A DNA stretch of 64,000 nt from SAR202 cluster bacterium (GTDB taxonomy: Bacteria; Chloroflexota; Dehalococcoidia; Lucifugimonadales; UBA1123). How positions within the stretch are numbered: position 1 is the stretch's first letter; every line of letters starts with the position of its first letter. The position numbers were made by a program, and so were the translations under genes. The stretch is taken from positions 1-64,000 of the forward strand of contig JASMDM010000067.1 of NCBI GenBank assembly GCA_030752795.1, written 5' to 3'. The notes beneath the pieces are model-generated. The model searched no databases. It was not told where the DNA came from and was given only the letters and a program-made list of their open reading frames with translations. Positions 1 through 64,000 of the stretch are shown piece after piece.

Positions 1-27
1 CTAGGGTTGTTCCAGGTGTTCGTGTAA
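1..27 (+). CDS. 3' end of an upstream gene, partial
   Basis: The first 27 bases read as an open frame ending in GLFQVFV and a TAA stop, followed by a good ribosome binding site for the next gene. The next genes are cytochrome oxidase assembly factors, so this could be the tail of an oxidase subunit. Eight residues are too few to assign a family. Confidence 0.3.
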   Translation, partial: LGLFQVFV

Positions 28-64
28 CCGACTGTGTTGAGCCGGCGATCGGAGGAGGGCAAAC

Positions 65-855
65 GTGGTCGACGGGACTGAGTCCCTCCTGACCCAATGG
101 CAAGGGCACCCCGACGCGATGATCGTGATCATCGTTGTGCATGTCGTCTACCCGCTCGGCGTCGGCCCCGTAAGGGCGCGCTACGGACTGGCCGCTCGTG
201 TTGATCCGAAACAGATGGCGACGTTCTCGCTGGGTGTGGCCGTGATGCTCCTGGCAGTCGCCTCGCCCATCCACGCGGCCAGCGAACGATACCTGTTCAG
301 CGCGCACATGGCCTTCACGTCCTGCTGACACTGGCAGCGCCACCGCTCTTGATCTCAGGCACTCCCAATTGGCTGATCCGGCCGTTGCTCAGGCCAGCCT
401 GGACGTATCGCCTCGCTCGAATCTTGACCCATCCGATCGTAGCGTTCGCGGCGCTCAACCTCGTGTTTTCGATGTGGCACACACCGGCTCTATACGAAGG
501 CGCCATCGACATCCACGCCATTCATTTCTTGGAGCACTTCCCGATGGTCGGCACAGCAACGATGATGTGGTGGCCGCTTGTCAGTCGGATGCCGGAGCTT
601 CCCCGGTTGCCGTACCCGGCGCAGATGATCTACCTGCTCGGACTCTCGATCGCCCAGATTATCGTATTCGGGGGATTGGTCTTCTCTTCTGAGCCCGTGT
701 ACTCGTTCTACGAAAACGCGCCTAGAATTCGGGGCCTGACTCCGTTGGAAGACCAACAGATCGGAGCCGTCATCATGAAAGTGGGCGGTGGATTCTTGTT
801 CCTCACCCTTCTGATCGTCGCGTTCTTCAGATGGTCGCGAGAAGAAGCCAATTAA
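65..855 (+). pseudogene. ctaG: Cytochrome c oxidase assembly factor CtaG, frameshifted
   Basis: CtaG-type integral membrane protein that helps deliver copper to the Cu(B) centre of aa3/caa3 oxidases. It starts at GTG 65 behind GGAGGAGG. The first 82 residues (to AHM at 308-310) read in one frame. The rest resumes at CTT 313 in another frame as LHVLLTLAAPPLLISGTPNW, the typical CtaG core, and ends at 855. Only two bases lie between the two frames, so one base is missing at about 311-312. Joined, the protein is about 263 residues with several membrane helices and the histidines MWHTP and HFLEHFP. The reading frame is otherwise well kept, so a sequence error or a recent mutation are both possible. 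The SCO-like gene downstream supports the oxidase-assembly role. Confidence 0.85.
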
Positions 856-939
856 GGTCTGTCGCCGAATGCCAGTGACATCGAACGCGAACAACGCATC
901 GCCGAATCAAACGGCTAGCCGCGGGAGGGCACACTCACA

Positions 940-1146
940 TTGAGCATCAACTTCAAGTTGTCCATGCTGATCCCGGTTCTGGCGGTCGCGACCATCATCG
1001 CGATCGCCGGCGGACTCGGCGTGGCGTTCATGATCCTAAACGAGACCGAGCTCGAGGAAACCGGCGTCATCATTCTGGGAGTCGCGATCGTCGTCGCGGT
1101 TCCCGGCGCCGCGTACTTGTTGGACCGTGCAGGCTCGGCTAGCTGA
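940..1146 (+). CDS. Small two-helix membrane protein
   Basis: 68-residue protein starting at TTG 940, about ten bases after GGGAGGG. It has two hydrophobic segments (about residues 8-33 and 41-60) separated by a short acidic loop, NETELEETG. It lies between ctaG and a SCO-like gene, so a role in the oxidase operon is a guess from position. I recognise no family. Confidence 0.55.
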   Translation: MSINFKLSMLIPVLAVATIIAIAGGLGVAFMILNETELEETGVIILGVAIVVAVPGAAYLLDRAGSAS

Positions 1147-1275
1147 CAACATACGTCGGCGCTTGTTGCTCGGAACGGCTGTCGTGAGCCGATGCGGTAT
1201 GATTAGGCACCCTGCTCGCTGAGGTCCGTCAGAATAACGCTCCGTCACCGTTCATCCGTCATCGCCACGATTCTA

Positions 1276-1872
1276 GTGGTCTTCGCTTGCCTGCTGATCA
1301 CTGTAGGTTGCTCGACCCAACCCGTCGAAACCTTCGACGGCACCGAGCTCGACGACGACGGCGTCGCGTACGATTTCCAGCTCGACGACCAGTTCGGTAG
1401 CCCCGTCGCCCTCCGGGATCTGCGCGGCAATGTCGTCGTCCTGACGTTTATGTATACGAACTGCCCCGACGTTTGCTCGATCGTCACGACTCAGCTCGAC
1501 GGAATCTACGAATCGCTGGGCGAACGCGCCGCCGAGGTTGAAGTCGTGGCGATCAGCGTCGACCCTGAGCGCGACACAATCGAGGAGGCGCACGGATTCT
1601 TGGAGCGTTGGGGACTCACTGAAGAGTGGAGCTTCCTCGTTGGCGACCGAGCCAGCCTGGAGCCGATCTGGGGGGCGTACTACCTGGCCCCGGTCTCCCA
1701 GGGCGGCGGACCGGCAGGCGCGCTGCGTCAACTCTCGACCGAGCCTTACCTTGTGAGACACTCGACCCCTGTCTATCTCATCGACCGTACGGGACACCGT
1801 CGAATCGTATTCACACAGCCGCTGGACCCCGACGAAGTCAGCCACGACATCCACCTGTTGTTGTCCGAATAG
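1276..1872 (+). CDS. SCO1/SenC-family copper chaperone, lipoprotein
   Basis: Thioredoxin-fold protein of the SCO1/SenC family, which moves copper to the Cu(A) site of cytochrome c oxidase. The copper ligands are visible: CPDVC (Cys63, Cys67) and a histidine in LVRHSTP (His162). The N-terminus is a short hydrophobic stretch ending in a lipobox-like TVGC (Cys12), so it is probably lipid-anchored outside the membrane. GTG 1276 gives a short signal peptide. The frame is open back to 1207 but offers no other ATG, GTG or TTG, so the true start is uncertain. At 198 residues it has the normal length. It follows the CtaG-like gene and completes a small oxidase-maturation group. Confidence 0.85.
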   Translation: MVFACLLITVGCSTQPVETFDGTELDDDGVAYDFQLDDQFGSPVALRDLRGNVVVLTFMYTNCPDVCSIVTTQLDGIYESLGERAAEVEVVAISVDPERDTIEEAHGFLERWGLTEEWSFLVGDRASLEPIWGAYYLAPVSQGGGPAGALRQLSTEPYLVRHSTPVYLIDRTGHRRIVFTQPLDPDEVSHDIHLLLSE

Positions 1873-1993
1873 GCCGAATCCGACGGCTCGACCTATCGAA
1901 GGCATGCCTGCATTGGCGCCGCCACCGTCATCGCGAACATCGCTATAATGGCGTCGAACGCGGCGGCAACGATCAAGTCGAGACGGGACGCGC

Positions 1994-3316
1994 ATGACTA
2001 AATCGATTGGTAAACGGGCTCACGGAAACGCTCCCTCACACATCATGCGCTTGGTCGAGCGCGTCGAGGAAGCCGCCGCAGACCCGAAGTACGCCGCGCG
2101 CAAAGACATGTACACGCGCCACAACCGCCTCGAGAAGGTCCGTAAGGCGCCAGTTTGCGTTCACCTTCACAGCGACTACCGTCTTGTCTGGCAGGAGCTC
2201 ATCCCTCCGGACACATTGGAATCGCAAGACCCGCTCGAACGCGGCGTCGAAATTCAACTCCGGCAGAAGCTGTACAAGCACGACCACATCCCCGACGACG
2301 AAGTGCTGCTGCCCACGATTTGGGTGTCTCCGATTCGACCGGTCGGCGCCGAATCTGCCGATCGAGGATCGAGTCAAGGCGTCGCGGACCGCACACACGG
2401 CTCGCGAAGCCAGGGTGATGCGCGGCTGTGGGGGCTCCCGTTCCGGGTGGACGCCACCGACGACCCGGGAGGCGCCTACAAGGTGGCCCCAGTCGTGACC
2501 GACGAGTCGGACATGGAGTTGCTTCACCATCCCCGATACGAAATCGACGCACCGGCGACGTTGGAGTTGCTGGAACGCGTCAATGAGCTCGTTGACGGGC
2601 GGCTGCCGGTCAAGCTGGCCACCGACGAGTTGGCGGCCAGTCCGTCCGAAACCGTCGTTAGCCTAATGGGCATCGAAGCCGTCTTGTACGGCGTCATCGA
2701 CAGGCCAGAATTCATTCACAAGATGATGGATTTCGTGACTGATGGGTACATCGCCTACCATCGCGAACGACAAGCAGCAGGCGCGCTCGATCCGGAATCG
2801 ACATGGGGATTTCGGACTCACTGCGAAAAACTCCGTCCCGACGAAGACGCGGGCGCGCTCTCAAGCTCCTGGTGGTATGTCAGCGCGCAGAGTCTCTCGG
2901 GGCTCTCTCCGGACATGTACGCCGAGTTCCTCCAGCCGTACCACGACCGATTGGCCCGTGAGTTGGGCGACAACCGGGTCTACTACCACGGTTGCGAAGA
3001 CCTGACGGAAAAGCTGCCGATCATCCGTAAGCTGCCGAACCTGCGGCGGTTCCACATTTCAGCATGGACCGATCTCGAGGCCGCCGCCGAACAACTTGGC
3101 CGAGACTTCGTACTGGAGACGCACATCGCGTACGCAGACGTCCTGTACACGCACACTCCGGCGCAGATGCGCGCGGCTCTCGAGCGAATTATGGACATCG
3201 CCGGCGACTGCGCGATCGACATCAACCTAGGCGACGTCGAAACAGTGCGCGGCGACCCGTCGGTCCTCACGAACTGGGCCCGACTCGCCCAAGAGGTCAC
3301 CGAGAGCTACGCGTAG
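1994..3316 (+). CDS. Uroporphyrinogen decarboxylase-like protein (URO-D superfamily)
   Basis: 440-residue protein resembling the URO-D-like proteins that are abundant in Chloroflexota and in corrinoid methyltransferase systems, rather than HemE itself. Typical features are HLHSDYRLVWQEL near the N-terminus, a central MGIEAVLYGVIDRPE segment, and the C-terminal VYYHGCEDLTEKLPIIRKLP block, whose His and Cys correspond to zinc ligands in the methyltransferase branch. Real HemE is about 350 residues with conserved arginines that I do not see here. The substrate is unknown; a methyl or decarboxylation chemistry is inferred from the family only. It stands alone, with a tandem repeat downstream. Confidence 0.7.
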   Translation: MTKSIGKRAHGNAPSHIMRLVERVEEAAADPKYAARKDMYTRHNRLEKVRKAPVCVHLHSDYRLVWQELIPPDTLESQDPLERGVEIQLRQKLYKHDHIPDDEVLLPTIWVSPIRPVGAESADRGSSQGVADRTHGSRSQGDARLWGLPFRVDATDDPGGAYKVAPVVTDESDMELLHHPRYEIDAPATLELLERVNELVDGRLPVKLATDELAASPSETVVSLMGIEAVLYGVIDRPEFIHKMMDFVTDGYIAYHRERQAAGALDPESTWGFRTHCEKLRPDEDAGALSSSWWYVSAQSLSGLSPDMYAEFLQPYHDRLARELGDNRVYYHGCEDLTEKLPIIRKLPNLRRFHISAWTDLEAAAEQLGRDFVLETHIAYADVLYTHTPAQMRAALERIMDIAGDCAIDINLGDVETVRGDPSVLTNWARLAQEVTESYA

Positions 3317-3343
3317 CTAAGCGAGGAATCGGTCAAAAAACGA

Positions 3344-3430
3344 AATGGGACACCACCCACGCCCATCATCGTAGTGGCACACCACCCGCGCCCATCATCG
3401 TAATGGCACACTACCCACGCCCGCCATCGT
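3344..3430 (+). repeat. Three tandem copies of a 29-bp unit
   Basis: Three head-to-tail copies (3344-3372, 3373-3401, 3402-3430) share the core ACCCRCGCCC followed by ATCGT. Each copy differs from its neighbours at a few positions. There are no spacers, so it is not a CRISPR array. It lies just after the URO-D-like gene. Confidence 0.85.
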
Positions 3431-3626
3431 AGGGAAGGGTTTCAAACCCTCCCGCGGCGCTTCATTACGAATCACATAGCGTTTGCATTAATAATTACGC
3501 CGTCACTCTCGCTATTGATCGATCGCTCGCGTCAACGCCACGGGCGCATTCGAAGCCCCAACGAATCACGATCAAGGCTATGGACACGACCACATCACCC
3601 AATCGCGATCAAGCACAGAGTGCGAT
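3431..3626. other. Intergenic stretch with one hairpin
   Basis: No gene seen. A near-perfect inverted repeat at 3432-3453 (GGGAAGGGTTT then AAACCCTCCC) lies right after the tandem repeats and could terminate transcription of the URO-D-like gene, although no clear U-tract follows. Confidence 0.4.
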
Positions 3627-4516
3627 CTAACCCCCCATGTCCCGACGCAGGTCCATCAGCCGCTCCCACTGCTCGTCGTCGAGCTCGGGGAAGCCTTCGG
3701 CCTTCTGGCGAACGCCGCCGGTAAACTGCGGGGCGCGCTTAGCCAGGAAGCGTCTCTTCCTTCGCCATCGTCAGTGGTGAGCTGGGTCAGGAGCGCATTC
3801 ATGAGGGTTTGAACTCGCCATGCCTCGGTCACAGGCGTCTCACGGAATCTGATCACGAACTCTTTCATCATGCGAACGGCCAACGGCGGCACGCCCGCGA
3901 TGTGAGTTGCAATCTCCTCCGATCGGGTCATGAGATCGTCGTGGGGCACTGTCTCGTTGATCAAGTTGATCCGAAGAGCCTCCGCCGCGTCGAAGGGCTC
4001 ATCCGTAAGCAAGATACGCATGGCGTCGGCGTACGATATCTGTCGCGGCAGATATGTCGCACCCGGCCCGCCGCCGACCCATCCCTGGCTCAGCAGCGCA
4101 AACTTGAATCGTGCGTGCTCTTCGCAGGCGATCCTTATGTCGGTCAAGGTCAGCATGATGTAGAAGCCAGTTCCGGCAGCCCAGCCGTTGATCGCGCCGA
4201 TGACGGGTTTCATGATCTGCGGGTAGTGGTCGCCCAAACGGCCATCGGCCCCGATGCGAGCGCCGTTCACCGTGCCCGCCAGAGGCCAAAACAGTCCCTC
4301 GGCCCGCATTCGATCGCGATCCTCTTGCGTGACTCCCGGTCTCGGCGCGAGATTGTGCCCCGCGCAGAAATGGCGGTCCCCAGCCCCCGTCAGGATGACC
4401 ACGCGAACGTCTCGGTCTTCCCAGACCTCGTTCCACGCCTCGGCGACTTCGAGAACCTTGATGCCGGCGAGCGCCGATTTCATATATTCGACAGTCCTCT
4501 CGATCGCCGACCCCAT
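3627..4516 (-). pseudogene. Enoyl-CoA hydratase/isomerase, N-terminally truncated and frameshifted
   Basis: Crotonase-fold protein. It has the CoA/oxyanion-hole region ILTGAGDRHFCAGHNL, the second oxyanion segment INGWAAGTGFYIM, and the GWVGGGPGATYLPRQI block. Two defects are visible. At the 3' end the frame changes after EGRDA (about 3747). Adding one base restores the ordinary crotonase ending LAKRAPQFTGG and carries on to a TAG at 3627-3629. At the 5' end the usual first strands with the ITLNRPexxNA motif are absent, and no frame upstream of 4516 supplies them. The gene points away from the MaoC genes. Probably non-functional, unless the frameshift is a sequencing error and the N-terminus is genuinely short. 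Confidence 0.75.
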
Positions 4517-4614
4517 ACCCTCGCCGAACCATGTCGGTCAGTAGACGGAACACTGGATGCAGGCTAAAATGCAGGCTAAGTCTAGCACGAGATCAAACCG
4601 ACGAGGAGCAAATT

Positions 4615-5106
4615 ATGGGCAACGGCGAAGAGATTCGCTGGGAGTTTGAAGCCGTCGAGATCGGGCAGACGGGTCCTCCGTACACGCTGGAGATCACAGA
4701 CGAGCTCGTCGCGCGATACGCGGAAATCGCGCGGAACCCGAACCCAGCTTACACGGAGGACAGCGCCGAAGATCAGTTGAAGCTGGCAATGCCAACCATG
4801 ATCTTCCGGATCGCACCGTTGCGCCGTCAGGACATCGCATCTGAAAACGGCTTTACCGCACTCGAACGTGTCAGCGAGAACTCGCGGCAGACCCCTTTCG
4901 CCAAATGCGAGGTGCGCTGGTTCGCCCCGATACACGTAAACGACATCATCACCAGCTACGGACACATCGTCGACAAGCAGATACGGCGCGGCAACAAGTT
5001 CGTCACGTTCCGGGTCGAGGCAAGCAACCAAGACGACCAAAAAGTCGCCGAATACGACTACACCTGCATCTTCGAGTACGCGAAAGGCCAACACTCGCGC
5101 GACTAA
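4615..5106 (+). CDS. MaoC-like hydratase, N-terminal FAS1-type domain protein
   Basis: 163-residue hot-dog-fold protein of the MaoC group, starting at ATG 4615 behind GAGGAG (an earlier ATG at 4531 has no such site). NPNPAYTEDSAED and the later IHVNDIITSYGHIVDK strand pattern match the N-terminal half of 3-hydroxyacyl-CoA or mesaconyl-CoA hydratases. The usual catalytic Asp/His pair is not obvious, so it may be the structural partner. It is followed 77 bases later by a second MaoC protein in the same direction; such pairs often form one heteromeric hydratase. Confidence 0.75.
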   Translation: MGNGEEIRWEFEAVEIGQTGPPYTLEITDELVARYAEIARNPNPAYTEDSAEDQLKLAMPTMIFRIAPLRRQDIASENGFTALERVSENSRQTPFAKCEVRWFAPIHVNDIITSYGHIVDKQIRRGNKFVTFRVEASNQDDQKVAEYDYTCIFEYAKGQHSRD

Positions 5107-5183
5107 ACGCAGCCCGGTGCTCTGGCCGTTCACGGCCGACCCTTCTAGGCGCCGATCAACCCTGAATCTCCGACGGAGGACAC

Positions 5184-5636
5184 ATGGCCACGAACACCAA
5201 ACCGATCACATTCGACACCATCCAGGTTGGCGACGATTTGCCTTCGTTCGAAATCGGAGAAACCCAGGAGACGATCAACGGCGCGAGGCTCATCGTTGAC
5301 GACACTCATGAGACTCCGCGCAACATACACACCGATCCCGAGTTCGCCAAAGAAGGCTTGTTCGCCGGGACCGTGAACGCCGGCATTACCACGATGGCCT
5401 ACGTCAACACGATGCTGGAGCAGTGGTTCCCAGCCAACAATTTCTACGACGGCGGCGGGCTCGTGTTCAAGGCAATCGACCCATTCCGACCGGGCGACAC
5501 CGTTGTCTTCACTGGCAAGATCGCCGACAAACGCGAAGAAGACGGCAAAAAGATCGTCGACTGCAAGATCGAAGGACACAACCAACTCGGCAAGATCATG
5601 GGCGTCGCAGAAGCGACGTTGGTTCTGCAGGACTAG
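5184..5636 (+). CDS. MaoC-like enoyl-CoA hydratase
   Basis: 150-residue single hot-dog-fold hydratase with the N(I)HTDPEFA segment (residues about 47-55), the place of the catalytic Asp and His in the MaoC dehydratase family, followed by LFAGTVNAGITTMAY. The start ATG 5184 follows GGAGGAC. Together with the preceding gene it probably hydrates an enoyl-CoA in fatty-acid-like or branched-chain catabolism. The exact substrate cannot be read from the sequence. Confidence 0.8.
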   Translation: MATNTKPITFDTIQVGDDLPSFEIGETQETINGARLIVDDTHETPRNIHTDPEFAKEGLFAGTVNAGITTMAYVNTMLEQWFPANNFYDGGGLVFKAIDPFRPGDTVVFTGKIADKREEDGKKIVDCKIEGHNQLGKIMGVAEATLVLQD

Positions 5637-5956
5637 CCTGCCCCGACGACGCCGGCCGACTTCGTACGGGGCGGGCTCGGTATTTCCGTTCGGGGTGAGC
5701 CCGTCGGACCGTCCGCCCGGGTAACCACTCACTCTCCATCCGTTCGGGGAGAGCCTGTCGAACCCTGCGCCTAGCGATCACGCCGCCGCCTGGATGTTCC
5801 ACCTCGACCGCCGATGTCATGATGCAGGGGATCAGCAAGGGGACGGCGTCCCCTTGCGCGGGGGATTGGGGGTGTCCCCCAAACACCCTCTTGGGCGGGC
5901 GGGGCAAGACAACATCGCCCGCCGACAACTCCGCGGAAGACCCTTCGAAGCGACAG
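5637..5956. repeat. Intergenic region with dispersed repeats and palindromes
   Basis: No gene. Two copies of the window's dispersed 25-bp repeat (5686-5710 and 5740-5765; core CCGTTCGGGG then GAGCC and GTCG) are followed by a perfect hairpin at 5835-5857 (GCAAGGGGAC / GTCCCCTTGC) and a G-rich GGGGGTGTCCCCC segment near 5870. The same motifs recur at other intergenic sites. Confidence 0.75.
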
Positions 5957-6916
5957 CTAGCTGCTCATCGGCAGCTCGACACCGACGCCCTGTTCTTTGG
6001 CTTTGCCGTAAAGGTACGCCGCCGCCGCCACATCGCTCACGGCAAGTCCCTGAGATTCGAACAGCGTGATGCTTTCGGCCGACTCGCGGCCCTTGATCCG
6101 GCCCACGACAACGTCGGACAGTTCGTGGATCTGGCTCCAGCGCACTCGACCGCGCTCGATCGGGTACAGCAAGTCGCCTGCCTCCACCCGCGCGTCCTCG
6201 ATGCTGTCGACGATGATCGTGTCCGCGCCCCGGATCACGTTGTCGTCGACCTCTTGGCGGATCCAGTGGTTGCTGCCCGCCGCGTTGATGTGTTGTCCGG
6301 GTTTCAGCCATTCGCCAAGCAGCACCGGCGTCCTGGACGTGGTCATGGTGATCACGATGTCGGAGTCGGTGACCGCCTCCTCGGCGGATCCGACCTGCGT
6401 GATCTCGACGCCGAGCTCGGCGCCCATCTCATCGATGAATCCCTGCACCGATTCCTCGACGCGGTCGTAGGCTTTCACCCTCTTGACGTTCCGTACGCCG
6501 CACACCCCGGCGAGTTGCGCACGGCCCTGATTGCCCGTGCCGATAATGCCGACCGTCGACGCGTCTTCGCGCGCCATGTACTTGGTCGCGACCGCGCTGA
6601 CCGCGCCGGTCCGGAGCTGGGTCAGCCGGCCGCCTTGCACCATCGCAAGCAGGTCGCCCGTGTTGCTGTCGTACAAGATAACGAGGAATCGAGTTCCAGC
6701 CCTGAAGCTAGTGTACGTCTTCAGTCCGAAGACCTCGCTGCCCAGGACCGAGGCGGCCATTAAATGGTGAAATCCGCGCGGCATGCGGATTCTGGATCGA
6801 GGACGGTTCCAGGTTTCGCCTTCGCCGACCTGGCGAAAGGAATCCTCGATCACCTCGATGCTGTCCTGCATCGTCACCAATCCGTCGATATCACTGTCCG
6901 TAAGTAGCAAGGGCAT
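5957..6916 (-). CDS. Ornithine cyclodeaminase/mu-crystallin family protein
   Basis: 319-residue NAD(P)-dependent enzyme of the OCD/mu-crystallin family. It shows GGRLTQLRTGAVSAVATKYMA in the first half, the Rossmann glycine motif GIIGTGNQGRAQL (about residues 124-136), and a C-terminal GLAVSDVAAAAYLY block. Family members include ornithine cyclodeaminase, alanine dehydrogenase and ketimine reductases; the substrate here is unknown. The start ATG follows GAGGAGG at seven bases. It converges with the MaoC genes. Confidence 0.85.
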   Translation of the reverse strand: MPLLLTDSDIDGLVTMQDSIEVIEDSFRQVGEGETWNRPRSRIRMPRGFHHLMAASVLGSEVFGLKTYTSFRAGTRFLVILYDSNTGDLLAMVQGGRLTQLRTGAVSAVATKYMAREDASTVGIIGTGNQGRAQLAGVCGVRNVKRVKAYDRVEESVQGFIDEMGAELGVEITQVGSAEEAVTDSDIVITMTTSRTPVLLGEWLKPGQHINAAGSNHWIRQEVDDNVIRGADTIIVDSIEDARVEAGDLLYPIERGRVRWSQIHELSDVVVGRIKGRESAESITLFESQGLAVSDVAAAAYLYGKAKEQGVGVELPMSS

Positions 6917-7457
6917 CCGCGGTCCTCCTCGATTCGAAATCGTGCCGAAAAATCGATCAACCTCACGGTTGGCATCGGGTCACGGGGACATCGCATCTTC
7001 TGAAACGGTCTCCACGTTTCCGGATTTCGCCGCCAGACGGCAAGTGGGCCGACGGCAAAACACCGGCCATGATATCAAATTACGGCCCATCGGCAATAAG
7101 ATTCGCGCTCGATCGATGCCCATCGCCAAGATCGACGGACGTGATCGCACGCACTGATTCGAATGGCGACAAAACGGACAGCGGGCGACGAAGAGGCCGC
7201 CAACGAGACATGACACGTAATCGACGATATACGGAAACTGGGCTAGATGCGCAGCGCCCTGCCGACGGCGAAACTAGGAGTTCGACTCAGGGACTCGCCC
7301 GTGTGACGGAACCCGACTGCTTCGCGATTGAGGTAGACAACGATCCGTCTACGCCGTTCGTCCCTCGTGCGGAAAGCCTGAGACACGCTGGATCACCAAC
7401 AGCTCGATGCGCCGGCCCGGACGCCAGTCGACCAGACCGGTACGATGGCGACGCTGG
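6917..7457. other. Intergenic region, no gene recognised
   Basis: About 540 bases. The open frames present have no ribosome binding site or family resemblance, and their translations are arginine/serine-rich, as expected of shadow frames. I see no repeat or RNA structure that stands out. Confidence 0.5.
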
Positions 7458-7775
7458 CTATTGCGGCCTCATCTCCATCACTTCGGCGACGTCTATTGTC
7501 CCGAATTCCGCGAACGGGCACGCCTTGGCGATCTCGACAGCGGCATCCATGCTGTCCGCTTTCACGATGGAAAATCCAGTCAGTCGATCGCGTCCGCTAT
7601 CTTCCAACACACCACTCGCGCTCACGGTCGTGGCCTCTCCCAGCGGTGTGCCAGGGTTGACCTGGGCGTCGCCAAGATCGCCGACCCAGGCCATGAAGCG
7701 TTGTTTGTGTTTCTCGCCTTCTTCCTGGCTGTCAAACTGCGGCTCGCCGTAATACGATAGCGTGTAGTTGGGCAT
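7458..7775 (-). CDS. YCII-related domain protein
   Basis: 105-residue protein of the YCII/DGPF-like ferredoxin-fold family (MPNYTLSYYGEPQF at the start; LTGFSIVKADSMDAAVEIAKACPFAEFGTIDVAEVMEM at the end, quoted here as a pattern rather than a full motif). It starts at ATG 7775 behind AAGGAGA; a longer frame to 7823 lacks a site. Related proteins are small single-domain enzymes or accessory proteins of mostly unknown role. It is divergent from the alpha/beta hydrolase gene at 7989. Confidence 0.75.
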   Translation of the reverse strand: MPNYTLSYYGEPQFDSQEEGEKHKQRFMAWVGDLGDAQVNPGTPLGEATTVSASGVLEDSGRDRLTGFSIVKADSMDAAVEIAKACPFAEFGTIDVAEVMEMRPQ

Positions 7776-7988
7776 CGGATTCTCCTTGATCGATTGACAT
7801 TCATTATGTGTGGGCTGCGGCAACGGGTCAACGAATTCATCGCCGCCACTCCATGCGACAATGCCGACGCGCGTCGAGTCCGTTCAATCAATCGACGACT
7901 GCACTTGGCGCAAGAATTGGGGATGGACCAACTTGGCGGCTCACCCAGCCCGCTAGGTGCAACCGCTGATTTGAAGGGAGTTTCCAAC

Positions 7989-8816
7989 ATGGACACCGTG
8001 AAACCCGGCCGAGGCATCGCGCCTGTGGATGGAGGCGAAATCGCCTATCTGATCGTCGGCGAAGGCCCGCCGATCGCCACGTCGCACCCCTACACGACGC
8101 CGAAAGCGGGACACACCCCGATTCCGGGCTTTACCACGACCACTGTGTGGCCCAGGGGGTTCGGGGCGAGCTCCGATGCCCGAGACTCCTCCGACTACGG
8201 CTTCTGGCGGTTGGCCGAAGACCTGGACGCGGTGCGACGACACCTCGGACTTGATCGATGGTCGTATTGGGGCACTTCGATGGGCGGGTTCGTGGGGCTG
8301 ATCTACGCGCTGGACTACCAGGAATCGATCTCGGCCTTGATCCTCGATTCCACGGCGGCGAGCCATCACTACAAAGACGATCCGACAAGCCTGTACCCGA
8401 AAGCTAGGGCCGCGCCCGAGTTCGATCGGTTGATCGAAGATCCGTCTTGGGAGACCCTGCGTGACTACTTCGTCCTCAGGTCGCGGATGGAGGGCAGCGA
8501 CGACCCCGAGGCGCTGTGGGAGGAGGCTGGGACCACCCTCGACCGAAACCCGTTCGCCTATGGAGAGATAATGCGCCGCCTCGAGGAGTTCGACACCCGC
8601 TCGCGCCTGGGGGAGATCAATATCCCGACGCTGGTGCTGGCCGGCGAGGACGACCTACAGTGTCCCCCCAGTCAGGCACGCTTGATAGCCGATGGTATAC
8701 CGGCTTCTGAGTTGAAGGTCTACCCCAATTGCGGCCACGGCGTCGTGCGTCGCAGCCCGCCCGGAGCACAAGAGGTGGTAAGAGAGTTCATCACGACCGC
8801 GCTCGCTCGCGACTGA
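7989..8816 (+). CDS. Alpha/beta-fold hydrolase
   Basis: 275-residue hydrolase. The nucleophile elbow is GTSMGG (Ser97), the acid lies in VLAGEDDLQCP, and the histidine in YPNCGHGVVRR. ATG 7989 follows GGGAG; the longer upstream frame has no site. The N-terminal half lacks the usual HGxP motif (it reads ATSHPYTTPKAGH), so the oxyanion hole is unusual. Substrate unknown; ester or enol-lactone hydrolysis would fit the aromatic/acid-catabolic setting. Confidence 0.8.
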   Translation: MDTVKPGRGIAPVDGGEIAYLIVGEGPPIATSHPYTTPKAGHTPIPGFTTTTVWPRGFGASSDARDSSDYGFWRLAEDLDAVRRHLGLDRWSYWGTSMGGFVGLIYALDYQESISALILDSTAASHHYKDDPTSLYPKARAAPEFDRLIEDPSWETLRDYFVLRSRMEGSDDPEALWEEAGTTLDRNPFAYGEIMRRLEEFDTRSRLGEINIPTLVLAGEDDLQCPPSQARLIADGIPASELKVYPNCGHGVVRRSPPGAQEVVREFITTALARD

Positions 8817-8859
8817 TCCGCGATCGTCGATCGCCAAGCGTTCCAACCGGCCGAGATCG

Positions 8860-9585
8860 CTAGGGCAGAGGCTCGTTCAGAAGCCGCCCGCAGCCCGGCG
8901 CCGAGTCGTCGATCCCCATCTTGCGCAGTGCCATCCAGAACGTGGCCTGGTTTGACGTCACGACCGGCTTGCCGAGCTCGCGTTCCAGCGGCTCGATGAT
9001 GTCGGCGGTCGCGAGGTTGGTGCACGAAATGAAGACACCGTCGGCGTCTTCACGGTCCGCCTTCTCGACGAGGGCGCGCGTATCGTCCTGGGAGATCATC
9101 GGGATTTCGTAACTGTCGCCCTGAAGGAAGCTCTCCAGGCTGACCGGATCGAAACCCAGGTCGGCAAAGAACGCCATTTCCTTGTCGTTGATCTCTTTCG
9201 GATACGGCGTGACAACCGCCATCTTCTTGACGCCCAGGCATCTGAGTGCCGTCGCGACCGCGGTGGATGTCGTTGAAGCCGGAGTCCCGGACTCGTTGGC
9301 GATGCGCTCCGAGATGCGATCGTCGTAACCACCGGTCTCCAGCGAGCTGCCGCTGGTGCACGCGTACATGACGAAATCAGGCCGGGCGAACGCCAGGCGA
9401 CGGCAATCGTCGTCCAGGTACTTGAGCATGTCCTTGAGGTCATCGGGACTCAGCACGGCGCGACTGCGGAACATCCGTTGAGCGTGTATCGTCACACCGG
9501 GCGGCGCCCAACGGTTGAACTCCCGTTCCACGGTGATGTTGACGGGCGGAATGAGCACGCCCATGCGCTTCCATTCTTTGGTCAT
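8860..9585 (-). CDS. Maleate isomerase / arylmalonate decarboxylase family protein
   Basis: 241-residue member of the Asp/Glu racemase superfamily. The two catalytic cysteines are in place: YACTSGS (Cys76) and FISCTNL (Cys188), as in maleate cis-trans isomerase. The start ATG follows GAGGAGGG. It sits 26 bases downstream of hyuB in the same direction and is probably cotranscribed with hyuA-hyuB, a common arrangement of hydantoin racemase or related enzymes with hydantoinase-like ATPases. The actual substrate is not known. Confidence 0.85.
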   Translation of the reverse strand: MTKEWKRMGVLIPPVNITVEREFNRWAPPGVTIHAQRMFRSRAVLSPDDLKDMLKYLDDDCRRLAFARPDFVMYACTSGSSLETGGYDDRISERIANESGTPASTTSTAVATALRCLGVKKMAVVTPYPKEINDKEMAFFADLGFDPVSLESFLQGDSYEIPMISQDDTRALVEKADREDADGVFISCTNLATADIIEPLERELGKPVVTSNQATFWMALRKMGIDDSAPGCGRLLNEPLP

Positions 9586-9611
9586 GATGGCACCCTCCTC
9601 GAGCTCGATTG

Positions 9612-11366
9612 CTAAGCCTCCGCCTGGGCTTGCATCTCTGCACGGAGCTTGCGCGTGGCTTCTTCGTCGATGCGAAATCGGTCCGCGTCATCGCTCTCGA
9701 TGACCACCCCGTACTCTCGGCGGGCGTAGGTCGGAGTGAGTTTCTCATTGCGGACATCTGCCAGCACCAGCGATTCGTCCCGTTCCAGCGGGTTGCCCCA
9801 GCCCGCCGCACCCGCGGTAACGTGATGAAACACGTCGCCCTTCTTCAGTGCGAATAGCCCCTTGCTTGCCAGTGTCTGTTCGTCAGACCGATCCGGGTTG
9901 AGCTGGCTCAGCGACGGCGTCCCCGAATGGCCGCCGTGCAGCCCGTACGGAAGAAACCGCTGACGGTCGGATCGGAGCTGAAGGTCCGCCTCGTCGGTGA
10001 GCAACCGGAAGTCTCGGCGAAAGGCCAGGCCGCCGCGGTACTTCCCCGCGCCGGAGTGGTCGGGCATGAACCCGTAGGTGTCGATCATCAGCGGCTGCTC
10101 AGCCTCGATCACTTCCACCGGCGTGTTCGAGTAGTTGCTGTGGGGCAGCGAACAACCATCCATTCCGTCCTGATCCGGACCACCGCCCCAAGAGACGTAC
10201 ATGAACTCCAAGAACAGGAATGGAGATCGGTCCGGGTAGTACCCGGCGATGGTCACGCCGGTGTCGAGGCCGACCCCGCACGCGAATATACGGTCCGGCA
10301 GCATCTTGGCGAACGCGCCGAACAGTGCTTCGGTGATGCGCATAGCCGCCAACCCTCGTGCGGCCACCGGAGCGGGCAACTGCGGATTGACGAAACTGCC
10401 CTCGGGCGCGATCACATGGATCGGGCGGAAAAAGCCGGCGTTGTTCGGTATGTCGACGCCCAGCACGGACTTTACGCAGGCGTAAGTGATAGACGACGTG
10501 TACGAGAGCGTGGAGTTGATCGCACCCTTCACCTGTGGCGACGTGCCCGTATAGTCGGCGGTAACCGTATTGCCTTCCTTAACGATCTTGATATGAATGG
10601 GCACGGGCGCGTCGGTGAAACCGTCGTTGTCGATGTGATCCGTAAAGTCCCACTCGCCGTCCGGGAGGCGACGGACGGCGCTTCGAGTCAACTCTTCGGC
10701 ATAGTCGAGGAGGCTGTCGAACAAGTTTTCCAGGCGCTCCGGTCCGTATCGGTCCGCCAGGTCCTCGAATCCCTTTCGACCCTGGGCGCAGGCAGCCACC
10801 TGGGCCCTGAAATCGCCCATGACCTTGTCAGGGACGCGCACGTTCTTCTCGATGAGCCGGAACAACGTTTCGTTGGGCTGACCTCGGTCATGGAACTTCA
10901 GGGGCGGGATGCGCAGCCCCTCCTGGTAGATCTCGGTGGAGTTGGACGCGTTGCCGCCGGCCACCCTGCCGCCAACATCGGTGTGATGGACGATGGCGCA
11001 CGAGAACCCCAGCAACCGCCTTTCGAGGAAGCACGGTTCGAACAGGTAGATGTCCGGCAGGTGCGTTCCACCCTCGTAGGGGTCGTTGACGATGTAGATG
11101 TCGCCCGGCTCGCAACGGTCGCGATACCGATCCAACACGGCGCCGGCGGCGCTCGGGATGGCGCACATGTGTCGCGGTTGACAAAGTCCCTGGGCGACGA
11201 CGTCCCCACGCGCGTTCACGAGAGCTGTCGAGAAGTCCATGCTGTGCTTGGCCACCGACGATCGGGCGGTCCGAACGATTGTCAGCGCCATTTGGTCGGC
11301 GATGGACTCCGCGGAGTTCTTGAGCAACTCGAGCTCGATGGAGAGCGTCAGTCCCTGGTGTGTCAT
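9612..11366 (-). CDS. hyuB: Hydantoinase B / 5-oxoprolinase subunit, HyuB-like
   Basis: 584-residue protein of the HyuB/oxoprolinase B family, the partner of HyuA in ATP-dependent ring opening or in acetone-carboxylase-like enzymes. Typical motifs are MDFSTALVNARGDVVAQG, DPYEGGTHLPDI, FSCAIVHHTDVGG and the C-terminal AGAAGWGNPLERD. ATG 11366 overlaps the hyuA stop in the ATGA arrangement, which fixes the start; the open frame 56 codons further upstream is inside hyuA and is not used. Substrate is open: hydantoins, oxoproline or N-methylhydantoin are family possibilities. Confidence 0.9.
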   Translation of the reverse strand: MTHQGLTLSIELELLKNSAESIADQMALTIVRTARSSVAKHSMDFSTALVNARGDVVAQGLCQPRHMCAIPSAAGAVLDRYRDRCEPGDIYIVNDPYEGGTHLPDIYLFEPCFLERRLLGFSCAIVHHTDVGGRVAGGNASNSTEIYQEGLRIPPLKFHDRGQPNETLFRLIEKNVRVPDKVMGDFRAQVAACAQGRKGFEDLADRYGPERLENLFDSLLDYAEELTRSAVRRLPDGEWDFTDHIDNDGFTDAPVPIHIKIVKEGNTVTADYTGTSPQVKGAINSTLSYTSSITYACVKSVLGVDIPNNAGFFRPIHVIAPEGSFVNPQLPAPVAARGLAAMRITEALFGAFAKMLPDRIFACGVGLDTGVTIAGYYPDRSPFLFLEFMYVSWGGGPDQDGMDGCSLPHSNYSNTPVEVIEAEQPLMIDTYGFMPDHSGAGKYRGGLAFRRDFRLLTDEADLQLRSDRQRFLPYGLHGGHSGTPSLSQLNPDRSDEQTLASKGLFALKKGDVFHHVTAGAAGWGNPLERDESLVLADVRNEKLTPTYARREYGVVIESDDADRFRIDEEATRKLRAEMQAQAEA

Positions 11367-13465
11367 CACGCCTCCCGTTCGTTGACGGTGATCAGAATGT
11401 TCCCCCAACCGTCTCGCCGCGCCGAAGCGCCGGGCGGCACGACCGTGGTGGCGTCGTACTCTTCGACGATGAACGGACCCCGCCGAGTTTCCGCGTTCAG
11501 CTCTTCTCGAGCGATCACGGGCGTCTCCACCCACGAGTGATCCGTACCGAAGTACGCTCGGCGAGACGATGCGGTCACGACGCCCGGGTCGGTGGTCAAT
11601 CGATCGGGCATGCGAGGTTCCTCGGGCACGCCTCGCGCGATCAGTCGCAGGTTTACGAGTTGGACCTGCTCCTCGGAGCGATAGCCGAACGTGCGGTCGT
11701 GCTCACGATGGAAGCCTTCCTCCAGCGTCGCGGGGTCTGCGGCTGTTAGCTGTCCCGCGGGCAGGGCGACCGGCAGCTCGTACTGTTGGCTCTCGTACCG
11801 CATGTCGGCCTGCCAAATTAGCTCGACGCGTTCGCGGGGATACCCTTCTTCGCGCAAGGCGGCGGCGGCTTCGGTGTCCATGGTCTCGAGCATCGCATTC
11901 GATTCGGCGAGGTTGAGACCTTCGGGCACGTCCCGCATCAGGGTTCGGACATAGTGGTGTTCGACGTCCGCGAACAGCAAGCCCAGCGAGCTGAACAACC
12001 CTGGCGCCGGAGGCACGACGATTTCGCCGATATTGACCTGTCTTGCCATCTCGACAGCGTGCATCGGTCCACCGCCCCCGAACGCGTACATTGTGAAGCC
12101 GCTCGGGTCTCGTCCCTTTTCGCTGGTCACCGCCCTCACAGCCCGCACCATGCGCGAGTTGGCGACCAGGAAAACACCGTACGCCGCGTCGGTGACGTCG
12201 ATGCCCAGTGGCGCCGCGATGTTGTCCTCTATCGCTCGATGGGCCGCGCCTGCGTCCAGCGGCAGTTCGCCTCCGACGAGAAATTCGGGGTTCAGGTAGC
12301 CCAGCGCGACCGCCGCGTCCGTTATCGTAGGTCGGTCCCCTCCGGCGCCATAACACGCGGGGCCCGGTTGGGCGCCCGCGCTCTCGGGGCCGACCTGTAT
12401 GACGCCGCCGTCGTCGATCCACACGATGCTGCCACCGCCCGCGCCGACCTCGGCGATGCCGATAGACGGCACTCGAAGCATGTAACCCCCGCCCCTGAGC
12501 AGATGATGTCCCAGATGTAGATCGCCTCCGACCTCGTATTCTGAGTGCAGATCCGCTCTACCCTGCTGGATGGTCGCAGCCTTCGCCGTGGTGCCTCCCA
12601 TGTCGAACGAGATTATGTCGTCGTGACCCAGGCGGCGACCCATGTGGAGGCTGCCCATCACCCCCGCGGCTGGACCCGACTCAACCATGTAGATTGGCTT
12701 TTCGCGGGACTGCGCCGCGCCCATGATCCCGCCGTTCGACTGCATCACCAGGAGCGGAGCGTCAACGTCCATCTCGGTCAGGCCGCTCTCCAGTCCGCGC
12801 AGATAGCCGTCGACCAGAGGTTGGACGTATGCGTTGATCACAGTCGTTGAAGTTCTCTCGTATTCCCGCATCTCAGGCAGAACCTGGTGAGACACGCTCA
12901 GAGCAATCTCGGGCCACGCTGAGTGGACGACCTCGACCGCCCGTCGCTCGTGTTCGGGATTGGCGAACGAGTTTATGAAACAGATGGCGATGGACGTGAC
13001 GCCTCGTGAGATCAGCGCTTCGGCCGCCGCCATCAAGCTCTCTTCGTCCAGCGGCTTGAACACGCTTCCGTCGGCCTGTATGCGCTCGTCCGCTTCTCGT
13101 CGCAACTCCCGCGCCACGAGAGGAGGCGGCTTGCGCCACGACAGGTCGTAGAGTCGAGGCGTTCGCAATCTGCCGATCTCCAGGATGTCACGGAATCCGG
13201 CGGTGGTGATCAGGCCCGTGGGCGCGCCCTTCTTCTCGATGATCGCATTGGTCACGACCGTGGTGCCGTGGATGACCTCGGTCACGTCGCTGCCCTCGGC
13301 GTCCGCTCCGGTCAACAAAGCATGCAAGCCTTCCAGCACGGCGGTGCTGAAATCGTCGGACGTGGAGCGTATCTTTCGTCGATGAAGGCGGCCATCGTCC
13401 AATGCAACGATGTCGGTGAACGTACCGCCCACGTCGATGCCGATGCGGTAGTTTGACATGAGCAC
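11366..13465 (-). CDS. hyuA: Hydantoinase A / 5-oxoprolinase subunit, HyuA-like
   Basis: 699-residue ATP-binding subunit with the actin-like phosphate loop IGIDVGGTFTDIVALD at the N-terminus, GTTVVTNAIIEKKG, SFDMGGTTAK and the C-terminal FGGGGPMHAVEMAR block. It is coupled by a one-base overlap to hyuB. The start may be GTG 13465 or, two codons later, ATG 13459. It is the first gene of a probable three-gene operon with hyuB and the maleate isomerase-like gene. Confidence 0.9.
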   Translation of the reverse strand: MLMSNYRIGIDVGGTFTDIVALDDGRLHRRKIRSTSDDFSTAVLEGLHALLTGADAEGSDVTEVIHGTTVVTNAIIEKKGAPTGLITTAGFRDILEIGRLRTPRLYDLSWRKPPPLVARELRREADERIQADGSVFKPLDEESLMAAAEALISRGVTSIAICFINSFANPEHERRAVEVVHSAWPEIALSVSHQVLPEMREYERTSTTVINAYVQPLVDGYLRGLESGLTEMDVDAPLLVMQSNGGIMGAAQSREKPIYMVESGPAAGVMGSLHMGRRLGHDDIISFDMGGTTAKAATIQQGRADLHSEYEVGGDLHLGHHLLRGGGYMLRVPSIGIAEVGAGGGSIVWIDDGGVIQVGPESAGAQPGPACYGAGGDRPTITDAAVALGYLNPEFLVGGELPLDAGAAHRAIEDNIAAPLGIDVTDAAYGVFLVANSRMVRAVRAVTSEKGRDPSGFTMYAFGGGGPMHAVEMARQVNIGEIVVPPAPGLFSSLGLLFADVEHHYVRTLMRDVPEGLNLAESNAMLETMDTEAAAALREEGYPRERVELIWQADMRYESQQYELPVALPAGQLTAADPATLEEGFHREHDRTFGYRSEEQVQLVNLRLIARGVPEEPRMPDRLTTDPGVVTASSRRAYFGTDHSWVETPVIAREELNAETRRGPFIVEEYDATTVVPPGASARRDGWGNILITVNEREA

Positions 13466-13710
13466 TTCGCAGGTGATTCAGGCTCGGAATTAGGCGGCCC
13501 AATCATAGCACAGGGGATGTTTGGCGGAGTTTGAGTCGTCCTTCCGATATCCTCGGAGGCGGGGACGTGGTCCGAACCGGCGGGTGCGGGGCTGGTTCAC
13601 CCGATTCCAATCCGAGTAACTCTGCCTCTGGCCTGCCGTTGACGAACCGGGCGGCACGATCGTCGACACTCGGCTGCCGCTTGGCGGCGCTCACTCCAAC
13701 GGCAACGCGA

Positions 13711-14082
13711 ATGACGGTTCGGTCAATGGTCACAGCTAGCGTTCTCATGGTCCACGACCATCCGATGTTCCGCGACGAGCTGCGCGCCCTGCTCGACACG
13801 GTCCCCGGGTTCGGACTCGTTGCCGGCACGCCGCTCCCAAGACCGACCGAAGGGATGCTCCCGGTGCTGCTGGTCGTCGGGGTCGGCATGTCGCTCGGAC
13901 AAGAGGCGGAGCGTTTCTTCTTCACGTATCCGTCGTCGCAATTGCTCATGGCGGGCAGGCTGGCGGAGGATCCGTGGCCGTGGCCGCACATCGGACAGGG
14001 GCTGTTGATCGCCGCGATCTTCGTGGGAGTGGCAACGGTCGTGCAGCGGCGAACAAGCGTGGTGAATCGCACCAGGGGTTAG
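13711..14082 (+). pseudogene. Remnant: response-regulator receiver start fused to a membrane segment
   Basis: Residues about 6-38 (SVLMVHDHPMFRDELRALLD and following PGFGLVAG) match the first strand and helix of a NarL-type receiver domain, with the acidic pair altered to HD. The phospho-acceptor Asp region is missing. The frame then continues into a hydrophobic segment (MLPVLLVVGVGM) and a second helix (LLIAAIFVGVATVV) that look like the end of a permease. Two unrelated fragments in one frame suggest a deletion joining two decayed genes. No ribosome binding site is clear. Confidence 0.45.
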
Positions 14083-14255
14083 TCTGACCAAACGTGACGC
14101 TTGCGCAAGTGTGAGGAACCCTGCTGAGATACGCTGTCGCCGGCTCACGACTGGACATCCCCACGGCTTATCTCTTGAAGCATACGTTCGCGAGCGTTAC
14201 CATATCGATCGGAATCGAGATTGATGCAGTTCTATTGCCTGTGATTGGAAAATAT

Positions 14256-15254
14256 ATGCCTGAACTTTCAACCAAAAGAGTCTTTGTGACGCGCGAGCAC
14301 ATAATACCCGAAGCCATAGCGAGCTTGAGACAGTCGGTCGACGTCGAGGTGTGGTCGGAACGTTCAGCCCCGCCGAGAGACGTGTTCCTCCGAAAAGCGC
14401 GGGAAAGCGACGGCATGATTACGGAGATAACGGACCTCGTCGACAAAGAGTTGTTGGACCAAGCTCCGAGACTCAAGGTCGTCGCCAATCGGGCTGTCGG
14501 GATGGACAACATCGACATCGGCGAGGCAACGGCCCACGGAGTCTTCGTATCGAATACGCCGGGCGTCCTGCACGAATCGTGTGCCGACTTCACTTTCGGA
14601 TTGATGCTGTCCGTGGCGAGAAATATCACCTACGGCGACCGACGGATACGCGAAGGGGAATGGAAAGTCTTCGACCAGATTCCGTACCTCGGCACTGACG
14701 TTCACGGCGCTACTCTGGGAATCATCGGCATGGGGCTTATCGGAACCGCCGTCGTTCGGCGAGCTCAGGCGTTCGACATGAAAGTCATCTACTTCTCTCG
14801 AAACCGGAAGCCGGAGGTGGAGAAACAGTTAGGAGTCGAGTGGAGACCGGACATGGACGATTTGCTAGCGGAATCAGACTTCGTGTCCTTGCACGTCCCT
14901 CTGACCGCGGAAACTCAACGCATCATCGGCAAGCGTGAACTCGAATTGATGCAGCCGCACTCGTTCCTCATCAACACTACGCGGGGCCCGACAGTCGATC
15001 CCGGCGCGCTGTACGAAGCCGTGAAGACGGGCCAGATCGCGGGCGCCGCACTGGACGTGACCGACCCCGAGCCGATCCCGTTCGACGACCCGCTTTTGTC
15101 TCTGCCGAATGTGGTGATTTCTCCTCACATCGCCAGCGCGAGTTCATCCACGGTCAGGAAGATGGGTGAGCTCACGGCTCAAAACGTCATCGGCGCGTTG
15201 TCAGGGACAGCTATGCCGTCTTGTGTGAATCCGGAAGCCGCCGCCAATCGCTGA
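14256..15254 (+). CDS. D-isomer-specific 2-hydroxyacid dehydrogenase
   Basis: 332-residue NAD(P)-dependent reductase similar to glyoxylate/hydroxypyruvate reductases and phosphoglycerate dehydrogenases. The dinucleotide motif is LGIIGMGLIG. The catalytic triad is present: Arg in INTTRGPTVD, Glu in DVTDPEPIP and His in ISPHIASAS. ATG 14256 follows GGAAA and begins right before the first strand (KRVFVTRE); the longer frame from TTG 14175 adds 27 unlikely residues. It probably interconverts a 2-oxo and a 2-hydroxy acid; the substrate is not specified. Confidence 0.85.
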   Translation: MPELSTKRVFVTREHIIPEAIASLRQSVDVEVWSERSAPPRDVFLRKARESDGMITEITDLVDKELLDQAPRLKVVANRAVGMDNIDIGEATAHGVFVSNTPGVLHESCADFTFGLMLSVARNITYGDRRIREGEWKVFDQIPYLGTDVHGATLGIIGMGLIGTAVVRRAQAFDMKVIYFSRNRKPEVEKQLGVEWRPDMDDLLAESDFVSLHVPLTAETQRIIGKRELELMQPHSFLINTTRGPTVDPGALYEAVKTGQIAGAALDVTDPEPIPFDDPLLSLPNVVISPHIASASSSTVRKMGELTAQNVIGALSGTAMPSCVNPEAAANR

Positions 15255-15468
15255 CGATCAGCGGAGGCACACCTGGATGGGCGCTCGTCGCCCCTTGCAA
15301 CGATATCGCAGCGGCGAATTCAGGAGCGCATGCTGCAAAGATGGCGAACCAGGTTAAACGGATATTAACCTGAATTTGAGAACCGATTAACCCCCCAGGT
15401 CTCCCGCTCCAGTATCGTACAATAGTGAGTAATCGACTCGCCCAGATTTGGATCGAGGAGAGCACGGC

Positions 15469-16206
15469 ATGACTCGAAAGATCGCGCTAGGTGTCACGAC
15501 TGCAGCGACAGTTTTTGTATTGATAACTATTGCGGGGTTGATCGTTTTGATGCGAACTCCCGTCGCCGATTCGATAACGGATTTTCCGTTCGACGGCGAG
15601 TCAGCCTTCAGTGCCGCTGCCGACTCGGCGCAGCTCCGACAGGCCGGATACGACCAGCAAATCGCCGACACCGAGTTGCTCCTCGCCAAATTGCAGGACC
15701 AGATCAACGGGCTCGCCAACCGATTCGGAATGCAGGCCGGTCCGGACGCCGAGTTTCCGGTCACCGGGCAATCGCCGATGGGCTCGGAGTTGTTGACGGG
15801 GCATGACGGCGATCGACTAGATCCGACCTCACAGGTTCTGGCGGACTCCATCGCCCAGATCACTTCATTGAGAGCCTCGGTCGACAACATCGAACTGCTC
15901 AACGACCCCTCCGCCGACGATCTCACGAGCGAAGAGTGACTGGCGAGAGAATCCGCGTATCAACTGCAGTTGGAGCAAGCCAACGCGCTGCTTGCCGAGT
16001 CCTACGATGCACAGACTGTCGACCAGATCGAACAAGCGTACGCCGAGATTGTAAACGACGCCAACGGTCGATTGTCCGACGCCTACTTCGAGCTCGAGGC
16101 GCTGCAAATGGCCTTGCAAGAAGTTCGTGACCGCAACGCATTGCTGATCCACCGCGAGGATCTCTACCAACAACAGCTCGAACAAGTTGGGCGGCTTCTT
16201 GGATGA
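15469..16206 (+). pseudogene. Membrane-anchored coiled-coil protein with in-frame TGA
   Basis: ATG 15469 follows GGAGAG. Residues about 5-27 form one membrane helix, followed by an extracytoplasmic region rich in Q, L, D and A with heptad-like stretches (QQIADTELLLAKLQDQINGL). The frame stops at TGA 15937-15939 but continues unchanged for another 88 codons as LARESAYQLQLEQANALLAE and further coiled coil up to 16206. The TGA is not at a cysteine and lies inside a helix, so this looks like a nonsense change (for example from TGG or CGA) and not recoding. Its end overlaps the truncated methyltransferase on the other strand. Function unknown. Confidence 0.6.
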
Positions 16207-16560
16207 ACCGCTCCGGCCTACCGAAGTGGTGGATCGCGTTAACGCAAAATACGACGTCGAACGAGCCATCGACGAACGGGAGTTCGGCGCTATCGCCCTG
16301 CAACAGCGCCGACGCCGTACGTTTGGCGTGCGCCTGATACAGCATGCCGATCGACGAGTCGAGGCCGACGACCTCGCCCGCAATCGAATCCAGTGTCGCC
16401 AGCCACCGGCCGGTGCCGCATCCGACCTCGAACACGCGGCGGGCGTCGACCTGTCGCATGAGTTCTCTCAACGCGTCCGCGATGGCGCTGGACGGTTGCG
16501 ACACGAACCTCTGCGGTCGTAATGCGAAGCGATCCGGTCGTAATCGACTCGATCTTCGGA
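16200..16560 (-). pseudogene. SAM-dependent methyltransferase fragment, frameshifted and truncated
   Basis: Class I methyltransferase of the UbiE/type-11 kind: motif I VFEVGCGTGRWLATL, then VVGLDSSIGML, LQGDSAELPFVDGSFDVVFCVNAIHH. Just upstream, in another frame, the sequence reads DYDRIASHYDR, the usual N-terminal motif, so one frameshift lies near 16500. After HHFGRPERFIQEAAQLVR the similarity ends abruptly at about 16195, exactly where the plus-strand coiled-coil gene ends. The C-terminal third is missing. A deletion junction at about 16.2 kb is the simplest reading. Confidence 0.7.
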
Positions 16561-16642
16561 GCCGGGAGGCACTCGAACTGCTCCTGACTATCGGTTGCTC
16601 GTGACGCCAGCGGCTACGCCGCAAGCGCCGACAATGGCGGGC

Positions 16643-17422
16643 CTACTCTCGCGGCGGAGGTGCGTCCGCGTCGCCTTCCTGGTAGACGTGAAGCCCCTCG
16701 GAGTCAGTGATCGCCAGGCGGAACGAAGTCTCGTCGCCTTGAGTCAAGATGTAGTGCTTCAGACCCCTGGGCACGAACATGATGTCGCCTTTTTTGACGG
16801 AGTAGACAGGCCGTTTCTCGCCAAGGTCCCAGGTTAGTTCGCCCTTCAGGATGGTCCACCATTCGTCGAAATCCGGGTGCCAGTGGGCGTTATGTGGAGT
16901 GCCGGGGGCGCTGTATATGAGGTTGGCGGTGTTCAGCGAATCCTGGACCACGCTCGAAACCCACTGCGGCTCGCCTTTTTGCGCAATCACCGAGCCCAGC
17001 GTCGTGTGCAACAAGTTGGGCGGCTCCGTCTGGTCCGGGAACGGTATGAGCGCGGGGCTGCGGTCGTTTTTGCTGTCGTGGTTGGATCCGATCTTGCTTA
17101 CGTGCAACCTCACCGACGATTCATCGCCCACTGTTCGGATAAGGTGACGGTCTCCTTGCGGCGCCAGAACGATATCGCCTACGCCGGCGCGGACAACAGG
17201 GTAGTCGCCGATCTCGAACTCCAGTTGCCCTTTCAGGACTATCCAGAATTCGTTGAAGTCAGGGTGAAAGTGGTGATCGTTGACCGCGCCCGGAACGTCG
17301 CATATCAGTCCGACGTTGTTTCGGCCGTCGGTGAACAACGACTCGTACCATGGGCCTTCGCCCTTCTCATCGATTATCTCGCTGGTTTTGATGTGCAGCG
17401 GTTCGGTGCTGACCTCGAGCAT
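16643..17422 (-). CDS. Bicupin protein
   Basis: 259-residue protein with two cupin barrels. The first has the metal-binding set NDHHFHPDFNEFW (His51, His53, Glu58) and His93. The second has NAHWHPDFDEWW (His180, His182, Glu187) and His223. Both sites therefore look intact, unlike many bicupins. ATG 17422 follows AGAGGCG. It is 11 bases downstream of the HpcH-type aldolase gene in the same direction, so the two likely form an operon acting on a small oxo-acid or aromatic cleavage product. A dioxygenase or isomerase role is inferred from the fold only. Confidence 0.8.
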   Translation of the reverse strand: MLEVSTEPLHIKTSEIIDEKGEGPWYESLFTDGRNNVGLICDVPGAVNDHHFHPDFNEFWIVLKGQLEFEIGDYPVVRAGVGDIVLAPQGDRHLIRTVGDESSVRLHVSKIGSNHDSKNDRSPALIPFPDQTEPPNLLHTTLGSVIAQKGEPQWVSSVVQDSLNTANLIYSAPGTPHNAHWHPDFDEWWTILKGELTWDLGEKRPVYSVKKGDIMFVPRGLKHYILTQGDETSFRLAITDSEGLHVYQEGDADAPPPRE

Positions 17423-17433
17423 GGTTCGCCTCT

Positions 17434-18222
17434 CTAGCCGCCCTGCAGAGCCTTCACGATCGCCTCACCCTCTCTTCGCCAGTAGGAATACAGAATCGAA
17501 ATGTCAGTGCCCACCGAGAAGTGCCGGACGCCCATGTCGAGATACTCTTTTGCCTCGTCTGCCGACTGGATCTCCGCGCGGGTCGGAATGCCCATCTTGA
17601 CGGACAGCTCGAACGTCTTTTTCTTCGCCGCGACAACCTCGGGGTGGTTCATCTCGCGAGGATGGCCGATGTTCATCGAGAAGTCGGCTCCGCCCCATTG
17701 CGTCATACCGACGCCCGGCTCGGCCAAGATCTCCTCCAACACGTCGACCGCGCCCTTCTTTTCGATCATGAATGCCAGAACCGTATCGCCCAGAGAATCT
17801 ACGTATTCTTGCGTGCCGCCATAGCCCATGAATGAGTTGCGACGCATAGCGACGCCGTAATGACCGCCGTAGTCAGGATGGTCGGCGCGGGCCGCACTGA
17901 TGCATTCTCGCACCTCTTCCATGTTGCGCGTGTCTGTGAACAGGATGCTGCTGAACCCGGCGCCGATGGCGCGCTGAGCCAGGTACGGCATCAGGCTCTG
18001 GTCAACTTTGCACATGCTCCCCATGCCATAGAGCTCGGCCGCGCGACACAGGTTGTCGAAGTCGTGAAGGTCCGACGGACCGTATTCGGCGACGAACTCG
18101 ACGTAGTCGTACAAGCCGGTGTGTCCGATCGCTTCCACAACGGACGGCCACACGCTATGGATGTGGGTGCTGAGTGTGGGTTCGCCAGCATCAAGTTTTT
18201 GCTTAAGCACGTTGGGTTTCAT
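17434..18222 (-). CDS. HpcH/HpaI-family aldolase
   Basis: 262-residue TIM-barrel aldolase of the HpcH/HpaI (citrate-lyase beta-like) family. It shows LSTHIHSVWPSVVEAIGHTG at the start, YVEFVAEYGPSDL, the metal-binding MIEKKGAVDVLEEIL (Glu) and TQWGGADFSMNIG (Asp) segments. These class II enzymes cleave 4-hydroxy-2-oxo acids to pyruvate and an aldehyde. ATG 18222 follows GAGAGG. Probably cotranscribed with the bicupin. Confidence 0.85.
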   Translation of the reverse strand: MKPNVLKQKLDAGEPTLSTHIHSVWPSVVEAIGHTGLYDYVEFVAEYGPSDLHDFDNLCRAAELYGMGSMCKVDQSLMPYLAQRAIGAGFSSILFTDTRNMEEVRECISAARADHPDYGGHYGVAMRRNSFMGYGGTQEYVDSLGDTVLAFMIEKKGAVDVLEEILAEPGVGMTQWGGADFSMNIGHPREMNHPEVVAAKKKTFELSVKMGIPTRAEIQSADEAKEYLDMGVRHFSVGTDISILYSYWRREGEAIVKALQGG

Positions 18223-18503
18223 ATCGATCGCCTCTCATGTAGTATGTGTGCCGCCCAGGGTATCAGAAATCGTCGAGACGCCAAACTTGATCGAAGAAAC
18301 CGGATGCCTCAACGGCCTCCCCCGAAGTTGCTTGAAGACGGTCGCCACGCCTAAGTGTCAACGTCGAACATGCTCGGTAAGTGTGGACTGATGCTTTAGC
18401 GAATGTTAGGCTGACCCCGTCATCGCGTTTTACCGAGCGCGCCGCCGACCCTGAATAACACCAAGGCAAACGATCCGATATTGATCCCAACGGAAGTTGG
18501 AGC

Positions 18504-19388
18504 GTGGTGAGCCCTCCGACCGCGAAAGACCCTCTGCCGCAAGGCCTACGATGCAAAACGTGCGTATCGGCAAGCTTGTATCGCCACGGATTCACGACGA
18601 CGGGCGTCCGAAGGTACAAGTGTCGCGACTGCGGACTGACGTTCGTCGGCGCCGACGCGCTGCCCGGCATGAGGATTCCCGTGGTCATTGTCGGCGCGGC
18701 GGTGAGCATGTTTTACGAGGGGATGTCGCTCAACGTGGTCCGCCGCCAGTTGAACCGCGTATACGAGTTTCGACCCTCGGACTCGACCGTGTACGACTGG
18801 GTGTTGAGATTTACGAAAACATCGTTGGTCTTGGCAGAGGACCTGACGCCCATGTCGGGAGACACGTGGATCGTTGATGAGACCTCCATCAAGATAGGCG
18901 GACGACAAGCTTGGGTCTGGGACATCTTTGATGATCCGAGCCGATTCTTGCTGGCGTCACGACTGTCGAATACGCGGCGTGCCGATGTCGTACGTAGTTG
19001 GGCCACAGAAACGATGAAGTGGGCTGGCCAAGCGCCAAAGCGCATGGTCGCCGAACAGTTGGCGAGCAGTCTCTGCGGCATCGAACCTACGCTCTATCCA
19101 GAGTCTACGAAGGCTGAGAACGGCGTAGTCGAGGTGGTTGACTCGACGGAGGCGGAGAATGACTACGTCGATCGAGCACAGGGTCGGGCGAAGGTGATGC
19201 GGGGCATGTCCAACATGGCCGCCGCCGAACTCGTCTTGGGCGGATGGCGAGTCCACTACAACTTCTTGAGACCGCATGAAGCTCTGGACGGCGAAACTCC
19301 GGGCTCGGTCGCCGGACTCGATCCGCCTTTCAAGACGTGGGCAGACATTGTGCGGCGCGACGCGGTGGGGCGATCGGCGCGTGAATGA
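18504..19388 (+). mobile_element. IS6-like DDE transposase-related protein, single copy
   Basis: 294-residue protein starting at GTG/ATG-type codon 18504, with an N-terminal zinc ribbon (Cys17, Cys20, Cys40, Cys43: CKTC and CRDC) and a DDE-type catalytic core (TWIVDETSIKIGGRQAWVWD, then a C-terminal RAKVMRGM and VHYNFLRPHEALDGETPG). Aligned by eye to IS6-like transposases, the acids read Asp125, Glu184 (MVAEQL in place of VTDGL) and Asp223 (YVDRAQG in place of the usual ER), that is D-E-D instead of D-D-E. I see no terminal inverted repeats or target duplication on either side. It may be inactive or domesticated. Confidence 0.7.
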
Positions 19389-19525
19389 TTCCACACGAAG
19401 AGAGTAGAATCCGTGCTCCTCGCGATTGACACTCCCAGCCCTGCGAACTACAGTTGCGCAGAGTATCGTACGAAGACAACAGGCGCGATATCGAATGTCG
19501 CGTCGTTGCCGCTCAGGAGGCGTAG

Positions 19526-20749
19526 ATGGATTTCACGTATCAGTACACAGACGAGCAGCAAGACTTCCGTAATGAAGTCCGAACTTGGCTCGCGGGGAAT
19601 ATCCCCACGGACATGCGAGCGCCCGTCGACCGGATGGAACTCACGGACGAGCAATACGACTTCTGGCGCGGAATGCACAAGACCCTTGCCGCAAAAGGGT
19701 GGCTGTACCCGACATACCCGAAAGAGTATGGCGGAGGAGGCCTCGGCGGCGAGCAAGAGACCATACTCCAAGAAGAGTTCCGCGACGCCCGAGTCGTCGG
19801 CGGTTTTACCAACAGCTTGGTCTTCCCGACGCTGCTTGTGTGGGCCGACGACGATCAAAAAGAGATGTTCCTGAAGCCGCTGCTGAGCGCCGAAAAGGTC
19901 GCTTTCCAGAACTTCACCGAGCCCAACGCTGGCTCCGACTTGGCATCCCTCCAGGCGAGAGCTGTTCGAGACGGCGACGACTGGTTGATCACTGGCCAGA
20001 AGATCTATATCAGCGGCGTTCGTGAACCCGATCTGCTCTTCGGCCCGATGGTGACGGACACCGACGCCCCTCGACACCGGAACCTCGGCTACTTCATGGT
20101 GCCGTGCCCGGCCGGAGGATTGGCGCAAGAAAGAATGAACCTGCTTTCGGGCGACGACCAGAGCGTGTTCTTCTTCGACAACGTCCGAGTCCAAGGCGAC
20201 CATCTGATCGGCGGCGACCATCAGGGCTGGCAGGTCACCCAGACAACTTTGGAGATCGAGCACGGCGGACGTGGACAGGCGATTCCTCGCGACGAAGCTC
20301 TGGAGAACCTGATCGACTACGTGCAGAACACCAAGTCAGACGGAGCCCCTATTGGAGCCGATCCGCTGATCGCGCAGACGGCCGTGTCGGCATACATCGA
20401 CTCTCACGTCCACAGTCTGCTCAACACGCGTAACTACGGCATGTACCAGTCTCGCCAAGAGATGACCTACCACGGCTCTCAGACCTCAATGTTCGGCAAG
20501 GAATATCGCATCGAAAACGCCGATCGATCTCGGGACATCATGGGCATGTACTCGGTGTGCGGCACGGACGAGCCAAGGGCTCCGTTCGGCGGCCAACCCG
20601 AAGTCTACCAACGCAGCAGCCTTGTAGGCGCCCACCCCGCTGGGACGATCGAAATCCAGAAGGTCATTATCGCCCGACGCATCGGTATCAGCCGGACCAG
20701 AGAGCGCGCAGCGGCCACGCCGTCGACGGCAGGCGCCAGCACCGGCTAG
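19526..20749 (+). CDS. Acyl-CoA dehydrogenase (1)
   Basis: 407-residue flavoprotein of the acyl-CoA dehydrogenase superfamily. It has the N-terminal helical domain (YTDEQQDFRNEVRTWL), the beta-domain FAD/substrate motif NFTEPNAGSDLASLQARAVRDGDDW, ITGQKIYISG, and a C-terminal helical domain ending GTIEIQKVIIARRIG. ATG 19526 follows GGAGGCG. The C-terminal helical domain has a long insertion and a Ser/Ala/Thr-rich tail. It oxidises an acyl-CoA at C2-C3; chain type is unknown. A strong terminator follows at 20783. Confidence 0.85.
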   Translation: MDFTYQYTDEQQDFRNEVRTWLAGNIPTDMRAPVDRMELTDEQYDFWRGMHKTLAAKGWLYPTYPKEYGGGGLGGEQETILQEEFRDARVVGGFTNSLVFPTLLVWADDDQKEMFLKPLLSAEKVAFQNFTEPNAGSDLASLQARAVRDGDDWLITGQKIYISGVREPDLLFGPMVTDTDAPRHRNLGYFMVPCPAGGLAQERMNLLSGDDQSVFFFDNVRVQGDHLIGGDHQGWQVTQTTLEIEHGGRGQAIPRDEALENLIDYVQNTKSDGAPIGADPLIAQTAVSAYIDSHVHSLLNTRNYGMYQSRQEMTYHGSQTSMFGKEYRIENADRSRDIMGMYSVCGTDEPRAPFGGQPEVYQRSSLVGAHPAGTIEIQKVIIARRIGISRTRERAAATPSTAGASTG

Positions 20750-20782
20750 GTCCAGCAGGAAAGCCGTAATACCGGTACTCGT

Positions 20783-20815
20783 GAAGGGCCTTCTTTCGGA
20801 AGGCCCTTCTGTTTT
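20783..20815 (+). terminator. Rho-independent terminator
   Basis: Perfect 11-bp stem GAAGGGCCTTC / GAAGGCCCTTC with loop TTTCG and a T-rich tail TGTTTTCTT. It lies 34 bases after the first acyl-CoA dehydrogenase gene and separates it from the coupled pair that follows. Confidence 0.85.
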
Positions 20816-20862
20816 CTTCGACTTAGAGTTTCGAACACCAAAGTTCGATATGAGGAGACGCT

Positions 20863-21687
20863 ATGGACTTCAGCATGGGCTACTCTCCCGACCAGGAAGC
20901 GTTTCGCATCGCAACAAGAACCTGGCTCGCCGAGCACGCCCCGACAGGCCTGAAAGTTCCGCCCGATGGCGGTCCGCTGAACGCCGAAACCCAAGAGATA
21001 GTCAAAGCGTTCAGGCGGCTCCTTGGCGAAAAGGGGTGGCTGGCTCCATCATGGCCCAAAGAAGTCGGCGGCGGCGGCCTGAGTCGCGCGTTCGACCTCA
21101 TCATCATGCAGGAGATGCGCGAGCTTGAGCTCCCCAGCATGGGAGACAACACTCGCTGGATCCCGGCCATGATGGTCTGGGGTTCGGAAGCGCAAAAAGA
21201 GCGCTTCGTTGTGCCTTGCCTGCGTGGCTTGACCATCACCTGGCAGGCGTTCAACGAGCCGGACTCCGGCTCCGACTTCGCGACCGTCCACACTCGGGCC
21301 GTTCCGGAAGAGGGCGGGTGGCGAATCAATGGCTCCAAAGCGTTCATTACGGGCCGATTCGACCCGGACACTATGGTTACCCTCGCGGTCACCGATCCCG
21401 ACCGTCCGCGCAGAATGAACCTGGGTGTGTTCATGGTTGACGCCAACCTGCCCGGCATCGAAATCAAGACGATGCGGATGCTCATGGGCAGTGAGCGCCG
21501 CGTATATTTCGACGATGTATTCGTATCGGATGAATGTCTTCTCGGCCCTCCGTACCAAGGCTGGGAGATCGCCCAGTCGATTATCGAGGCGGAGCGTGGC
21601 GGCTCGGCATTTCGCATCAGCGAAGACGGGACGATCGAGAGCATCTATTCGTACCTGCGGAACCAACGATCTGAGCAAGACGGCTAG
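20863..21687 (+). CDS. Acyl-CoA dehydrogenase (2), lacking the C-terminal domain
   Basis: 274-residue acyl-CoA dehydrogenase-like protein with an intact N-terminal and beta domain: YSPDQEAFRIATRTWLAEH, FNEPDSGSDFATVHTRAVPEEGGW and INGSKAFITG. It ends just after the first C-terminal helix (SIYSYLRNQRSEQDG), about 120 residues short of a normal family member, at the point where the first dehydrogenase continues with NTKSDGAP. ATG 20863 follows GAGGAGA. Its stop overlaps the GTG start of the next gene by one base, so the two are translationally coupled. It may need the next protein to complete its fold. Confidence 0.8.
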   Translation: MDFSMGYSPDQEAFRIATRTWLAEHAPTGLKVPPDGGPLNAETQEIVKAFRRLLGEKGWLAPSWPKEVGGGGLSRAFDLIIMQEMRELELPSMGDNTRWIPAMMVWGSEAQKERFVVPCLRGLTITWQAFNEPDSGSDFATVHTRAVPEEGGWRINGSKAFITGRFDPDTMVTLAVTDPDRPRRMNLGVFMVDANLPGIEIKTMRMLMGSERRVYFDDVFVSDECLLGPPYQGWEIAQSIIEAERGGSAFRISEDGTIESIYSYLRNQRSEQDG

Positions 21688-22904
21688 TGGACTTCGCCTA
21701 TCACTACACCGACGAGCAAGAGGCGTTTCGTCGTGGGGTGGCCGCCTGGCTAGACGGCCATGCCCCTGATCTGACGAACCTGCTCGACGGCGGACCTCTG
21801 GACGGCGCGACTGCAACCGTCGTCGAACGATTCCGACTTGAGTTGGGCGCCAAAGGATGGCTCGCTCCGACCGATTCCACCGAGGACGGCGGCGCCGGCC
21901 TGACCGCGGACGACAACGTCATCATCCTCGAGGAACTGAACCGTGCAGGGTTGATACACCTGCTGGAGGACGCATCGTCATCGCTTCGATCCGCGGTGCG
22001 CAAGTGGGGCGACGAAGAGCAGCACTCGCAGTTCATACGTCCGATCGCACTCGGACAACTCACGGTCTGGAAGCACGTGCTGCCGCCTCCGTCCAGACTC
22101 GAATCGGCTAGCGTCGGCATCAGAGCGTTCCCGGACGCCGACGGCTACATCCTCGACGGCCGTGCGATGTTCTCAGGTCCCGGCGCTCAGCCGTCTCGTT
22201 TGTGGACGCTGGCCCGCGTAAAGTCCGAAGACGGAAACAGAGAGCCGATGGCTTGCTTCCTCGTTTCGACGGACCTGGACGGCGTTCGAATCACCACTCC
22301 GCGGTCTCTCGTCGCCGATTCGGTGCGCCGGGTGTTCTTCGACCAAGTGTGGGTGCCGCGCTCTGACATGCTGGGGGAAGAAGACGACGGGCCACCCATC
22401 ATGGGCGTCCAAACGGCCCACACGAACTTGGCGGACCTGCCGACCCTCCTCGAATCCGAGACCGATGCGCTGTTGCAATACACCCGCGAAACCAGCGTCG
22501 ACGGCGCCCCGTTGAGCTCGGAGCCAGTGCGGCAGCAGCTCCTCGTCGAAGCGTACATCGCGAGTCGCGTGATGCGACTCCTGCGAATGCGAGGCGCTTG
22601 GCTTCGCGAGTCAGGCCAGGGCGAGGGTTTCGAAGAAGCCGAGGCGAAACTGTGGGAGGAACGGGCGATGGAGCGCCTCTCCGAGGCCGCGCAAGAATCC
22701 ATCGGCATCTACGCGCTGCTCGATGCTGACGACCCCGCCGCCGCCGGCGGCGGCCGATTCCAGCGCTTGCAACTTCGAGAACTGTCTGAAAAATCCGGCA
22801 ACCCCAGCGCGGGAGACATGGCAGCCGGGCTCGGCATGGAAGAGCCGGACCAACGCCCAACCAATTCCGACGAAGAATCGGACGATGAACCCAGGTCAAA
22901 TTGA
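21687..22904 (+). CDS. Acyl-CoA dehydrogenase-like protein (3), no active-site motif
   Basis: 405-residue protein that begins like an acyl-CoA dehydrogenase (FAYHYTDEQEAFRRGVAAWLDGHAP). The beta-domain motif that normally reads xEPxxGSD is replaced by KHVLPPPSRLESASVGIRAF, so FAD/substrate contacts are probably lost. The C-terminal helical domain is present and ends in an acidic, Glu/Asp/Ser-rich tail. GTG 21687 overlaps the previous stop. The combination of a catalytic subunit without its last domain and a non-catalytic full-length partner resembles heteromeric acyl-CoA dehydrogenases such as those of mycobacterial sterol side-chain breakdown. Confidence 0.75.
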   Translation: MDFAYHYTDEQEAFRRGVAAWLDGHAPDLTNLLDGGPLDGATATVVERFRLELGAKGWLAPTDSTEDGGAGLTADDNVIILEELNRAGLIHLLEDASSSLRSAVRKWGDEEQHSQFIRPIALGQLTVWKHVLPPPSRLESASVGIRAFPDADGYILDGRAMFSGPGAQPSRLWTLARVKSEDGNREPMACFLVSTDLDGVRITTPRSLVADSVRRVFFDQVWVPRSDMLGEEDDGPPIMGVQTAHTNLADLPTLLESETDALLQYTRETSVDGAPLSSEPVRQQLLVEAYIASRVMRLLRMRGAWLRESGQGEGFEEAEAKLWEERAMERLSEAAQESIGIYALLDADDPAAAGGGRFQRLQLRELSEKSGNPSAGDMAAGLGMEEPDQRPTNSDEESDDEPRSN

Positions 22905-22962
22905 CGGAGCCACGCTAGTAGCGACGATGTTTGACCTCCCAAGGGCGGCCTGAATTTCACGG

Positions 22963-22992
22963 TTGGCAATGAGCGTACGGTCAATGTATAAT
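22963..22992 (+). promoter_or_regulatory. Sigma-70-type promoter
   Basis: TTGGCA (22963-22968) and a perfect TATAAT (22987-22992) separated by 18 bases, 111 bases upstream of the fourth acyl-CoA dehydrogenase start. This implies that the gene has its own transcript separate from the coupled pair. Confidence 0.65.
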
Positions 22993-23103
22993 CGGGGCGG
23001 CGTCAGGCACACGCCACGAATTCCGAAATCGAGTCGAGTCAGAAGACCCTGACCCGAAGCAACGTCCGAAAACCGCGTAATCATAGCTACAGAGGTATAT
23101 CGA

Positions 23104-24243
23104 ATGGACCTTACTCTCAACGAAATCCAGACAATGCTACAAACCTCGGCACGCGACTTCATGGAAGACCAACTTCCCAAGACTCGAGTGCTGGAGATAG
23201 ACGACAGCGATTCGGGATTCGACTCCGGTCTATGGGAACAGATGTCAGACCTCGGTTGGCCCGGCATCATCGTCCCTGACGAATACGGCGGACTCGGCCA
23301 AGGCTGGGTCGACCTAGGGGTAGTCTACGAAGTCATGGGCAATTACGCCTGCCCCAGCCCCCACCTGTCATCCGCGGTACTGTCAGCGCAAGCGATCTTG
23401 GCGGGAGGCTCCGAAGACCAGAAGAAAGCCCTCTTGCCTTCAATCGCGTCCGGCCAACAAATCTTCGCGTTCGCGCAGACCGAGCCCGACTATTCATGGG
23501 GACCCAGCGGCGTCAAGATGCAGGCGACATCCAATGGCAGCGGGTATAGCCTCAGCGGCACAAAGCTGTTCGTCCCGGACGCCAACGTCGCGGATCAGCT
23601 CTTCGTCGTGGCGCGCACTTCCGGCGGTGCCGGCGAGGATGGCATTTCGGTGTTCATCGTCGATCCCAAGGCATCGGGCGTTTCGATCCGTGTCATGTCC
23701 GGTTGGATCGGACCCAAGGTTTGCGAGATCAACTTCGACAACGTGCAAGTCGACGGCGCCAGCGTGCTCGGCGAAGCGGGCTCCGCGTGGGGCGCTGTCG
23801 AGAGCGCTCTGGATCACGCGACGGCAGTCCTGTGCGCCTTTATGGCTGGTGGAACGCAGCGTGTATACGACATGACCCGAGAGTACAGCCAGTCCCGCAT
23901 CGCTTTCGGCGTGCCGATCGGCACCTTCCAGCGAGTACAGGACCATGTCATCGATGCGCTCAACGACGCCGATTCGGCCAAATGGACCGCCTTCGAGGCG
24001 CTGTGGCTGCTCGACTCCGGAGCGGAAGGCGCATCCATCGGCGTGTCCACCGCGAAGTCCGTGGCAAGCCTGGGCTTCCCGCGAGCTTGCGACGCCGCTC
24101 ACCACGTCCACGCCGGCATCGGCGCGGACCTCGAGTACGGCCTGACGCAGTATACCAAGCGCGCCCGAACGCTCCAGCACTACCTGGGCGACTCCGCCTA
24201 CCACAAGGCTCGTATGGCCCGATTGATGAATCTGTCCGGCTAG
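23104..24243 (+). CDS. Acyl-CoA dehydrogenase (4)
   Basis: 379-residue acyl-CoA dehydrogenase-like protein. MDLTLNEIQTMLQTSARDFM begins the N-terminal domain and GLGQGWVDLGVVYEVMG follows. The usual TEPxxGSD motif reads QTEPDYSWGPSG, so the Gly-Ser-Asp is changed, while the C-terminal Arg-containing EYSQSRIAFGVPIGTFQRVQDHVID is typical. The end is HVHAGIGADLEYGLTQYTKRA. It belongs to the FadE-like group of divergent paralogues. It starts at ATG 23104, downstream of a TTGGCA-TATAAT promoter. Confidence 0.8.
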   Translation: MDLTLNEIQTMLQTSARDFMEDQLPKTRVLEIDDSDSGFDSGLWEQMSDLGWPGIIVPDEYGGLGQGWVDLGVVYEVMGNYACPSPHLSSAVLSAQAILAGGSEDQKKALLPSIASGQQIFAFAQTEPDYSWGPSGVKMQATSNGSGYSLSGTKLFVPDANVADQLFVVARTSGGAGEDGISVFIVDPKASGVSIRVMSGWIGPKVCEINFDNVQVDGASVLGEAGSAWGAVESALDHATAVLCAFMAGGTQRVYDMTREYSQSRIAFGVPIGTFQRVQDHVIDALNDADSAKWTAFEALWLLDSGAEGASIGVSTAKSVASLGFPRACDAAHHVHAGIGADLEYGLTQYTKRARTLQHYLGDSAYHKARMARLMNLSG

Positions 24244-24436
24244 TCGAGAAGCAACGAGCGCACCCGGCGTTCGGCGCCTATAGCCTTCGTTCAATGGTGA
24301 GTCTGCATCGAGCAGGCTCACCATTGTGCTTTACGAGGTCAAGAGCGACCGTTCGCGATGAATTGAACACCGGGCCGCTCGCCCATCCACCCAACAAATC
24401 AGCGAAAGCCATCGGCACAAACCGGGAGGCCGCACG

Positions 24437-25339
24437 ATAACTGTAACACTCGATTGGCTTGGCTGCGCGATATTCAGGTTGACCGTCGACGATCTCGTCG
24501 TCTACCTCGACGCCTATATGGACCGTGTCCCGTCAGCGCCTCCAGCTGGGCTCTCCGCGCTAGATGTCGATCACACCGATTTCGTGCTGGTCGGCCACAG
24601 CCACTTCGACCATCTTGCCGGCGCGGAGCACATCGCGAAGAACACCGGCGCGCGAAACATCGGCTCGAACGAAACGGCACACGTCATGCTCGACGAGGGC
24701 GTCCCGCAGGAGCAGCTGCTCCGAGCTCAGGGCGGCGAGCACTTCCGGCTGTCCGACACGGTAACCGTCCGCGTCTACCCGAACCTGCACTCCTGCATCT
24801 GGTCGACTGCGGCCGAGAATCCAGGCGAGATCGCCGCGGGAGATTACGGCCTAACCGAGGACGAGCGCTGGCCACCGGGCAGGCGACTGATGATGCCCGA
24901 CGGCGCGGACTCCGAGGGTGCTCGTGTCGCGATGGAGCACGTGGAATCGTGCACGGGCAGTCACGAAACCGGAGGCGCACTCGCATACCTCATCGAGACG
25001 CCTGAAGGGTCGATCTTCTATCACGACACTTCGGGGTGCTGGACCAGGGTCATCGGCGATTTGCACCCGGACGTCGCGATCATTGCGATGGCGGGCCGGC
25101 CCAACGTCGACGGCGAGCCGACCCAAGGCTCGCTGACGCAATTCGGCGGTCGTGTGACCGAGCTGCTCAAACCTCAGATGCTTTTCCTGGGCCACCACGA
25201 CGCGTGGATGCCGCCTCGGACTCGAGACATGACGACCGAAGAAGCGCTGGCGCCGGTTCGCGAAGAACTCTCGCGCGTCGCGCCTGGTGTTAGGCTAGCC
25301 AACGTCGACTACCTGGAAGGGACCCGACTCCTCGCGTGA
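24437..25339 (+). CDS. MBL-fold metallo-hydrolase, possible ATA start
   Basis: Metallo-beta-lactamase-fold hydrolase with the zinc motif VGHSHFDHLAG and later histidines in IFYHDTSG and LFLGHHDAWM. The first ordinary start is TTG 24479, but the frame upstream reads ITVTLDWLGCAIFRLTVDD, which is clearly the first strand of this family. The only codon suitably placed after GGGAGG (24424-24429) is ATA at 24437. So translation either uses ATA or an original ATG was lost. From 24437 the protein is 300 residues. Substrate unknown. Confidence 0.75.
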   Translation: MTVTLDWLGCAIFRLTVDDLVVYLDAYMDRVPSAPPAGLSALDVDHTDFVLVGHSHFDHLAGAEHIAKNTGARNIGSNETAHVMLDEGVPQEQLLRAQGGEHFRLSDTVTVRVYPNLHSCIWSTAAENPGEIAAGDYGLTEDERWPPGRRLMMPDGADSEGARVAMEHVESCTGSHETGGALAYLIETPEGSIFYHDTSGCWTRVIGDLHPDVAIIAMAGRPNVDGEPTQGSLTQFGGRVTELLKPQMLFLGHHDAWMPPRTRDMTTEEALAPVREELSRVAPGVRLANVDYLEGTRLLA

Positions 25340-25435
25340 GCGATGGGTGATCTTACGAACAGTTTGAGATCGTCCGAGCAAATCGATACCATTCCATGAC
25401 GGGCCGTCATCAGAATGCGACTACGGAGGAGAACC

Positions 25436-26152
25436 ATGTTAGACCTGACAACGATCAAAGCGCTCACGTTCGACGTTGGCGGCACGATATTCGACTAGCA
25501 CAGCTCGATCCGCCCTGAAGTGGCTCGATTGGCGTCGGACCGTGGCGTCGAGGTGGACGCCGCACAATTCGCTCGCGACTGGCGCAGGCGTATGTTCGAG
25601 CTGTTGGGCAAAATGCGGGCCGGAGATTACCCACGAATGAACGCCGACGGGTTGCACCGGAACTCGTTGGACGACGTCCTCGACAAGCACACGACCCTGG
25701 CGCTGAGTGATTCAGAGCGAGACGAGCTCAACGAAGTGTGGCATCGGCTGAACGTGTGGCCCGACGCAACCGAAGCCATCGCCGGACTGCGGGAGCGCTA
25801 CACCGTCGTCGTCCTGACCGTGTTGAGCTGGGCGATCGTGGTCGATAGCTCGAAGGCAGCCGGAATCGTATGGGACGGCGTCCTGTCGTGCGATTTCTTG
25901 GCTCGATACAAGCCCGAACCCGAAGCCTACCAGCACGCCGCTCGGCTACTGAGACTCGAACCGGCACAAACGATGATGGTCGCCGCCCACCACGGCGATC
26001 TTCGAGCCGCAACAGCCGAGGGGATGAACACTGCGTACGTCCCCAGACCAGGCGAACAAGGCGAAGGCCACGACCGGAACCTGTCCCCGCTGCCCGAGTT
26101 CGACATCAACGCAACCGACTTTCCAGACCTGGTGAGGCAACTCTGCGGCTAG
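25436..26152 (+). pseudogene. HAD hydrolase (haloacid dehalogenase-like) with in-frame TAG
   Basis: ATG 25436 follows a strong GGAGGAGA. The first 20 codons read LTTIKALTFDVGGTIFD, a HAD motif I. They are followed by TAG at 25496-25498 and then, in the same frame, HSSIRPEVARLASDRGV and the rest of a type II haloacid dehalogenase-like protein to 26152. Relatives usually have Trp at the stop position, so TGG to TAG is the likely change. The cap, the VLTVLSWAIVVDSS motif II region, the Lys in ARYKPEPEAY and motif III VAAHHGDL are retained, though motif III lacks the usual Asp pair. Either a fresh pseudogene or a base error. Confidence 0.75.
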
Positions 26153-27166
26153 CTGCCACGCTGCGGATCTGTGCTCGATGGACGCACGAGCCACGCTCAT
26201 AGCCATCGATATCCGAGAAAAACCAAACCCGCCGTTCGGGGAGATAGTAGACGCATTACACCGCCGCCCGACGCGTTCGCGCGGCCGGAGCCCTCGGGAT
26301 ATCGCGACCAGCTTTGCCACGACACGGTCCCGCCATTGTTCGTTTGGAATTTCAGGCCGCCACCATCACTTCCGATGCAAGGCTAATGGCGTGCAGAGAA
26401 CTGGATGACGCCGTGGGACTAACCGATTCCGCCGCCGACACAGAGAGTCGAACCGGCAAAACATCCTCCATAAGCCAACTCCCTTGCTTCGACAAACAAT
26501 CTTCAGCAGCCTCGCAGGATACGATGACACCACTTGACGGGACGTGATCAATCATGAACGAATGGAGATCGCCTTGGGCCAAATGTTCGACCTGAAGGTC
26601 CTCAACTAAATAAGTTGTGCCCAACGCCCCTCACGATCCTGGGCATCCGTCCATAGCGAGCCACGCACCCATCCGTTCGCCCTGAGCCTGTCGAAGGGTC
26701 GCCCACACGCAATAGTCGCTTGAGCCGTCACGGTAATTGAGCCAATAGGTTGTTCTCAACGTTTCTCACCATGCTGGGTGGCCCGGAGAGAAAAGCGTTT
26801 GGAGTTGTTCAGGCAACAAGCTGTGTTCAGCGACCAGATTCTTCGGCTGCAGCCTCAGAATGACATATTTTGGACGATGCCACTTATTTTGTCTATCGCC
26901 ATTAGGTCGAGGTCGGTTTGGATGAGTCATATCAGCCTTTCCAAGTGGATTGGCGACGGTGCTTCTTCAGATAAAGTGAAACTGATGCGACTGTCGGCAG
27001 TTGACAACTTCAAAATGCAGGCATATGTTGCGTGCTATCGTAAGGGCAGAGCGTTGATAAAGGCTGAGATCCCTCTGGGGAATTCCAGTTTGGCAGCGCC
27101 CAAGCCGACTCTGCGATAGCTCTTATCGCGTCGAGTACATGCTGCCACTAACGAGAAGGATTGCCC
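26153..27166. other. Long intergenic region with one dispersed repeat
   Basis: About 1 kb without a convincing gene. A copy of the dispersed 25-bp repeat lies at 26673-26698 (CCGTTCGCCC then GAGCCTGTCGAAGGG). A stretch near 26840-26870 (TTCTTCGGCTGCAGCC then TCAGAATGACA) resembles another short intergenic repeat. An open frame at 26778-27119 reads through these repeats and I do not accept it as a gene. The region is lower in GC after 26.8 kb. Confidence 0.55.
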
Positions 27167-28303
27167 GTGTCTGAAAATCCGCGACTGAAAATCACCGACG
27201 TAAAGTCGGTAGCGTTCAAAGAATTTAGAACCATCGGCGAGATGGAACCCGCCTGGGACCCCGGCAGAAGCCGGCCATCGCACTTCGGGGCAGCTTCTTT
27301 CGTCGAAGTCCACACCGACCAGGGGCTTACGGGAATCGGACCAGCCGTCCCAGCCAGACTGATACCCGATATCAAGGAACAACTGCTGGGTGAGGACCCC
27401 TTCGATATCGAAAGGCATGCCAACGTTCTGCGCTACTACGCCTGGGGCGCGGCTTACCAGGGAACAGCCGGGGTGGATATCGCGCTGTGGGACCTGATTG
27501 GCAAGGCCACCGACCAACCCCTGTACAAGCTCTGGGGCGGCGATAAAGACAGGGTGGCGCCGTACGCCAGTATGATACTTCTCTCCACGCCAGAGGAACG
27601 GGCCGAGATGGCCGTCCGTCTCTTGGAAGAGGGCTGGAAGGCCATCAAGTTAAGACTCCATCACCCAACGTTCGCCGAGGACATACGCACAGTAGAGGCG
27701 GTTCGCGATGCGGTGGGCGACAGGATGACCATCATGGTGGATGCTAACCAGGCCGAATCCAACGGTACCTGGCAGCCTGGAATTCAGTGGGACTTCCGCC
27801 GGGCAGCAGACACAAGCCTGGCACTGCAAGACCTGGGCTGCTACTGGCTGGAGGAACCTTTACCTGGTTTCGACTTCGACAGGTTGGCCGGGCTCAGGGG
27901 ATCCGTGCGGATGCCAATCGCCGGTGGTGAGGGACTGCCCGGCCTGCATGACTTCTTCAGGGCGTGTCAACAAAACGTTTATGACATCCTGCAGCCAGAA
28001 GTCCTGGTGCTGCACGGCGCTACAGCCATGCGTAAGGTCGGAACGTTGGCCGAGCTCTATGGCAAGCAGATCGTACCGCACAACGGCGGGGGTAACCTTG
28101 GCGTGATAGCGCACCTTCATCTGGTCGCCTCATGGCATCACTCGCCATTCCTGGAAATCCTCCATGATCCGCCGGTTGGCGACTACAAGCACGGCTTTTC
28201 CATCATGGAAAACTACCCTGCCGTGGGAGGCGATGGCTTCATCAATTTGCCGCAGGGGCCGGGGCTTGGCGTCGAGATCGACCGCGACCTCATCGCAGAC
28301 TAG
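27167..28303 (+). CDS. Enolase-superfamily enzyme (mandelate racemase/muconate lactonizing group)
   Basis: 378-residue enolase-superfamily protein with a capping domain and a TIM barrel. The metal ligands are visible as Asp in IMVDANQAE, Glu in YWLEEPLPG and Glu in IAGGEGLPG. A Lys-x-Arg in AIKLRLHHP and His in VPHNGGGNLG lie at the acid/base positions. Such enzymes dehydrate sugar acids or racemise small acids; which one cannot be read. GTG 27167 is seven bases after AGAAGGA, which favours it over TTG 27161 that abuts the site. Confidence 0.85.
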   Translation: MSENPRLKITDVKSVAFKEFRTIGEMEPAWDPGRSRPSHFGAASFVEVHTDQGLTGIGPAVPARLIPDIKEQLLGEDPFDIERHANVLRYYAWGAAYQGTAGVDIALWDLIGKATDQPLYKLWGGDKDRVAPYASMILLSTPEERAEMAVRLLEEGWKAIKLRLHHPTFAEDIRTVEAVRDAVGDRMTIMVDANQAESNGTWQPGIQWDFRRAADTSLALQDLGCYWLEEPLPGFDFDRLAGLRGSVRMPIAGGEGLPGLHDFFRACQQNVYDILQPEVLVLHGATAMRKVGTLAELYGKQIVPHNGGGNLGVIAHLHLVASWHHSPFLEILHDPPVGDYKHGFSIMENYPAVGGDGFINLPQGPGLGVEIDRDLIAD

Positions 28304-29225
28304 CGGTCTTTAGAGTAAATCGGCCGCTAATTCGAAGAGCCCTTTCATAGCCAGGCAGGACTGCTGGGCACTAGTGGTGTGGAACTGTAAGAACCGTGTC
28401 CGACCACACCGGCCAGTCCCGGAATTCGTAGCCATTGGCCAGAAGAGATATTCTTACCGTGAGCTGGTCAGGAACGCCCTCCTCATCGCATCAGTGACAA
28501 GCGTACCGCTGCTGGCCCCAATCTGATCCACGAGTTCGCGCCATGCAGCGGTGCTCCGTTCAAGCAGGCCAGACGAAAAGCTCTCCACCCAGAGGCTTCA
28601 AGGCGGAGAATCTGGCGTTCGGACACATGGCGGACACACCTCAACAGATCCTCAAGCACCCGCGCACCGTCCCCGCGGTCCATTGAGGCCAAAGCAAACC
28701 CACCGCGTAGGTTCGCTATAGCGGAGGGTGTATAAACCGGAGACAAAGTGGACGCATGTACGGAGACATGGTGGACACATCTCAACAGATCCTCAAGCAC
28801 GCGCAATCCATCTCCCCGGTCCATTGAGGCCAAAGCAAACCCGCTCGGCGGGTATGCTTTGGCGGGGGCCTGGGGGTGTCCCCCAGATTCCTATTTCCCC
28901 CCTTCCAGAGAAAGAAGGGGGACCAAGGGGGATGGTTTGACTGCCGCAAACCAACCTGCGCAATACGTCAGTGACGCACGCACCGTAGCGCTGACGTTCG
29001 GCGCGGCTACAACCCCGCGTGCCACGTCGCGATCGCTGCCCCGACCAGCCCAAAGCATACCCGCCGCGCGGGTTTGCTTTGGCGGGGAAACTGGGGGTGT
29101 CCACCAGATTCCTTGGTCCCCCTTCCAGAGAAGGAAGGGGGACCAAGGGGGATGGTTTGATTGCCGCAAGCCAACCCGCGCGAATACGTCAGCGACACGC
29201 ACTGTAGCGCTGACCCTCGACGCAG
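28304..29225. repeat. Intergenic block of nested direct repeats and hairpins
   Basis: No gene. It holds (a) a direct repeat of about 85 bases at 28621-28713 and 28764-28850 (CTCAACAGATCCTCAAGCAC shared); (b) two tandem units of about 220 bases at roughly 28830-29045 and 29049-29255, each with a hairpin (CCAAAGCAAACCCGC with GCGGGT and GCTTTGG), GGGGGTGTCC, a GGAAGGGGGACCAAGGGGGA tract and, at the end, the last codons of the adjacent dehalogenase. Long open frames here are read through these repeats. Confidence 0.8.
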
Positions 29226-30098
29226 CTATAACCCCGCGTGCCAGGTCGCGATCGCGGCGCCGATCTCTGCCGGCGAGTCCTCCTGGATGAAGTGACTCCC
29301 CTTCACCGTAACCTCGAGCTGGTTCGGCCACATGCGGCAGAACTCGCGTTGCGGCCCCGTCAGGATCGCGCCCGGTTCCGCGTTGACGAACAGCTTCGGA
29401 AGATCGCTCGAAAGCAGCCAATCCGAGTACGCGACCACGATGTCGTACACGTCCTTCGGTTCGCCCTCGATCGGAATCTCGCGGGGCCACGTCAGCGTCG
29501 GCCTGCGCGACTCCCCAGCCTCGACGTACGGCCTGCGGTAGACCTCCATCTCTTGTTCGGTGAGATCGCGAATGATGCTCCCCGGCAGAATCCGCTCGAC
29601 GAACACATTGTTCTCGAGGACCATGCCCTCGCCGGCGTCGGACCGCATGCCCTGGAATACGCGCCTCGCCGCTTCCGGCCAAGCGTCCCAGGTCACCGGT
29701 CGCACGATCGCCTCCATGTAGGCGATGCCCTTGATCCGGTCCGGATGTCGGTGTGCCCAGTGGAACGCCAGCGCCGATCCCCAGTCGTGACAGACCAGCG
29801 TGACGCCGTCATCGAGCTCCATGGCGTCGAACCATGCGTCCAGATAGCGGACGTGATCGACGAACCGATACGAGCCGTCCGAGCTCTTGCCCGACTCGCC
29901 CATCCCGATCAGGTCCGGTGCCAGGCACCGCGCGACGCCCTCGACCTCGCGGATCACGTTCCGCCACAAGTACGAACTCGTCGGGTTGCCGTGCAGAAAC
30001 ACGACCGGATCGCCGCCGCCGGTGTCGAGGTAAGCCATCGCCGAGTCCAGCGTCGCGACACGCTTCCTGGGTTGCGAGTCTTCGGGAGAGATCGTCAT
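29226..30098 (-). CDS. Haloalkane dehalogenase (HLD-II type)
   Basis: 290-residue alpha/beta hydrolase that replaces carbon-bound halogen with hydroxyl. The residues of the DhaA/LinB group are in place: [13 protein letters not shown] (Asn38 halide ligand), CHDWGSA (nucleophile Asp105, Trp106), Glu129 in AYMEAIV as catalytic acid and His269 in KGSHFIQED. Length is normal. The stop is at the edge of a tandem repeat that copies its last 13 or so codons. A ribosome binding site (GGAGGCTACC) precedes ATG 30098. Together with two haloacid dehalogenase-like genes, it suggests use of organohalides, natural or synthetic. Confidence 0.85.
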
Positions 30099-30506
30099 GG
30101 TAGCCTCCGATCATCGTCTATCGAGTATCGGCTCGGGTTGCGCGCTTACGTGCGTCCTCCGTAGTGTCGCCCCACGCGTCCGAACCGTCGTGCCAACACA
30201 CTACCCGATGCCGACGCGACCCGCAATCACCGAACTCAGCCTCTGCCGGGATGCGAGGCTGCCCATCGATTTCGCACGGCCTTGCTACGGCCACGCTACG
30301 GGTAAATCAGAGAATGCCAAAGCCTGGATTCGGAGCAAACGAACGCCAGAAATCGTCCCCGACACGATCTCCCGAACGGCATGTCTCGCTGGATCGGCAG
30401 TCTGCCCCGCCGGTCGCCACGGATTCGCGCGGTGCTCGAGGCAACCGCCACGCCGAATGGTTTGCTCCGAGCAGGTCGCGTGCTAATATGAGCCAGAGGT
30501 GTCGCG
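30099..30506. other. Intergenic region, no gene recognised
   Basis: About 400 bases between the divergent dehalogenase and the small basic protein at 30507. No repeat, RNA or family-like frame was seen. Confidence 0.45.
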
Positions 30507-30749
30507 ATGCTGGACAAACCCCCACGAGGCCTGACCGTCAACGAGTTGCGCGTCCAAGCCGCTCAAGACGCGATACGACGCCGCGCCTCCGGCGACTCTA
30601 TCGCCGTCGACCTCGTGCGCTTCGCTTGGCTCGTCACGAAGATCGCTCTCCGCATCGCCAGCATCCCCGTCCGCCTCGCCATTCGCACCTACCGCCGCCG
30701 CCGCAACGCCGACGAACTCCGCCGCTACATCCGCGGCGAGGGTGGGTGA
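30507..30749 (+). CDS. Small basic hypothetical protein
   Basis: 80-residue protein, ATG 30507, preceded by AGAGGTG at about eight bases. It has an amphipathic N-terminal half (LTVNELRVQAAQDAIRRRA), a moderately hydrophobic stretch (LVRFAWLVTKIALRIASIPVRLAI) and a strongly basic tail (RTYRRRRNADELRRYIRG). It may be a membrane-associated small protein. No family recognised. Confidence 0.45.
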   Translation: MLDKPPRGLTVNELRVQAAQDAIRRRASGDSIAVDLVRFAWLVTKIALRIASIPVRLAIRTYRRRRNADELRRYIRGEGG

Positions 30750-31841
30750 GGGTGGAGCTGCTCGAAACACCTAGCAATCGGGTGACCCAGGCGTCGTCGC
30801 GTCGGTACGGCTCCAACCGCCACGCGCTGGGGCACATAATCTTGCCGACCCCAAGACTTCGCCAATTGATACACAACTTGCAAAAAGAATTCTGGTTGAT
30901 ACTTATCGGCTGAAAGGTTCATGTACTTGATGAATCGCAGCAGTGGTGTCAATCGCGGCGCCTGGATGTTGACCATGATTCATGCTCAAGTTAACAGCAT
31001 CATCCGCGCTCGCCGCCGCAATTAAACTACGATGAATTTCGCAGCAAAGACGAGTGAGGTGAGGTAGATAACCCGACCGCCCACTGCCAGAGCGCCGTAA
31101 GGTAGCCTGACGAACAATCTGGCTAGGATCACAAGCAGGCAGTTCCTGGCCAGAGTTGGAGATTCCCATCAAGCCGATCCAGGCGGTTTTGCTTAATGGG
31201 CACTCCTCAATTCCTCCCAATGAATGCGACGACCAATGTCGTCCGTAACGACGGTGTTCCGTGAAATCGCCATACGCGATGCCTTCGGAAAACGATTGCG
31301 TCACTCTGTGGGGGTTTCATGACTGTGATATTTCGCTTAAACCACTCCGTATTGGGTTTCCGGCTTAATTGTTCTCAACATGCTGCATATTGATACGCCA
31401 ATTACAATTCCAATTCTGATTGATACTATTTTGCCAATTAGTATCAATTTCGTCGTGAATTGTAATCACAGTACCTGGAGTTTGCTGCCAGCCGATGCGA
31501 GTGTAGGTAATTTCTGGCCTTTGCATAAAACTCCTAATTGCGCCGCTCCCCACGATCTAACATGATAGGTGCCCTTCGATTTCTCCCGATAGTTGCGACG
31601 GCCAGTGTTGTCGATGACGGTGGTGCTCCTGAAAGTCGCCATATGCGATGCGTTCGGAAAACGATAGCGCCGCTCTGTGGGAGTCTCGTGACTGTGATAT
31701 TTCGCCTAAACTACCCCATAGTGTATCTCTGGCTCAATTGTTCTCAACATGCTGCATATTGATACGCCAATTGTAATTGTAAATTGATACTATTTTGCCA
31801 ATTAGTATCAAAACTCAGCGAATTTGTAATTGGAGTTTCAT
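30750..31841. promoter_or_regulatory. Lower-GC upstream region of fic with TTGATAC sites
   Basis: About 1.1 kb, clearly richer in A/T than its surroundings, with no gene. TTGATAC occurs at 30866, 30896, 31390, 31420, 31759 and 31784, and its complement GTATCAA at 31441 and 31805. Two inverted pairs, TTGATACTA with TAGTATCAA ten bases apart, lie at 31420-31447 and 31784-31811. They look like operators or phage/plasmid-type control sites in front of the Fic gene. Confidence 0.55.
31205..31500 (+). repeat. Direct repeat of about 300 bp, copy 1
   Basis: Imperfect copy (about three-quarters identical by eye) of 31573-31870. Shared stretches include TTCGGAAAACGAT, GACTGTGATATTTCGC, TTGTTCTCAACATGCTGCAT and CTATTTTGCCAATTAGTATC. 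The repeat runs up to the sequence that in copy 2 becomes the 5' end of fic. Confidence 0.8.
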
Positions 31842-31870
31842 TTGCATCATGCGGAACTCGCTGCCAGCTC
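31573..31870 (+). repeat. Direct repeat of about 300 bp, copy 2, reaching into fic
   Basis: Second copy; it includes the probable start of the Fic gene (GGAG then TTTCATTTG) and its first codons, ending near GCTGCCAGC. In copy 1 the matching position reads CTGGAGTTTGCTGCCAGC and has no open frame beyond it. Confidence 0.8.
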
Positions 31871-33011
31871 ATGCGGCAGCTTGGTACCTACGATCGGTGG
31901 TCAGCAGGCGTTCGTCCCCGACCCCTTGCCTCGCCAAATTGACCTCAACCTTGAGATCGTACGCCAACTCGTGGATGCCACGGGTGCAGTCGGTCGGCTA
32001 GCCGGTGTGGGTGAGACGATCCAAAACCCGCGGCTGTTGATCGCCCCATTTCTCAGACGCGAGGCGGTCTTGGCGTCACGAATTGAAGGAACGCAAGCTT
32101 CTCTGTCCGATGTGTTCCGCTACGAAGCAACGGACCTACGCGGCCAAGGTCATGTTCGCCACGGGGATGTCGAAGAAGTTATCAACTACGTCCGCGCTCT
32201 TGAATATGGGTTCGATCGAGTCACGCAACTTCCAATCTCGGTCAGGCTGTTGAATGAAGTTCATACAATCTTGCTTCGAGACGTTCGCGGCAGTGACAGG
32301 CGTCCAGGCGAACTCAGAACCACGCAAGTCTGGATTGGTCCGGCGGGTACGCCAATTGAAGAGGCACGTTACATCCCGCCTCCGTCGAACATGCTGCGGG
32401 ACTTGCTGCTCGACTGGGAATGCTTCGCGAACGAACAATCCGACCTGCCGACACTGATTCAATGTGCGATGATGCATTATCAGATCGAAGCGATCCATCC
32501 ATATCTGGATGGAAACGGCCGCATGGGCCGCTTGCTGATAAGTTTGTTTCTGCGTGAGAAGGGAATCCTCCCGACGCCGCTCTTGTATCTTAGCGCGTAC
32601 TTTGAGCGGGATCGTCAGCGTTATTACGATGAGTTGTTCAGAGTCAGTCTCACTGGAAATTGGGAGGCATGGCTCATGTATTTTTGGGAAGGTGTTTCGG
32701 AGCAAGCTAAAGATGCGCTAAACCGAGCAAGGACCGTACGCACTTTAGATGGCCAGAATCGGCAGTTACTACAAGATCGGTGCGACACCGGTAACGGTTT
32801 CCGATTGCTTGATGGATTATTCGATAGTCCGATAATGACGGTCGCACTAGCAACGCGGTTGTTGGGCGTGACCACCGCAGAGGCCCGACGCGTGCTGGAC
32901 AGGTTGGTAGATGCGGGGATACTCAAGTTTGACCCCGAATCTTGGCCACGGTTGTATTTTGCCGGTGACCTCATCGAAGCAATCGAAGCCCCATTGGTCG
33001 TCGAGCAGTAA
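31842..33011 (+). CDS. fic: Fic-domain protein (AMP transferase) with winged-helix tail
   Basis: About 389 residues. The Fic active-site loop is complete: HPYLDGNGRMGR (His about 219). An N-terminal inhibitory helix reads LASRIEGTQAS, with Ala in the place of the first Ser of the usual S-x-x-x-E motif but with the Glu retained, so the enzyme is probably self-inhibited (class II arrangement). The C-terminal 90 residues (MTVALATRLLGVTTAEARRVLDRLVDAGIL) form a winged-helix DNA-binding domain. The start is uncertain: TTG 31842 is six bases from GGAG; TTG 31830 is also open. Such proteins AMPylate target proteins and may bind their own control region. Confidence 0.85.
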   Translation: MHHAELAASSCGSLVPTIGGQQAFVPDPLPRQIDLNLEIVRQLVDATGAVGRLAGVGETIQNPRLLIAPFLRREAVLASRIEGTQASLSDVFRYEATDLRGQGHVRHGDVEEVINYVRALEYGFDRVTQLPISVRLLNEVHTILLRDVRGSDRRPGELRTTQVWIGPAGTPIEEARYIPPPSNMLRDLLLDWECFANEQSDLPTLIQCAMMHYQIEAIHPYLDGNGRMGRLLISLFLREKGILPTPLLYLSAYFERDRQRYYDELFRVSLTGNWEAWLMYFWEGVSEQAKDALNRARTVRTLDGQNRQLLQDRCDTGNGFRLLDGLFDSPIMTVALATRLLGVTTAEARRVLDRLVDAGILKFDPESWPRLYFAGDLIEAIEAPLVVEQ

Positions 33012-33135
33012 CCGGCGTTTGCCCGTCCGAAGCACCCCACCTTGACGCCACCCCCCTCATCGCATATCGTTCGGGTGGCCGCGCGGGGGTGAGTTCGGTG
33101 TGCGGCGATTCTGCGTTTTTGGGGCGTGATTCCGT

Positions 33136-34356
33136 ATGACCGAAGCCGCGCTTGAGGGCGTAACCGTGCTGGATCTGAGCGACGGGGTGCCCGGCGGGTA
33201 TTGCACCAAGGTGCTGCGCGATCTTGGGGCTCGCGTCGTCAAGATCGAGGCTCCGGGCGTCGGCGATTCGACTCGAAGGTCGGGGCCGTTCCTCGACGGT
33301 GTGCCCAGCATCGAGACCAGCGCGCCGTTTCTGTACCTCACCGCCGGCAAGGAGAGCGTCGCGGTCGATATCGCGTCGACCGAGGGGCGGGATGTCGTGC
33401 TCAAGCTGGCTCGAACCGCTGACGTGGTCGTCGAGAGCAGCAAGCCCGGACGGATGGCGGATCTCGGGCTGAGCTACAACCGGCTGGAGCAGGTCAACCG
33501 GGCGCTGATCATGGCGTCGATCGCGTACTTCGGGCAGAGCGGGCCGTACAGCGACTACGAGGGCTCCGAGCTCGTCGCGTACGCTGTCAGCGGCTACATG
33601 TATCTCACCGGCGACGAGGATCGCGAGCCGATGAAGGCTGGCGGCACTCAGGCGGAGTACCAGGCGGGGCTTGCCGCGGCGATGGCGATCGTGGCCGCGT
33701 TGACGTACCGCGACTTCACCGGCGAGGGCCAGCACATCGACCTTTCGACCGTCGAGGCAGCGTCCAGCACGCTCGACGGCGTTACGGTCTACAGCATGGT
33801 CGAGCACAAGGGCGAGACGCCAACGCGCGCGGGCACGCGTCTCATTACTCGCGAGCCTCACGCGCCATACCCGTCGGCGCTGCTGCCGGCCCAGGACGGC
33901 TGGGTGCACGTCCACTACTCGCCCAGCAATCCCGAGGGACTGGCGTGGCTCACGGCCAACCCTCGATTGGAGGACCCCGAGGTGATGGGTGCGATGCGCG
34001 GCCACGCCGACGAGATCGACGCCCTGCTCGTCGACTGGCTGAAGGACCACGACCGCGAAGAGGTGCAGACGCTGGCCCAGGAGATCCGGGTCCCGTTCAC
34101 GATGGTCCAGTCGGTGCCCGAGGTCCTCGAAGACCCCCAGAACACGGCCAGGGGCTTCTTCATCGACACTGAGCATCCCGAGGCGGGAACGCTGCAATAC
34201 CCGACCTCGCCGTTTCGCCAGCCAGAGATTCCGTGGAGTCCCGGACGCGCGCCGCTGCTTGGCGAGCACACGCGCGAAGTTCTCGTCAACGAGCTCGGGT
34301 CCAACGACGATGAGTTGCGCGGACTGGTTGACTCGGGAGTCGTTGAGGCGAAATGA
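33136..34356 (+). CDS. Family III CoA-transferase (CaiB/BaiF), subunit 1
   Basis: 406-residue CoA-transferase of the CaiB/BaiF family: VTVLDLSDGVPGGYCTKVLRDLGARVVKIE at the start, VVVESSKPGRMADLGLSY, and GEGQHIDLSTVEAA. The catalytic residue of the family is Asp; at the corresponding place this protein reads TQAEYQAG, that is Glu. It overlaps the next CoA-transferase by four bases (ATGA). The pair may act together to move CoA from a donor thioester to an organic acid. Substrate unknown. Confidence 0.85.
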   Translation: MTEAALEGVTVLDLSDGVPGGYCTKVLRDLGARVVKIEAPGVGDSTRRSGPFLDGVPSIETSAPFLYLTAGKESVAVDIASTEGRDVVLKLARTADVVVESSKPGRMADLGLSYNRLEQVNRALIMASIAYFGQSGPYSDYEGSELVAYAVSGYMYLTGDEDREPMKAGGTQAEYQAGLAAAMAIVAALTYRDFTGEGQHIDLSTVEAASSTLDGVTVYSMVEHKGETPTRAGTRLITREPHAPYPSALLPAQDGWVHVHYSPSNPEGLAWLTANPRLEDPEVMGAMRGHADEIDALLVDWLKDHDREEVQTLAQEIRVPFTMVQSVPEVLEDPQNTARGFFIDTEHPEAGTLQYPTSPFRQPEIPWSPGRAPLLGEHTREVLVNELGSNDDELRGLVDSGVVEAK

Positions 34357-35651
34357 TGGACCGAGACGCCACCATGTATGGGCTCAAGTACCGCCGCAAA
34401 GGGCACGGACACGCCCTGCCGCTGCAGCACGTCAGAGTCGTCGACCTGACCAATGTAATCGCGGGTCCGGTGTCGACGCGAGTGCTGGCCCAACTCGGCG
34501 CCGAGGTCGTCAAGGTCGAGCTGCCTTGGGGTCGCGCCATCGGCAACGTCGCGATGCACACCGCGCAGCCGGGCCAGGAACGACCGTACAACACCGTCGC
34601 TTCGTTCAACGAGGTCAACCGCGCCAAGCGCAGCATCGCCATCGACTTGACCCACGAAAGCGGCAAGCAGTTGTTCCGCGATCTCGTCAGCGTCAGCGAT
34701 GTCGTGATCGAGAACTACAGTCCCAGAGTCATGCGCAATCTGGGCCTGTCCTACGACTCTCTGGTCGAACATCGCCCCGACCTGATCATGGTGTCGATGC
34801 CGGCGCTCGGCAATCGAGGACCCTGGTCCAGCTACATCTCGTTCGGCCCCGGCACCGACGCCCTCGGCGGACTCGCAGACGTCACCGGCTACGAGGGCGG
34901 ACCGCCTCACAAGCCCGGCAACTTCTACGCCGACCACAACTCGGCCTTCCACGTCGCCACCGGAATCATGGCCGCGCTGCGTCGCCAGCTGCGCACCGGG
35001 CTCGGCCAGCGCATGGAGATCGTGCTTCGAGAAGCGACGATGGCCGTAATCGGCGAGTACTTCATCGGCTATCAGCTCACCGGCGAGCCACCCAAGCGCA
35101 TGGGCAGCCGCCACCCCTCGATGGCGCCGCACAACGTCTTCCGTTGCAAAGGCGACGACTCCTGGGCGGTGATAGCAATTGCTACCGACGACGAGTGGCA
35201 TCGATTCTGCTCGGCAATCGGCAATCCCGGCTGGTCTCGCGACGAGCGGTTCGCCACCAACGCCGGTCGCCTCGCCAACCAAGACGAACTCGACGCCGCG
35301 ATCCAGCTTTGGACCATCCAGCGCACCCATTACGAGGTAATGAACGAGCTCCAGAGCCATGGCGTCAAAGCGGGCGCGGTGCTCAAGGCGCCCGACATAC
35401 TCGACGACCCACAATTCAAGGCGAGGCGGTACCTCGACAAGACCGAGCACCCGGACGCCGGCGCCCATACCCATCCCGGCCTGCCGTTCAAGCTCTCCAA
35501 GGCCGAAGTCAGCATGGGCAGACGAGCCCCAATGTACGCCGAGCACAGCGACTGGGTCCTGGAAGACCTCTTGTGCCGCGCCGAAGGCGACATCGCCGAG
35601 CTCAGGCAAAACAACACAACCCCGCTAGCGCCAGTCGACCGGCGGTACTGA
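34353..35651 (+). CDS. Family III CoA-transferase (CaiB/BaiF), subunit 2
   Basis: 432-residue paralogue of the preceding gene, translationally coupled to it. QHVRVVDLTNVIAGPVSTRVLAQLGAEVVKVE, VVIENYSPRVMRNLGLSYDSL and TGLGQRMEIVLREATMAVIGE are typical. Here the active-site segment reads NFYADHNSAFH and has the expected Asp. The two coupled genes resemble heteromeric CoA-transferases such as the succinyl-CoA:malate enzyme of Chloroflexus, though the substrate cannot be inferred. Confidence 0.85.
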   Translation: MMDRDATMYGLKYRRKGHGHALPLQHVRVVDLTNVIAGPVSTRVLAQLGAEVVKVELPWGRAIGNVAMHTAQPGQERPYNTVASFNEVNRAKRSIAIDLTHESGKQLFRDLVSVSDVVIENYSPRVMRNLGLSYDSLVEHRPDLIMVSMPALGNRGPWSSYISFGPGTDALGGLADVTGYEGGPPHKPGNFYADHNSAFHVATGIMAALRRQLRTGLGQRMEIVLREATMAVIGEYFIGYQLTGEPPKRMGSRHPSMAPHNVFRCKGDDSWAVIAIATDDEWHRFCSAIGNPGWSRDERFATNAGRLANQDELDAAIQLWTIQRTHYEVMNELQSHGVKAGAVLKAPDILDDPQFKARRYLDKTEHPDAGAHTHPGLPFKLSKAEVSMGRRAPMYAEHSDWVLEDLLCRAEGDIAELRQNNTTPLAPVDRRY

Positions 35652-35855
35652 CGCGGTGGCGATGTGTGTCGGCTTGGCCGTAAACGGCCAGAGCACCGGT
35701 GGCGGCAAGCGCACAAATCGAACGATGACCACAAGCGCTCACCAGGCCATCGTGATGATCCGCGGAATTGAAAGAATCGACACGCTGTTGCAATCCTGCG
35801 TCCACAGGCGACGGAACTCGCTGATCGTCGAATGTGTGTCCCGGCAAGGCCCCAG

Positions 35856-35885
35856 ATACTGATCCTTCCGCGGAAGGATCAGTAT
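35856..35885. repeat. Perfect 30-base palindrome
   Basis: ATACTGATCCTTCCG followed immediately by its exact complement, without a loop. It shares the CTTCCGCG core with the palindrome at 40126. It could be a hairpin at transcript ends or a protein-binding site. Confidence 0.85.
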
Positions 35886-35917
35886 GGCGCGTTAAAGCGC
35901 AGACCGGTCAGAGGAGT

Positions 35918-35938
35918 CCAGAGGGGACGCCCCTCTGG
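35918..35938 (+). repeat. Hairpin CCAGAGGGG / CCCCTCTGG
   Basis: Nine-bp perfect stem with loop ACG. A close relative (GCAGAGGGG / CCCCTTTGC) lies at 60488-60509, in both cases upstream of a fatty-acid-type gene. Confidence 0.75.
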
Positions 35939-36135
35939 CAAGGGGTACCGGGGGATGTGCCCCGCTGCCAATAACCTACGTGGGCGGGCGTGTACCTGCT
36001 AACCTTCGGCGACAAGAAAAGCCCTGTCCCACAAACATTCGACGGTTGGATGCCGAACTGGGCAAGAATACAACCCCACTGGACAGCGAGGCCGTCGTCG
36101 CCGAAAATACGCAACACGCAACCGGAGGTGATTCG

Positions 36136-37266
36136 ATGAGCCTGAAAGACAAGTACAGCATCGTCGGCGCTGCCACCACGAAGTTCGGGAAAGTGCCTGG
36201 CGTTTCGGCGCTGGCGATCACCGTCGAGGCCGCCCAACTGGCGATGGACGACGCGGGCCTGAAGAAACAGGATGTCGACGCGGTGCTGTGCGAGTATCCG
36301 CCGTCCGGGTTCCAGAGCCTGTGGGCGCACAAAGTTTCCGAAGCGCTGGGTGTCCAGCCCAAGATCGCCGCGACCATCGACCAGGCGGGCGCCACCGACA
36401 TCGGCCTGGTCCAGTACGCGATGACGGCAATCGAGGCAGGCTTGATCGAGACCGCGGTGTGCGCGTACGGCGACAACCCGCTGTCCGGTCCGCCCGGCAC
36501 ATACAGTAGGGCGCGAGGCAGCGACGTCGCATACGGCACGTTCGACGCGCCTTCCGGCTATGCGATGATCGCTCAACGGCACATGATCGAGTTCGGCACG
36601 ACCAGCGATCAATTCGGCCACGTCGCCGTCTCGACCCGAAGCTGGGTGTCCAAGAATCCCAACGCCCACAAACGCGATCCGTTGACCATCGCCGACCACC
36701 AGGCGTCCCGATACATGGCCAAGCCGCTGCACCTGCTGGACTGCTGCCTGGTCTCCGATGGCGGAGCCGCTGTCGTGGTGACCTCCGCCGAGCGTGCCAA
36801 AGACCTGAAGAAAAAGCCTGTCAATATCATGGGCGTCGGCCAGCACCACATCGCCTGGGACCTCCCACAGAGGCCGACCCTGACGACCAGCGGGGCAAAA
36901 GTATCGGGCGAAATGGCCTTCAATATGGAGGAGATCACGCCGGCCGACGTGGATGTCTGCGAGCTCTAGGACTGCTTCACGATCGTCCCGATCATCACCC
37001 TCGAGGACTACGGATTCTGTGAAAAGGGCGAAGGCGGAGCGTTCGTCGAGAACGGAACCACCGGCCCCGGAGGCGCTATCCCGATGAACACCAGCGGCGG
37101 CCTGCTGTCCGAAAGCGGGATGGCCGGGATGCAGCCCATCGTCGAGGCTGTCCGCCAGCTTCGAGGCGAGGGCGAAGATCGCCCTGTCGACGATCCGCAC
37201 ATCGCGCTGGTTAGCGGCCAGGGCGGCATCATGCACTCCCACGCCACTATGATTCTTCGAAACTAA
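36136..37266 (+). pseudogene. Thiolase-family protein with in-frame TAG
   Basis: Thiolase of the SCP-x/nondecarboxylating group, ATG 36136 behind GGAGGTGATTCG. The first 277 codons (YSIVGAATTKFGKVPG, ADHQASRYMAKPLHLLDCCLVSDGGAAVVV) end at TAG 36967-36969 after DVDVCEL. The frame goes on as [20 protein letters not shown] through [20 protein letters not shown] and [17 protein letters not shown] to 37266. Relatives usually have ELYDCFT, so Tyr TAC to TAG is likely. The catalytic GHP/CxG motifs are replaced (ends in SGQGG), typical of the thiolase-like group that works with a DUF35 protein, which is the next gene. Confidence 0.8.
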
Positions 37267-37295
37267 ACTCTCCGATTCCCGCATCGCCAAGGAGA

Positions 37296-37709
37296 ATGGA
37301 ATTGGCTGTCGAATACACGAAACCACTGCCTGAGATAACCGACGAGAACCGCGAGTTCTGGGCAGGTTGCCAGCGTCACGAACTGCTGTTTCAACAGGGC
37401 GCCGACTGCGGTCACTACCGTCACACTGGTCCCGCGTGCACAGAATGTTGGTCGGCCGATTCGAAGTGGACGCCGGCCAGCGGCAAGGGCGTCGTCTACT
37501 CGTGGATCGAGGTCCACCAGCGCTACAACCGCGCTTTCGAGGAAGATCTACCCTACAACGTCGCCATCATCGAGCTCGAAGAAGGGCCGCGAGTGACGGC
37601 TAGCGTCACCGTCTCCGGCGACCAGGACATCCAGGCGTCGATGCCCGTCGAAGTCGTCTGGGACGATGTAACCGACGAAGTCACACTGCCACGATTCGCG
37701 CCCGTCTGA
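37296..37709 (+). CDS. OB-fold, zinc-ribbon acyl-CoA-associated protein (DUF35)
   Basis: 137-residue protein of the DUF35 family: N-terminal zinc ribbon (ADCGHYRHTGPACTECWS) and an OB-fold (VVYSWIEVHQRYNRAFEEDLPYNVAIIELEEGPRV split over the middle). These proteins partner thiolase-like enzymes, and here the partner gene is 29 bases upstream. The ribbon shows three cysteines; the usual first one (of CxxC) reads Gly (QQGADCG), so the zinc site may be incomplete. ATG 37296 follows AAGGAGA. Confidence 0.85.
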   Translation: MELAVEYTKPLPEITDENREFWAGCQRHELLFQQGADCGHYRHTGPACTECWSADSKWTPASGKGVVYSWIEVHQRYNRAFEEDLPYNVAIIELEEGPRVTASVTVSGDQDIQASMPVEVVWDDVTDEVTLPRFAPV

Positions 37710-37732
37710 TTCTTCGGAAAGAGAGAAATTAC

Positions 37733-38506
37733 ATGGCACTGATTTACGAGAAGAAAGGGAAGACCGCCTACATCACCATCAACAGGCCTGACGTGATGAA
37801 CGCGATGGACCCCGAGACCTACAGCGAGTTGTCCCAGGCGTGGATCGACGTTCGCGACGATCCGGACGTTTGGTGCGCCATCATCACCGGCGCTGGCGAC
37901 CGAGCATTCTCCGCCGGGGCCGACCTGCGCAAGACGATACCGCGAGAGACCGAGAAGTGGACGTTCTGGCAGACACAACAAGAGCAGATACTCAACCGCG
38001 GCCTCGAAGTGTGGAAGCCGATCATCGCCGCGGTTAACGGCTACTGCCTCGCGGGCGGCATGACGCTGCTAATGGCGACAGACATTCGAGTCGCCGCGAA
38101 CCACGCGAAGTTCGGTCTGTCCGAGGTCAAACGAGGCATACTGCCCGGCAACGGCGGCACTCAGCGCGCGATCCAGCAGCTTCCGTACCCGATCGCGATG
38201 TGGCTCTTACTGAGCGGCGAGTGGTTGGACGCGTCCGAAGCGCAGCAGTACGGTCTCGTCAACAAAGTCGTCCCACTCGGAGAGCTCGTAACCGAGGCCG
38301 AACGCATGGCCCATGTAATATGCGAAAACGGACCGCTGGCAGTCAGGGCGATCAAGGAACTCGCCGTGCGAGGCCAGTACATGCCCGTCGAGTACGGCCT
38401 GCGCCTGGAGCAAGCCATCGGCCAAGTCCTGCGCAACACCGACGACGCCCGCGAGGGCCCCAAAGCCTTCGCCGAAAAGCGCAAACCAAATTTCACCGGG
38501 AGATGA
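37733..38506 (+). CDS. Enoyl-CoA hydratase/isomerase
   Basis: 257-residue crotonase-fold enzyme with all the usual blocks: YITINRPDVMNAMDPE, ITGAGDRAFSAGADL, AAVNGYCLAGGMTL, EVKRGILPGNGGTQR and the C-terminal GPKAFAEKRKPNFTGR. Gly/Asn-rich segment PGNGGTQR replaces one of the two catalytic Glu positions, so isomerase rather than hydratase activity is possible. ATG 37733 follows AGAGAGAAA. It closes a thiolase, DUF35, hydratase operon for acyl-CoA turnover. Confidence 0.85.
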   Translation: MALIYEKKGKTAYITINRPDVMNAMDPETYSELSQAWIDVRDDPDVWCAIITGAGDRAFSAGADLRKTIPRETEKWTFWQTQQEQILNRGLEVWKPIIAAVNGYCLAGGMTLLMATDIRVAANHAKFGLSEVKRGILPGNGGTQRAIQQLPYPIAMWLLLSGEWLDASEAQQYGLVNKVVPLGELVTEAERMAHVICENGPLAVRAIKELAVRGQYMPVEYGLRLEQAIGQVLRNTDDAREGPKAFAEKRKPNFTGR

Positions 38507-38781
38507 GTGAACGGGTGAGCAGGCTGACTGGAGGCATATGTATTCGGGGTGCGGGCCTTCGACAGGCTCAGGCCGAACGGATCGGGGTCGGAGCCTGTTC
38601 ACATTTACCGCGCACGATGGTTCGTTCATTGTGAGCCCGTTGTTGTTCGTTCATGGTAAGCCCGTCTCTCGTCCGTTCGTGGTGAGCTTGTCGAACCACA
38701 CGCCCCCAATCAACACTCATCTGACACGCGATCCGTCGCGTCGGACCTTCGCAATGCCGATTCACCCCCAGGAGACATAAA
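38507..38781. repeat. Intergenic region with copies of the dispersed 25-bp repeat
   Basis: One copy in reverse orientation at 38556-38580 (CCTTCGACAGGCTCAGG then CCGAACGG) and one forward at 38674-38698 (CCGTTCGTGG then GAGCTTGTCGAACC). Degenerate forms lie between them at about 38626-38655. Confidence 0.75.
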
Positions 38782-39966
38782 GTGACCGAAAACCAAGAGC
38801 GATACCAACTCCCCGAAGAGCTGCGGATGACCAGAAACGTCGTCCGCGACTTCATTCGCGAACAGATCGTTCCTCTCGAACAGGATCTCGAACAGGACGC
38901 GATCCATCTGCCTGACGAAGACTTCGACCGCCTCGCGCCGATGGCCAAAGAGATGGGTCTATGGTGCATGGGCGTGGCGCCGGAACACGGCGGAGCGGGC
39001 CTGTCGATCTTCGCCCAGGCGGTGCTGCACGAGGAGATGGTGCAGCATCGTGCCGGGCTGTACCTGCCAGCGTACGGAACGATGGGCTCTCCTCCTCCTG
39101 AGATCATCTTCGAAGGCTCTGACTACCTGGCTGACACCTACGGCGTGCCGACAGTCCAAGGCGACCGAAAAGCGTTCTTCGCCATCACCGAACCCAGCGG
39201 CGGCTCTGACCCAGCTCGAGCGATTCAAACCCGCGCCGTTCGCGACGGCGACGACTGGATCATCAACGGGAGTAAGATATTCATCAGCAGCGCGCCATGG
39301 GCGGATTGGGGCATCGTGTTCGCGCGAACCGACCCCAACAGCCGACGAGGCATCACCGCTTTCGTCGTCGAGAAAGACTGGCCCGGCTTCAGTTGGGAGC
39401 CGATTCCCGTGTTGCGCGCCTACTATCCAGCGCAACTCTTCTTCGACAACCTCCGCGTGCCGAGCCGCAACGTGCTGGGCGAGGTCGACAACGGCTGGGA
39501 CATGCTCGCCAACAAGTTGCTGGCTCGAGCTCGGATTCCGTACTCGGCGGCAAACCTCGGTGTCGCGGTTGCCGCGCACAACCTGGCGGTCGAGTACTCG
39601 AAAACACGTGAGACCTTTGGCGCTCCGCTCGCGACACGGCAAGCCGTCCAGTGGATGCTCGTCGAATCGGAGGTCGAGATACGCGCGTGCCGCTGGCTGA
39701 TCTGGGAAGCCGCCTGGCAATACGACGCAGGCGAGGACTTCCGCCAAGCGGCGTCCATCGCCAAAGTCTACTCGGCCGACATCCTGGGCAAGGTCGTCGA
39801 CCGCTCGATCCAGATCCACGGCGGCTACGGCGTCACCAAGTGGCTGCCGCTGGAGCGCTGGTACCGCGAGGCGCGAATCCGTCGGATTGGCGAGGGACCG
39901 ACCGAAGTCCAGAAGATGGTCATCGCCCGCGAAATCCTCAACCCAGGCGGCCCCTCGCGACAGTGA
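38782..39966 (+). CDS. Acyl-CoA dehydrogenase (5)
   Basis: 394-residue, fully canonical acyl-CoA dehydrogenase: ITEPSGGSDPARAIQTRAVRDGDDW, INGSKIFISSAPWADWGIV, SKTRETFGAPLATRQAVQWML (the Arg-containing FAD contact), IQIHGGYGVTKWLPLERWYREARI and IGEGPTEVQKMVIARE, with the Glu near the usual base position. It starts at GTG 38782 after AGGAGAC. Unlike the four at 19-24 kb, all motifs are intact. Likely a medium- or short-branched-chain enzyme working with the thiolase and hydratase upstream. Confidence 0.9.
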   Translation: MTENQERYQLPEELRMTRNVVRDFIREQIVPLEQDLEQDAIHLPDEDFDRLAPMAKEMGLWCMGVAPEHGGAGLSIFAQAVLHEEMVQHRAGLYLPAYGTMGSPPPEIIFEGSDYLADTYGVPTVQGDRKAFFAITEPSGGSDPARAIQTRAVRDGDDWIINGSKIFISSAPWADWGIVFARTDPNSRRGITAFVVEKDWPGFSWEPIPVLRAYYPAQLFFDNLRVPSRNVLGEVDNGWDMLANKLLARARIPYSAANLGVAVAAHNLAVEYSKTRETFGAPLATRQAVQWMLVESEVEIRACRWLIWEAAWQYDAGEDFRQAASIAKVYSADILGKVVDRSIQIHGGYGVTKWLPLERWYREARIRRIGEGPTEVQKMVIAREILNPGGPSRQ

Positions 39967-40395
39967 CAGGTCAGTCCGATTGTTATTTTGTTCTGTCGAA
40001 TATCCTTAGGGCCGATCGAACTGGCGCCGCTCCTCACCCGCTCGCCCTGAGCCCCGATCGTAACGGGATTATGCCCGCACGGGAGGCAACGCATGGGACC
40101 GTAACCGCGCTCCAAAATTCTGTCTTTCTTCGTCCTTCCGCGCGCGGAAGGACGAAGAATCTAGGGCCCCGCAGGGAGGCAAGTATCGCGCTGAGCCAGA
40201 TCCTTCGCTGCGGATCGGAATGGCGAACGAAAGCTGATGCCTGGCAGTCTGTCAAAGACGTACAAGCCGCCCCAGAACGTTCGGCCTGAATCCCGACGCA
40301 TCGGGATCCCGGCATTTTCGGGACCTGTTGAAGGGCCGCCTGCACATACGCATCGACGTTCGATGCACGCATATTCGCCTTGTCAACCGAGCAAC
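39967..40395. other. Intergenic region with a long palindrome
   Basis: No gene. It holds a perfect 34-base palindrome at 40126-40159, a partial dispersed repeat near 40046 (CTCGCCCTGAGCCCCG), a CTTCGCTGCGGATCGGAATGG segment near 40204 that resembles other intergenic repeats, and a small inverted repeat ATCCCGA / TCGGGAT near 40290. Confidence 0.6.
40126..40159. repeat. Perfect 34-base palindrome
   Basis: TTCTTCGTCCTTCCGCG followed directly by its exact complement, with no loop. Same CTTCCGCG core as 35856-35885. It follows the fifth acyl-CoA dehydrogenase by about 160 bases. Confidence 0.85.
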
Positions 40396-40821
40396 ATGAA
40401 CATCTTCTTCGACATGGACTACACCCTCATCGCCGTCGACGGCTCGTTGAGACCAAAGGCCGAGCAGGTCATGCGACGCCTACGCGACGATGGCCACGAC
40501 CTCTACGTCTGGTCAGGGAACGGTGTCCGCTGGCTCGAACTCCGCAAACACGGCCTCGAAACCCTGGTCACCGACTGTTTCGAGAAACCGGCGACGAACC
40601 CCGCGGAGTCCGTGAAGACGATGGGACTGCCCGTGATGCCTGATCTTGTCGTCGACGACGACCTCGAGTTCGCGGCCGCCCTCGGCGGCGTGTGGGTGAA
40701 GACATACCACATGCCCTACGCCGAAGACGCCGAGATGGACAACGTTTACCGCATCATCACCGAATGGGCCGAAACCGGCGGCTCGCTTGACCCGCGTTTC
40801 CGCCCGCCACGACCGAAGTAA
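40396..40821 (+). CDS. HAD-like phosphatase, small
   Basis: 141-residue HAD-superfamily protein without a cap domain. Motif I is FFDMDYTLI (two Asp), motif II probably YVWSGNG, and motif III DLVVDDDLEF. ATG 40396 begins right before motif I; the longer upstream frame runs through intergenic repeats. No clear ribosome binding site is seen. Substrate unknown. Confidence 0.7.
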   Translation: MNIFFDMDYTLIAVDGSLRPKAEQVMRRLRDDGHDLYVWSGNGVRWLELRKHGLETLVTDCFEKPATNPAESVKTMGLPVMPDLVVDDDLEFAAALGGVWVKTYHMPYAEDAEMDNVYRIITEWAETGGSLDPRFRPPRPK

Positions 40822-40831
40822 TCGACGCGGC

Positions 40832-41248
40832 TCAGTGTCGCCCCGGGCGCTGGAGCTGGACGTACACGCCCATCGTCGTGGCAGGATGGATCCAGACGAC
40901 GTTCGTGTCCGGGCCCACATCTTCGCCCTCGGCGACGCCCATAACGCGCCCGCCGTTGGCGCGAACATGACGAACGGCCTCGGCCAGATCAGGAACGTCG
41001 AAGGCCACCAAATAGACGCCCTGTCCCTTCGACTTAAGGAACCTCGCCATGGCGCCGGTGTCATCCGACGGCTCCAGGAGCTCGACGAACGCTTCCTTGC
41101 CGTTGCCGATCCAGGCGGCGCGGAACCCGAACGCCGACGGTTCGCCTTTGGGAATCATCATCTCGAGTCCGAACATCTTGGCGTAGTGGTCCGCAGCCTC
41201 GTCGATGCTGTTTACGGCGATGGAGAAGTTGGTAAGTTTGTCGAGCAC
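40832..41248 (-). CDS. VOC-superfamily protein (glyoxalase/epimerase-like)
   Basis: 138-residue vicinal-oxygen-chelate protein with two beta-alpha-beta-beta-beta units (KLTNFSIAVNSIDEAADHYAKMFGLEM and GVYLVAFDVPDLAEAVRHVRANGGRVMG). VVWIHPATTMGVYVQL near the end holds a His and the family's strand. The pattern resembles methylmalonyl-CoA epimerase, but the usual metal Glu is replaced, so activity is uncertain. It converges with the HAD gene. Confidence 0.75.
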   Translation of the reverse strand: MLDKLTNFSIAVNSIDEAADHYAKMFGLEMMIPKGEPSAFGFRAAWIGNGKEAFVELLEPSDDTGAMARFLKSKGQGVYLVAFDVPDLAEAVRHVRANGGRVMGVAEGEDVGPDTNVVWIHPATTMGVYVQLQRPGRH

Positions 41249-41495
41249 GTTGTGCCTCCGTCGGGTGGAATTCGAGGGTTGGCTGGGATAGCGCGAGTCT
41301 AGCAGTGAGGCTGGTTCGGGTCAATCTCATACGCCAGGCTGGAATGCGAGCCGGACACTTCGCGTGTCATTGACTCGAAGGTAGCTCAGATCAACGGCTC
41401 CGCTGATACAATGCCGGCGGGTCGGCAATCCGATCACCCGACCAAGTAACGCCTAACTTTCCTCGACCCAAACGATGTCAATCGGGAGGAGCACG

Positions 41496-43259
41496 TTGCC
41501 TTACAACACCCGCGCCACGAACACGATCGTCCACGAGAAGAACGTCCCGATGACGACCCGCGACGGCGTTACGCTGATGGCTGACGTGGTCCGCCCTGAC
41601 GCGCCCGGACGCTATCCGGTGCTGCTGAGCCGGACGCCATACGGCAAGGACGGCGCCATGTTGAACGGCGAGGGCTCCGCCTTCTACTTCGCCCGACGAG
41701 GTTACGTCACGGTTCTTCAGGACTGCCGAGGGCGGTTCGAATCCGAGGGCGAGTACTACCCGATGGTCAACGACGTCGCCGACGGATACGACGCCGTCGA
41801 GTGGGCGGCCAGGCTGCCCTGGAGCAACGGCCGCGTCGGGACGATGGGCCAGTCGTACATGGGCGCAACGCAATACATGATCGCCTGCAACGACCCGATG
41901 CCGCCTCATCTGCAGGCCATGGCCCCGGTCTCGGCAGCCGCCGATTATCACCAGGGCTGGGTCTACCGCACCGGCGGCGCGATGCTCTGGGGCTGGGCAG
42001 TCCCGTACGCGATCCTCAAAGGCCGAAACACGCTCAGTCGCACCGGCCGCGATGATCTGCTTTCAGTCATGGACGGTTATGGCGTGCCCGGATCGAACTT
42101 CGGCGTGCCGCTGACCGACGAATGGTACCGTCACCTGCCGATCTCCGACTGGACCGATCTTTTGAAAGAGGCCGCCCCGTACTTCGCCGACTACATCGCC
42201 AATGCCGACGACGGCGACTACTGGCAACCGATCAACGTTCTGGCCCACCTCCCGAGCATCGACGTTCCGATGCTGCACGTGAGCTCGTGGTACGACGTGT
42301 TCCTCGAAGGCGCCCTCGACGCGTTCATGGGCATCCGAAGCTCCAGCCTATCGACTAGCGCCCGCAACGGCCAGAAGATGGTTATCGGACCTTGGGGGCA
42401 CCTGTTCCCGTTCGTCAAGCCGACCTCTCAGGGCAGCGGGGACATCGATTTCGGCGCCGAGGCACGGATCGAACTCCACAAAATGCAACTCCATTGGTTC
42501 GATTACTGGCTCAAAGACATCGAAACCGGCATTATGGACTGGCCGCCCGTGGATGTGTTCACCATGGGCGAGAACCAGTGGCGCTCGATCGACGACTGGC
42601 CGCCGCCGAACGCCCATTACGTGCGTTACTACCTGCACGGCAGCGGGTCGGCTGGCACATCTGACGTGGATGGTTCGCTGTCCACGGTCCCGCCAGGCGA
42701 CGAACCGCCGGACGAATACACGTACGATCCCAACGACCCTGTGCCGTCCCTGGGCGGGAACAACCTCACCATCAAGCTCGGAGTTCAAGATCAACGCCCG
42801 GTCGAATCACGGTCAGACGTACTGGTCTTCACCTCCGATGTCCTGGAACAATCGCTCGACGTAACCGGACCCATCTCGGTCCACTTGTGGGCCGCGTCTT
42901 CGGCCCCGGACACCGACTTCACGGCAAAACTCGTCGACGTGCACCCCGACGGCTACGCACGCAACCTCCTGGACGGCATCATCCGCGCTCGATACCGTGA
43001 TTCCGCCAGCGATCCAACACCGATCGAACCGGGCCGCGTTTACGAATATGTGATCGATCTCTGGGCGACAAGCAACGTGTTTCAGGCAGGGCATCGCATC
43101 CGCGTGGAGATCAGCTCGAGCAACTTCCCGCGGTTCGATCGCAACCAAAACACGGGCGCCCCGTTCGGAGCCGACGCCGCCATGAATACCGCCGACCAGA
43201 CGATTCACCACGGCGGCGAGTACGCGTCGCACATCGTGCTGCCGATCATCCCGCGGTAA
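41496..43259 (+). CDS. CocE/NonD-family serine hydrolase (S15 type)
   Basis: 587-residue hydrolase of the CocE/NonD (Xaa-Pro dipeptidyl-peptidase) group. Features: VPMTTRDGVTLMADVVRP, LQDCRGRFESEGEYYPM, the nucleophile GQSYMGATQ, a His in VIGPWGHLFPF, and the C-terminal jelly-roll with VLVFTSDVLEQSLDVTGPISVHLWA. A run GGGAGGAG at 41484-41491 points to TTG 41496, not to ATG 41475 which lies upstream of that site. Likely an esterase or amidase; whether exported is unclear, as no signal peptide is seen. Confidence 0.85.
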   Translation: MPYNTRATNTIVHEKNVPMTTRDGVTLMADVVRPDAPGRYPVLLSRTPYGKDGAMLNGEGSAFYFARRGYVTVLQDCRGRFESEGEYYPMVNDVADGYDAVEWAARLPWSNGRVGTMGQSYMGATQYMIACNDPMPPHLQAMAPVSAAADYHQGWVYRTGGAMLWGWAVPYAILKGRNTLSRTGRDDLLSVMDGYGVPGSNFGVPLTDEWYRHLPISDWTDLLKEAAPYFADYIANADDGDYWQPINVLAHLPSIDVPMLHVSSWYDVFLEGALDAFMGIRSSSLSTSARNGQKMVIGPWGHLFPFVKPTSQGSGDIDFGAEARIELHKMQLHWFDYWLKDIETGIMDWPPVDVFTMGENQWRSIDDWPPPNAHYVRYYLHGSGSAGTSDVDGSLSTVPPGDEPPDEYTYDPNDPVPSLGGNNLTIKLGVQDQRPVESRSDVLVFTSDVLEQSLDVTGPISVHLWAASSAPDTDFTAKLVDVHPDGYARNLLDGIIRARYRDSASDPTPIEPGRVYEYVIDLWATSNVFQAGHRIRVEISSSNFPRFDRNQNTGAPFGADAAMNTADQTIHHGGEYASHIVLPIIPR

Positions 43260-43438
43260 GCGACACCTATCTCAATCGGCAATTGGTGTGCCGGAAGAGA
43301 GTTCAAGCCGTGCCAATTCGGCGTCGCTCTGTCGAAACAACGAGGAGACATGACCGTAATGCGGCGGTATAATAGCAATTCTCCCAGCAATCGGCAGATG
43401 CGTCACGACACCCCAGTTTAGCTAGCGGAGATCGGCTG

Positions 43439-44218
43439 TTGGCAAACCGAGCTGAAATTATCCGGTTGATCGCACAACTTTCAAACGGCGGTCCAACCGC
43501 CAGAACTTCGGCGGCGAGATTCCTCGGTAAGCAACGTGACCAGTCCGCCGTCCGTCCGTTGACCGCGGCGCTTACGGACCAAGAGCGCTCGGTGCGTCAC
43601 CAAGCGGTTGTCGCGCTTGGCCTGCTGGCCGATCCATCGGTGGCGTCGCACCTGGAATCGATGCTGGATGACCCGAACGTCAATATCCGCGTAAGCGCGA
43701 TCCGCTCACTCGCCGACGCAGGTGCATCCTCTTCGATTCCCAAGCTCGCGCTGCTGCAGACGACTGCCAAACAAGCCGAAATACGCACCGCAGCCTCGGA
43801 GGCAATTCGACGACTGCAACCCGATCCACCAAGCGCGAACCGACCGGCCGAGATCGAAGACCATGCCAAGCCGGAAGATGCGCAACCCGCATCAGGCACG
43901 GATTTAGAGGTCGATCTGCGAACTCCCACCGGACGGCTGGGTGAGTTCATCAAATTAGACGGCACGATAACGAACCCTGGCGACGAGCCGGTCAGTAACC
44001 TGGTTCTAGCGTTATCCGGTCCCGCAGGCACGGAAGTGCGATCGATGCGACTTCCGAACAGACTCGATCCGAAATCCACGGTCGAGTGTGACGCTGGGAT
44101 CAAGCCGGCGCATGCCGGTTCAGTTCCTCTCACGTGGCGGCTGAGTTTCGAAGATTCCAAAGGTGATCGTCGCCAACAACACGGCGTCGAGTACGTAGTG
44201 GTGATCGACAGCAAATGA
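43439..44218 (+). CDS. HEAT-repeat protein with C-terminal Ig-like domain
   Basis: 259 residues from TTG 43439. Residues about 1-125 are HEAT repeats (ARTSAARFLGKQRDQSAVRPL, SVRHQAVVALGLLADPSVASHL, NIRVSAIRSLADAGASSSIPKL). After a Pro/Glu/Ala linker comes a beta-rich domain (GEFIKLDGTITNPGDEPVSNLVLALSG) of the CARDB/Ig kind. A protein-binding scaffold is the likely role. Directly after its TGA, in the same frame, a zinc-ribbon segment follows (next entry). Confidence 0.75.
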   Translation: MANRAEIIRLIAQLSNGGPTARTSAARFLGKQRDQSAVRPLTAALTDQERSVRHQAVVALGLLADPSVASHLESMLDDPNVNIRVSAIRSLADAGASSSIPKLALLQTTAKQAEIRTAASEAIRRLQPDPPSANRPAEIEDHAKPEDAQPASGTDLEVDLRTPTGRLGEFIKLDGTITNPGDEPVSNLVLALSGPAGTEVRSMRLPNRLDPKSTVECDAGIKPAHAGSVPLTWRLSFEDSKGDRRQQHGVEYVVVIDSK

Positions 44219-44464
44219 TCGGGGCAATCGCCGCCTCCAATCCACATCGACAACCTGTATCAGGGGCCCATCGTCTCCGGCGATTTGCTGGAATCCGGCG
44301 CCGCCAAACAGGACGAGGGTGTAATTTATCAGAAAGGCGGAAGCGTCCCTAGGCCGGGCGATGAGCAGGAGTTCGGTTTTTGCCAGCACTGTGGCAAAGA
44401 GTTACCGGGAATGCCAACAACTCCGAAATTCTGCCCTTTGTGCGGTGGGAATCTGGTTGAGTGA
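44219..44464 (+). CDS. Zinc-ribbon segment without a clear start
   Basis: The HEAT frame continues after its TGA as PPPIHIDNLYQGPIVSGDL and ends in FCQHCGKELPG...FCPLCGGNLVE (two CxxC knuckles) at TGA 44462-44464. Zinc-ribbon tails like this are common. No start codon is suitable until TTG near 44285. An ATG at 44215 (ATGA) lies one base out of frame, so either a one-base error hides a coupled gene or the HEAT stop is read through. Both are inference. Confidence 0.5.
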   Translation, partial: SGQSPPPIHIDNLYQGPIVSGDLLESGAAKQDEGVIYQKGGSVPRPGDEQEFGFCQHCGKELPGMPTTPKFCPLCGGNLVE

Positions 44465-44633
44465 CCTCTGATCGACGATGCTCCTTCAACACACAACAAT
44501 CCCTACTCCGTGCCTCTCCCCCCTTCGTCGCGTAGCCCACCCCTAACCGTGTAGAATCACTGTCGAGGGTTCGCAATCGGGCGTCCCTTGGATTCATTTC
44601 CGCACGCGCTTTAAGCAGCAGGGAGTTCGACAC

Positions 44634-45938
44634 GTGGCCGAGCACGGACACCCGCCCAAACATCACTACGACGCCTCAATGCTCAGCGTCGAGGAAGCCC
44701 TTGAGCGCATCCTCAGTTATATGCCGGAGCTCGACGCTGAAGAGAAGCCGATTCTGGACGCCATGGGGCAAGTTCTGGCCGACGACGTTGTCTCCGACTT
44801 GGATATCCCGCCGTTGGACAACTCCGCGATGGACGGCTACGCGCTGCAAGCGACGAGCGTCGAAACGGCGTCCGAAGGATCGCCGGTCGTGCTTAGGGTG
44901 ACCGGCGTGATCGCCGCGGGACAACTTCCGGAAATCAGCGTTGGCCCGGGCGAGGCTGTACGGATAATGACCGGCGCCCCGGTGCCTGAAGGCGCTGACA
45001 CGGTCGTGCCATTCGAAGAGACTGACGAGTTGGAACGCCGCGCTTCCGGGCAAGGGTTGTCCGAGATCGCGATCAAAGTGGCCGCCAAAACGGGGCGCGA
45101 TGTCCGCGTCGCCGGTCAGGATGTTCGTCGCGGAGAGGTAGTCCTCAAACGCGGCGCCGTGCTCCGCCCGTCCGAGGTCGGCGTGATTGCGTCATTGGGG
45201 CGCAACACTGTCCGAGTGATTCGCAAGCCTGTTGTCGGGATTCTCTCGACTGGCGACGAGTTGCTCGAACCTGGTGCGAACTTTGGCACAGGCGGCATTT
45301 ATGACAGCAATAGCTACAGTGTGGCAGCTCTCGTGCGTCGATATGGCGGAATTCCCCATATGTTGGGAATCGCACGGGATAACCTGGATTCGGTCAATGC
45401 GAAACTGCGAGAGGGGCTTGAGTCTGATATACTCATAACCTCGGCGGGGGTGTCGAAGGGCGACTACGACATGGTCAAGGATGTCCTGACCCAACACGGC
45501 GAGATCGACTTCTGGTCCGTACGCATGAAACCGGCCAAGCCACTCGCGTTTGGCGTCCTCACTGCTCCCGACGGCCGAAAAGTGCCGCACCTCGGTCTGC
45601 CAGGCAATCCTGTCAGTGCCATGGTCGCTTTCGAGCAGTTTGGGCGCGCCGCAATCTACAAAATGCTTGGCAAGACCGGAATCGAAAAACCCCAGGTTAG
45701 GGCGATACTGGACGAACCGATTCACAACACGGACGGACGACGCGTCTTTGCGAGAGCGGTGGTCACTAAACGGGACGGAGAGTACCGAGCTCGTTTGACC
45801 GGCGAACAGGGCTCGAATCTGTTAACCTCAATGGCGCGCGCGAACGGCCTCGCCATCTGCCCGGAAGATTTGTCGCGCAAAGAAGCGGGAGAGGTCGTGG
45901 ATGTCCAAATGCTAGACTGGCCAGAGGAAGTGTTTTAA
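44634..45938 (+). CDS. moeA: Molybdopterin molybdenumtransferase MoeA
   Basis: 434-residue MoeA, which inserts molybdate into adenylylated molybdopterin. Motifs: SVEEALERILSYMP, PLDNSAMDGYAL, VRIMTGAPVPEGADTVVPFEE, GILSTGDELLEPG, ITSAGVSKGDYDMVKDVL and LGLPGNPVSAMVAFEQF. GTG 44634 starts it. A molybdoenzyme is therefore likely elsewhere in the genome. It overlaps the following gene by one base. Confidence 0.92.
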   Translation: MAEHGHPPKHHYDASMLSVEEALERILSYMPELDAEEKPILDAMGQVLADDVVSDLDIPPLDNSAMDGYALQATSVETASEGSPVVLRVTGVIAAGQLPEISVGPGEAVRIMTGAPVPEGADTVVPFEETDELERRASGQGLSEIAIKVAAKTGRDVRVAGQDVRRGEVVLKRGAVLRPSEVGVIASLGRNTVRVIRKPVVGILSTGDELLEPGANFGTGGIYDSNSYSVAALVRRYGGIPHMLGIARDNLDSVNAKLREGLESDILITSAGVSKGDYDMVKDVLTQHGEIDFWSVRMKPAKPLAFGVLTAPDGRKVPHLGLPGNPVSAMVAFEQFGRAAIYKMLGKTGIEKPQVRAILDEPIHNTDGRRVFARAVVTKRDGEYRARLTGEQGSNLLTSMARANGLAICPEDLSRKEAGEVVDVQMLDWPEEVF

Positions 45939-46498
45939 TGGTGGAAAACCCGCTAGCGGTCGAACAATCGAAGAACGGCAACGGCGAAGTCGAGGCGCAG
46001 GCCCTGCCCAAATACCTGATAGATCCCGGCTTGGCCGACTCGGTTCGACGTTCTTTGCCGATGTTGATCGCCAGCCGGCGCTGCTACCTGTGTCAGCAAG
46101 CTGACGATGAGCGACCCGAACACGGAGATCCCGAAGAATTTATCGAGCGCATCGCAGACCATTGCTCCCAAGAGCAAGACTATATGTTGCCAGACACTCC
46201 CCTCAAAGACGCGATATTCCGCGTCATCTTGTCACACAGAAACGAACCCATGGACGCCGACGAGATCAGCCAGATATTGACCGACGCCTGGTCCATGACA
46301 CCATTTCCCCGGGTAACCACTGCCGACATCGTGCAGAGACTGCTGGACAACAGCCTGAGCTATTGCATCGCCAAGGTGCCCGAACCCGAAATTGAACCGG
46401 CGATTGAACCCGAGCCTGCCGCCGAACTGGAGTCAGAGCCAATTCCGGAAGAACCAACGTAGGACGACGACGAAGATGCTCCGGAAGACAAAGAGTAG
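45938..46498 (+). CDS. Hypothetical protein coupled to moeA, acidic tail with early TAG
   Basis: The ATG overlaps the moeA stop (TAATG). The protein has a small folded region with CYLCQQ and a helical region (FRVILSHRNEPMDADEISQIL) that looks like a winged-helix, then a Glu/Pro-rich tail. The first stop is TAG at 46460-46462 (174 residues). The frame continues for 11 more acidic codons (DDDEDAPEDKE) to a second TAG at 46496-46498, so the shorter form is probably a recent loss. Family not recognised. Confidence 0.65.
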
Positions 46499-46523
46499 CT
46501 GTCATTCGATTCTCGCTAACAAC

Positions 46524-46558
46524 AAAGTCCCGGCTCGGGCTCCGAGCGGGGACTTTTC
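46524..46558 (+). terminator. Rho-independent terminator after the moeA pair
   Basis: 15-bp stem with one mismatch (AAAGTCCCGGCTCGG / CCGAGCGGGGACTTT), loop GCT, followed by TTCTGTTT. The A-rich left flank could let it work in both directions, but the gene on the other strand ends further away. Confidence 0.8.
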
Positions 46559-46723
46559 TGTTTCCGATGTAGGCTCATCAAGCGACGAGCGTCAGAACCT
46601 CAACCGTTGCAGCTTGCGAGCTTCGTGAGCGCCGAATACACCGCACCCTGTGACGGTCGCGTTAAGCGACATAAACGACCGCTTCAATTTCAATCGCGCG
46701 GCAGTGGCTTGATCCCCTGCTTT

Positions 46724-46867
46724 CTAGACGTCTTCTTCTCTAGGCTTGCGCTTCTTCGGAATTACGTGTACGTCTTCGTTAGCGAATACGGTTGAAGACA
46801 GCACCTGCTTTTTGGCGTTTTTCTTGGGTTTCTTGGCCTCTCGTTTGGCGGCATGGCCCCTTGGCAT
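46724..46867 (-). CDS. Very small, highly basic protein (47 aa)
   Basis: Starts at ATG 46867, six bases after a strong GGAGG, and ends at TAG 46724. It begins MPRGHAAKREAKKPKKNAKK, continues VLSSTVFANEDVHVIP, and ends KKRKPREEDV. About a third of its residues are Lys or Arg. A good ribosome binding site and the conserved-looking MPRG start make it a likely gene, missed by length cut-offs. Nucleic-acid binding is a guess from composition. Confidence 0.65.
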   Translation of the reverse strand: MPRGHAAKREAKKPKKNAKKQVLSSTVFANEDVHVIPKKRKPREEDV

Positions 46868-47051
46868 GGTAAACCTCCGAACACATCCGTGTTGGCATTA
46901 TTGGCCTTCTAACAGAGTGTAAGACAACTCCCAATGGCTGTAAAGCGCCCAAGGTCTCTACTTACGATCTCTCGGCGGCTCAATCGCGACAGTTCTCTCG
47001 CGGCACGGCCATTGAGAGTGGAGCGTCGAACTTTAATCGCGACGGAGGCGT

Positions 47052-47837
47052 CTACACGAACGGCCACGGAACGTTCACGTACGAGTCGAGTCCAGGCAGT
47101 TCAGGGTCGTCTAGCATCGCCCGAATCCTGGCAGTCAGCGCCCGTTCTTCCTGCCGGTGGATCAAGTCGGCGAACTCAAGCGCTTCTGCATGAGGCGCTT
47201 CCAGCCGCGCAAGGAGCGCCTCGAGATCTGCCAGCGCGCCCGCGGGGATCGTCTGACCCCAAAATTCCAGCATGACCGTGCGCACTTTGAACAGCGTGTG
47301 AAACGTCAGACCGTGATCGATGCTCCAGACCCGTCCATCCGAGCCAAGCAGGCAATGGCCGGCCTTTCGATCCGCATTGTTGACGAGCAGATCAAACACG
47401 GCGAACTGCATCAGTTCGTCTTCTCTGTCGTTAACCATGTCGAAGTATGTAACTTCCGGATCCGATTCGACATAAAGCTGAACCGAGCCCACTCCATAGG
47501 GTCCGTCGCGAACGATGGTGTACGGCACGCCGGGCCAGCCCAGCATCCGGCTCAAAAGGAACGTTGCGTGTTCGCGCTTGTAGAGCGTGCCGCCAGGGAA
47601 ATCTCGAAGAGGCCGTTCTCCGTCTCTCGGTTTGTAGATCGCCCGCAAGTACTTGCCCGGCCCCGCATCAATCCAAATCAGGAACGTGTAGTTCGACCCC
47701 CAAGGCATGCGATGTCCGCCGATAATCTCGCCAGACCGCAGGATCGGCGTCGCTTCATCCTCGGACAGGTCAATCGGTACGGCCCCATCTGGGGTCGGGA
47801 ACGTCGAGCGGCTGTCGCGTGGAATGCGAGGAGGCAA
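47052..47837 (-). CDS. SCO1664-family protein (PI3/4-kinase-like fold)
   Basis: 261 residues resembling the SCO1664/TIGR03843 family of Actinobacteria, which has a distant kinase-like fold: SNYTFLIWIDAGPGKYLRAIYKPRDGERPLRDFPGGTLY, then FDLLVNNADRKAGHCL and VWSIDHGLTFH (the Asn-Asp-Lys and Asp-His catalytic-like residues; quoted in pieces). TTG 47837 is the likely start. The gene 88 bases upstream is DUF3090, its constant neighbour. Biochemical role unknown. Confidence 0.8.
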   Translation of the reverse strand: MPPRIPRDSRSTFPTPDGAVPIDLSEDEATPILRSGEIIGGHRMPWGSNYTFLIWIDAGPGKYLRAIYKPRDGERPLRDFPGGTLYKREHATFLLSRMLGWPGVPYTIVRDGPYGVGSVQLYVESDPEVTYFDMVNDREDELMQFAVFDLLVNNADRKAGHCLLGSDGRVWSIDHGLTFHTLFKVRTVMLEFWGQTIPAGALADLEALLARLEAPHAEALEFADLIHRQEERALTARIRAMLDDPELPGLDSYVNVPWPFV

Positions 47838-47925
47838 TACGTCCTCTCGATGGGGCTGGAGACTGGGTTGAGCAACAGATGACGGCAGGATTCCGTCAAC
47901 GTGAAGAGATTAGGCCCGACCGCGT

Positions 47926-48450
47926 CTATGGGTCATTCGGATCGAGCTGTGAAAGGTCAGCGGCCCCATTGGTTCGAGCGCATCGATGCCCAGACGGATC
48001 CATCGGCCAGCCGCAAAGCGGACAGTGAGGCCTACCCGCGGCGCACACGAGCATCGCTTCTTCGGAGAACGCATGAACCTGTTCCTCGTTGGCCCACATT
48101 CGGATTATGGCGACATCGTCATCGTCGGGATCGTGCGCGTCAAGGATAAACAAGTTCCTGGCGCCGTCGTGACCCAAAACCAATTTTGTCGCTTTGAAAT
48201 CCAGGCTTGTAAGAGGATCGGCCTCTTGATCGGTGGGCGCGTCTGTGTCTGTTTCCCGATCTTCCGGCAGGTTCGCGACGATCTGCTGGATCGCCAGCGC
48301 CAGTTGGAAGAGCTGCTCTTTTTCGAGCCAAATCGACGCCGAACTGCTTTCGCTGTTGACGACGACTCGGAAAGTGCGATTGCCTGGCTCTCCGATGGAC
48401 TCGGATCGCAAGCTGGATACGTTGGTAAATTCGTTCTTTGCTTCTGCCAT
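47926..48450 (-). CDS. DUF3090-family protein (SCO1665-like)
   Basis: 174 residues of the DUF3090/TIGR03847 family. It has GEPGNRTFRVVVNSESSSASIWLEKEQLFQLA (in pieces), LVLGHDGARNLFILDAHD and a C-terminal knuckle HCPLCGWPMDPSGHRCARTNG with three cysteines and a histidine. ATG 48450 is chosen because it starts right before the conserved region; the longer frame to 48978 is not supported. It precedes the SCO1664-like gene, as in Actinobacteria. Confidence 0.85.
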   Translation of the reverse strand: MAEAKNEFTNVSSLRSESIGEPGNRTFRVVVNSESSSASIWLEKEQLFQLALAIQQIVANLPEDRETDTDAPTDQEADPLTSLDFKATKLVLGHDGARNLFILDAHDPDDDDVAIIRMWANEEQVHAFSEEAMLVCAAGRPHCPLCGWPMDPSGHRCARTNGAADLSQLDPNDP

Positions 48451-48669
48451 GATTGTTCGGTAAATTCTAGTCGCTCGGCGATGGAGTAGCAAGTTTGAGC
48501 CGTCGTTTCGAGGACGATCGCCAGACTCGGAGCGGTACGCAATCAACCTCAGGTCGAATCCAGGTTGCACGACTTCGATTGCGACATGGCGTATGCTGGG
48601 TTGGCGATCTGCGCCATCGCAAGATGCCTCTTTGCTGACCGTCGATGGCCACCGAGAGGTATTTGCGCG

Positions 48670-49317
48670 ATGAACGAGATCGATAGGCGAACGACTGCGG
48701 AGCGGCATTGGCTTCATCGAACCCGTTCGAACCCAAGCGTGATCGGCGCCGCCATGATCTTGATCGGCTTGGCGGGTATTCTTGCCGTTGCTTCGTATTT
48801 TGGCACGGACGATTCGCCGGTCGTGCCTGATCCGTTGCCACCGCCACCCGCGAACCCAATCCCGCCGATCGCCCCGCAAACCGTCGCCGACGGCCCAGCC
48901 GATCAACAGGGCGCCGAAGATGTCCAACGCATCGTTTCCGGCGAGTTCGTTCCTGGCAAGGCGACCGTCAACGGTCATGATTTCGATATCGAGGTGGCCC
49001 GTGACGCGGCCGAGAGGTCGAAAGGCCTAGGCGGTCGGGCATCGCTCGGAGTCGACGTCGGGATGGTGTTCGTGTTCCCGAACGAAGGCATCCACCGATT
49101 TTGGATGAAGTCGACGATTATTCCGTTAGACCTGGTCTACATCGATGCCGGCGGCACGGTCGTGAGCGTCCAAACGATGGAGCCGGAGCTCGGTGTCCCC
49201 AATCGCGATCTGACGATATACGAACCGCCCGTCCCGGTTTCGCTGGCCATCGAGCTCAACGGAGGACGCGCCGACGAGACCGGGATTGCCATTGGCATGA
49301 CGGTCGATTTCGAGTAG
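48670..49317 (+). CDS. DUF192-family protein, membrane-anchored
   Basis: 215 residues. ATG 48670 follows GAGAGG. One membrane helix (VIGAAMILIGLAGILAVASYF) is followed by a Pro-rich linker and a DUF192 domain with VARDAAERSKGLGGRASLG, GIHRFWMKSTIIPLDLVYID and VSLAIELNGG. DUF192 proteins are small extracytoplasmic beta proteins of unclear role. Confidence 0.8.
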   Translation: MNEIDRRTTAERHWLHRTRSNPSVIGAAMILIGLAGILAVASYFGTDDSPVVPDPLPPPPANPIPPIAPQTVADGPADQQGAEDVQRIVSGEFVPGKATVNGHDFDIEVARDAAERSKGLGGRASLGVDVGMVFVFPNEGIHRFWMKSTIIPLDLVYIDAGGTVVSVQTMEPELGVPNRDLTIYEPPVPVSLAIELNGGRADETGIAIGMTVDFE

Positions 49318-49462
49318 AGCGATCTCGACTGCGTTGACTGCCATCGCCTATGGCATCGACACCGGCCAGGCGCCTGGTCCGTCACGGGTGGGAGCCGTTC
49401 CGCCGAGGGTGGCTCGGCACTCGCCAGACATACAGCTGTTCCTCTGTTCAGGTTTGCGTCTT

Positions 49463-49810
49463 TCAGGGGAATCCGAACGGACGGCCTCCAAGGTACCCGC
49501 CAAATCGGAGTGACCAAAGCGCGACAGCGGCGACCGTCGAGATCGATAACGTTACCGTTGCCCGCTTGGCCCACGTCGAGCGAAAGTCGCCCCGATTTGA
49601 TAGTTCGACGTACCAACCTCGACCGAGCATGATGATCGTGACAACCAGAAACGGCCATGTGAGCACCCGCAACGCGGGCGTTGCGGCTAGCCCGGACCCC
49701 GTTGCGCCCAGGAGTCCAAGCAAGCCAGGGACCACTCATCACCACGGCAACGGCAAAAGCCCGCTCAGCAGGGCCACGAACGGCGTCTCAATCCGCAGAT
49801 ATTTCAACAT
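49463..49810 (-). CDS. Small membrane protein, frame interrupted by TGA TGA
   Basis: From ATG 49810 the frame reads MLKYLRIETPFVALLSGLLP then LPW, meets TGA TGA (49736-49741), and resumes in the same frame at GTG 49735 as VVPGLLGLLGATGSGLAATP and two more hydrophobic segments to 49463. Either a 23-residue leader is followed by a coupled 90-residue protein (TGATGAGTG), or one gene has suffered a small indel. Its start overlaps the end of the next upstream gene (ATGTTGA). Confidence 0.5.
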
Positions 49811-50055
49811 CGTGTGCGCTCGCCTCCATCCAATTCTGCCGTGTCCAGGCATACGGCATTCACCGATAGCATACTGTAGCCGCGCCTTCGCCGCACTCGA
49901 CGTCGGAACCAGCCATCGGAATCTGTGTTTTCCGCATCGGTATCTTCGCGCTTCCCAAACGAACGGATCCCCAATAGCACAACCAACGGAACGGCGCAGC
50001 ACGCCCCAACGCCCAACCAACCAAGCAGCATCTCCAACTGCAATCCTCCGTTCAC
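49804..50055 (-). CDS. Small membrane protein with vicinal CC, MerT-like first helix
   Basis: 83 residues from ATG 50055. The single membrane helix LLGWLGVGACCAVPLVVLLG carries a Cys-Cys-x-x-Pro motif like the first helix of mercuric transport protein MerT. A charged cytoplasmic tail follows. It is coupled to the membrane protein at 49810 and lies next to a thioredoxin-like selenoprotein candidate, so a role in metal or thiol traffic is possible. MerT assignment is only by this motif. Confidence 0.5.
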   Translation of the reverse strand: MNGGLQLEMLLGWLGVGACCAVPLVVLLGIRSFGKREDTDAENTDSDGWFRRRVRRRRGYSMLSVNAVCLDTAELDGGERTRC

Positions 50056-50360
50056 CCCACCCGGGCCTACGGCACATCCACGCCCGTTTGGGCTCTACCC
50101 AACGCAGCAGCAAGGTCGATCTCGGGGCCGTGGCCGCGCTCATCTCCGATCGTCAGGAGGGTCTCGCTCGGCATGTAAACGGCGTTGAGGCACGTGCCGC
50201 CGATAGGCAGGGTGCTATTGATTATCAAGGCAGTTTTGCCTTAGTCGCTGCCGCAAACGGGACCGCCCAAGATATTTGGTCGCGATTGCTGTCCGTTGTC
50301 ATCTCACTCGCCTTCGCGCCTTTTTCCCGTCTGCCGAAAAACAATGCGCCGCTCACGAAC
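50056..50360. other. Gap with a possible short minus-strand ORF
   Basis: Between the MerT-like protein and the selenoprotein candidate. A minus-strand frame at 50067-50228 (possible TTG start) reads INSTLPIGGTCLNAVYMPSE and continues TLLTIGDERGHGPEIDLAAALG to a TAG. It looks protein-like but has no ribosome binding site or family that I know. Confidence 0.35.
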
Positions 50361-50855
50361 TCACGGATCCGGTTCGACAAGCTTCCCGATCGCCTGGGTC
50401 AACGACTCCGGATCCAAGCGCATGCCCTGATCGGCCCCATCCGATGCCGATAGCTGATGCATCCAGAATGTCGGTTCCGGCGGCGCGTCCGAATCCCACG
50501 CAACGCCGGGCGGATAGGCCAGGTACACGTCCCACGCGGTTGTCGTCAGTGCCAACGTTCGCGAGAAATGGTCCCCGATGGACCTGTCAGGACTCCACCG
50601 CTGAACAACGCGATCGTCTTTCAGCTCTGCGCGTTGCCGGCCTGCCGCTTCATGGTCGTCTTCGGCGAGCATGGGAAGAAATCCAACAAAACCAGCCAAC
50701 TTCACCGAATCGAATCGCTCGAAGATGTCGCGGACAACCCTGTGTCCGTACTGGCAGGGCGGTCAAGTAGGCGAAACAAGTGCGATCAACCGCACGGAAT
50801 CGATGGCGTCATTGAACCAGCCCTTGATCCCGGCCGTGCTCACGGTGTCTAGCAT
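50361..50855 (-). CDS. Thioredoxin-like selenoprotein candidate (UPPC)
   Basis: ATG 50855 follows GAGGTG. The frame reads IDSVRLIALVSPT, then TGA (50763-50765, codon 31), then PPCQYGHRVVRDIFERFD and on to 50361, 164 residues if TGA is selenocysteine. The stop falls exactly where thioredoxin-fold proteins have the first Cys of CxxC, giving U-P-P-C right after a hydrophobic strand. A stem-loop CGGACA / TGTCCG with loop CAGGGT begins 14 bases after the TGA; 20 bases separate TGA and loop, within the 16-37 known for bacterial SECIS elements. The C-terminal half (WDVYLAYPPGVAWDSD, PTFWMHQL) is unfamiliar. Redox role likely; partner unknown. Confidence 0.75.
50731..50748 (-). promoter_or_regulatory. 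Candidate bacterial SECIS stem-loop (50.7 kb)
   Basis: Six-bp stem CGGACA / TGTCCG, loop CAGGGT; an alternative pairing with a bulged U would close a C-G pair and leave a G-rich loop. It lies inside the coding region just 3' of the UGA, as bacterial SECIS elements do. Confidence 0.6.
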
Positions 50856-51040
50856 CGCTACGTTTCACCTCGGCATAATTCGGCGCCAGTTTCGATCTGT
50901 ATATGTTGAAGCCAGTATACGCTTGCCGCCGCGTTCGTTAGCCACGTCCAGCGGCTCATGATCGCTGGCGCCAACTCCTCTGGACATGAGACAATTCCAC
51001 GAAGCTCCCGATGCGAGCATCTTTTCCGACACAGGTGGAC

Positions 51041-51985
51041 ATGAATTCCAGATACTCTCTGACAAGCATTCGCCGATGGACGGCGATCCTAGCGGCTGGC
51101 GCGGTTGTTGCCGGCTTGGGCGCTTGCGGCAGCTCCGAACCCGAAACGACACCGACGCCAGTGCCTGCGCCCGTTGAACCCGCCGCGGCGGCGACGGATT
51201 CGGAAGTCGTCGCCGTGCTTGCGACGTCGGACATCGCCGTCGGCGAAAACCGCATAGTGTTCGGACTGATCGAGCCCGGAACCGGTGGGATCAGAGACGC
51301 CGAAGTCACGGTGCAAACGTTCCACATAACCGATCAATCGGTCGACGGACCGAAACACACCGCCCAAGCGATTTTCAACTTGTGGCCCAGCGGCATCCGA
51401 GGCGTCTACGTAGTGAATCTCAATTTCGATGCGCCCGGCCAATGGGGGTTGGGCATCATGATGCGAGAAGAAGGCGGCGAAGAAGCCCTGGTCTCGGCCA
51501 CGATTGCGGTGCAACCTGAGAGCCTTTCGCCGGCAATCGGCTCGCCCGCCCCAGCGAGCGTGAGCAAGGTCGCCAACAATACCGATGGATTGCCGGAAGT
51601 AACGACTGACGTTCGCGCTGATCCCGACCTCTACGCGATAACGATCAAGGACGCGCTCGCCAATCCGAACCCGCTGTTGGTCACATTCGCCTCGCCAGCG
51701 TATTGCCAGACCGCGACTTGCGGTCCGCAGGTGGACGTTGTCAAAGATCTGAAGAACCAACATGGCGACAGGATGGACTTCATCCACGTCGAAGTGTTCG
51801 ACAACCCGACGGAAATCCAGGGCGACCTGACCCGCGCCGTGATCTCGCCGACAATGGATGAGTGGGGCCTCGTCACCGAACCGTGGACGTTCGTCATGGA
51901 CGGCGAGGGCGCCGTGCGAGCCAAGTTCGAGGGCTTCGTGACCCAGGCCGAGCTCGAAGCTGCCATTGCCGAAGTGGTCCCATAG
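51041..51985 (+). CDS. Lipoprotein with C-terminal thioredoxin-like domain
   Basis: 314 residues. ATG 51041 follows AGGTGG. The signal peptide ends in the lipobox LGACGSS, so it is lipid-anchored on the outer face of the membrane. A beta-rich YtkA-like domain (IVFGLIEPGTGGIRDAEVTV, PGQWGLGIMM) comes first; then a thioredoxin-like domain with ASPAYCQTATCGPQVD (two Cys, four residues apart) and YVDFIHVEVFDNP-like strands. Probably a redox or metal-handling protein. It is divergent from the selenoprotein candidate. Confidence 0.7.
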   Translation: MNSRYSLTSIRRWTAILAAGAVVAGLGACGSSEPETTPTPVPAPVEPAAAATDSEVVAVLATSDIAVGENRIVFGLIEPGTGGIRDAEVTVQTFHITDQSVDGPKHTAQAIFNLWPSGIRGVYVVNLNFDAPGQWGLGIMMREEGGEEALVSATIAVQPESLSPAIGSPAPASVSKVANNTDGLPEVTTDVRADPDLYAITIKDALANPNPLLVTFASPAYCQTATCGPQVDVVKDLKNQHGDRMDFIHVEVFDNPTEIQGDLTRAVISPTMDEWGLVTEPWTFVMDGEGAVRAKFEGFVTQAELEAAIAEVVP

Positions 51986-52155
51986 ACGGCCACTCGAACC
52001 TCGACAAGCCGTTCTCACACCTCTTGAATTCCTTCGACGATCAGAAACGTATCCGGGCGATTTGATTCGGTTCGCTCTAGGCCTGTCCGGTCCAACTGCC
52101 GTGGCGTGTGCGAACCAAGCGATCATTCTTACATGCAGACACTTCGCAAACCTAG

Positions 52156-52302
52156 ATGCCGCTGAACCTCTCGCAACGCGGCGACTATAAGTGGTGGGTT
52201 TTCGTCGCCACCGCGATTGGCACACTGACTTCCGTCATCAACAACGGAAGCCTGATCGCTTTGCCTATTATATCCCGAGAGGCAACCCAATCAAATGACT
52301 GA
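52156..52302 (+). pseudogene. N-terminal remnant of an MFS transporter
   Basis: ATG 52156 opens 48 codons reading GDYKWWVFVATAIGTLTSVI, then NNGSLIALPIISREA, the typical first helix of a DHA2-type major facilitator transporter, then stops at TGA 52300. Nothing of the remaining 12 or so helices follows, as alaS begins nearby. A deletion remnant. Confidence 0.55.
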
Positions 52303-52314
52303 CCCCGATCCAAA

Positions 52315-52344
52315 TTGACACTCTCCGAACGCCTCCCCTAAAAT
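52315..52344 (+). promoter_or_regulatory. Sigma-70-type promoter of alaS
   Basis: TTGACA at 52315-52320 and TAAAAT at 52339-52344, spaced by 18 bases, about 90 bases upstream of the alaS start. Confidence 0.65.
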
Positions 52345-52433
52345 CAGATTCCATATAGGCTCAGGCAGGCTGCCGCGCCAGCGAGCCGGGCTTCTCCGTC
52401 AACTCCGTATGCCAACGACCTCAGGGGCGATTT

Positions 52434-55097
52434 ATGACCACGAGACAATGGACCAGCGAACAGATCAGAGAGGAATTCCTAAGCTTTTTCGAAAGCAAAA
52501 GTCACCTTCGGGTTGCGAGCTCGTCCTTGATACCCGTCGGGGATCCGACGTTGCTGTTGGCCAACGCTGGCATGAACCAGTTCAAACCATACTTCGCCGG
52601 CGAGACGGAGCCCCCGAACGTACGGCTCACCTCGTCGCAGAAGGCGTTCCGCACCGTCGACATCGACATCGTCGGCGATGCCACCCATTGCACGCTGTTC
52701 GAAATGCTGGGGAACTTCAGCATCGGCGACTATTTCAAGCAGGGCGCCATCGAGTTCGCACTGGAGTTCCTCACTCAGAACATGGGACTTCCCAAAGACC
52801 GCCTCTACGCGACGATCTACCTCGACGATGAAGAGGCGCGGGGGTTATGGCTCAAGGCGGGCATCCCCGGCGAACGCATCTCACGCTTCGGCGACGAGGA
52901 CAACTGGTGGGGTCCGGCCGGACTCGAAGGACCATGCGGTCCGAGCTCCGAGGTCAACTACGACTTCGGCGCTGACCGCGGTTGCCTCAAAGACGACTGC
53001 GGCCCCAACTGCGAGAACCCCATGAACGAGCACGGTGAAACGTGCAACCGTTTCGTGGAGCTTTGGAACCTGGTGTTCATGCAGTTCTACCACCACCTGG
53101 ACGGTTCACGGCCTCGGCTTCCAAGCACCGGTGTGGACACCGGGATGGGCTTCGAACGGCTCGTCCGGGTGATGCAACATACTGACACGATGTACGAGAC
53201 CGACCTGTTTGAGCCAATGATCCGGAAGGCAGAGGAGATCAGCGAAACTCGATACGGCGTCGATCGGAACACGGATTACGCGCTGCGCACCATCGCTGAG
53301 CATGGGCGCAGCGTAACGTTCCTGATCGCTGACGGTGTCGTGCCGGGCAACGAAGGCCGGGGATACGTCCTCCGCCGTGTTATCCGCAGAGCGATCAGGT
53401 ATGGCCGGCGGATCGGGTTGGAGGGCAACTTCCTGGGCGAGATCGCCGACTCCGCCATCGAGAAGATGGGCGACGTCTACCCTGAGCTAGTACAGCATCG
53501 CGAGTTCGTCAAGACCGTACTGACGCTAGAAGAGGATCGATTCCAACAGGCGTTCCAAAACGGCTATTCGATTCTCACGACCGCGATGGAGGAGGCTTCC
53601 GAACTCGCGGGCGATGTGGTGTTCAGACTCTGGGACACGCATGGTTTCCCGGTCGAAATGACGCAGGAGATCGCCCGAGAACACGATGTCTCGATCGACA
53701 TGGACGGCTTCGATCGCGAAATGGAAGCCCAGCGAAAACGAGCGCGCTCGACGGCCCACTTCGGCGGCGATCGATCCAAGATTCGCGTCTACGAAGGCCT
53801 TGGAGTCGGCAGCACGGCGTTCCTCGGATACGAGCAGCTCACCGCGTCGTCGGTCATCGTTGGATTGATCTCCGGCGACGAAGCCATTGACGAAGCCAAG
53901 GAAGGCAGCGACGTCGAGGTCGTCATGGTCCAGACGCCCTTCTATGCCGAGGGTGGAGGCCAGGTGGGCGATTCCGGAGAGATCGTTGGCAGCAACGGCA
54001 GAATCGTGATCCACGACACGCAGGAAGTCATGCCAGGCATGATCGTCCATTTCGGCGAGGTGAGCCAGGGCGCCGTGAGCATGGGCGAGGCCGTGGACGC
54101 CTACGTCGACCCAATTCGCCGAGAGGATATTGCGCGGAACCACACCGCGACGCACATGTTGCACGCCGCTCTCAGGCAGGTGCTTGGAGCGCACGTCCGA
54201 CAGGCTGGCTCGCTCGTAACGTCTGATCGGCTTCGCTTCGACTTCACGCACGTTCGGGCGGTCTCCGACGAAGAGATGTGGCAGGTGCAGCTTCTGGTCA
54301 ACGAGAAGATCCGCCAAAATGCGCGCATCGTCAAAGGCGAGGACACGTACCAGTCGGCCATCCGACGTGGGGCGCTAGCGTTTTTCGGCGATAAGTACGG
54401 CGACACGGTTCGCATTGTCGAGATAGCCAACGGCGACACTTTCAGCTTCGAGGTTTGCGGCGGCACGCACGTCGAGCTCACCGGCGAACTCGGTTCCGTC
54501 TACGTGCTCGGCGAGTCCTCGATCGGCGCGGGGATGCGGCGCATCGAAGCGATCAGCGGACGATCGGCCGAACGCCTCGTTTGGGAGCGGTTCCACCGCG
54601 AGGACCAGGTCGCTCGCTTGCTCCAGACCACCGCCGAAGGGCTCGCCACCCGAGTCGACAGCTTGATGGGCGAGCTAAGCGGCCTTCAACACGAACGAGA
54701 GGCCATGAACCGGCAGCTGTCACTCCAGTCGGCGGAAGGTATGCTGGACGCCGCGCAGGACGTCGACGGAATCACGGTGCTCGCCGGCAGAGCCACCGCC
54801 GAGGATTCGGACTCATTGCGCGAAGTGGGCGATTGGCTGCGCGACAAGCTGGGAAGCGGCGTCGTGGTGCTGGGATCGGTAATCAACGACCGTCCCATGC
54901 TCGTCGCCATGGTTACGCCCGACCTCGTCGAAAAGGGCTTCAACGCGGCGGACATCGCTCGCGGCGCGGCCAAGGCCATCGGCGGCGGCGGCGGCGGCAG
55001 GGCCGACGTTGCCCAGGCCGGAGGACGCGACGCGGCCAAGCTGGATGACGCCTTGGCGCTCGTGGCCGGGTTGGTCAAGGAGACCGCCGGCGCTTGA
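52434..55097 (+). CDS. alaS: Alanyl-tRNA synthetase
   Basis: 887 residues, full length. The class II catalytic domain begins FLSFFESKSHLRVASSSLIP and includes FEMLGNFSIGDYFK; then VRNHTATHMLHAAL-type editing-domain HxxxH (NHTATHMLHAALR) and CGGTHVELTGELG zinc cysteine. The C-terminal glycine-rich GGGGGGRADVAQAGG completes it. Charges tRNA-Ala and clears mischarged Ser/Gly. The start ATG 52434 is preceded by a promoter at 52315. Its last codons overlap ruvX. Confidence 0.95.
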   Translation: MTTRQWTSEQIREEFLSFFESKSHLRVASSSLIPVGDPTLLLANAGMNQFKPYFAGETEPPNVRLTSSQKAFRTVDIDIVGDATHCTLFEMLGNFSIGDYFKQGAIEFALEFLTQNMGLPKDRLYATIYLDDEEARGLWLKAGIPGERISRFGDEDNWWGPAGLEGPCGPSSEVNYDFGADRGCLKDDCGPNCENPMNEHGETCNRFVELWNLVFMQFYHHLDGSRPRLPSTGVDTGMGFERLVRVMQHTDTMYETDLFEPMIRKAEEISETRYGVDRNTDYALRTIAEHGRSVTFLIADGVVPGNEGRGYVLRRVIRRAIRYGRRIGLEGNFLGEIADSAIEKMGDVYPELVQHREFVKTVLTLEEDRFQQAFQNGYSILTTAMEEASELAGDVVFRLWDTHGFPVEMTQEIAREHDVSIDMDGFDREMEAQRKRARSTAHFGGDRSKIRVYEGLGVGSTAFLGYEQLTASSVIVGLISGDEAIDEAKEGSDVEVVMVQTPFYAEGGGQVGDSGEIVGSNGRIVIHDTQEVMPGMIVHFGEVSQGAVSMGEAVDAYVDPIRREDIARNHTATHMLHAALRQVLGAHVRQAGSLVTSDRLRFDFTHVRAVSDEEMWQVQLLVNEKIRQNARIVKGEDTYQSAIRRGALAFFGDKYGDTVRIVEIANGDTFSFEVCGGTHVELTGELGSVYVLGESSIGAGMRRIEAISGRSAERLVWERFHREDQVARLLQTTAEGLATRVDSLMGELSGLQHEREAMNRQLSLQSAEGMLDAAQDVDGITVLAGRATAEDSDSLREVGDWLRDKLGSGVVVLGSVINDRPMLVAMVTPDLVEKGFNAADIARGAAKAIGGGGGGRADVAQAGGRDAAKLDDALALVAGLVKETAGA

Positions 55098-55507
55098 GAA
55101 TCATGGCGCTGGATGTCGGCGACCGGCGCATAGGCGTCGCGCTGAGCGACCCAACAGGCCTTCTCGCGACGCCGTTCGGGGCCGTGGACCGGAAACACGC
55201 CGAGCCATCTGACATCGACGAGATTGATCGCATTGCTCGTGAGAACGAGGTTGAGGCGATCATTGTGGGCTTGCCGAGGTCGCTGTCCGGCCAACTTGGC
55301 AGTCAAGCAAAGCTCGTCAAGACTTTCGTGACCGAGCTCTCGGCGCGTGTCGATCTGCCAGTGACGATGGTGGATGAGCGCTACACGACGGTGCAGGCGG
55401 AGCGGATGCTGCGCGAGTCGGGACGTCAGCCCTCACGCGACCGAGGCCTCGTCGACGCATCCGCGGCCGCGGTCATGCTTCAGGCATACCTCGACGCACG
55501 ACGGTAG
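55094..55507 (+). CDS. ruvX: Putative pre-16S rRNA nuclease / Holliday junction resolvase RuvX (YqgF)
   Basis: 137 residues, normal for YqgF. RNase-H-like fold with IMALDVGDRRIGVALSD (first Asp), EAIIVGLPRSLSGQLGSQA, VTMVDERYTTVQAERML (Glu) and DRGLVDASAAAVMLQAYL (Asp). TTG 55094 overlaps the alaS stop by four bases. alaS with ruvX is a common pair in Gram-positive-type genomes. Confidence 0.9.
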   Translation: MRIMALDVGDRRIGVALSDPTGLLATPFGAVDRKHAEPSDIDEIDRIARENEVEAIIVGLPRSLSGQLGSQAKLVKTFVTELSARVDLPVTMVDERYTTVQAERMLRESGRQPSRDRGLVDASAAAVMLQAYLDARR

Positions 55508-55844
55508 CGTCCTCCGGCTCGTTCCAAGAGCACTGAGTGAGCGCCGGAAACAACAACCCAATCTGCAGAGCCACTATTCGGATCACCCTGGGCATCAGTA
55601 CCAGCTTTGTTGCAACCGCGAACGTGAGCGGTGGGAAGGAGTATTGCCCCAACGGAGGGACTGAGAGCCCAGCACACGACGCAAACGAAACCATGTGGGC
55701 GGTCACCTTCCGCCCGAAGGTCTCCTCTGCAAACGGTTGATGGCCCGAATTGTGCACCGTGCTCGAATTCGCGTCCGAGTGACAACACAAAGCCACCCCT
55801 GGGATCGCCAAGAGTGGCTTCACTCCCCAACCGGATCCTTGAAT
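55508..55844. other. Intergenic region, no gene recognised
   Basis: Between ruvX and the convergent SRPBCC gene. Open frames here have no ribosome binding site or family resemblance. No terminator with a clean U-tract was found. Confidence 0.45.
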
Positions 55845-56338
55845 CTACTGAACTCGGCGTTCGGCCGCTTGCTTCAGGTTCGTCAAGGTCTTCTCCAAGC
55901 CAGCCGCGACGTCATTGCCTCGCATCGACACGTAGTTCGCCTTGAGCGCCTGCAGCATCGAGTCTTCGGGCTCGCCCAGATCAACTTCCACCTCTTGAAC
56001 CACCTTCGTGCCCGCGCCCTCTGGGCTAAGGTGATACCGCCACTGGATCCGTTTGGTCGGGAACGGGGGTGAAGGTATCCACGATATCGTGTTCGGGGCG
56101 TCGTGGGATACGACTACCGACGTGGCCGTGAACTCCATCGCCTCGCCGCCGATCACGAGCCGCTCGTCCGCCTCCCAAATGCTGCCGAGACCGATGGGGC
56201 CGTCGGTCTTCTGTCGTATCGTCAACACCTCGCCGCTTCCGGCCAGTTCGTTGTGGCCGGCCACGTCGTTGAGTATGTCGAAGACCACTTGCTGGGGGCG
56301 TCGATAACGGTTTCCACTTTCTCCTCAAAATCCAACAT
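55845..56338 (-). pseudogene. SRPBCC-family protein, frameshift in a C run
   Basis: Polyketide cyclase/START-like fold. From ATG 56338 the frame reads MLDFEEKVETVIDAP, the usual first strand, but then breaks; the continuation VVFDILNDVAGHNELAGSGE lies in another frame starting at about 56290. Adding one base to the run of five G on the plus strand (56294-56298) joins them. The rest (GSIWEADERLVIGG, ISWIPSPPFPTKRIQWRYHLSPEG, KVVQEVEVDL) is a normal 165-residue SRPBCC protein. A homopolymer error or recent mutation. Confidence 0.75.
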
Positions 56339-56532
56339 GTCCAACCTCCACCTTTTTCGGAATGCGTGATATCATAAACGATGCAATCGATTGAAGATAG
56401 ATGCATGTACATCATTCTTGAGGTATTATGATTAATTCGTTTGATTTTGCTAGATTCACATGTCGGTCGCGCTGATTGGGGAACGTCGTGCGATCACGCA
56501 TAACAAGGAGTTGGCGGCAGGAGGCCAAGTAG

Positions 56533-57204
56533 ATGACTAACGTTCAGCCGGGGCTGGCCGAAGAACTCATCACCGCCGACGGAGTGTTCGCGATAGACGC
56601 CAAGCAGATAATCGTCTATTGGAGTGACACTGCGGAAGCGATGCTCGGATACAAGGCCGAGGACGTGTTGGGCAAACCTTGCTATGAGATCGTCGGCGGC
56701 CAGGATTCAGAGCACTACCGGTTTTGCCGGCGCGACTGCCCGATATTCTCGAACGCGAAGTCGGGTAAGCCGACCCCGGATTACGACATGCTCTGTGCAA
56801 CCGCGGACGCCGAATGGAAATGGCTGAACGTAAGCGTTGTCCTTCCGAAACCTGACAGAAAGCCGTTCCAAGTTGTCCATCTGATCAGGGACGTCACAAG
56901 CCGCCGAAGCACGGAAGAGTTTGCGCACAAAGTCAGCAAAACAATTCGCGGACTGTACGACGAGGCCCAGGAGCGACTTCCGCAAGCTGTCGAGACGTTC
57001 CCAACCCCACTGCCGAAGCTGTCACGACGCGAAACCGAGGTGCTGGGGCTTCTCGCCGCCGGGCTGACCACGCAGCAGATCGCGGACTCGCTACAGGTCC
57101 AGCCTGTCACGGCCCGAAATCACATCGCCCGACTCCTCGGCAAACTCGGAGTCAGCAGTCGAATCCAGGCGGTCGTCTACGCGTCACAGCACAAGCTCAT
57201 CTGA
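56533..57204 (+). CDS. PAS-LuxR transcriptional regulator
   Basis: 223 residues, ATG 56533 after AGGAGG. The PAS domain (ITADGVFAIDAKQIIVYWSDTAEAMLGY) includes four cysteines (PCYEIV, HYRFCRRDCPIF and MLCAT), which could bind a redox- or metal-type cofactor. A short linker helix leads to a LuxR/NarL helix-turn-helix: LSRRETEVLGLLAAGLTTQQIADSL, TARNHIARLLGKLGV. It has no receiver domain. It probably senses a small ligand or redox state and controls nearby genes. Confidence 0.85.
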   Translation: MTNVQPGLAEELITADGVFAIDAKQIIVYWSDTAEAMLGYKAEDVLGKPCYEIVGGQDSEHYRFCRRDCPIFSNAKSGKPTPDYDMLCATADAEWKWLNVSVVLPKPDRKPFQVVHLIRDVTSRRSTEEFAHKVSKTIRGLYDEAQERLPQAVETFPTPLPKLSRRETEVLGLLAAGLTTQQIADSLQVQPVTARNHIARLLGKLGVSSRIQAVVYASQHKLI

Positions 57205-57260
57205 TCTCGCGAGGTTCGTCCGTTGTGGAGAGACGCGACCCGCGGTGGCAACGGCGTCGC

Positions 57261-57300
57261 CGTCATCCTGCGCGTCGATGGATCGACCCGCAGGATGACG
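57261..57300. terminator. Long hairpin between convergent genes
   Basis: 40-base inverted repeat with a 12-bp perfect outer stem (CGTCATCCTGCG / CGCAGGATGACG) and inner GTCGAT / ATCGAC. It lies between the ends of the PAS-LuxR gene and the minus-strand selenoprotein candidate, and could end both transcripts. There is no U-tract. Confidence 0.5.
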
Positions 57301-57347
57301 ACGTTGAGTTGGCCGGTTTGTGATCGGATTTCAGGACGGGCTGAGGC

Positions 57348-57953
57348 TCATCCGCTCGACCAGAGTTCGTCGAACAGCTCTCGCCACCTCTCGTCGGAGC
57401 CCATACCGAACAGGTCCCGGTAGACGACCGTGCCTCGACCGTTGAACGCGATCTTGGTTGATTGCTGTAGCACCCGGAACTTCGACAGCATCCCGTCTCC
57501 CGCCTGCGCGATCGGCCAAGGGTAGCCCTGTTTGTCTCGGTACGCAGCAAGCTTTTCGTAGCTCTCGACGGGGTCCGTGCCGACGGCGTAGAACGCCACT
57601 TTGTCGGCGTAGTCCGGCCAGATGTCTTTCAGGCGCCGTAACTCGGCGCGACAGGTCGCTCACCAAGTGGCGAAGAAGAACAAATACGTTGGTCGCGCCG
57701 CAGTCGCCAAGCTCTCCGAGCTCACGGTGCTGCCGTCCAGCATAGTCATGTCGAATTCAGGGATCGAGTTCCCCACAAAACCGCCAACTTGAGGCGGCGG
57801 CCGGTCGGCCGTTGCGGCGGCGGGCGAGTTCGACGCCGATATCGACGGCAGCAGTTCATCTTCGGCCGTATTGGCGCAGGCCACGAGTGCCAGCACCGCA
57901 ATCGCCACGATCAACAATGCTATTTTTCGGTGCACATTCCCCTCCGGATGCAT
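57348..57953 (-). CDS. TlpA-like thioredoxin lipoprotein, selenoprotein candidate (UATC)
   Basis: From ATG 57953: signal peptide with lipobox LALVAC (Cys26), Ser/Ala linker, then a TlpA/redoxin domain (SIPEFDMTMLDGSTVSSESLA, PTYLFFFATW). At codon 98 is TGA (57660-57662), followed in the same frame by ATCRAELRRLKDIWPDYADK and a complete redoxin to 57348 (KIAFNGRGTVVYRDLFGMG). TGA replaces the first Cys of the WCxxC motif, giving U-A-T-C. A 6-bp stem GCGCCG / CGGCGC with loop AGTTA starts 10 bases after TGA; 16 bases separate TGA and loop. 201 residues if read through. An extracytoplasmic thiol/selenol redox role is likely. Confidence 0.75.
57633..57649 (-). promoter_or_regulatory. Candidate bacterial SECIS stem-loop (57.6 kb)
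   Basis: GCGCCG / CGGCGC, loop AGTTA with G in its second position, 16 bases 3' of the UGA. This satisfies the published shape of bacterial SECIS elements: short upper stem, small loop with an early G, and 16-37 bases of spacing. Confidence 0.65.
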
Positions 57954-57991
57954 GCTTTAAGCGTCTGGGTCAGTCGTCCCAACTTCGTTCT

Positions 57992-58696
57992 TTACGACTG
58001 ATCACGACAGCCCATTTGGGATACGAGAGCGGCCAAATCAGAGACTTCAAGGTCCGGCTTGCCGTCCGCCGGCCGCGTGGCGCCTCCGCCTGATTCGCCG
58101 TGTCGGTTCACCCACACGACGCTCAATCCGAGCTCATTGGCCGGGACTACGTCATGATATAAGCTCTCTGCCACGTGCAGAATCTTGCTCCTGTCGACCC
58201 CGAGGCGTTCAAGCAAGAGCTTAAAGTTGCGGGTCGAAGGCTTGTAGCCACGCGCCTGCTGTGCGGTGACAACCTCGTCGAATTCGACTCCAAGTCGTTG
58301 GGCGGTGAGTTCAAAAAGGTCGTCATCAATGTTAGATACGACGGCTAGCTTGTACCTGGTTTTCAACGCGGTGAGCGCCCCGACGGTGTCATCGAATACG
58401 GGCCAGTCGCCAAGCGAGTCGGCGAGGCGGCTCAAGTCGGTTTCAGTGGCCGTGAACCCAACACTGTCGGCGATGCCGCGCATCACCCTTCGTAGTATCT
58501 CTCGATACTCAGCGTATTCACCTTGTTGGGCCGCAGGTTCAGCCTCGGAGTACAGCCTCAGCACCTCGGCATCGTTCCTGGCGAATCCATGGTTGGCCAG
58601 AACGGGTTTGACTGCGCCGACGATGCCCGTTTCCCAATCGATGAGCGTGCCATAGCAATCGAAGGTCACTGCTTCATATCGATCGAAATCCAGCAT
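57992..58696 (-). CDS. Haloacid dehalogenase type II-like HAD hydrolase
   Basis: 234 residues. Motif I AVTFDCYGTLIDWETG has the nucleophile Asp; motif II is LAVVSNIDDD; the Lys lies in ARGYKPSTRNF; motif III LHVAESLYHDVVPANELGL has Glu/Asp at the metal site. The helical cap fits L-2-haloacid dehalogenases, but phosphatases of this class look alike. It is intact, unlike the HAD gene at 25436, and is divergent from the ThDP enzyme. Confidence 0.8.
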   Translation of the reverse strand: MLDFDRYEAVTFDCYGTLIDWETGIVGAVKPVLANHGFARNDAEVLRLYSEAEPAAQQGEYAEYREILRRVMRGIADSVGFTATETDLSRLADSLGDWPVFDDTVGALTALKTRYKLAVVSNIDDDLFELTAQRLGVEFDEVVTAQQARGYKPSTRNFKLLLERLGVDRSKILHVAESLYHDVVPANELGLSVVWVNRHGESGGGATRPADGKPDLEVSDLAALVSQMGCRDQS

Positions 58697-58808
58697 GGCG
58701 GCTCCAAATTTTCAGGAATTGGACATTTACAATTTACACCATGGAATCACGGCGCGAAACTCCGCCGTGATATACTCGCACGAGTCTCAAAAGGGAGGAT
58801 CTACAGCT

Positions 58809-60452
58809 ATGAAAACCCTGGATGCAATCGCTCGAGTTCTCGCCGCCGAAGGCGTGGAACATCTCAACGCTTATCCCTCTACCTCACTCATCGAGTCAGC
58901 CGCCGCCCTGGGCATCCGACCCATCATTTGCCGTCAGGAACGTGTCGGTGTCGGCATCGCGGACGGCTACACGAGAGTGACGAACGGCCGTCCGCCCGGC
59001 GCGTTCGCGATGCAATACGGTCCGGGCGCCGAGAACGCGTTCGCAGGGGTGGCGACGGCCTTCTCCGACGCCGTGCCGATGCTCCTGTTGCCTATGGGGC
59101 ACCCGCGAGAGCGAGCCGGCGTTTTCCCGCACTTCAATTCGGTTCGCAGCTTTGGCGCGATTACCAAATCGGTCGAGCAGATTCAGACCGCCGAAAGCGC
59201 CGTCGACACCATGCGGCGCGCGTTTGCTCGCCTTAAGATGGGCCGCCCCGGACCGGTGATGGTCGAGATCCCCACCGATGTTGCGGGCCAGGAAGTCAGC
59301 GACAGCGTCGTCGAGGCCTACCGCCCAGTGAAGACGACCGTCGCGGGCGCGAATCCGCAAGCGGTTGCGGAGGCTGCTGAAGCGCTGATGAAAGCCAAGG
59401 CTCCGGTCATCTACGCGGGACAAGGCGCGCTCTACGGCGAGGCGACGGACGAGCTCGTTCAACTCGCCGAACTGCTTCAAATCCCGGTCGTCACGTCGAT
59501 GGCCGGCAAAAGCGCTTTTCCGGAGACGCATCCGTTGGCGCTCGGCAGCGCCACTGGCGTCATGAACCGCGCCGCGTACCACTTCCTGCGCGATGCCGAT
59601 CTGGTCTTCGCGTTGGGCTCCAGTCTGACGAAGCACTCGATGACGACGCCGATCCCCGAAGATAAGGTCTTCATCCAGGCCGCCGACGACTCGATCGACA
59701 TCGGCAAGAACTACGACATCGATTACCCGCTGATCGGCGACGCCCGACTGATCGTCCGTCAGTTCATCGAAGCATGCAACGACATCGGTGTCTCGGGTCG
59801 CGACGGCTCGACCGCCGAGAAGATCGCTGCTTTGCGCCAGCAGTGGCTGGCGGAGTGGAACGCGAAGCTGACGTCTGCCGAGACTCCGATCACCCCATAT
59901 CGTGTCATCAACGAGTTCATGAACCTCGTCGATCCCAACGACGCCATCGTGACGCACGACTCCGGCAGCCCTCGCGACCAGCTCATGCCGTTCTACCGTT
60001 CCGGCGGACCGCGCACCTATCTCGGCTGGGGCAAGTCCCACGGACTCGGAACCGGTCTCGGCCTCAACATTGGGGCGAAGCTTGCAGCTCCGGACAAGTT
60101 CACCGTGAACTTCATGGGCGACGCCGCCTTCGGAATGGTTGGTCTGGATTTTGAGACCGCCGCACGCAACAACATCCCCATCCTGACCGTGGTGTTCAAC
60201 AACTCCACGATGGCGATCACCGCGGGGGCCATGGCAACCTCGCACGAGCTCTACAGCACTCGTGACATCGGCGGCAACTACGCCGACATGGCCCAAGCGA
60301 TGGGCGGTTGGTCCGAAAAAGTCGAGAACCCGTCCGACGTCGCCGCGGCCATCAGGCGAGCCCGATCCGCCACCGAAAACGGACAGGCCAGCCTGCTCGA
60401 ATTCATCACCAGCGAAGAAAGCGACTTTTCCCACCGAGCTCCGTTCAGCTAG
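58809..60452 (+). CDS. Thiamine diphosphate enzyme, acetolactate synthase-like
   Basis: 547 residues. ATG 58809 follows GGGAGG. The N-terminal Pyr domain reads VEHLNAYPSTSLIESAA and has the usual Glu-equivalent in ICRQERVGVGIADGYTR; the middle domain AAEALMKAKAPVIYAGQGALY; the PP domain has the ThDP motif NFMGDAAFGMVGLDFETAARNNIPILTVVFNNSTM (GDA...NN). Family members include acetolactate synthase, glyoxylate carboligase, oxalyl-CoA decarboxylase and benzoylformate decarboxylase. Which one is not clear. It is followed by an enoyl-CoA hydratase. Confidence 0.85.
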   Translation: MKTLDAIARVLAAEGVEHLNAYPSTSLIESAAALGIRPIICRQERVGVGIADGYTRVTNGRPPGAFAMQYGPGAENAFAGVATAFSDAVPMLLLPMGHPRERAGVFPHFNSVRSFGAITKSVEQIQTAESAVDTMRRAFARLKMGRPGPVMVEIPTDVAGQEVSDSVVEAYRPVKTTVAGANPQAVAEAAEALMKAKAPVIYAGQGALYGEATDELVQLAELLQIPVVTSMAGKSAFPETHPLALGSATGVMNRAAYHFLRDADLVFALGSSLTKHSMTTPIPEDKVFIQAADDSIDIGKNYDIDYPLIGDARLIVRQFIEACNDIGVSGRDGSTAEKIAALRQQWLAEWNAKLTSAETPITPYRVINEFMNLVDPNDAIVTHDSGSPRDQLMPFYRSGGPRTYLGWGKSHGLGTGLGLNIGAKLAAPDKFTVNFMGDAAFGMVGLDFETAARNNIPILTVVFNNSTMAITAGAMATSHELYSTRDIGGNYADMAQAMGGWSEKVENPSDVAAAIRRARSATENGQASLLEFITSEESDFSHRAPFS

Positions 60453-60487
60453 TGCTGGAATCGCGAAAAAATGAAAACGTGGGGAGT

Positions 60488-60509
60488 GCAGAGGGGCGCG
60501 CCCCTTTGC
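60488..60509 (+). repeat. Hairpin GCAGAGGGG / CCCCTTTGC
   Basis: Nearly perfect palindrome with a central CGCG, related to the hairpin at 35918-35938. It lies between the ThDP enzyme and the enoyl-CoA hydratase genes. Confidence 0.7.
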
Positions 60510-60534
60510 AACGTTCCAATCGAGAAGGAGACTC

Positions 60535-61350
60535 ATGACCGATGACGTACTGCTAGTAGAGCAAAACGGCTACGTAGCCACGTTCACCATCAACCAGCCG
60601 GAAAAGCGAAACTCGCTCAACCCGGAGATCCACGCAGGGATGGTCAAACACATCGACCGGCTTTCCGAGGAAGGCCAGACTAGGTGCCTGGTCATCAAAG
60701 GCCAGGGCGATCTGGCCTTCTCCGCGGGCGACGACCTGAAGCGCGCGCCCGGCGATCCTGGCCCACAGCCGGATCCGGACAAAGACCCTAAGCTGCAGTG
60801 GCCGCACCGGAAGACCGTCGAGGCGATCTTCGACGCGCCGTTCTCCGTGGTCGCGATGATTGACGGCTACTGCGTCGGCGGCGGCCTGGCGCTGGCAACC
60901 GAGTGCGACATGCGGATATGCACCGACCGCGCTCAACTCGGCATTCCGCCGTCCCGGCTGGGAATCATCTACGATTACGAACGCATCCAGGTGTTCATCG
61001 ACCTGGTAGGCCCGGCGTTCACCAAAGAGCTGTTCTGCTCAGGCTTGCGAATCAACCCGCAACGGGCCCTCGACATGGGACTCGTCAACCAGGTCGTCAA
61101 ACCGGAGGATTTGGAGTCCGAAGTCTACACGCTCGCCGATGAGTTCGCGCACAACGCCCCGTTGTCGCTTCGGGAGCACAAGCGCATCGTGAACACGCTT
61201 GTCCGTCGCAATTTCCAGGGTTCGGCCCTGACCGCCAAAGACATCGGGTCAATGCACGAAGCGCAACGCGTCGCCCGAGACAGCCACGACGCCAACGAAG
61301 GCCGCGTAGCCTTCGCCGAAAAGCGCACGCCGGTGTTCCTGGGGCGGTAG
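60535..61350 (+). CDS. Enoyl-CoA hydratase/isomerase
   Basis: 271-residue crotonase-fold enzyme: ATFTINQPEKRNSLNPEIHAGM, KGQGDLAFSAGDDL, AMIDGYCVGGGLAL, then GIPPSRLGIIYDYERIQVF and an ending RVAFAEKRTPVFLGR. The Glu residues of true hydratases are absent from the PSRLG segment, so isomerase or another crotonase reaction is possible. ATG 60535 follows AGAAGGAGA. Probably in one unit with the ThDP enzyme. Confidence 0.85.
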   Translation: MTDDVLLVEQNGYVATFTINQPEKRNSLNPEIHAGMVKHIDRLSEEGQTRCLVIKGQGDLAFSAGDDLKRAPGDPGPQPDPDKDPKLQWPHRKTVEAIFDAPFSVVAMIDGYCVGGGLALATECDMRICTDRAQLGIPPSRLGIIYDYERIQVFIDLVGPAFTKELFCSGLRINPQRALDMGLVNQVVKPEDLESEVYTLADEFAHNAPLSLREHKRIVNTLVRRNFQGSALTAKDIGSMHEAQRVARDSHDANEGRVAFAEKRTPVFLGR

Positions 61351-61428
61351 GTTAGCTACATTCTGCCCGGGACCGCTTGAGAACATCTCTGCGTATTGAG
61401 ACGTGTGCCCCCAGGGAGATGACCAACG

Positions 61429-61659
61429 ATGGAGAAGTTGACTCGGATTACCCGCGACCTTGCGGTCATGGGCGGCAAACCGTGCATCCGAGGCATGCGC
61501 GTCACAGTTGGCACGTTGGTGGGTCTCATGGCATCCGGCCACTCAATTCAGCGTATCCTCGACGAGTACCCGTACTTGAACGAGCCTGACATCCTTGAAG
61601 CGCTCGCATATGCGGCGTGGCGCGTCGGAGAAGTCGAGCCGCCGCTCAGTCTGGAATAA
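61429..61659 (+). CDS. DUF433 antitoxin-like protein, orphan
   Basis: 76 residues with the DUF433 core: KPCIRGMRVTVGTLVGLMASG, then SIQRILDEYPYLNEPDILEALAYA. DUF433 proteins are small winged-helix antitoxins usually followed by a DUF5615 PIN-like toxin. No such toxin follows here; the next 100 bases have no matching frame. GGGAGATG precedes ATG 61429. Confidence 0.8.
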   Translation: MEKLTRITRDLAVMGGKPCIRGMRVTVGTLVGLMASGHSIQRILDEYPYLNEPDILEALAYAAWRVGEVEPPLSLE

Positions 61660-61756
61660 CCGAAGTACCATCACAGATGACAACCTTCGTTGGCCTTCGC
61701 ACTCCAAGCCACCCGCGCGTCAGCATGACATTACGAATCTGACGCGCCGCATACAC

Positions 61757-62787
61757 TCACCACCGACGCCACAGATCCGCGTCAGTGCGGCCGCTATTCG
61801 CCCATGCGATCCTCGGATCGATCGTGCGGGTCAACGAGTTCACGATGAGCTCGAATCCCTGGCCGGACCAGGACCGCTCAGCCTCGATGTTGGCTGGCTC
61901 GTAGTCCGGCGCGCACCTGTCGTATCCGGCGTCCCTCGCCCACGACATGACGTGATTCAGCAGCGCCTTGCCGATGCCCGATCCGCGAACATCGTTTCGT
62001 ACGAAGGCTCCTCCGTAACCGCCCCCGATTCCGCAGGCGCTCCCGTCCCCTCGCAGCGCCACAGGGAACAGCCTGTCGTTCGGCGGGGTGGGCGGGGTGC
62101 AGGTCGCCAAACCGATCGCTTCGCGATCGACATATGTAAGCCACAGCGCGTTGGCGGGGTCAGCAAGCCGCGCCTCGTGAATTTTCGTCGGGTCGGACTC
62201 GACCACGAGCGGCAGGAATGCCGGCGCCGACGCCAGATGTCGACGCAATCCCATCACGAGATCCATGACCGCGTCGATGTCCGCGGGACCCGCCCACCTC
62301 ACATCCACGTCCTCCGAGGCGCCTACACTGGCGACCTGTCTCGCACCGCATCGAAGACGTTTAAGCCAAAACCCAGCGAATGCCATGCTTCGGCAACCTG
62401 GGCATCGCCGGCCGGCAACGATACCGCGTGCTTGAAGCAGCCATTTGCCACCCATCGCTCCGACAAACGGGCGTACATCAGCCGGTAAGTGTCTCGTGCG
62501 CCGTCCTGATCGACCGCGTGCGCCAGATCATGACTGAAGGCCGTCCTGGCGACGTTGAAGAAACTGACGCTGCCGAGCAAGAATCCGGCCATTTCGCCGC
62601 CTCAGTACGCCGCAACACCGGGCCCCGACGCCATGCAGTTGCGCAGCACGGGCAAGGTCGAGCTCGGGTCTTCGTGGTCCGCGGGGAGCCATGGGGTGCG
62701 CTCGCGCCAGGCACGGTAACGAGCCGCGAGCAGATCGGCCGCGTCTTCCAAGTGGGCCGATTCGAACGGGACGACCTCAATCGCCAT
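61757..62787 (-). pseudogene. Double-domain GNAT acetyltransferase, one stop and one frameshift
   Basis: From ATG 62787 the frame reads EVVPFESAHLEDAADLLAARY, meets TGA at 62602-62604 after GVAAY, and continues as GGEMAGFLLGSVSFFNV. At about 62343 it shifts frame (join VFDAVRD with QVASVGASEDVDVR) and goes on to a second GNAT domain ending VRNDVRGSGIGKALLNHVMSWARDAGYDRC. Both halves have acetyl-CoA loops. The TGA is probably CGA (Arg) mutated; it is not near a cysteine pair. If repaired, about 342 residues. Confidence 0.75.
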
Positions 62788-62907
62788 CGACGCACCACTG
62801 CGATCGATCAGGCAAGGTCCAGCAACACAGACGCAACGCGATCAACCGACCTATGTGGCGGACATCACCGAGGGCGCCGGTCTTGAAACCTGCCCGCAGC
62901 GCCAACA

Positions 62908-63942
62908 TCACATGAACGCTTCCATGTACTTGATGTTGGAGGGCTCGGACTCGATCTCGCCGCGCTCGACTTGCTTGATCAGGCTCGTGATAGCGTCGCA
63001 CGCGGGAGTCGGCACTCCGACCTCGACGCCGCGCCGCGCGACGTAGCCGTCGAGGAATTCGATCTCCGTTCTGCGCCCTTTCATCACGTCCTGAAGCATC
63101 GAAGGCCGTCCCGCGCCCAACTCCTTCGCGGTCTCGGCGAGGCGGGACTTGAGCTCTTCAAGCACTAGTGTGTCCTTCGCTGCATCTACGTACATCTGTG
63201 CCGGAACGCCGTTGATCGGCTCGATATGGACGCCGAGCGCAGCGCCGACTTGGACGACCTCTGCCCCGATCTTTACCGTGACGTCTACGACCCCCGGCGC
63301 CTCTCTCGATGCCGCCGATCCCAGACTCGTCAAAGCGCATATCGGGTTGGCCATCGAGTTGACGGCCAGCTTGGCCCATCGCTCACCCCAAAGGTTCGTC
63401 GTGACGTGCGTCGGACCGACCACGCTCAGCATCTCTGCCAGCGCCTTGATCCGCTCGGTTTCCATGCCGTTGAGCTCGCCGAGTTTGAATGCCATTCGGC
63501 TGGAGACGCTGGTCCGCTGCGGATTGCCTGGGTCGTACATTCCGGCCCCGAGCGTGATGACGCACCCGAGCGTCCGCGTGTAACCGGCGATGGGAGCGAT
63601 CGTCTCGTCGTTGATTCCATTTTGCGCGGAAACGATGACCCCGGTCGGAGATAGGAGGCGCAGGATGAAATGCGTCGCCCAAACGGTGTCGTACGACTTC
63701 ATGCTGAGAAAGATCAGGTCGAACGGCTCGGTGATGTTGCACGCTTCGCCGAGGTGCATCGCGTTGACCGGGACGGTAAACTCCTCGTCCGAAGCGGTCA
63801 CCTTGAGGCCGTCGCGCTTCATCGTCTCGACGTGCTCCGCCCACTGGTCGATCAACGTAACGTCGTGACCGGCCCGCGTGAGGTACCCCCCGATCGTGCC
63901 GCCAATAGCCCCGACACCGAACACCGCGATCCTGTTAAACAT
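62908..63942 (-). CDS. Ketopantoate reductase-family protein (ApbA/PanE)
   Basis: 344 residues. The Rossmann motif IAVFGVGAIGGTIGGYLTRAG starts it, followed by FDLIFLSMKSYDTVWA and SAQNGINDETIAPI. The catalytic Lys is expected in ERWAKLAVNSMANPICALT, and the C-terminal helical domain has SMLQDVMKGRRTEIEFLDGYV with Glu. Many paralogues act on other 2-oxo acids, so pantothenate synthesis is not certain. ATG 63942 follows AGGAGAC. Confidence 0.85.
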   Translation of the reverse strand: MFNRIAVFGVGAIGGTIGGYLTRAGHDVTLIDQWAEHVETMKRDGLKVTASDEEFTVPVNAMHLGEACNITEPFDLIFLSMKSYDTVWATHFILRLLSPTGVIVSAQNGINDETIAPIAGYTRTLGCVITLGAGMYDPGNPQRTSVSSRMAFKLGELNGMETERIKALAEMLSVVGPTHVTTNLWGERWAKLAVNSMANPICALTSLGSAASREAPGVVDVTVKIGAEVVQVGAALGVHIEPINGVPAQMYVDAAKDTLVLEELKSRLAETAKELGAGRPSMLQDVMKGRRTEIEFLDGYVARRGVEVGVPTPACDAITSLIKQVERGEIESEPSNIKYMEAFM

Positions 63943-64000
63943 GCCGAAGTCTCCTTAAAATCGTATTTGCTGCGTCGGCAACCAGTGTAGTTTAGGCACT
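63943..64000. other. Window edge
   Basis: Upstream region of the ketopantoate reductase-like gene; contains its ribosome binding site. No other feature seen. Confidence 0.4.

Follow-up and report, generated by a model that had tools for sequence, protein, structure and literature searches.

A predicted thioredoxin-like selenoprotein family with an SPTUxxC motif, in part encoded beside mercury resistance genes

A reading frame that is interrupted by a single TGA raises the question of whether it is a split gene or encodes a selenoprotein and, in the latter case, what the protein does. The frame studied here lies in a 64,000-nucleotide stretch of contig JASMDM010000067.1 from a SAR202 cluster bacterium, which is referred to as the window. 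A sequence-only reading had proposed a selenoprotein on the basis of one frame from an ATG with a good GAGGTG site, broken only at codon 31, where TGA takes the place of the first Cys of a CxxC motif between the peptides LIALVSPT and PPCQYGH and is followed by a 6-bp stem-loop 20 bases away. When the coordinates were re-read, all of these elements were found where they had been placed (Table 1). There is no further stop inside the frame, and the 20 nt between the TGA and the loop fall within the range of bacterial SECIS elements (approximately 16–37 nt). In a mechanical list of open reading frames, the gene is represented in its own frame only by the 114-residue ORF that starts at a downstream GTG. 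In our view this ORF arises artefactually from the recoding of the TGA, although an automatic caller would be likely to report it as the gene.

Table 1. Features of the SPTUxxC gene in the window
Feature	Position	Strand	Remark
SPTUxxC-family predicted selenoprotein CDS	50361..50855	-	164 aa + stop; ATG start at 50855, final stop TGA at 50363-50361
GAGGTG, ribosome-binding-like	50866..50871	-	10-nt spacer to ATG; read directly
TGA codon 31, predicted Sec (U of SPT-U-PPC)	50763..50765	-	Conserved TGA in Sec-type homologues, Cys-aligned elsewhere
Codon of Cys34, the C of the UxxC redox motif	50754..50756	-	54-member alignment
SECIS-like hairpin	50731..50748	-	6 bp; stem CGGACA (50748-50743) and TGTCCG (50736-50731), loop CAGGGT (50742-50737)
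Downstream fragment with its own GTG	50361..50705	-	Mechanical ORF list

A lipoprotein-like gene (51011-51985, forward strand) is transcribed divergently from the selenoprotein gene, and its product combines a weak YtkA-like part with a thioredoxin-like C-terminal part (AYCQTATCGPQ); it also adjoins the selenoprotein gene in a genome of the same genus. On the other side, the selenoprotein gene is separated from a DUF192 gene by two small membrane-like ORFs (49463-50055, reverse strand), which are apparently missing from this place in the same-genus genome. These two ORFs (49463-49735 and 49804-50055) resembled MerT or MerC by eye but gave no NCBIfam match and were rejected as such, the former having only a weak unrelated match in Pfam.

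Since absence of the selenocysteine machinery from a complete genome had been named as grounds for refutation, the assembly that contains the window (3.50 Mb in 116 contigs, 91% complete) was searched for selA, selB, selC and selD, and all four are present. The tRNA-Sec (71.9 bits) scores over its cut-off, and SelA (545 bits), SelD (366 bits) and SelB score over the curated cut-offs; the gene for SelB lies a short way past the end of the window, at 64451-66304 of its contig. The SelD gene itself carries one in-frame TGA, which is an internal positive control for the use of selenocysteine. That UGA is read here as some other amino acid, through an altered code or near-cognate read-through, has nothing in its favour besides the in-frame TGA and can be practically dismissed, given that the same gene terminates with TGA, that the Sec machinery in the assembly is complete, and that homologues have Cys at the site, the lone Trp member being degenerate with Cys34 lost as well. 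Across lineages, 31 of 37 genomes that carry the TGA form have a SelB over the cut-off, versus 5 of 13 with a Cys or Trp form (Fisher p = 0.0035); most of these are metagenome-assembled genomes of unstated completeness, so an absent SelB may be an assembly gap. In a second draw, SelB was found in 26 of 30 carriers (one of them a Cys form) and in 12/12 of the high-quality carriers. Non-carriers of the class have SelB just as often (26/30), so its presence says nothing within the class and is of use only where lineages are contrasted.

The strongest evidence on codon 31 comes from homologues. The same-genus genome has a gene with 73% identity and, when the frame is read through, a TGA at the same codon; a relative at the order level has a 43%-identical gene, also with TGA. 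Within the taxonomic family to which the window belongs, the remaining six genomes lack the gene, so that its distribution is patchy. A scan of genome contigs gave 51 loci, with carriers in Chloroflexota, Acidobacteriota, Nitrososphaerota, Vulcanimicrobiota, Planctomycetota, Poribacteria, Elusimicrobiota, Gemmatimonadota, Pseudomonadota, Myxococcota, Actinomycetota, Calditrichota and others, and in several organisms (Chloroflexota, Acidobacteriota and other phyla) the homology spans both sides of the TGA. The gene was present in 25 of 393 genomes sampled from the class, always with a TGA inside (25/25), and in 10 of 400 sampled from the phylum. Among distinct loci, codon 31 is TGA in 48, TGC in 6, TGT in 6 and TGG in 1, and a rescan blind to stop codons returned 60 TGA with no TAA and no TAG, along with some partial matches lacking the motif. 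Cys homologues that align C with U, which had been expected to support the proposal, thus exist in 12 distinct loci (TGC or TGT), and the refuting case of homologues with neither Cys nor Sec was not met, save for the single Trp form. The latter (L064:10001-10483, from a member of Calditrichia whose genome has SelB) reads SPTWLIS, has lost both redox residues and is a degenerate or repurposed form. Mapped on a maximum-likelihood tree, the Sec label requires 9 changes, at least 5 of which are forced by well-supported branches; Sec and Cys have therefore been interchanged several times.

Substitution rates relative to the same-genus orthologue are similar on the two sides of the TGA, with dN/dS of 0.21 before and 0.18 after it, which shows that purifying selection also acts on the codons downstream of the TGA. 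The stretch from the TGA to the GTG is strongly conserved, with dN of 0.02 and dS of 0.42 vs 0.95 (few sites); a lowered dS is as expected where coding and SECIS overlap.

The putative SECIS element was evaluated with a contiguous-stem score, with the loop placed 14–24 nt from the TGA, against 1000 synonymous recodings of the same peptide. This test was devised after the result of a generic test of hairpin free energy against synonymous recoding, which separated Sec from Cys genes poorly, had been seen, and its p values should be read accordingly. A stem at p < 0.05 was found in 29 of 48 Sec genes versus none of the 13 Cys or other genes; the per-gene p values are not independent because the family members are related. 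The stem of the window gene reaches p = 0.038, which is weak taken alone. In the window clade, the same stem occurs in four relatives (L018, L019, L023 and L074) with 30/30 pairs kept. In other clades, the hairpin is shifted by approximately 3 nt toward the TGA and shows compensatory changes: in a gene class picked because its members share one hairpin register, 23 cells are doubly changed and the covariation score is 0.484 vs 0.243 in shuffled alignments, a value that none of 500 shuffles reached and that falls when the register is slid by one column. As judged from these predicted stems, the SECIS signal is strong for the family, and the window's own hairpin is modestly better than chance. 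The L019 locus also encodes another likely selenoprotein, TlpA-like with FPGUPTC, whose gene lies on the reverse strand about 1.2 kb upstream of the SPTUxxC gene and has a strong hairpin 3' of its TGA.

These results bear on the possibility that the TGA is a true stop, in which case the locus would be a pseudogene, either split or decaying, or a pair of short ORFs with re-initiation of the second at GTG 50705. The recurrence of TGA at codon 31 across dozens of genomes from about ten phyla without a single TAA or TAG, the purifying selection on both sides of it including the TGA-to-GTG segment, the Cys residues aligned with it, and the confinement of SECIS-like stems to TGA genes make this very unlikely, even though the 114-residue ORF is a member of the mechanical list and some relatives are indeed broken. 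The broken ones are the relatives in G281 (L096/L071) and G164, which carry an extra TAG, and a C-terminal fragment (L020:1501-1659) that adjoins a tRNA gene (tRNA-Glu by eye) and was perhaps left there by recombination at the tRNA. The selenoprotein reading is thus supported by the Sec machinery, the conservation of TGA or Cys, the SECIS-like stems and the selection after the TGA, and selenocysteine insertion at codon 31, for which there is no experiment, is almost certain from the comparison of sequences.

We then considered what kind of protein this is. An AlphaFold2 model built on the 54-member alignment, with Cys in place of Sec, has a thioredoxin-like fold at high confidence (pLDDT 97.2, pTM 0.92). 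It contains a strand at residues 21–27 and a helix at 32–47, which puts U31 and C34 in the classic position, where UxxC opens the first active-site helix; this placement is a prediction without a solved structure. Column C34 is nearly invariant in the alignment, and the invariant W108-D109 precedes a candidate strand for the cis-proline site (assigned by eye, without coordinates). The best PDB matches in Foldseek are thioredoxin folds of the ResA, DsbF, DsbE and GPX types. With TlpA/ResA/DsbE-type oxidoreductases the family shares the fold (E 3.6e-5, TM 0.59/0.69 to ResA) and a CxxC or UxxC after the first long strand, whereas the identity is only 8–14% and the C-terminal half is set apart by its AWDVYLxY and FWMHQL blocks. 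Glutathione peroxidases (BtuE, PF00255) likewise share the fold, and GPX structures are among the Foldseek matches, but there is no PF00255 match and a profile comparison with E. coli BtuE gave a probability of 0.3%. An equivalence with the catalytic W-D/W-N of GPX was considered and dropped, as hhalign with BtuE gave nothing.

The sequence-only reading could not name the family and noted that the C-terminal half does not look like a standard thioredoxin. The databases tested provide no name either, and no Pfam or NCBIfam thioredoxin model scores over its cut-off, while the predicted fold is still thioredoxin-like. The window protein has no match in Pfam, NCBIfam or PHROGs, apart from an NCBIfam thioredoxin model that, with an E value of 0.23, falls well short of its cut-off; the 54 members gave only isolated weak thioredoxin-like matches and none to the NCBIfam selenoprotein models at E <= 0.01; and a plasmid collection contained no relative. 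We conclude that SPT[U/C]xxC ... AWDVYLxY ... FWMHQL defines a widespread unmodelled family, matching no model in the databases tested. A 2026 catalogue lists 119 prokaryotic selenoprotein families (PMC13188914). The catalogued UxxC families GOS_C (NF045500), SaoT (NF040730) and HUIPC (NF047660) are similar in having Sec first in UxxC, Cys homologues and a SECIS (PMC13188914), but their models match 0/54 SPTUxxC members at E <= 0.01. The 'Trx-like 3' family from GOS (PMC2398784) is also thioredoxin-like with UxxC and only weakly similar to cd02950; without a sequence comparison, an overlap, that is, an earlier metagenome detection under another name, is not excluded.

By inference, thiol/selenol redox or metal-binding chemistry at UxxC is quite likely, and the selenoprotein identity together with such chemistry, for which no experiment exists, is very likely. 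For gene context, neighbours within 1.6 kb of the family gene were compared with those at 4.5–7 kb in the same loci. MerR domains occur in 8 members near versus 2 far; MerC and Pyr_redox each count 3 near, and neither is in the listed far families. MerA scores over the cut-off directly before a Cys form (L025) and lies approximately 1.4 kb from another (G542), and a piece of MerA (377 bits, under the full-length cut-off) directly follows a Sec form (L034). In G809, a single-contig Chloroflexota genome, the order is MerR, SPTU copy 1, MerA (over the cut-off), a membrane protein and SPTU copy 2, with TGA in both copies. MerC is present in the L038 and L054 loci, and a MerT-like protein in L039 is just under the Pfam cut-off. 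In L022 an HMA domain is fused to a Cys-form domain, and in L028 a GDCCVxC gene (Cys form) directly adjoins a family member. One further locus (L026) looks ars-like by eye. Separately, the context count includes three Sod_Ni neighbours, assigned by sequence to L068, L069 and L070, loci of one Chloroflexota clade in which the SPTUxxC gene has neighbours whose products match nickel superoxide dismutase.

Sec forms have been tied to mercury transport by name or context before, namely the mer-associated GDCCVxC protein (NF041374), the MerT/CopZ-fusion selenoprotein (NF045683) and Sec mercuric transport proteins; these have no sequence relation to SPTUxxC, which is a thioredoxin-like domain with UxxC. 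The occurrence of SPTUxxC genes in mer operons elsewhere is new here and suggests that the protein handles mercury or metals by means of its selenol/thiol chemistry. As a general function of the family, such a role has gene context as its sole basis and is held tentatively.

The window locus itself has no mer gene adjoining the SPTUxxC gene, and no MerA scores over the cut-off in its assembly (91% complete); a MerA candidate there was discarded, its best match being lipoamide dehydrogenase. The metal role is weakest here, and a mercury role for this copy is unlikely. With no MerA found in its assembly, a link of the window copy to metals is only inferred, and a function in general thiol/selenol redox is no less likely. 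In a wider form, this alternative holds that the family performs general cytosolic or envelope thiol redox chemistry, TlpA/ResA-like or peroxidase-like, with the mer linkage of some lineages as secondary recruitment. It agrees with the nearest folds (ResA, DsbE and GPX-type thioredoxins), with the missing MerA, and with the many homologues that have no mer neighbours and stand beside unrelated genes (SDR enzymes, Ni-SOD, thioesterases), but it has to account for a mer linkage that recurs in unrelated lineages in Sec and Cys forms alike, for the HMA fusion, and for the lack of any partner gene besides mer that is conserved across lineages. In our judgement, the chances that it is correct are evenly balanced.

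Taken together, we propose the following working model for the selenoprotein. UGA codon 31 would be decoded as Sec by the genome's own SelA, SelB, SelC and SelD, with the bacterial SECIS hairpin that immediately follows the UGA directing the insertion. The selenol of Sec31, paired with Cys34, would be expected to carry out thiol/selenol-disulfide exchange or to bind a soft metal. Because homologues are found repeatedly in mer operons, handling of Hg(II) or metal around MerA is probably a frequent role in the family, in which mercury may be held as a selenolate/thiolate and then passed on; alternatively, the protein near MerA may repair Hg-blocked or oxidised thiols. The fullest version, in which SPTUxxC provides selenium-based mercury handling as a thioredoxin-like selenolate/thiolate protein whose UxxC acts together with MerA, as a chaperone or reductant for Hg(II) in a MerP-like role, widespread in uncultured bacteria with repeated Sec/Cys interchange, is possible and remains doubtful.

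SPTUxxC appears to extend the catalogue of prokaryotic selenoproteins, which has about 119 families, by one. Automatic annotation would truncate its members, and here the C-terminal 114 residues alone would remain. The affinity of selenocysteine for mercury is exceptional, and the occurrence of SPTUxxC beside MerA therefore poses a testable question, namely whether selenocysteine is part of bacterial mercury detoxification, for which the natural Sec/Cys pairs in similar operons make a clean comparison possible.

Follow-up and report, generated by a model that had tools for sequence, protein, structure and literature searches.

ResA of Bacillus is a membrane-anchored, extracytoplasmic protein in which an active-site Glu matters. 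Selenoproteins with related domains have been catalogued, some of them from marine metagenomes. A review (2026) includes among selenoproteins a 'Thiol-disulfide isomerase-like protein' (cd02966, UxxC) and a 'Prx-like thiol:disulfide oxidoreductase' (PF00578, UxxC) (PMC13188914), and the Sargasso Sea and GOS papers contain entries for a 'Prx-like protein' (PMC1088965) and a 'Prx-like 1' (PMC2398784). Another known kind is the TlpA disulfide reductase selenoprotein with the motif UGC (cd02966). Since Prx-like and TlpA-like UxxC selenoproteins have already been published, this kind of selenoprotein is not new. An earlier note on the DNA described here had expected selenium in a TlpA-like reductase to be unusual, and the entries quoted from the review speak against this (PMC13188914).

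The window, by which we mean the whole 64,000-nucleotide stretch that was analysed, corresponds to C67:1-64000 of a 3.5-Mb genome in 116 contigs which, to judge by its fragmentation and its relatives, was assembled from a metagenome. The gene of interest lies at 57348..57953 on the minus strand, running from an ATG at 57953 to a TGA stop at 57348-57350, and encodes 201 residues including Sec98. The span given in the earlier note is correct when it is read on this strand; no matching reading was found on the plus strand of 57348-57953. A single internal TGA (57662-57660) falls within FFFATW-U-ATCRAELRRL, and the gene's own terminator is also TGA. This is very probably a bacterial selenoprotein gene in which a hairpin directs the insertion of Sec98, with a product that would be exported and lipidated and whose most likely role is the reduction of extracytoplasmic disulfides or peroxides.

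The N-terminal lipoprotein signal and the redoxin domain that had been noticed in the sequence are both present. The signal peptide ends in a lipobox, ALVAC-A (57876..57953, minus strand), with Cys26, the residue to be lipidated, at 57878-57876. Cys26 is invariant in the 11 genes of the GTDB family, and a simple lipobox pattern, a crude one of our own, occurs in 115 of 136 homologs; several of the others have an N-terminal membrane segment instead. In four homologs (L118, L120, L126 and L128, from the f36 g71 genomes) such a segment (MNKNGWIGKVLLALGILVPVAGF...) seemingly acts as the anchor and there is no lipobox. The domain spans residues 60-165 (57459..57776, minus strand) and passes the Pfam cut-offs for both AhpC-TSA (PF00578; E 3.1e-12, 47 bits against a cut-off of 26) and Redoxin (PF08534; E 2.5e-8, 34.3 bits against 26.6). 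The UGA codon for Sec98, the first residue of the UxxC motif, is at 57660..57662 and is identified by codon conservation among relatives, and the codon for Cys101, the resolving cysteine, is at 57651..57653 on the same strand. Position 101 is Cys in 131/131 homologs with TGA and in 7/7 without.

The AlphaFold2 model has a pLDDT of around 90 in the domain and a mean of 78 when the disordered linker is included. In Foldseek/VIA-align comparisons the modelled domain has the ResA fold; its best solved match is the ResA-like structure 4nmu (Z 20.8, 137 residues, 1.6 A), followed by 1st9, also ResA-like, at Z 20.2. Like ResA, CcmG and DsbE, the protein combines this fold with a membrane-anchored extracytoplasmic domain and with the active-site Glu position. 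Glu104, three residues past Cys101, is conserved as Glu in 127 of 138 homologs and, going by sequence spacing, presumably corresponds to E80, the active-site Glu of ResA. The protein differs from ResA, CcmG and DsbE in having Sec for the first Cys, in about 20% identity and in the lack of the cis-proline that thioredoxin-fold reductases have facing the active site. In a profile alignment to 2m72, the Pro of that structure aligns with Ser165 (57459..57461, minus strand), and the same position in the 131 TGA homologs holds Ser in 100, Ala in 20, Met in 9, Thr in 1 and Pro in 1; none of the seven non-TGA homologs has Pro there. The likeness to TlpA/ResA put forward earlier thus extends to the fold and stops short of the cis-proline that characterises TlpA, ResA and CcmG. 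Among the NCBIfam families for named selenoproteins and for ResA, DsbE and TlpA, every curated cut-off was missed by far, for example DsbE with 36.6 against 359 bits and ResA with 31.8 against 170 bits, and NCBIfam thus supplied no name for the protein.

From the fold, disulfide reduction would be the first guess for the activity; peroxide reduction would come a close second, as the lack of a cis-Pro and the match to AhpC-TSA point that way. That the protein is an extracytoplasmic Prx-like peroxidase rather than a ResA-type disulfide reductase is a real possibility, although not a probable one. AhpC-TSA is its best Pfam match, the cis-Pro position is Ser, Ala or Met in 129 of the 131 TGA homologs, and two ordinary WCPPC proteins encoded in the same genome, which retain Pro at that place (GLPVTFF and SLPTTLF), could fill the ResA/CcmG role. 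However, ResA is the best fold match at Z about 20, a few above the peroxiredoxins at Z 16-18, and the ResA-type Glu is largely kept. The motif is also UxxC, whereas the Prx entry in PMC13188914 has TxxU. The genome further encodes one DsbD_TM homolog and two Cytochrom_C_asm homologs. Given these and the ordinary WCPPC proteins, the Sec protein would be an extra, specialised paralog. No conserved gene neighbours were found when 99 loci and the window were grouped; the commonest neighbour family, threonyl-tRNA-synthetase-like by our own reading, accompanies 15 of the grouped loci and gives no functional hint. With Ser at the cis-Pro position and no conserved neighbours, any assignment of a function is therefore tentative.

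Downstream of the internal TGA, the mRNA can form a putative SECIS hairpin at 57633..57649 on the minus strand. A GC-only stem of 6 bp with an AGTTA loop, seen in the sequence beforehand, was confirmed as GCGCCG-AGTTA-CGGCGC, with the 5' arm at 57649-57644, the loop at 57643-57639 and the 3' arm at 57638-57633; the stem begins 10 nt and the loop 16 nt after the TGA. The bSECIS model, as set out in a passage of PMC13188914, has a loop of 3-9 nt, a stem of 4-16 bp, a spacing of 16-37 nt, and a G in the first two loop positions together with an MFE <= -7.5. With a loop of 5 nt whose second base is a G and whose third is a U, a stem of 6 bp, a spacing of 16 nt, and -11.4 kcal/mol, the hairpin agrees with all four constraints given there (PMC13188914).

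Pairing was followed through the homologs with TGA, whose 131 rows reduce to 126 distinct 42-mer contexts. At least five of the six pairs form in 126/126 contexts and all six in 113, provided that a single bulged base at column 28 is permitted in 44 of the 126. This bulge variant was picked after seeing the data; synonymous-codon shuffles scored with the same option gave five pairs in a mean of 25% (maximum 35%, 300 trials) and six pairs in 4%. A rigid count with no bulge is weaker, with 82% of cells paired and all six pairs in 70/126 contexts. The corresponding controls were 69% when the 3' letters were shuffled, with 82% reached by none of 1000 shuffles, and 30-56% when the 3' arm was slid by 1-3 nt. 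The tree of 138 homologs requires no fewer than 33 switches from one Watson-Crick pair type to another, distributed over the six pairs as at least 5, 6, 9, 4, 8 and 1. The loop is constrained as well: its position 2 (G21) is G in all 126 contexts, and the Leu codon in the loop is TTA or TTG in 105/105, while outside the loop TTR accounts for 17% of the Leu codons of these genes. On this comparative evidence, the hairpin is maintained by compensatory changes.

The hairpin also dictates the protein. Two versions of the stem are found in the family, GCGCCG/CGGCGC, which codes R-A-E-L-R-R, and GCTCCG/CGGAGC, which codes R-S-E-L-R-S; the exchange is from G-C to T-A on both sides of the stem, and alters two amino acids together. 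Ala/Arg and Ser/Ser are swapped jointly because the RNA must remain paired, and the two versions of the helix that follows the active site are two encodings of a paired stem. The family offers a natural test, and a clean one, of how an RNA hairpin within a coding region and the active site of the encoded protein limit each other.

The machinery for Sec insertion is complete in the genome. The absence of such machinery had been named as grounds against selenocysteine, and this objection fails, as tRNA-Sec (71.9 bits against a cut-off of 47, anticodon tca), SelA (E 1.8e-131), SelB (E 6.2e-90) and SelD (E 1.7e-109) are all encoded. SelB is at C67:64451-66304 on the plus strand, 451 bp past the end of the window; since this is the window's own contig, binning contamination cannot account for the presence of SelB beside the selenoprotein gene. 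The selD gene itself carries an in-frame TGA and reads AGUAAK, which fits the UxxK motif given for Sec-containing SelD (PMC13188914). The genes for tRNA-Sec, SelA and SelD are grouped on another contig (C44) within about 44 kb. Across the order, SelB is over the cut-off in 209 of 250 genomes. In the order sample, SelB (E <= 1e-58) is present in 88 of the 96 genomes that have the gene in its TGA form; no SelB match was found in the other eight, five of which have SelA, and neither SelA nor SelB was matched in G002, G212 and G215 (75-83% complete).

The TGA codon is widely conserved. All eight genomes of the GTDB family have an ortholog with TGA at the same codon, and so do all 11 family genes including that of the window, to whose protein the other ten are 37-63% identical. 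At E <= 1e-20, the 250 genomes of the order yielded 149 matches, spread over 103 genomes, and exactly one in-frame TGA is present in 138 of these matches; at least one TGA copy occurs in 96 of the 250 genomes (the 149 matches and 96 genomes were tallied by reading the match listings). The 11 matches that have no internal stop comprise six Cys orthologs, one gene with TGG, three distant TlpA-like proteins with WCxxC (49-52 bits) and one fragment in G006, which is part of a frame-broken copy whose TGA sits in the upstream piece. For the codon and hairpin counts, profile hits of at least 80 bits were used with one row per identical 60-nt context, giving 138 rows (131 with TGA and 7 without), so that the codon column reads TGA in 131 distinct homologs, Cys in the 6 orthologs and TGG in 1. 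Six of the 149 places were left out of these counts (G039, G185:C44, G040, G208, G041:C65 and G046:C19), for each of which the listing gives one TGA; L184 and L185 are likewise outside them.

Beyond the order, the gene was found in three genomes of a 400-genome sample of the phylum, including its own, and the other two have both the TGA and the hairpin. The named relatives of the protein come from Dehalococcoidia and SAR202-cluster MAGs (Chloroflexota). Among 15 named loci from Dehalococcoidia, SAR202 and Acetothermia, 13 are intact TGA genes, and the remaining two are a frame-broken copy with TGA and a Cys homolog in Acetothermia. Of 25 pattern matches examined for viral relatives, none was confirmed. 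Tandem pairs of the gene are frequent; G005, G007, G175-G179 and most of G180-G193 provide examples.

A search for TGC in relatives, proposed at the outset, gave different answers at two levels: the family has TGA throughout (11/11), and the Cys codon appears in six orthologs elsewhere in the order (G245, G165, G166, G167, G169 and G158, the last on C25). In these Cys orthologs the hairpin is broken, with only 1-4 of the 6 pairs left, so that hairpin decay accompanies Cys replacement. No match to SelA or SelB was found in the Cys-form genomes G245 (97% complete) and G158 (91%). The four Cys-form genomes of f34 (G165, G166, G167 and G169) keep SelB, and three of them SelA, which indicates that Sec can give way to Cys while the pathway is retained. 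At least three changes between Sec and Cys are needed on the tree. In G249 (C282), one of two tandem copies (L109) has TGG where the close relative G246 has TGA; as this copy keeps all six pairs, it may reflect a recent mutation or an assembly error.

The Cys orthologs and the TGG copy are also what might suggest that UGA is decoded as one of these amino acids, Cys or Trp, through an altered code or a suppressor tRNA, instead of as Sec. This is highly improbable. TGA is a normal terminator here, ending 48 of 135 homologs, the selenoprotein gene and two of the five Pfam-supported neighbours, and both the hairpin and the full Sec machinery would be left without a role. The idea that sequencing or assembly turned a TGC into this TGA, or that the gene is a pseudogene, deserves practically no credence even for a metagenome-assembled genome in 116 contigs, since independent genomes (8/8 in the family and 96/250 in the order) carry TGA at the same codon, well beyond what chance would give, and the hairpin is maintained. 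Ordinary termination at the internal TGA was rejected on the same grounds as these two readings.

The reading of the catalytic residue as selenocysteine, which the earlier note had proposed, is supported by the machinery, the conservation of the codon, the co-varying hairpin and the decayed hairpins of the Cys orthologs. Given this anatomy and the complete machinery, Sec is almost certainly inserted at UGA98. In the mechanism that we propose, SelB and Sec-tRNA would recognise the mRNA hairpin, leading to selenocysteine at residue 98 and not to termination. The product would then be exported, lipidated at Cys26 and tethered to the outer face of the membrane through a flexible linker. There, Sec98-x-x-Cys101 of the ResA-like domain would reduce extracytoplasmic disulfides or peroxides: the selenolate would attack, and Cys101 would resolve the selenenylsulfide. 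A membrane protein of the CcdA/DsbD type, as the presumed electron donor, would re-reduce the Sec98/Cys101 pair.

Among the published selenoproteins, the Prx-like thiol:disulfide oxidoreductase shares the PF00578 domain and the Sec-first UxxC, a comparison made by description (PMC13188914). The passages on the Prx-like entries contain no mention of a lipid anchor, of SECIS details or of a distribution in Dehalococcoidia or SAR202 (PMC13188914, PMC1088965, PMC2398784). The thiol-disulfide isomerase-like protein (cd02966) and 'Trx-like 1' (COG0526) likewise have a TlpA-like thioredoxin domain with UxxC and come from marine microbes; as far as their entries go, these are read-level marine metagenome families with no lineage given, again compared by description, and the present family may be among those reads. 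The UGC-type TlpA selenoprotein, also TlpA-like, is a different gene, with UxC and hence a one-residue spacing. Within titles and the openings of abstracts, a scope that leaves most subscription journals outside, no description of the family in SAR202 or Dehalococcoidia was found, and the terms looked up do not occur in the portions covered of PMC5029168, PMC12013277 and PMC9402790. Set against the published metagenomic families by description, three features are possibly new: the lineage, a subfamily that is anchored and has no cis-Pro, and the coupling of RNA to protein. It is conceivable, although we regard it as doubtful, that these genes make up a selenoprotein family of their own, as yet without a name, in Dehalococcoidia/SAR202-type Chloroflexota, defined by an anchored ResA fold that has lost the cis-Pro, by an almost exclusive use of Sec, by repeated tandem duplication and by an active-site helix set by the SECIS. 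Given Ser or Ala in place of the cis-Pro and a selenolate at the surface, such a family may handle peroxide or metal(loid) outside the cytoplasm rather than reduce disulfides.

With SelB in 209 of 250 genomes, decoding of Sec is the rule in this Chloroflexota order, whose members would spend selenium on their surface. Standard gene callers would end such genes at the UGA, and the proteins are therefore probably missing or truncated in annotations.

Other genes with an in-frame TGA occur nearby and in related genomes. The companion gene pointed out in the earlier note, at 50.7 kb (50310-50858, minus strand), has its TGA within PTUPPC. The TGA is conserved, but an ortholog is present only in the same-genus genome G003, at 72% identity, that is, in two of the eight family genomes including its own, and 50310-50858 has no Pfam match. 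The stretch after this TGA can form CGGACA-CAGGGT-TGTCCG in both genomes. Three further thioredoxin-fold genes, all in genomes of the family, have an active-site TGA. In the sister genome G003, L056 (C103) reads WASWUACREQLP and, with U-A-C (UxC), is a possible example of the UGC-type TlpA. L052 (G007:C1:1303143) is Prx-like and reads GFFUGICRNQL, and L043 (G005:C83), from the same family of genomes, reads FFATWUPSCRGEARTL.
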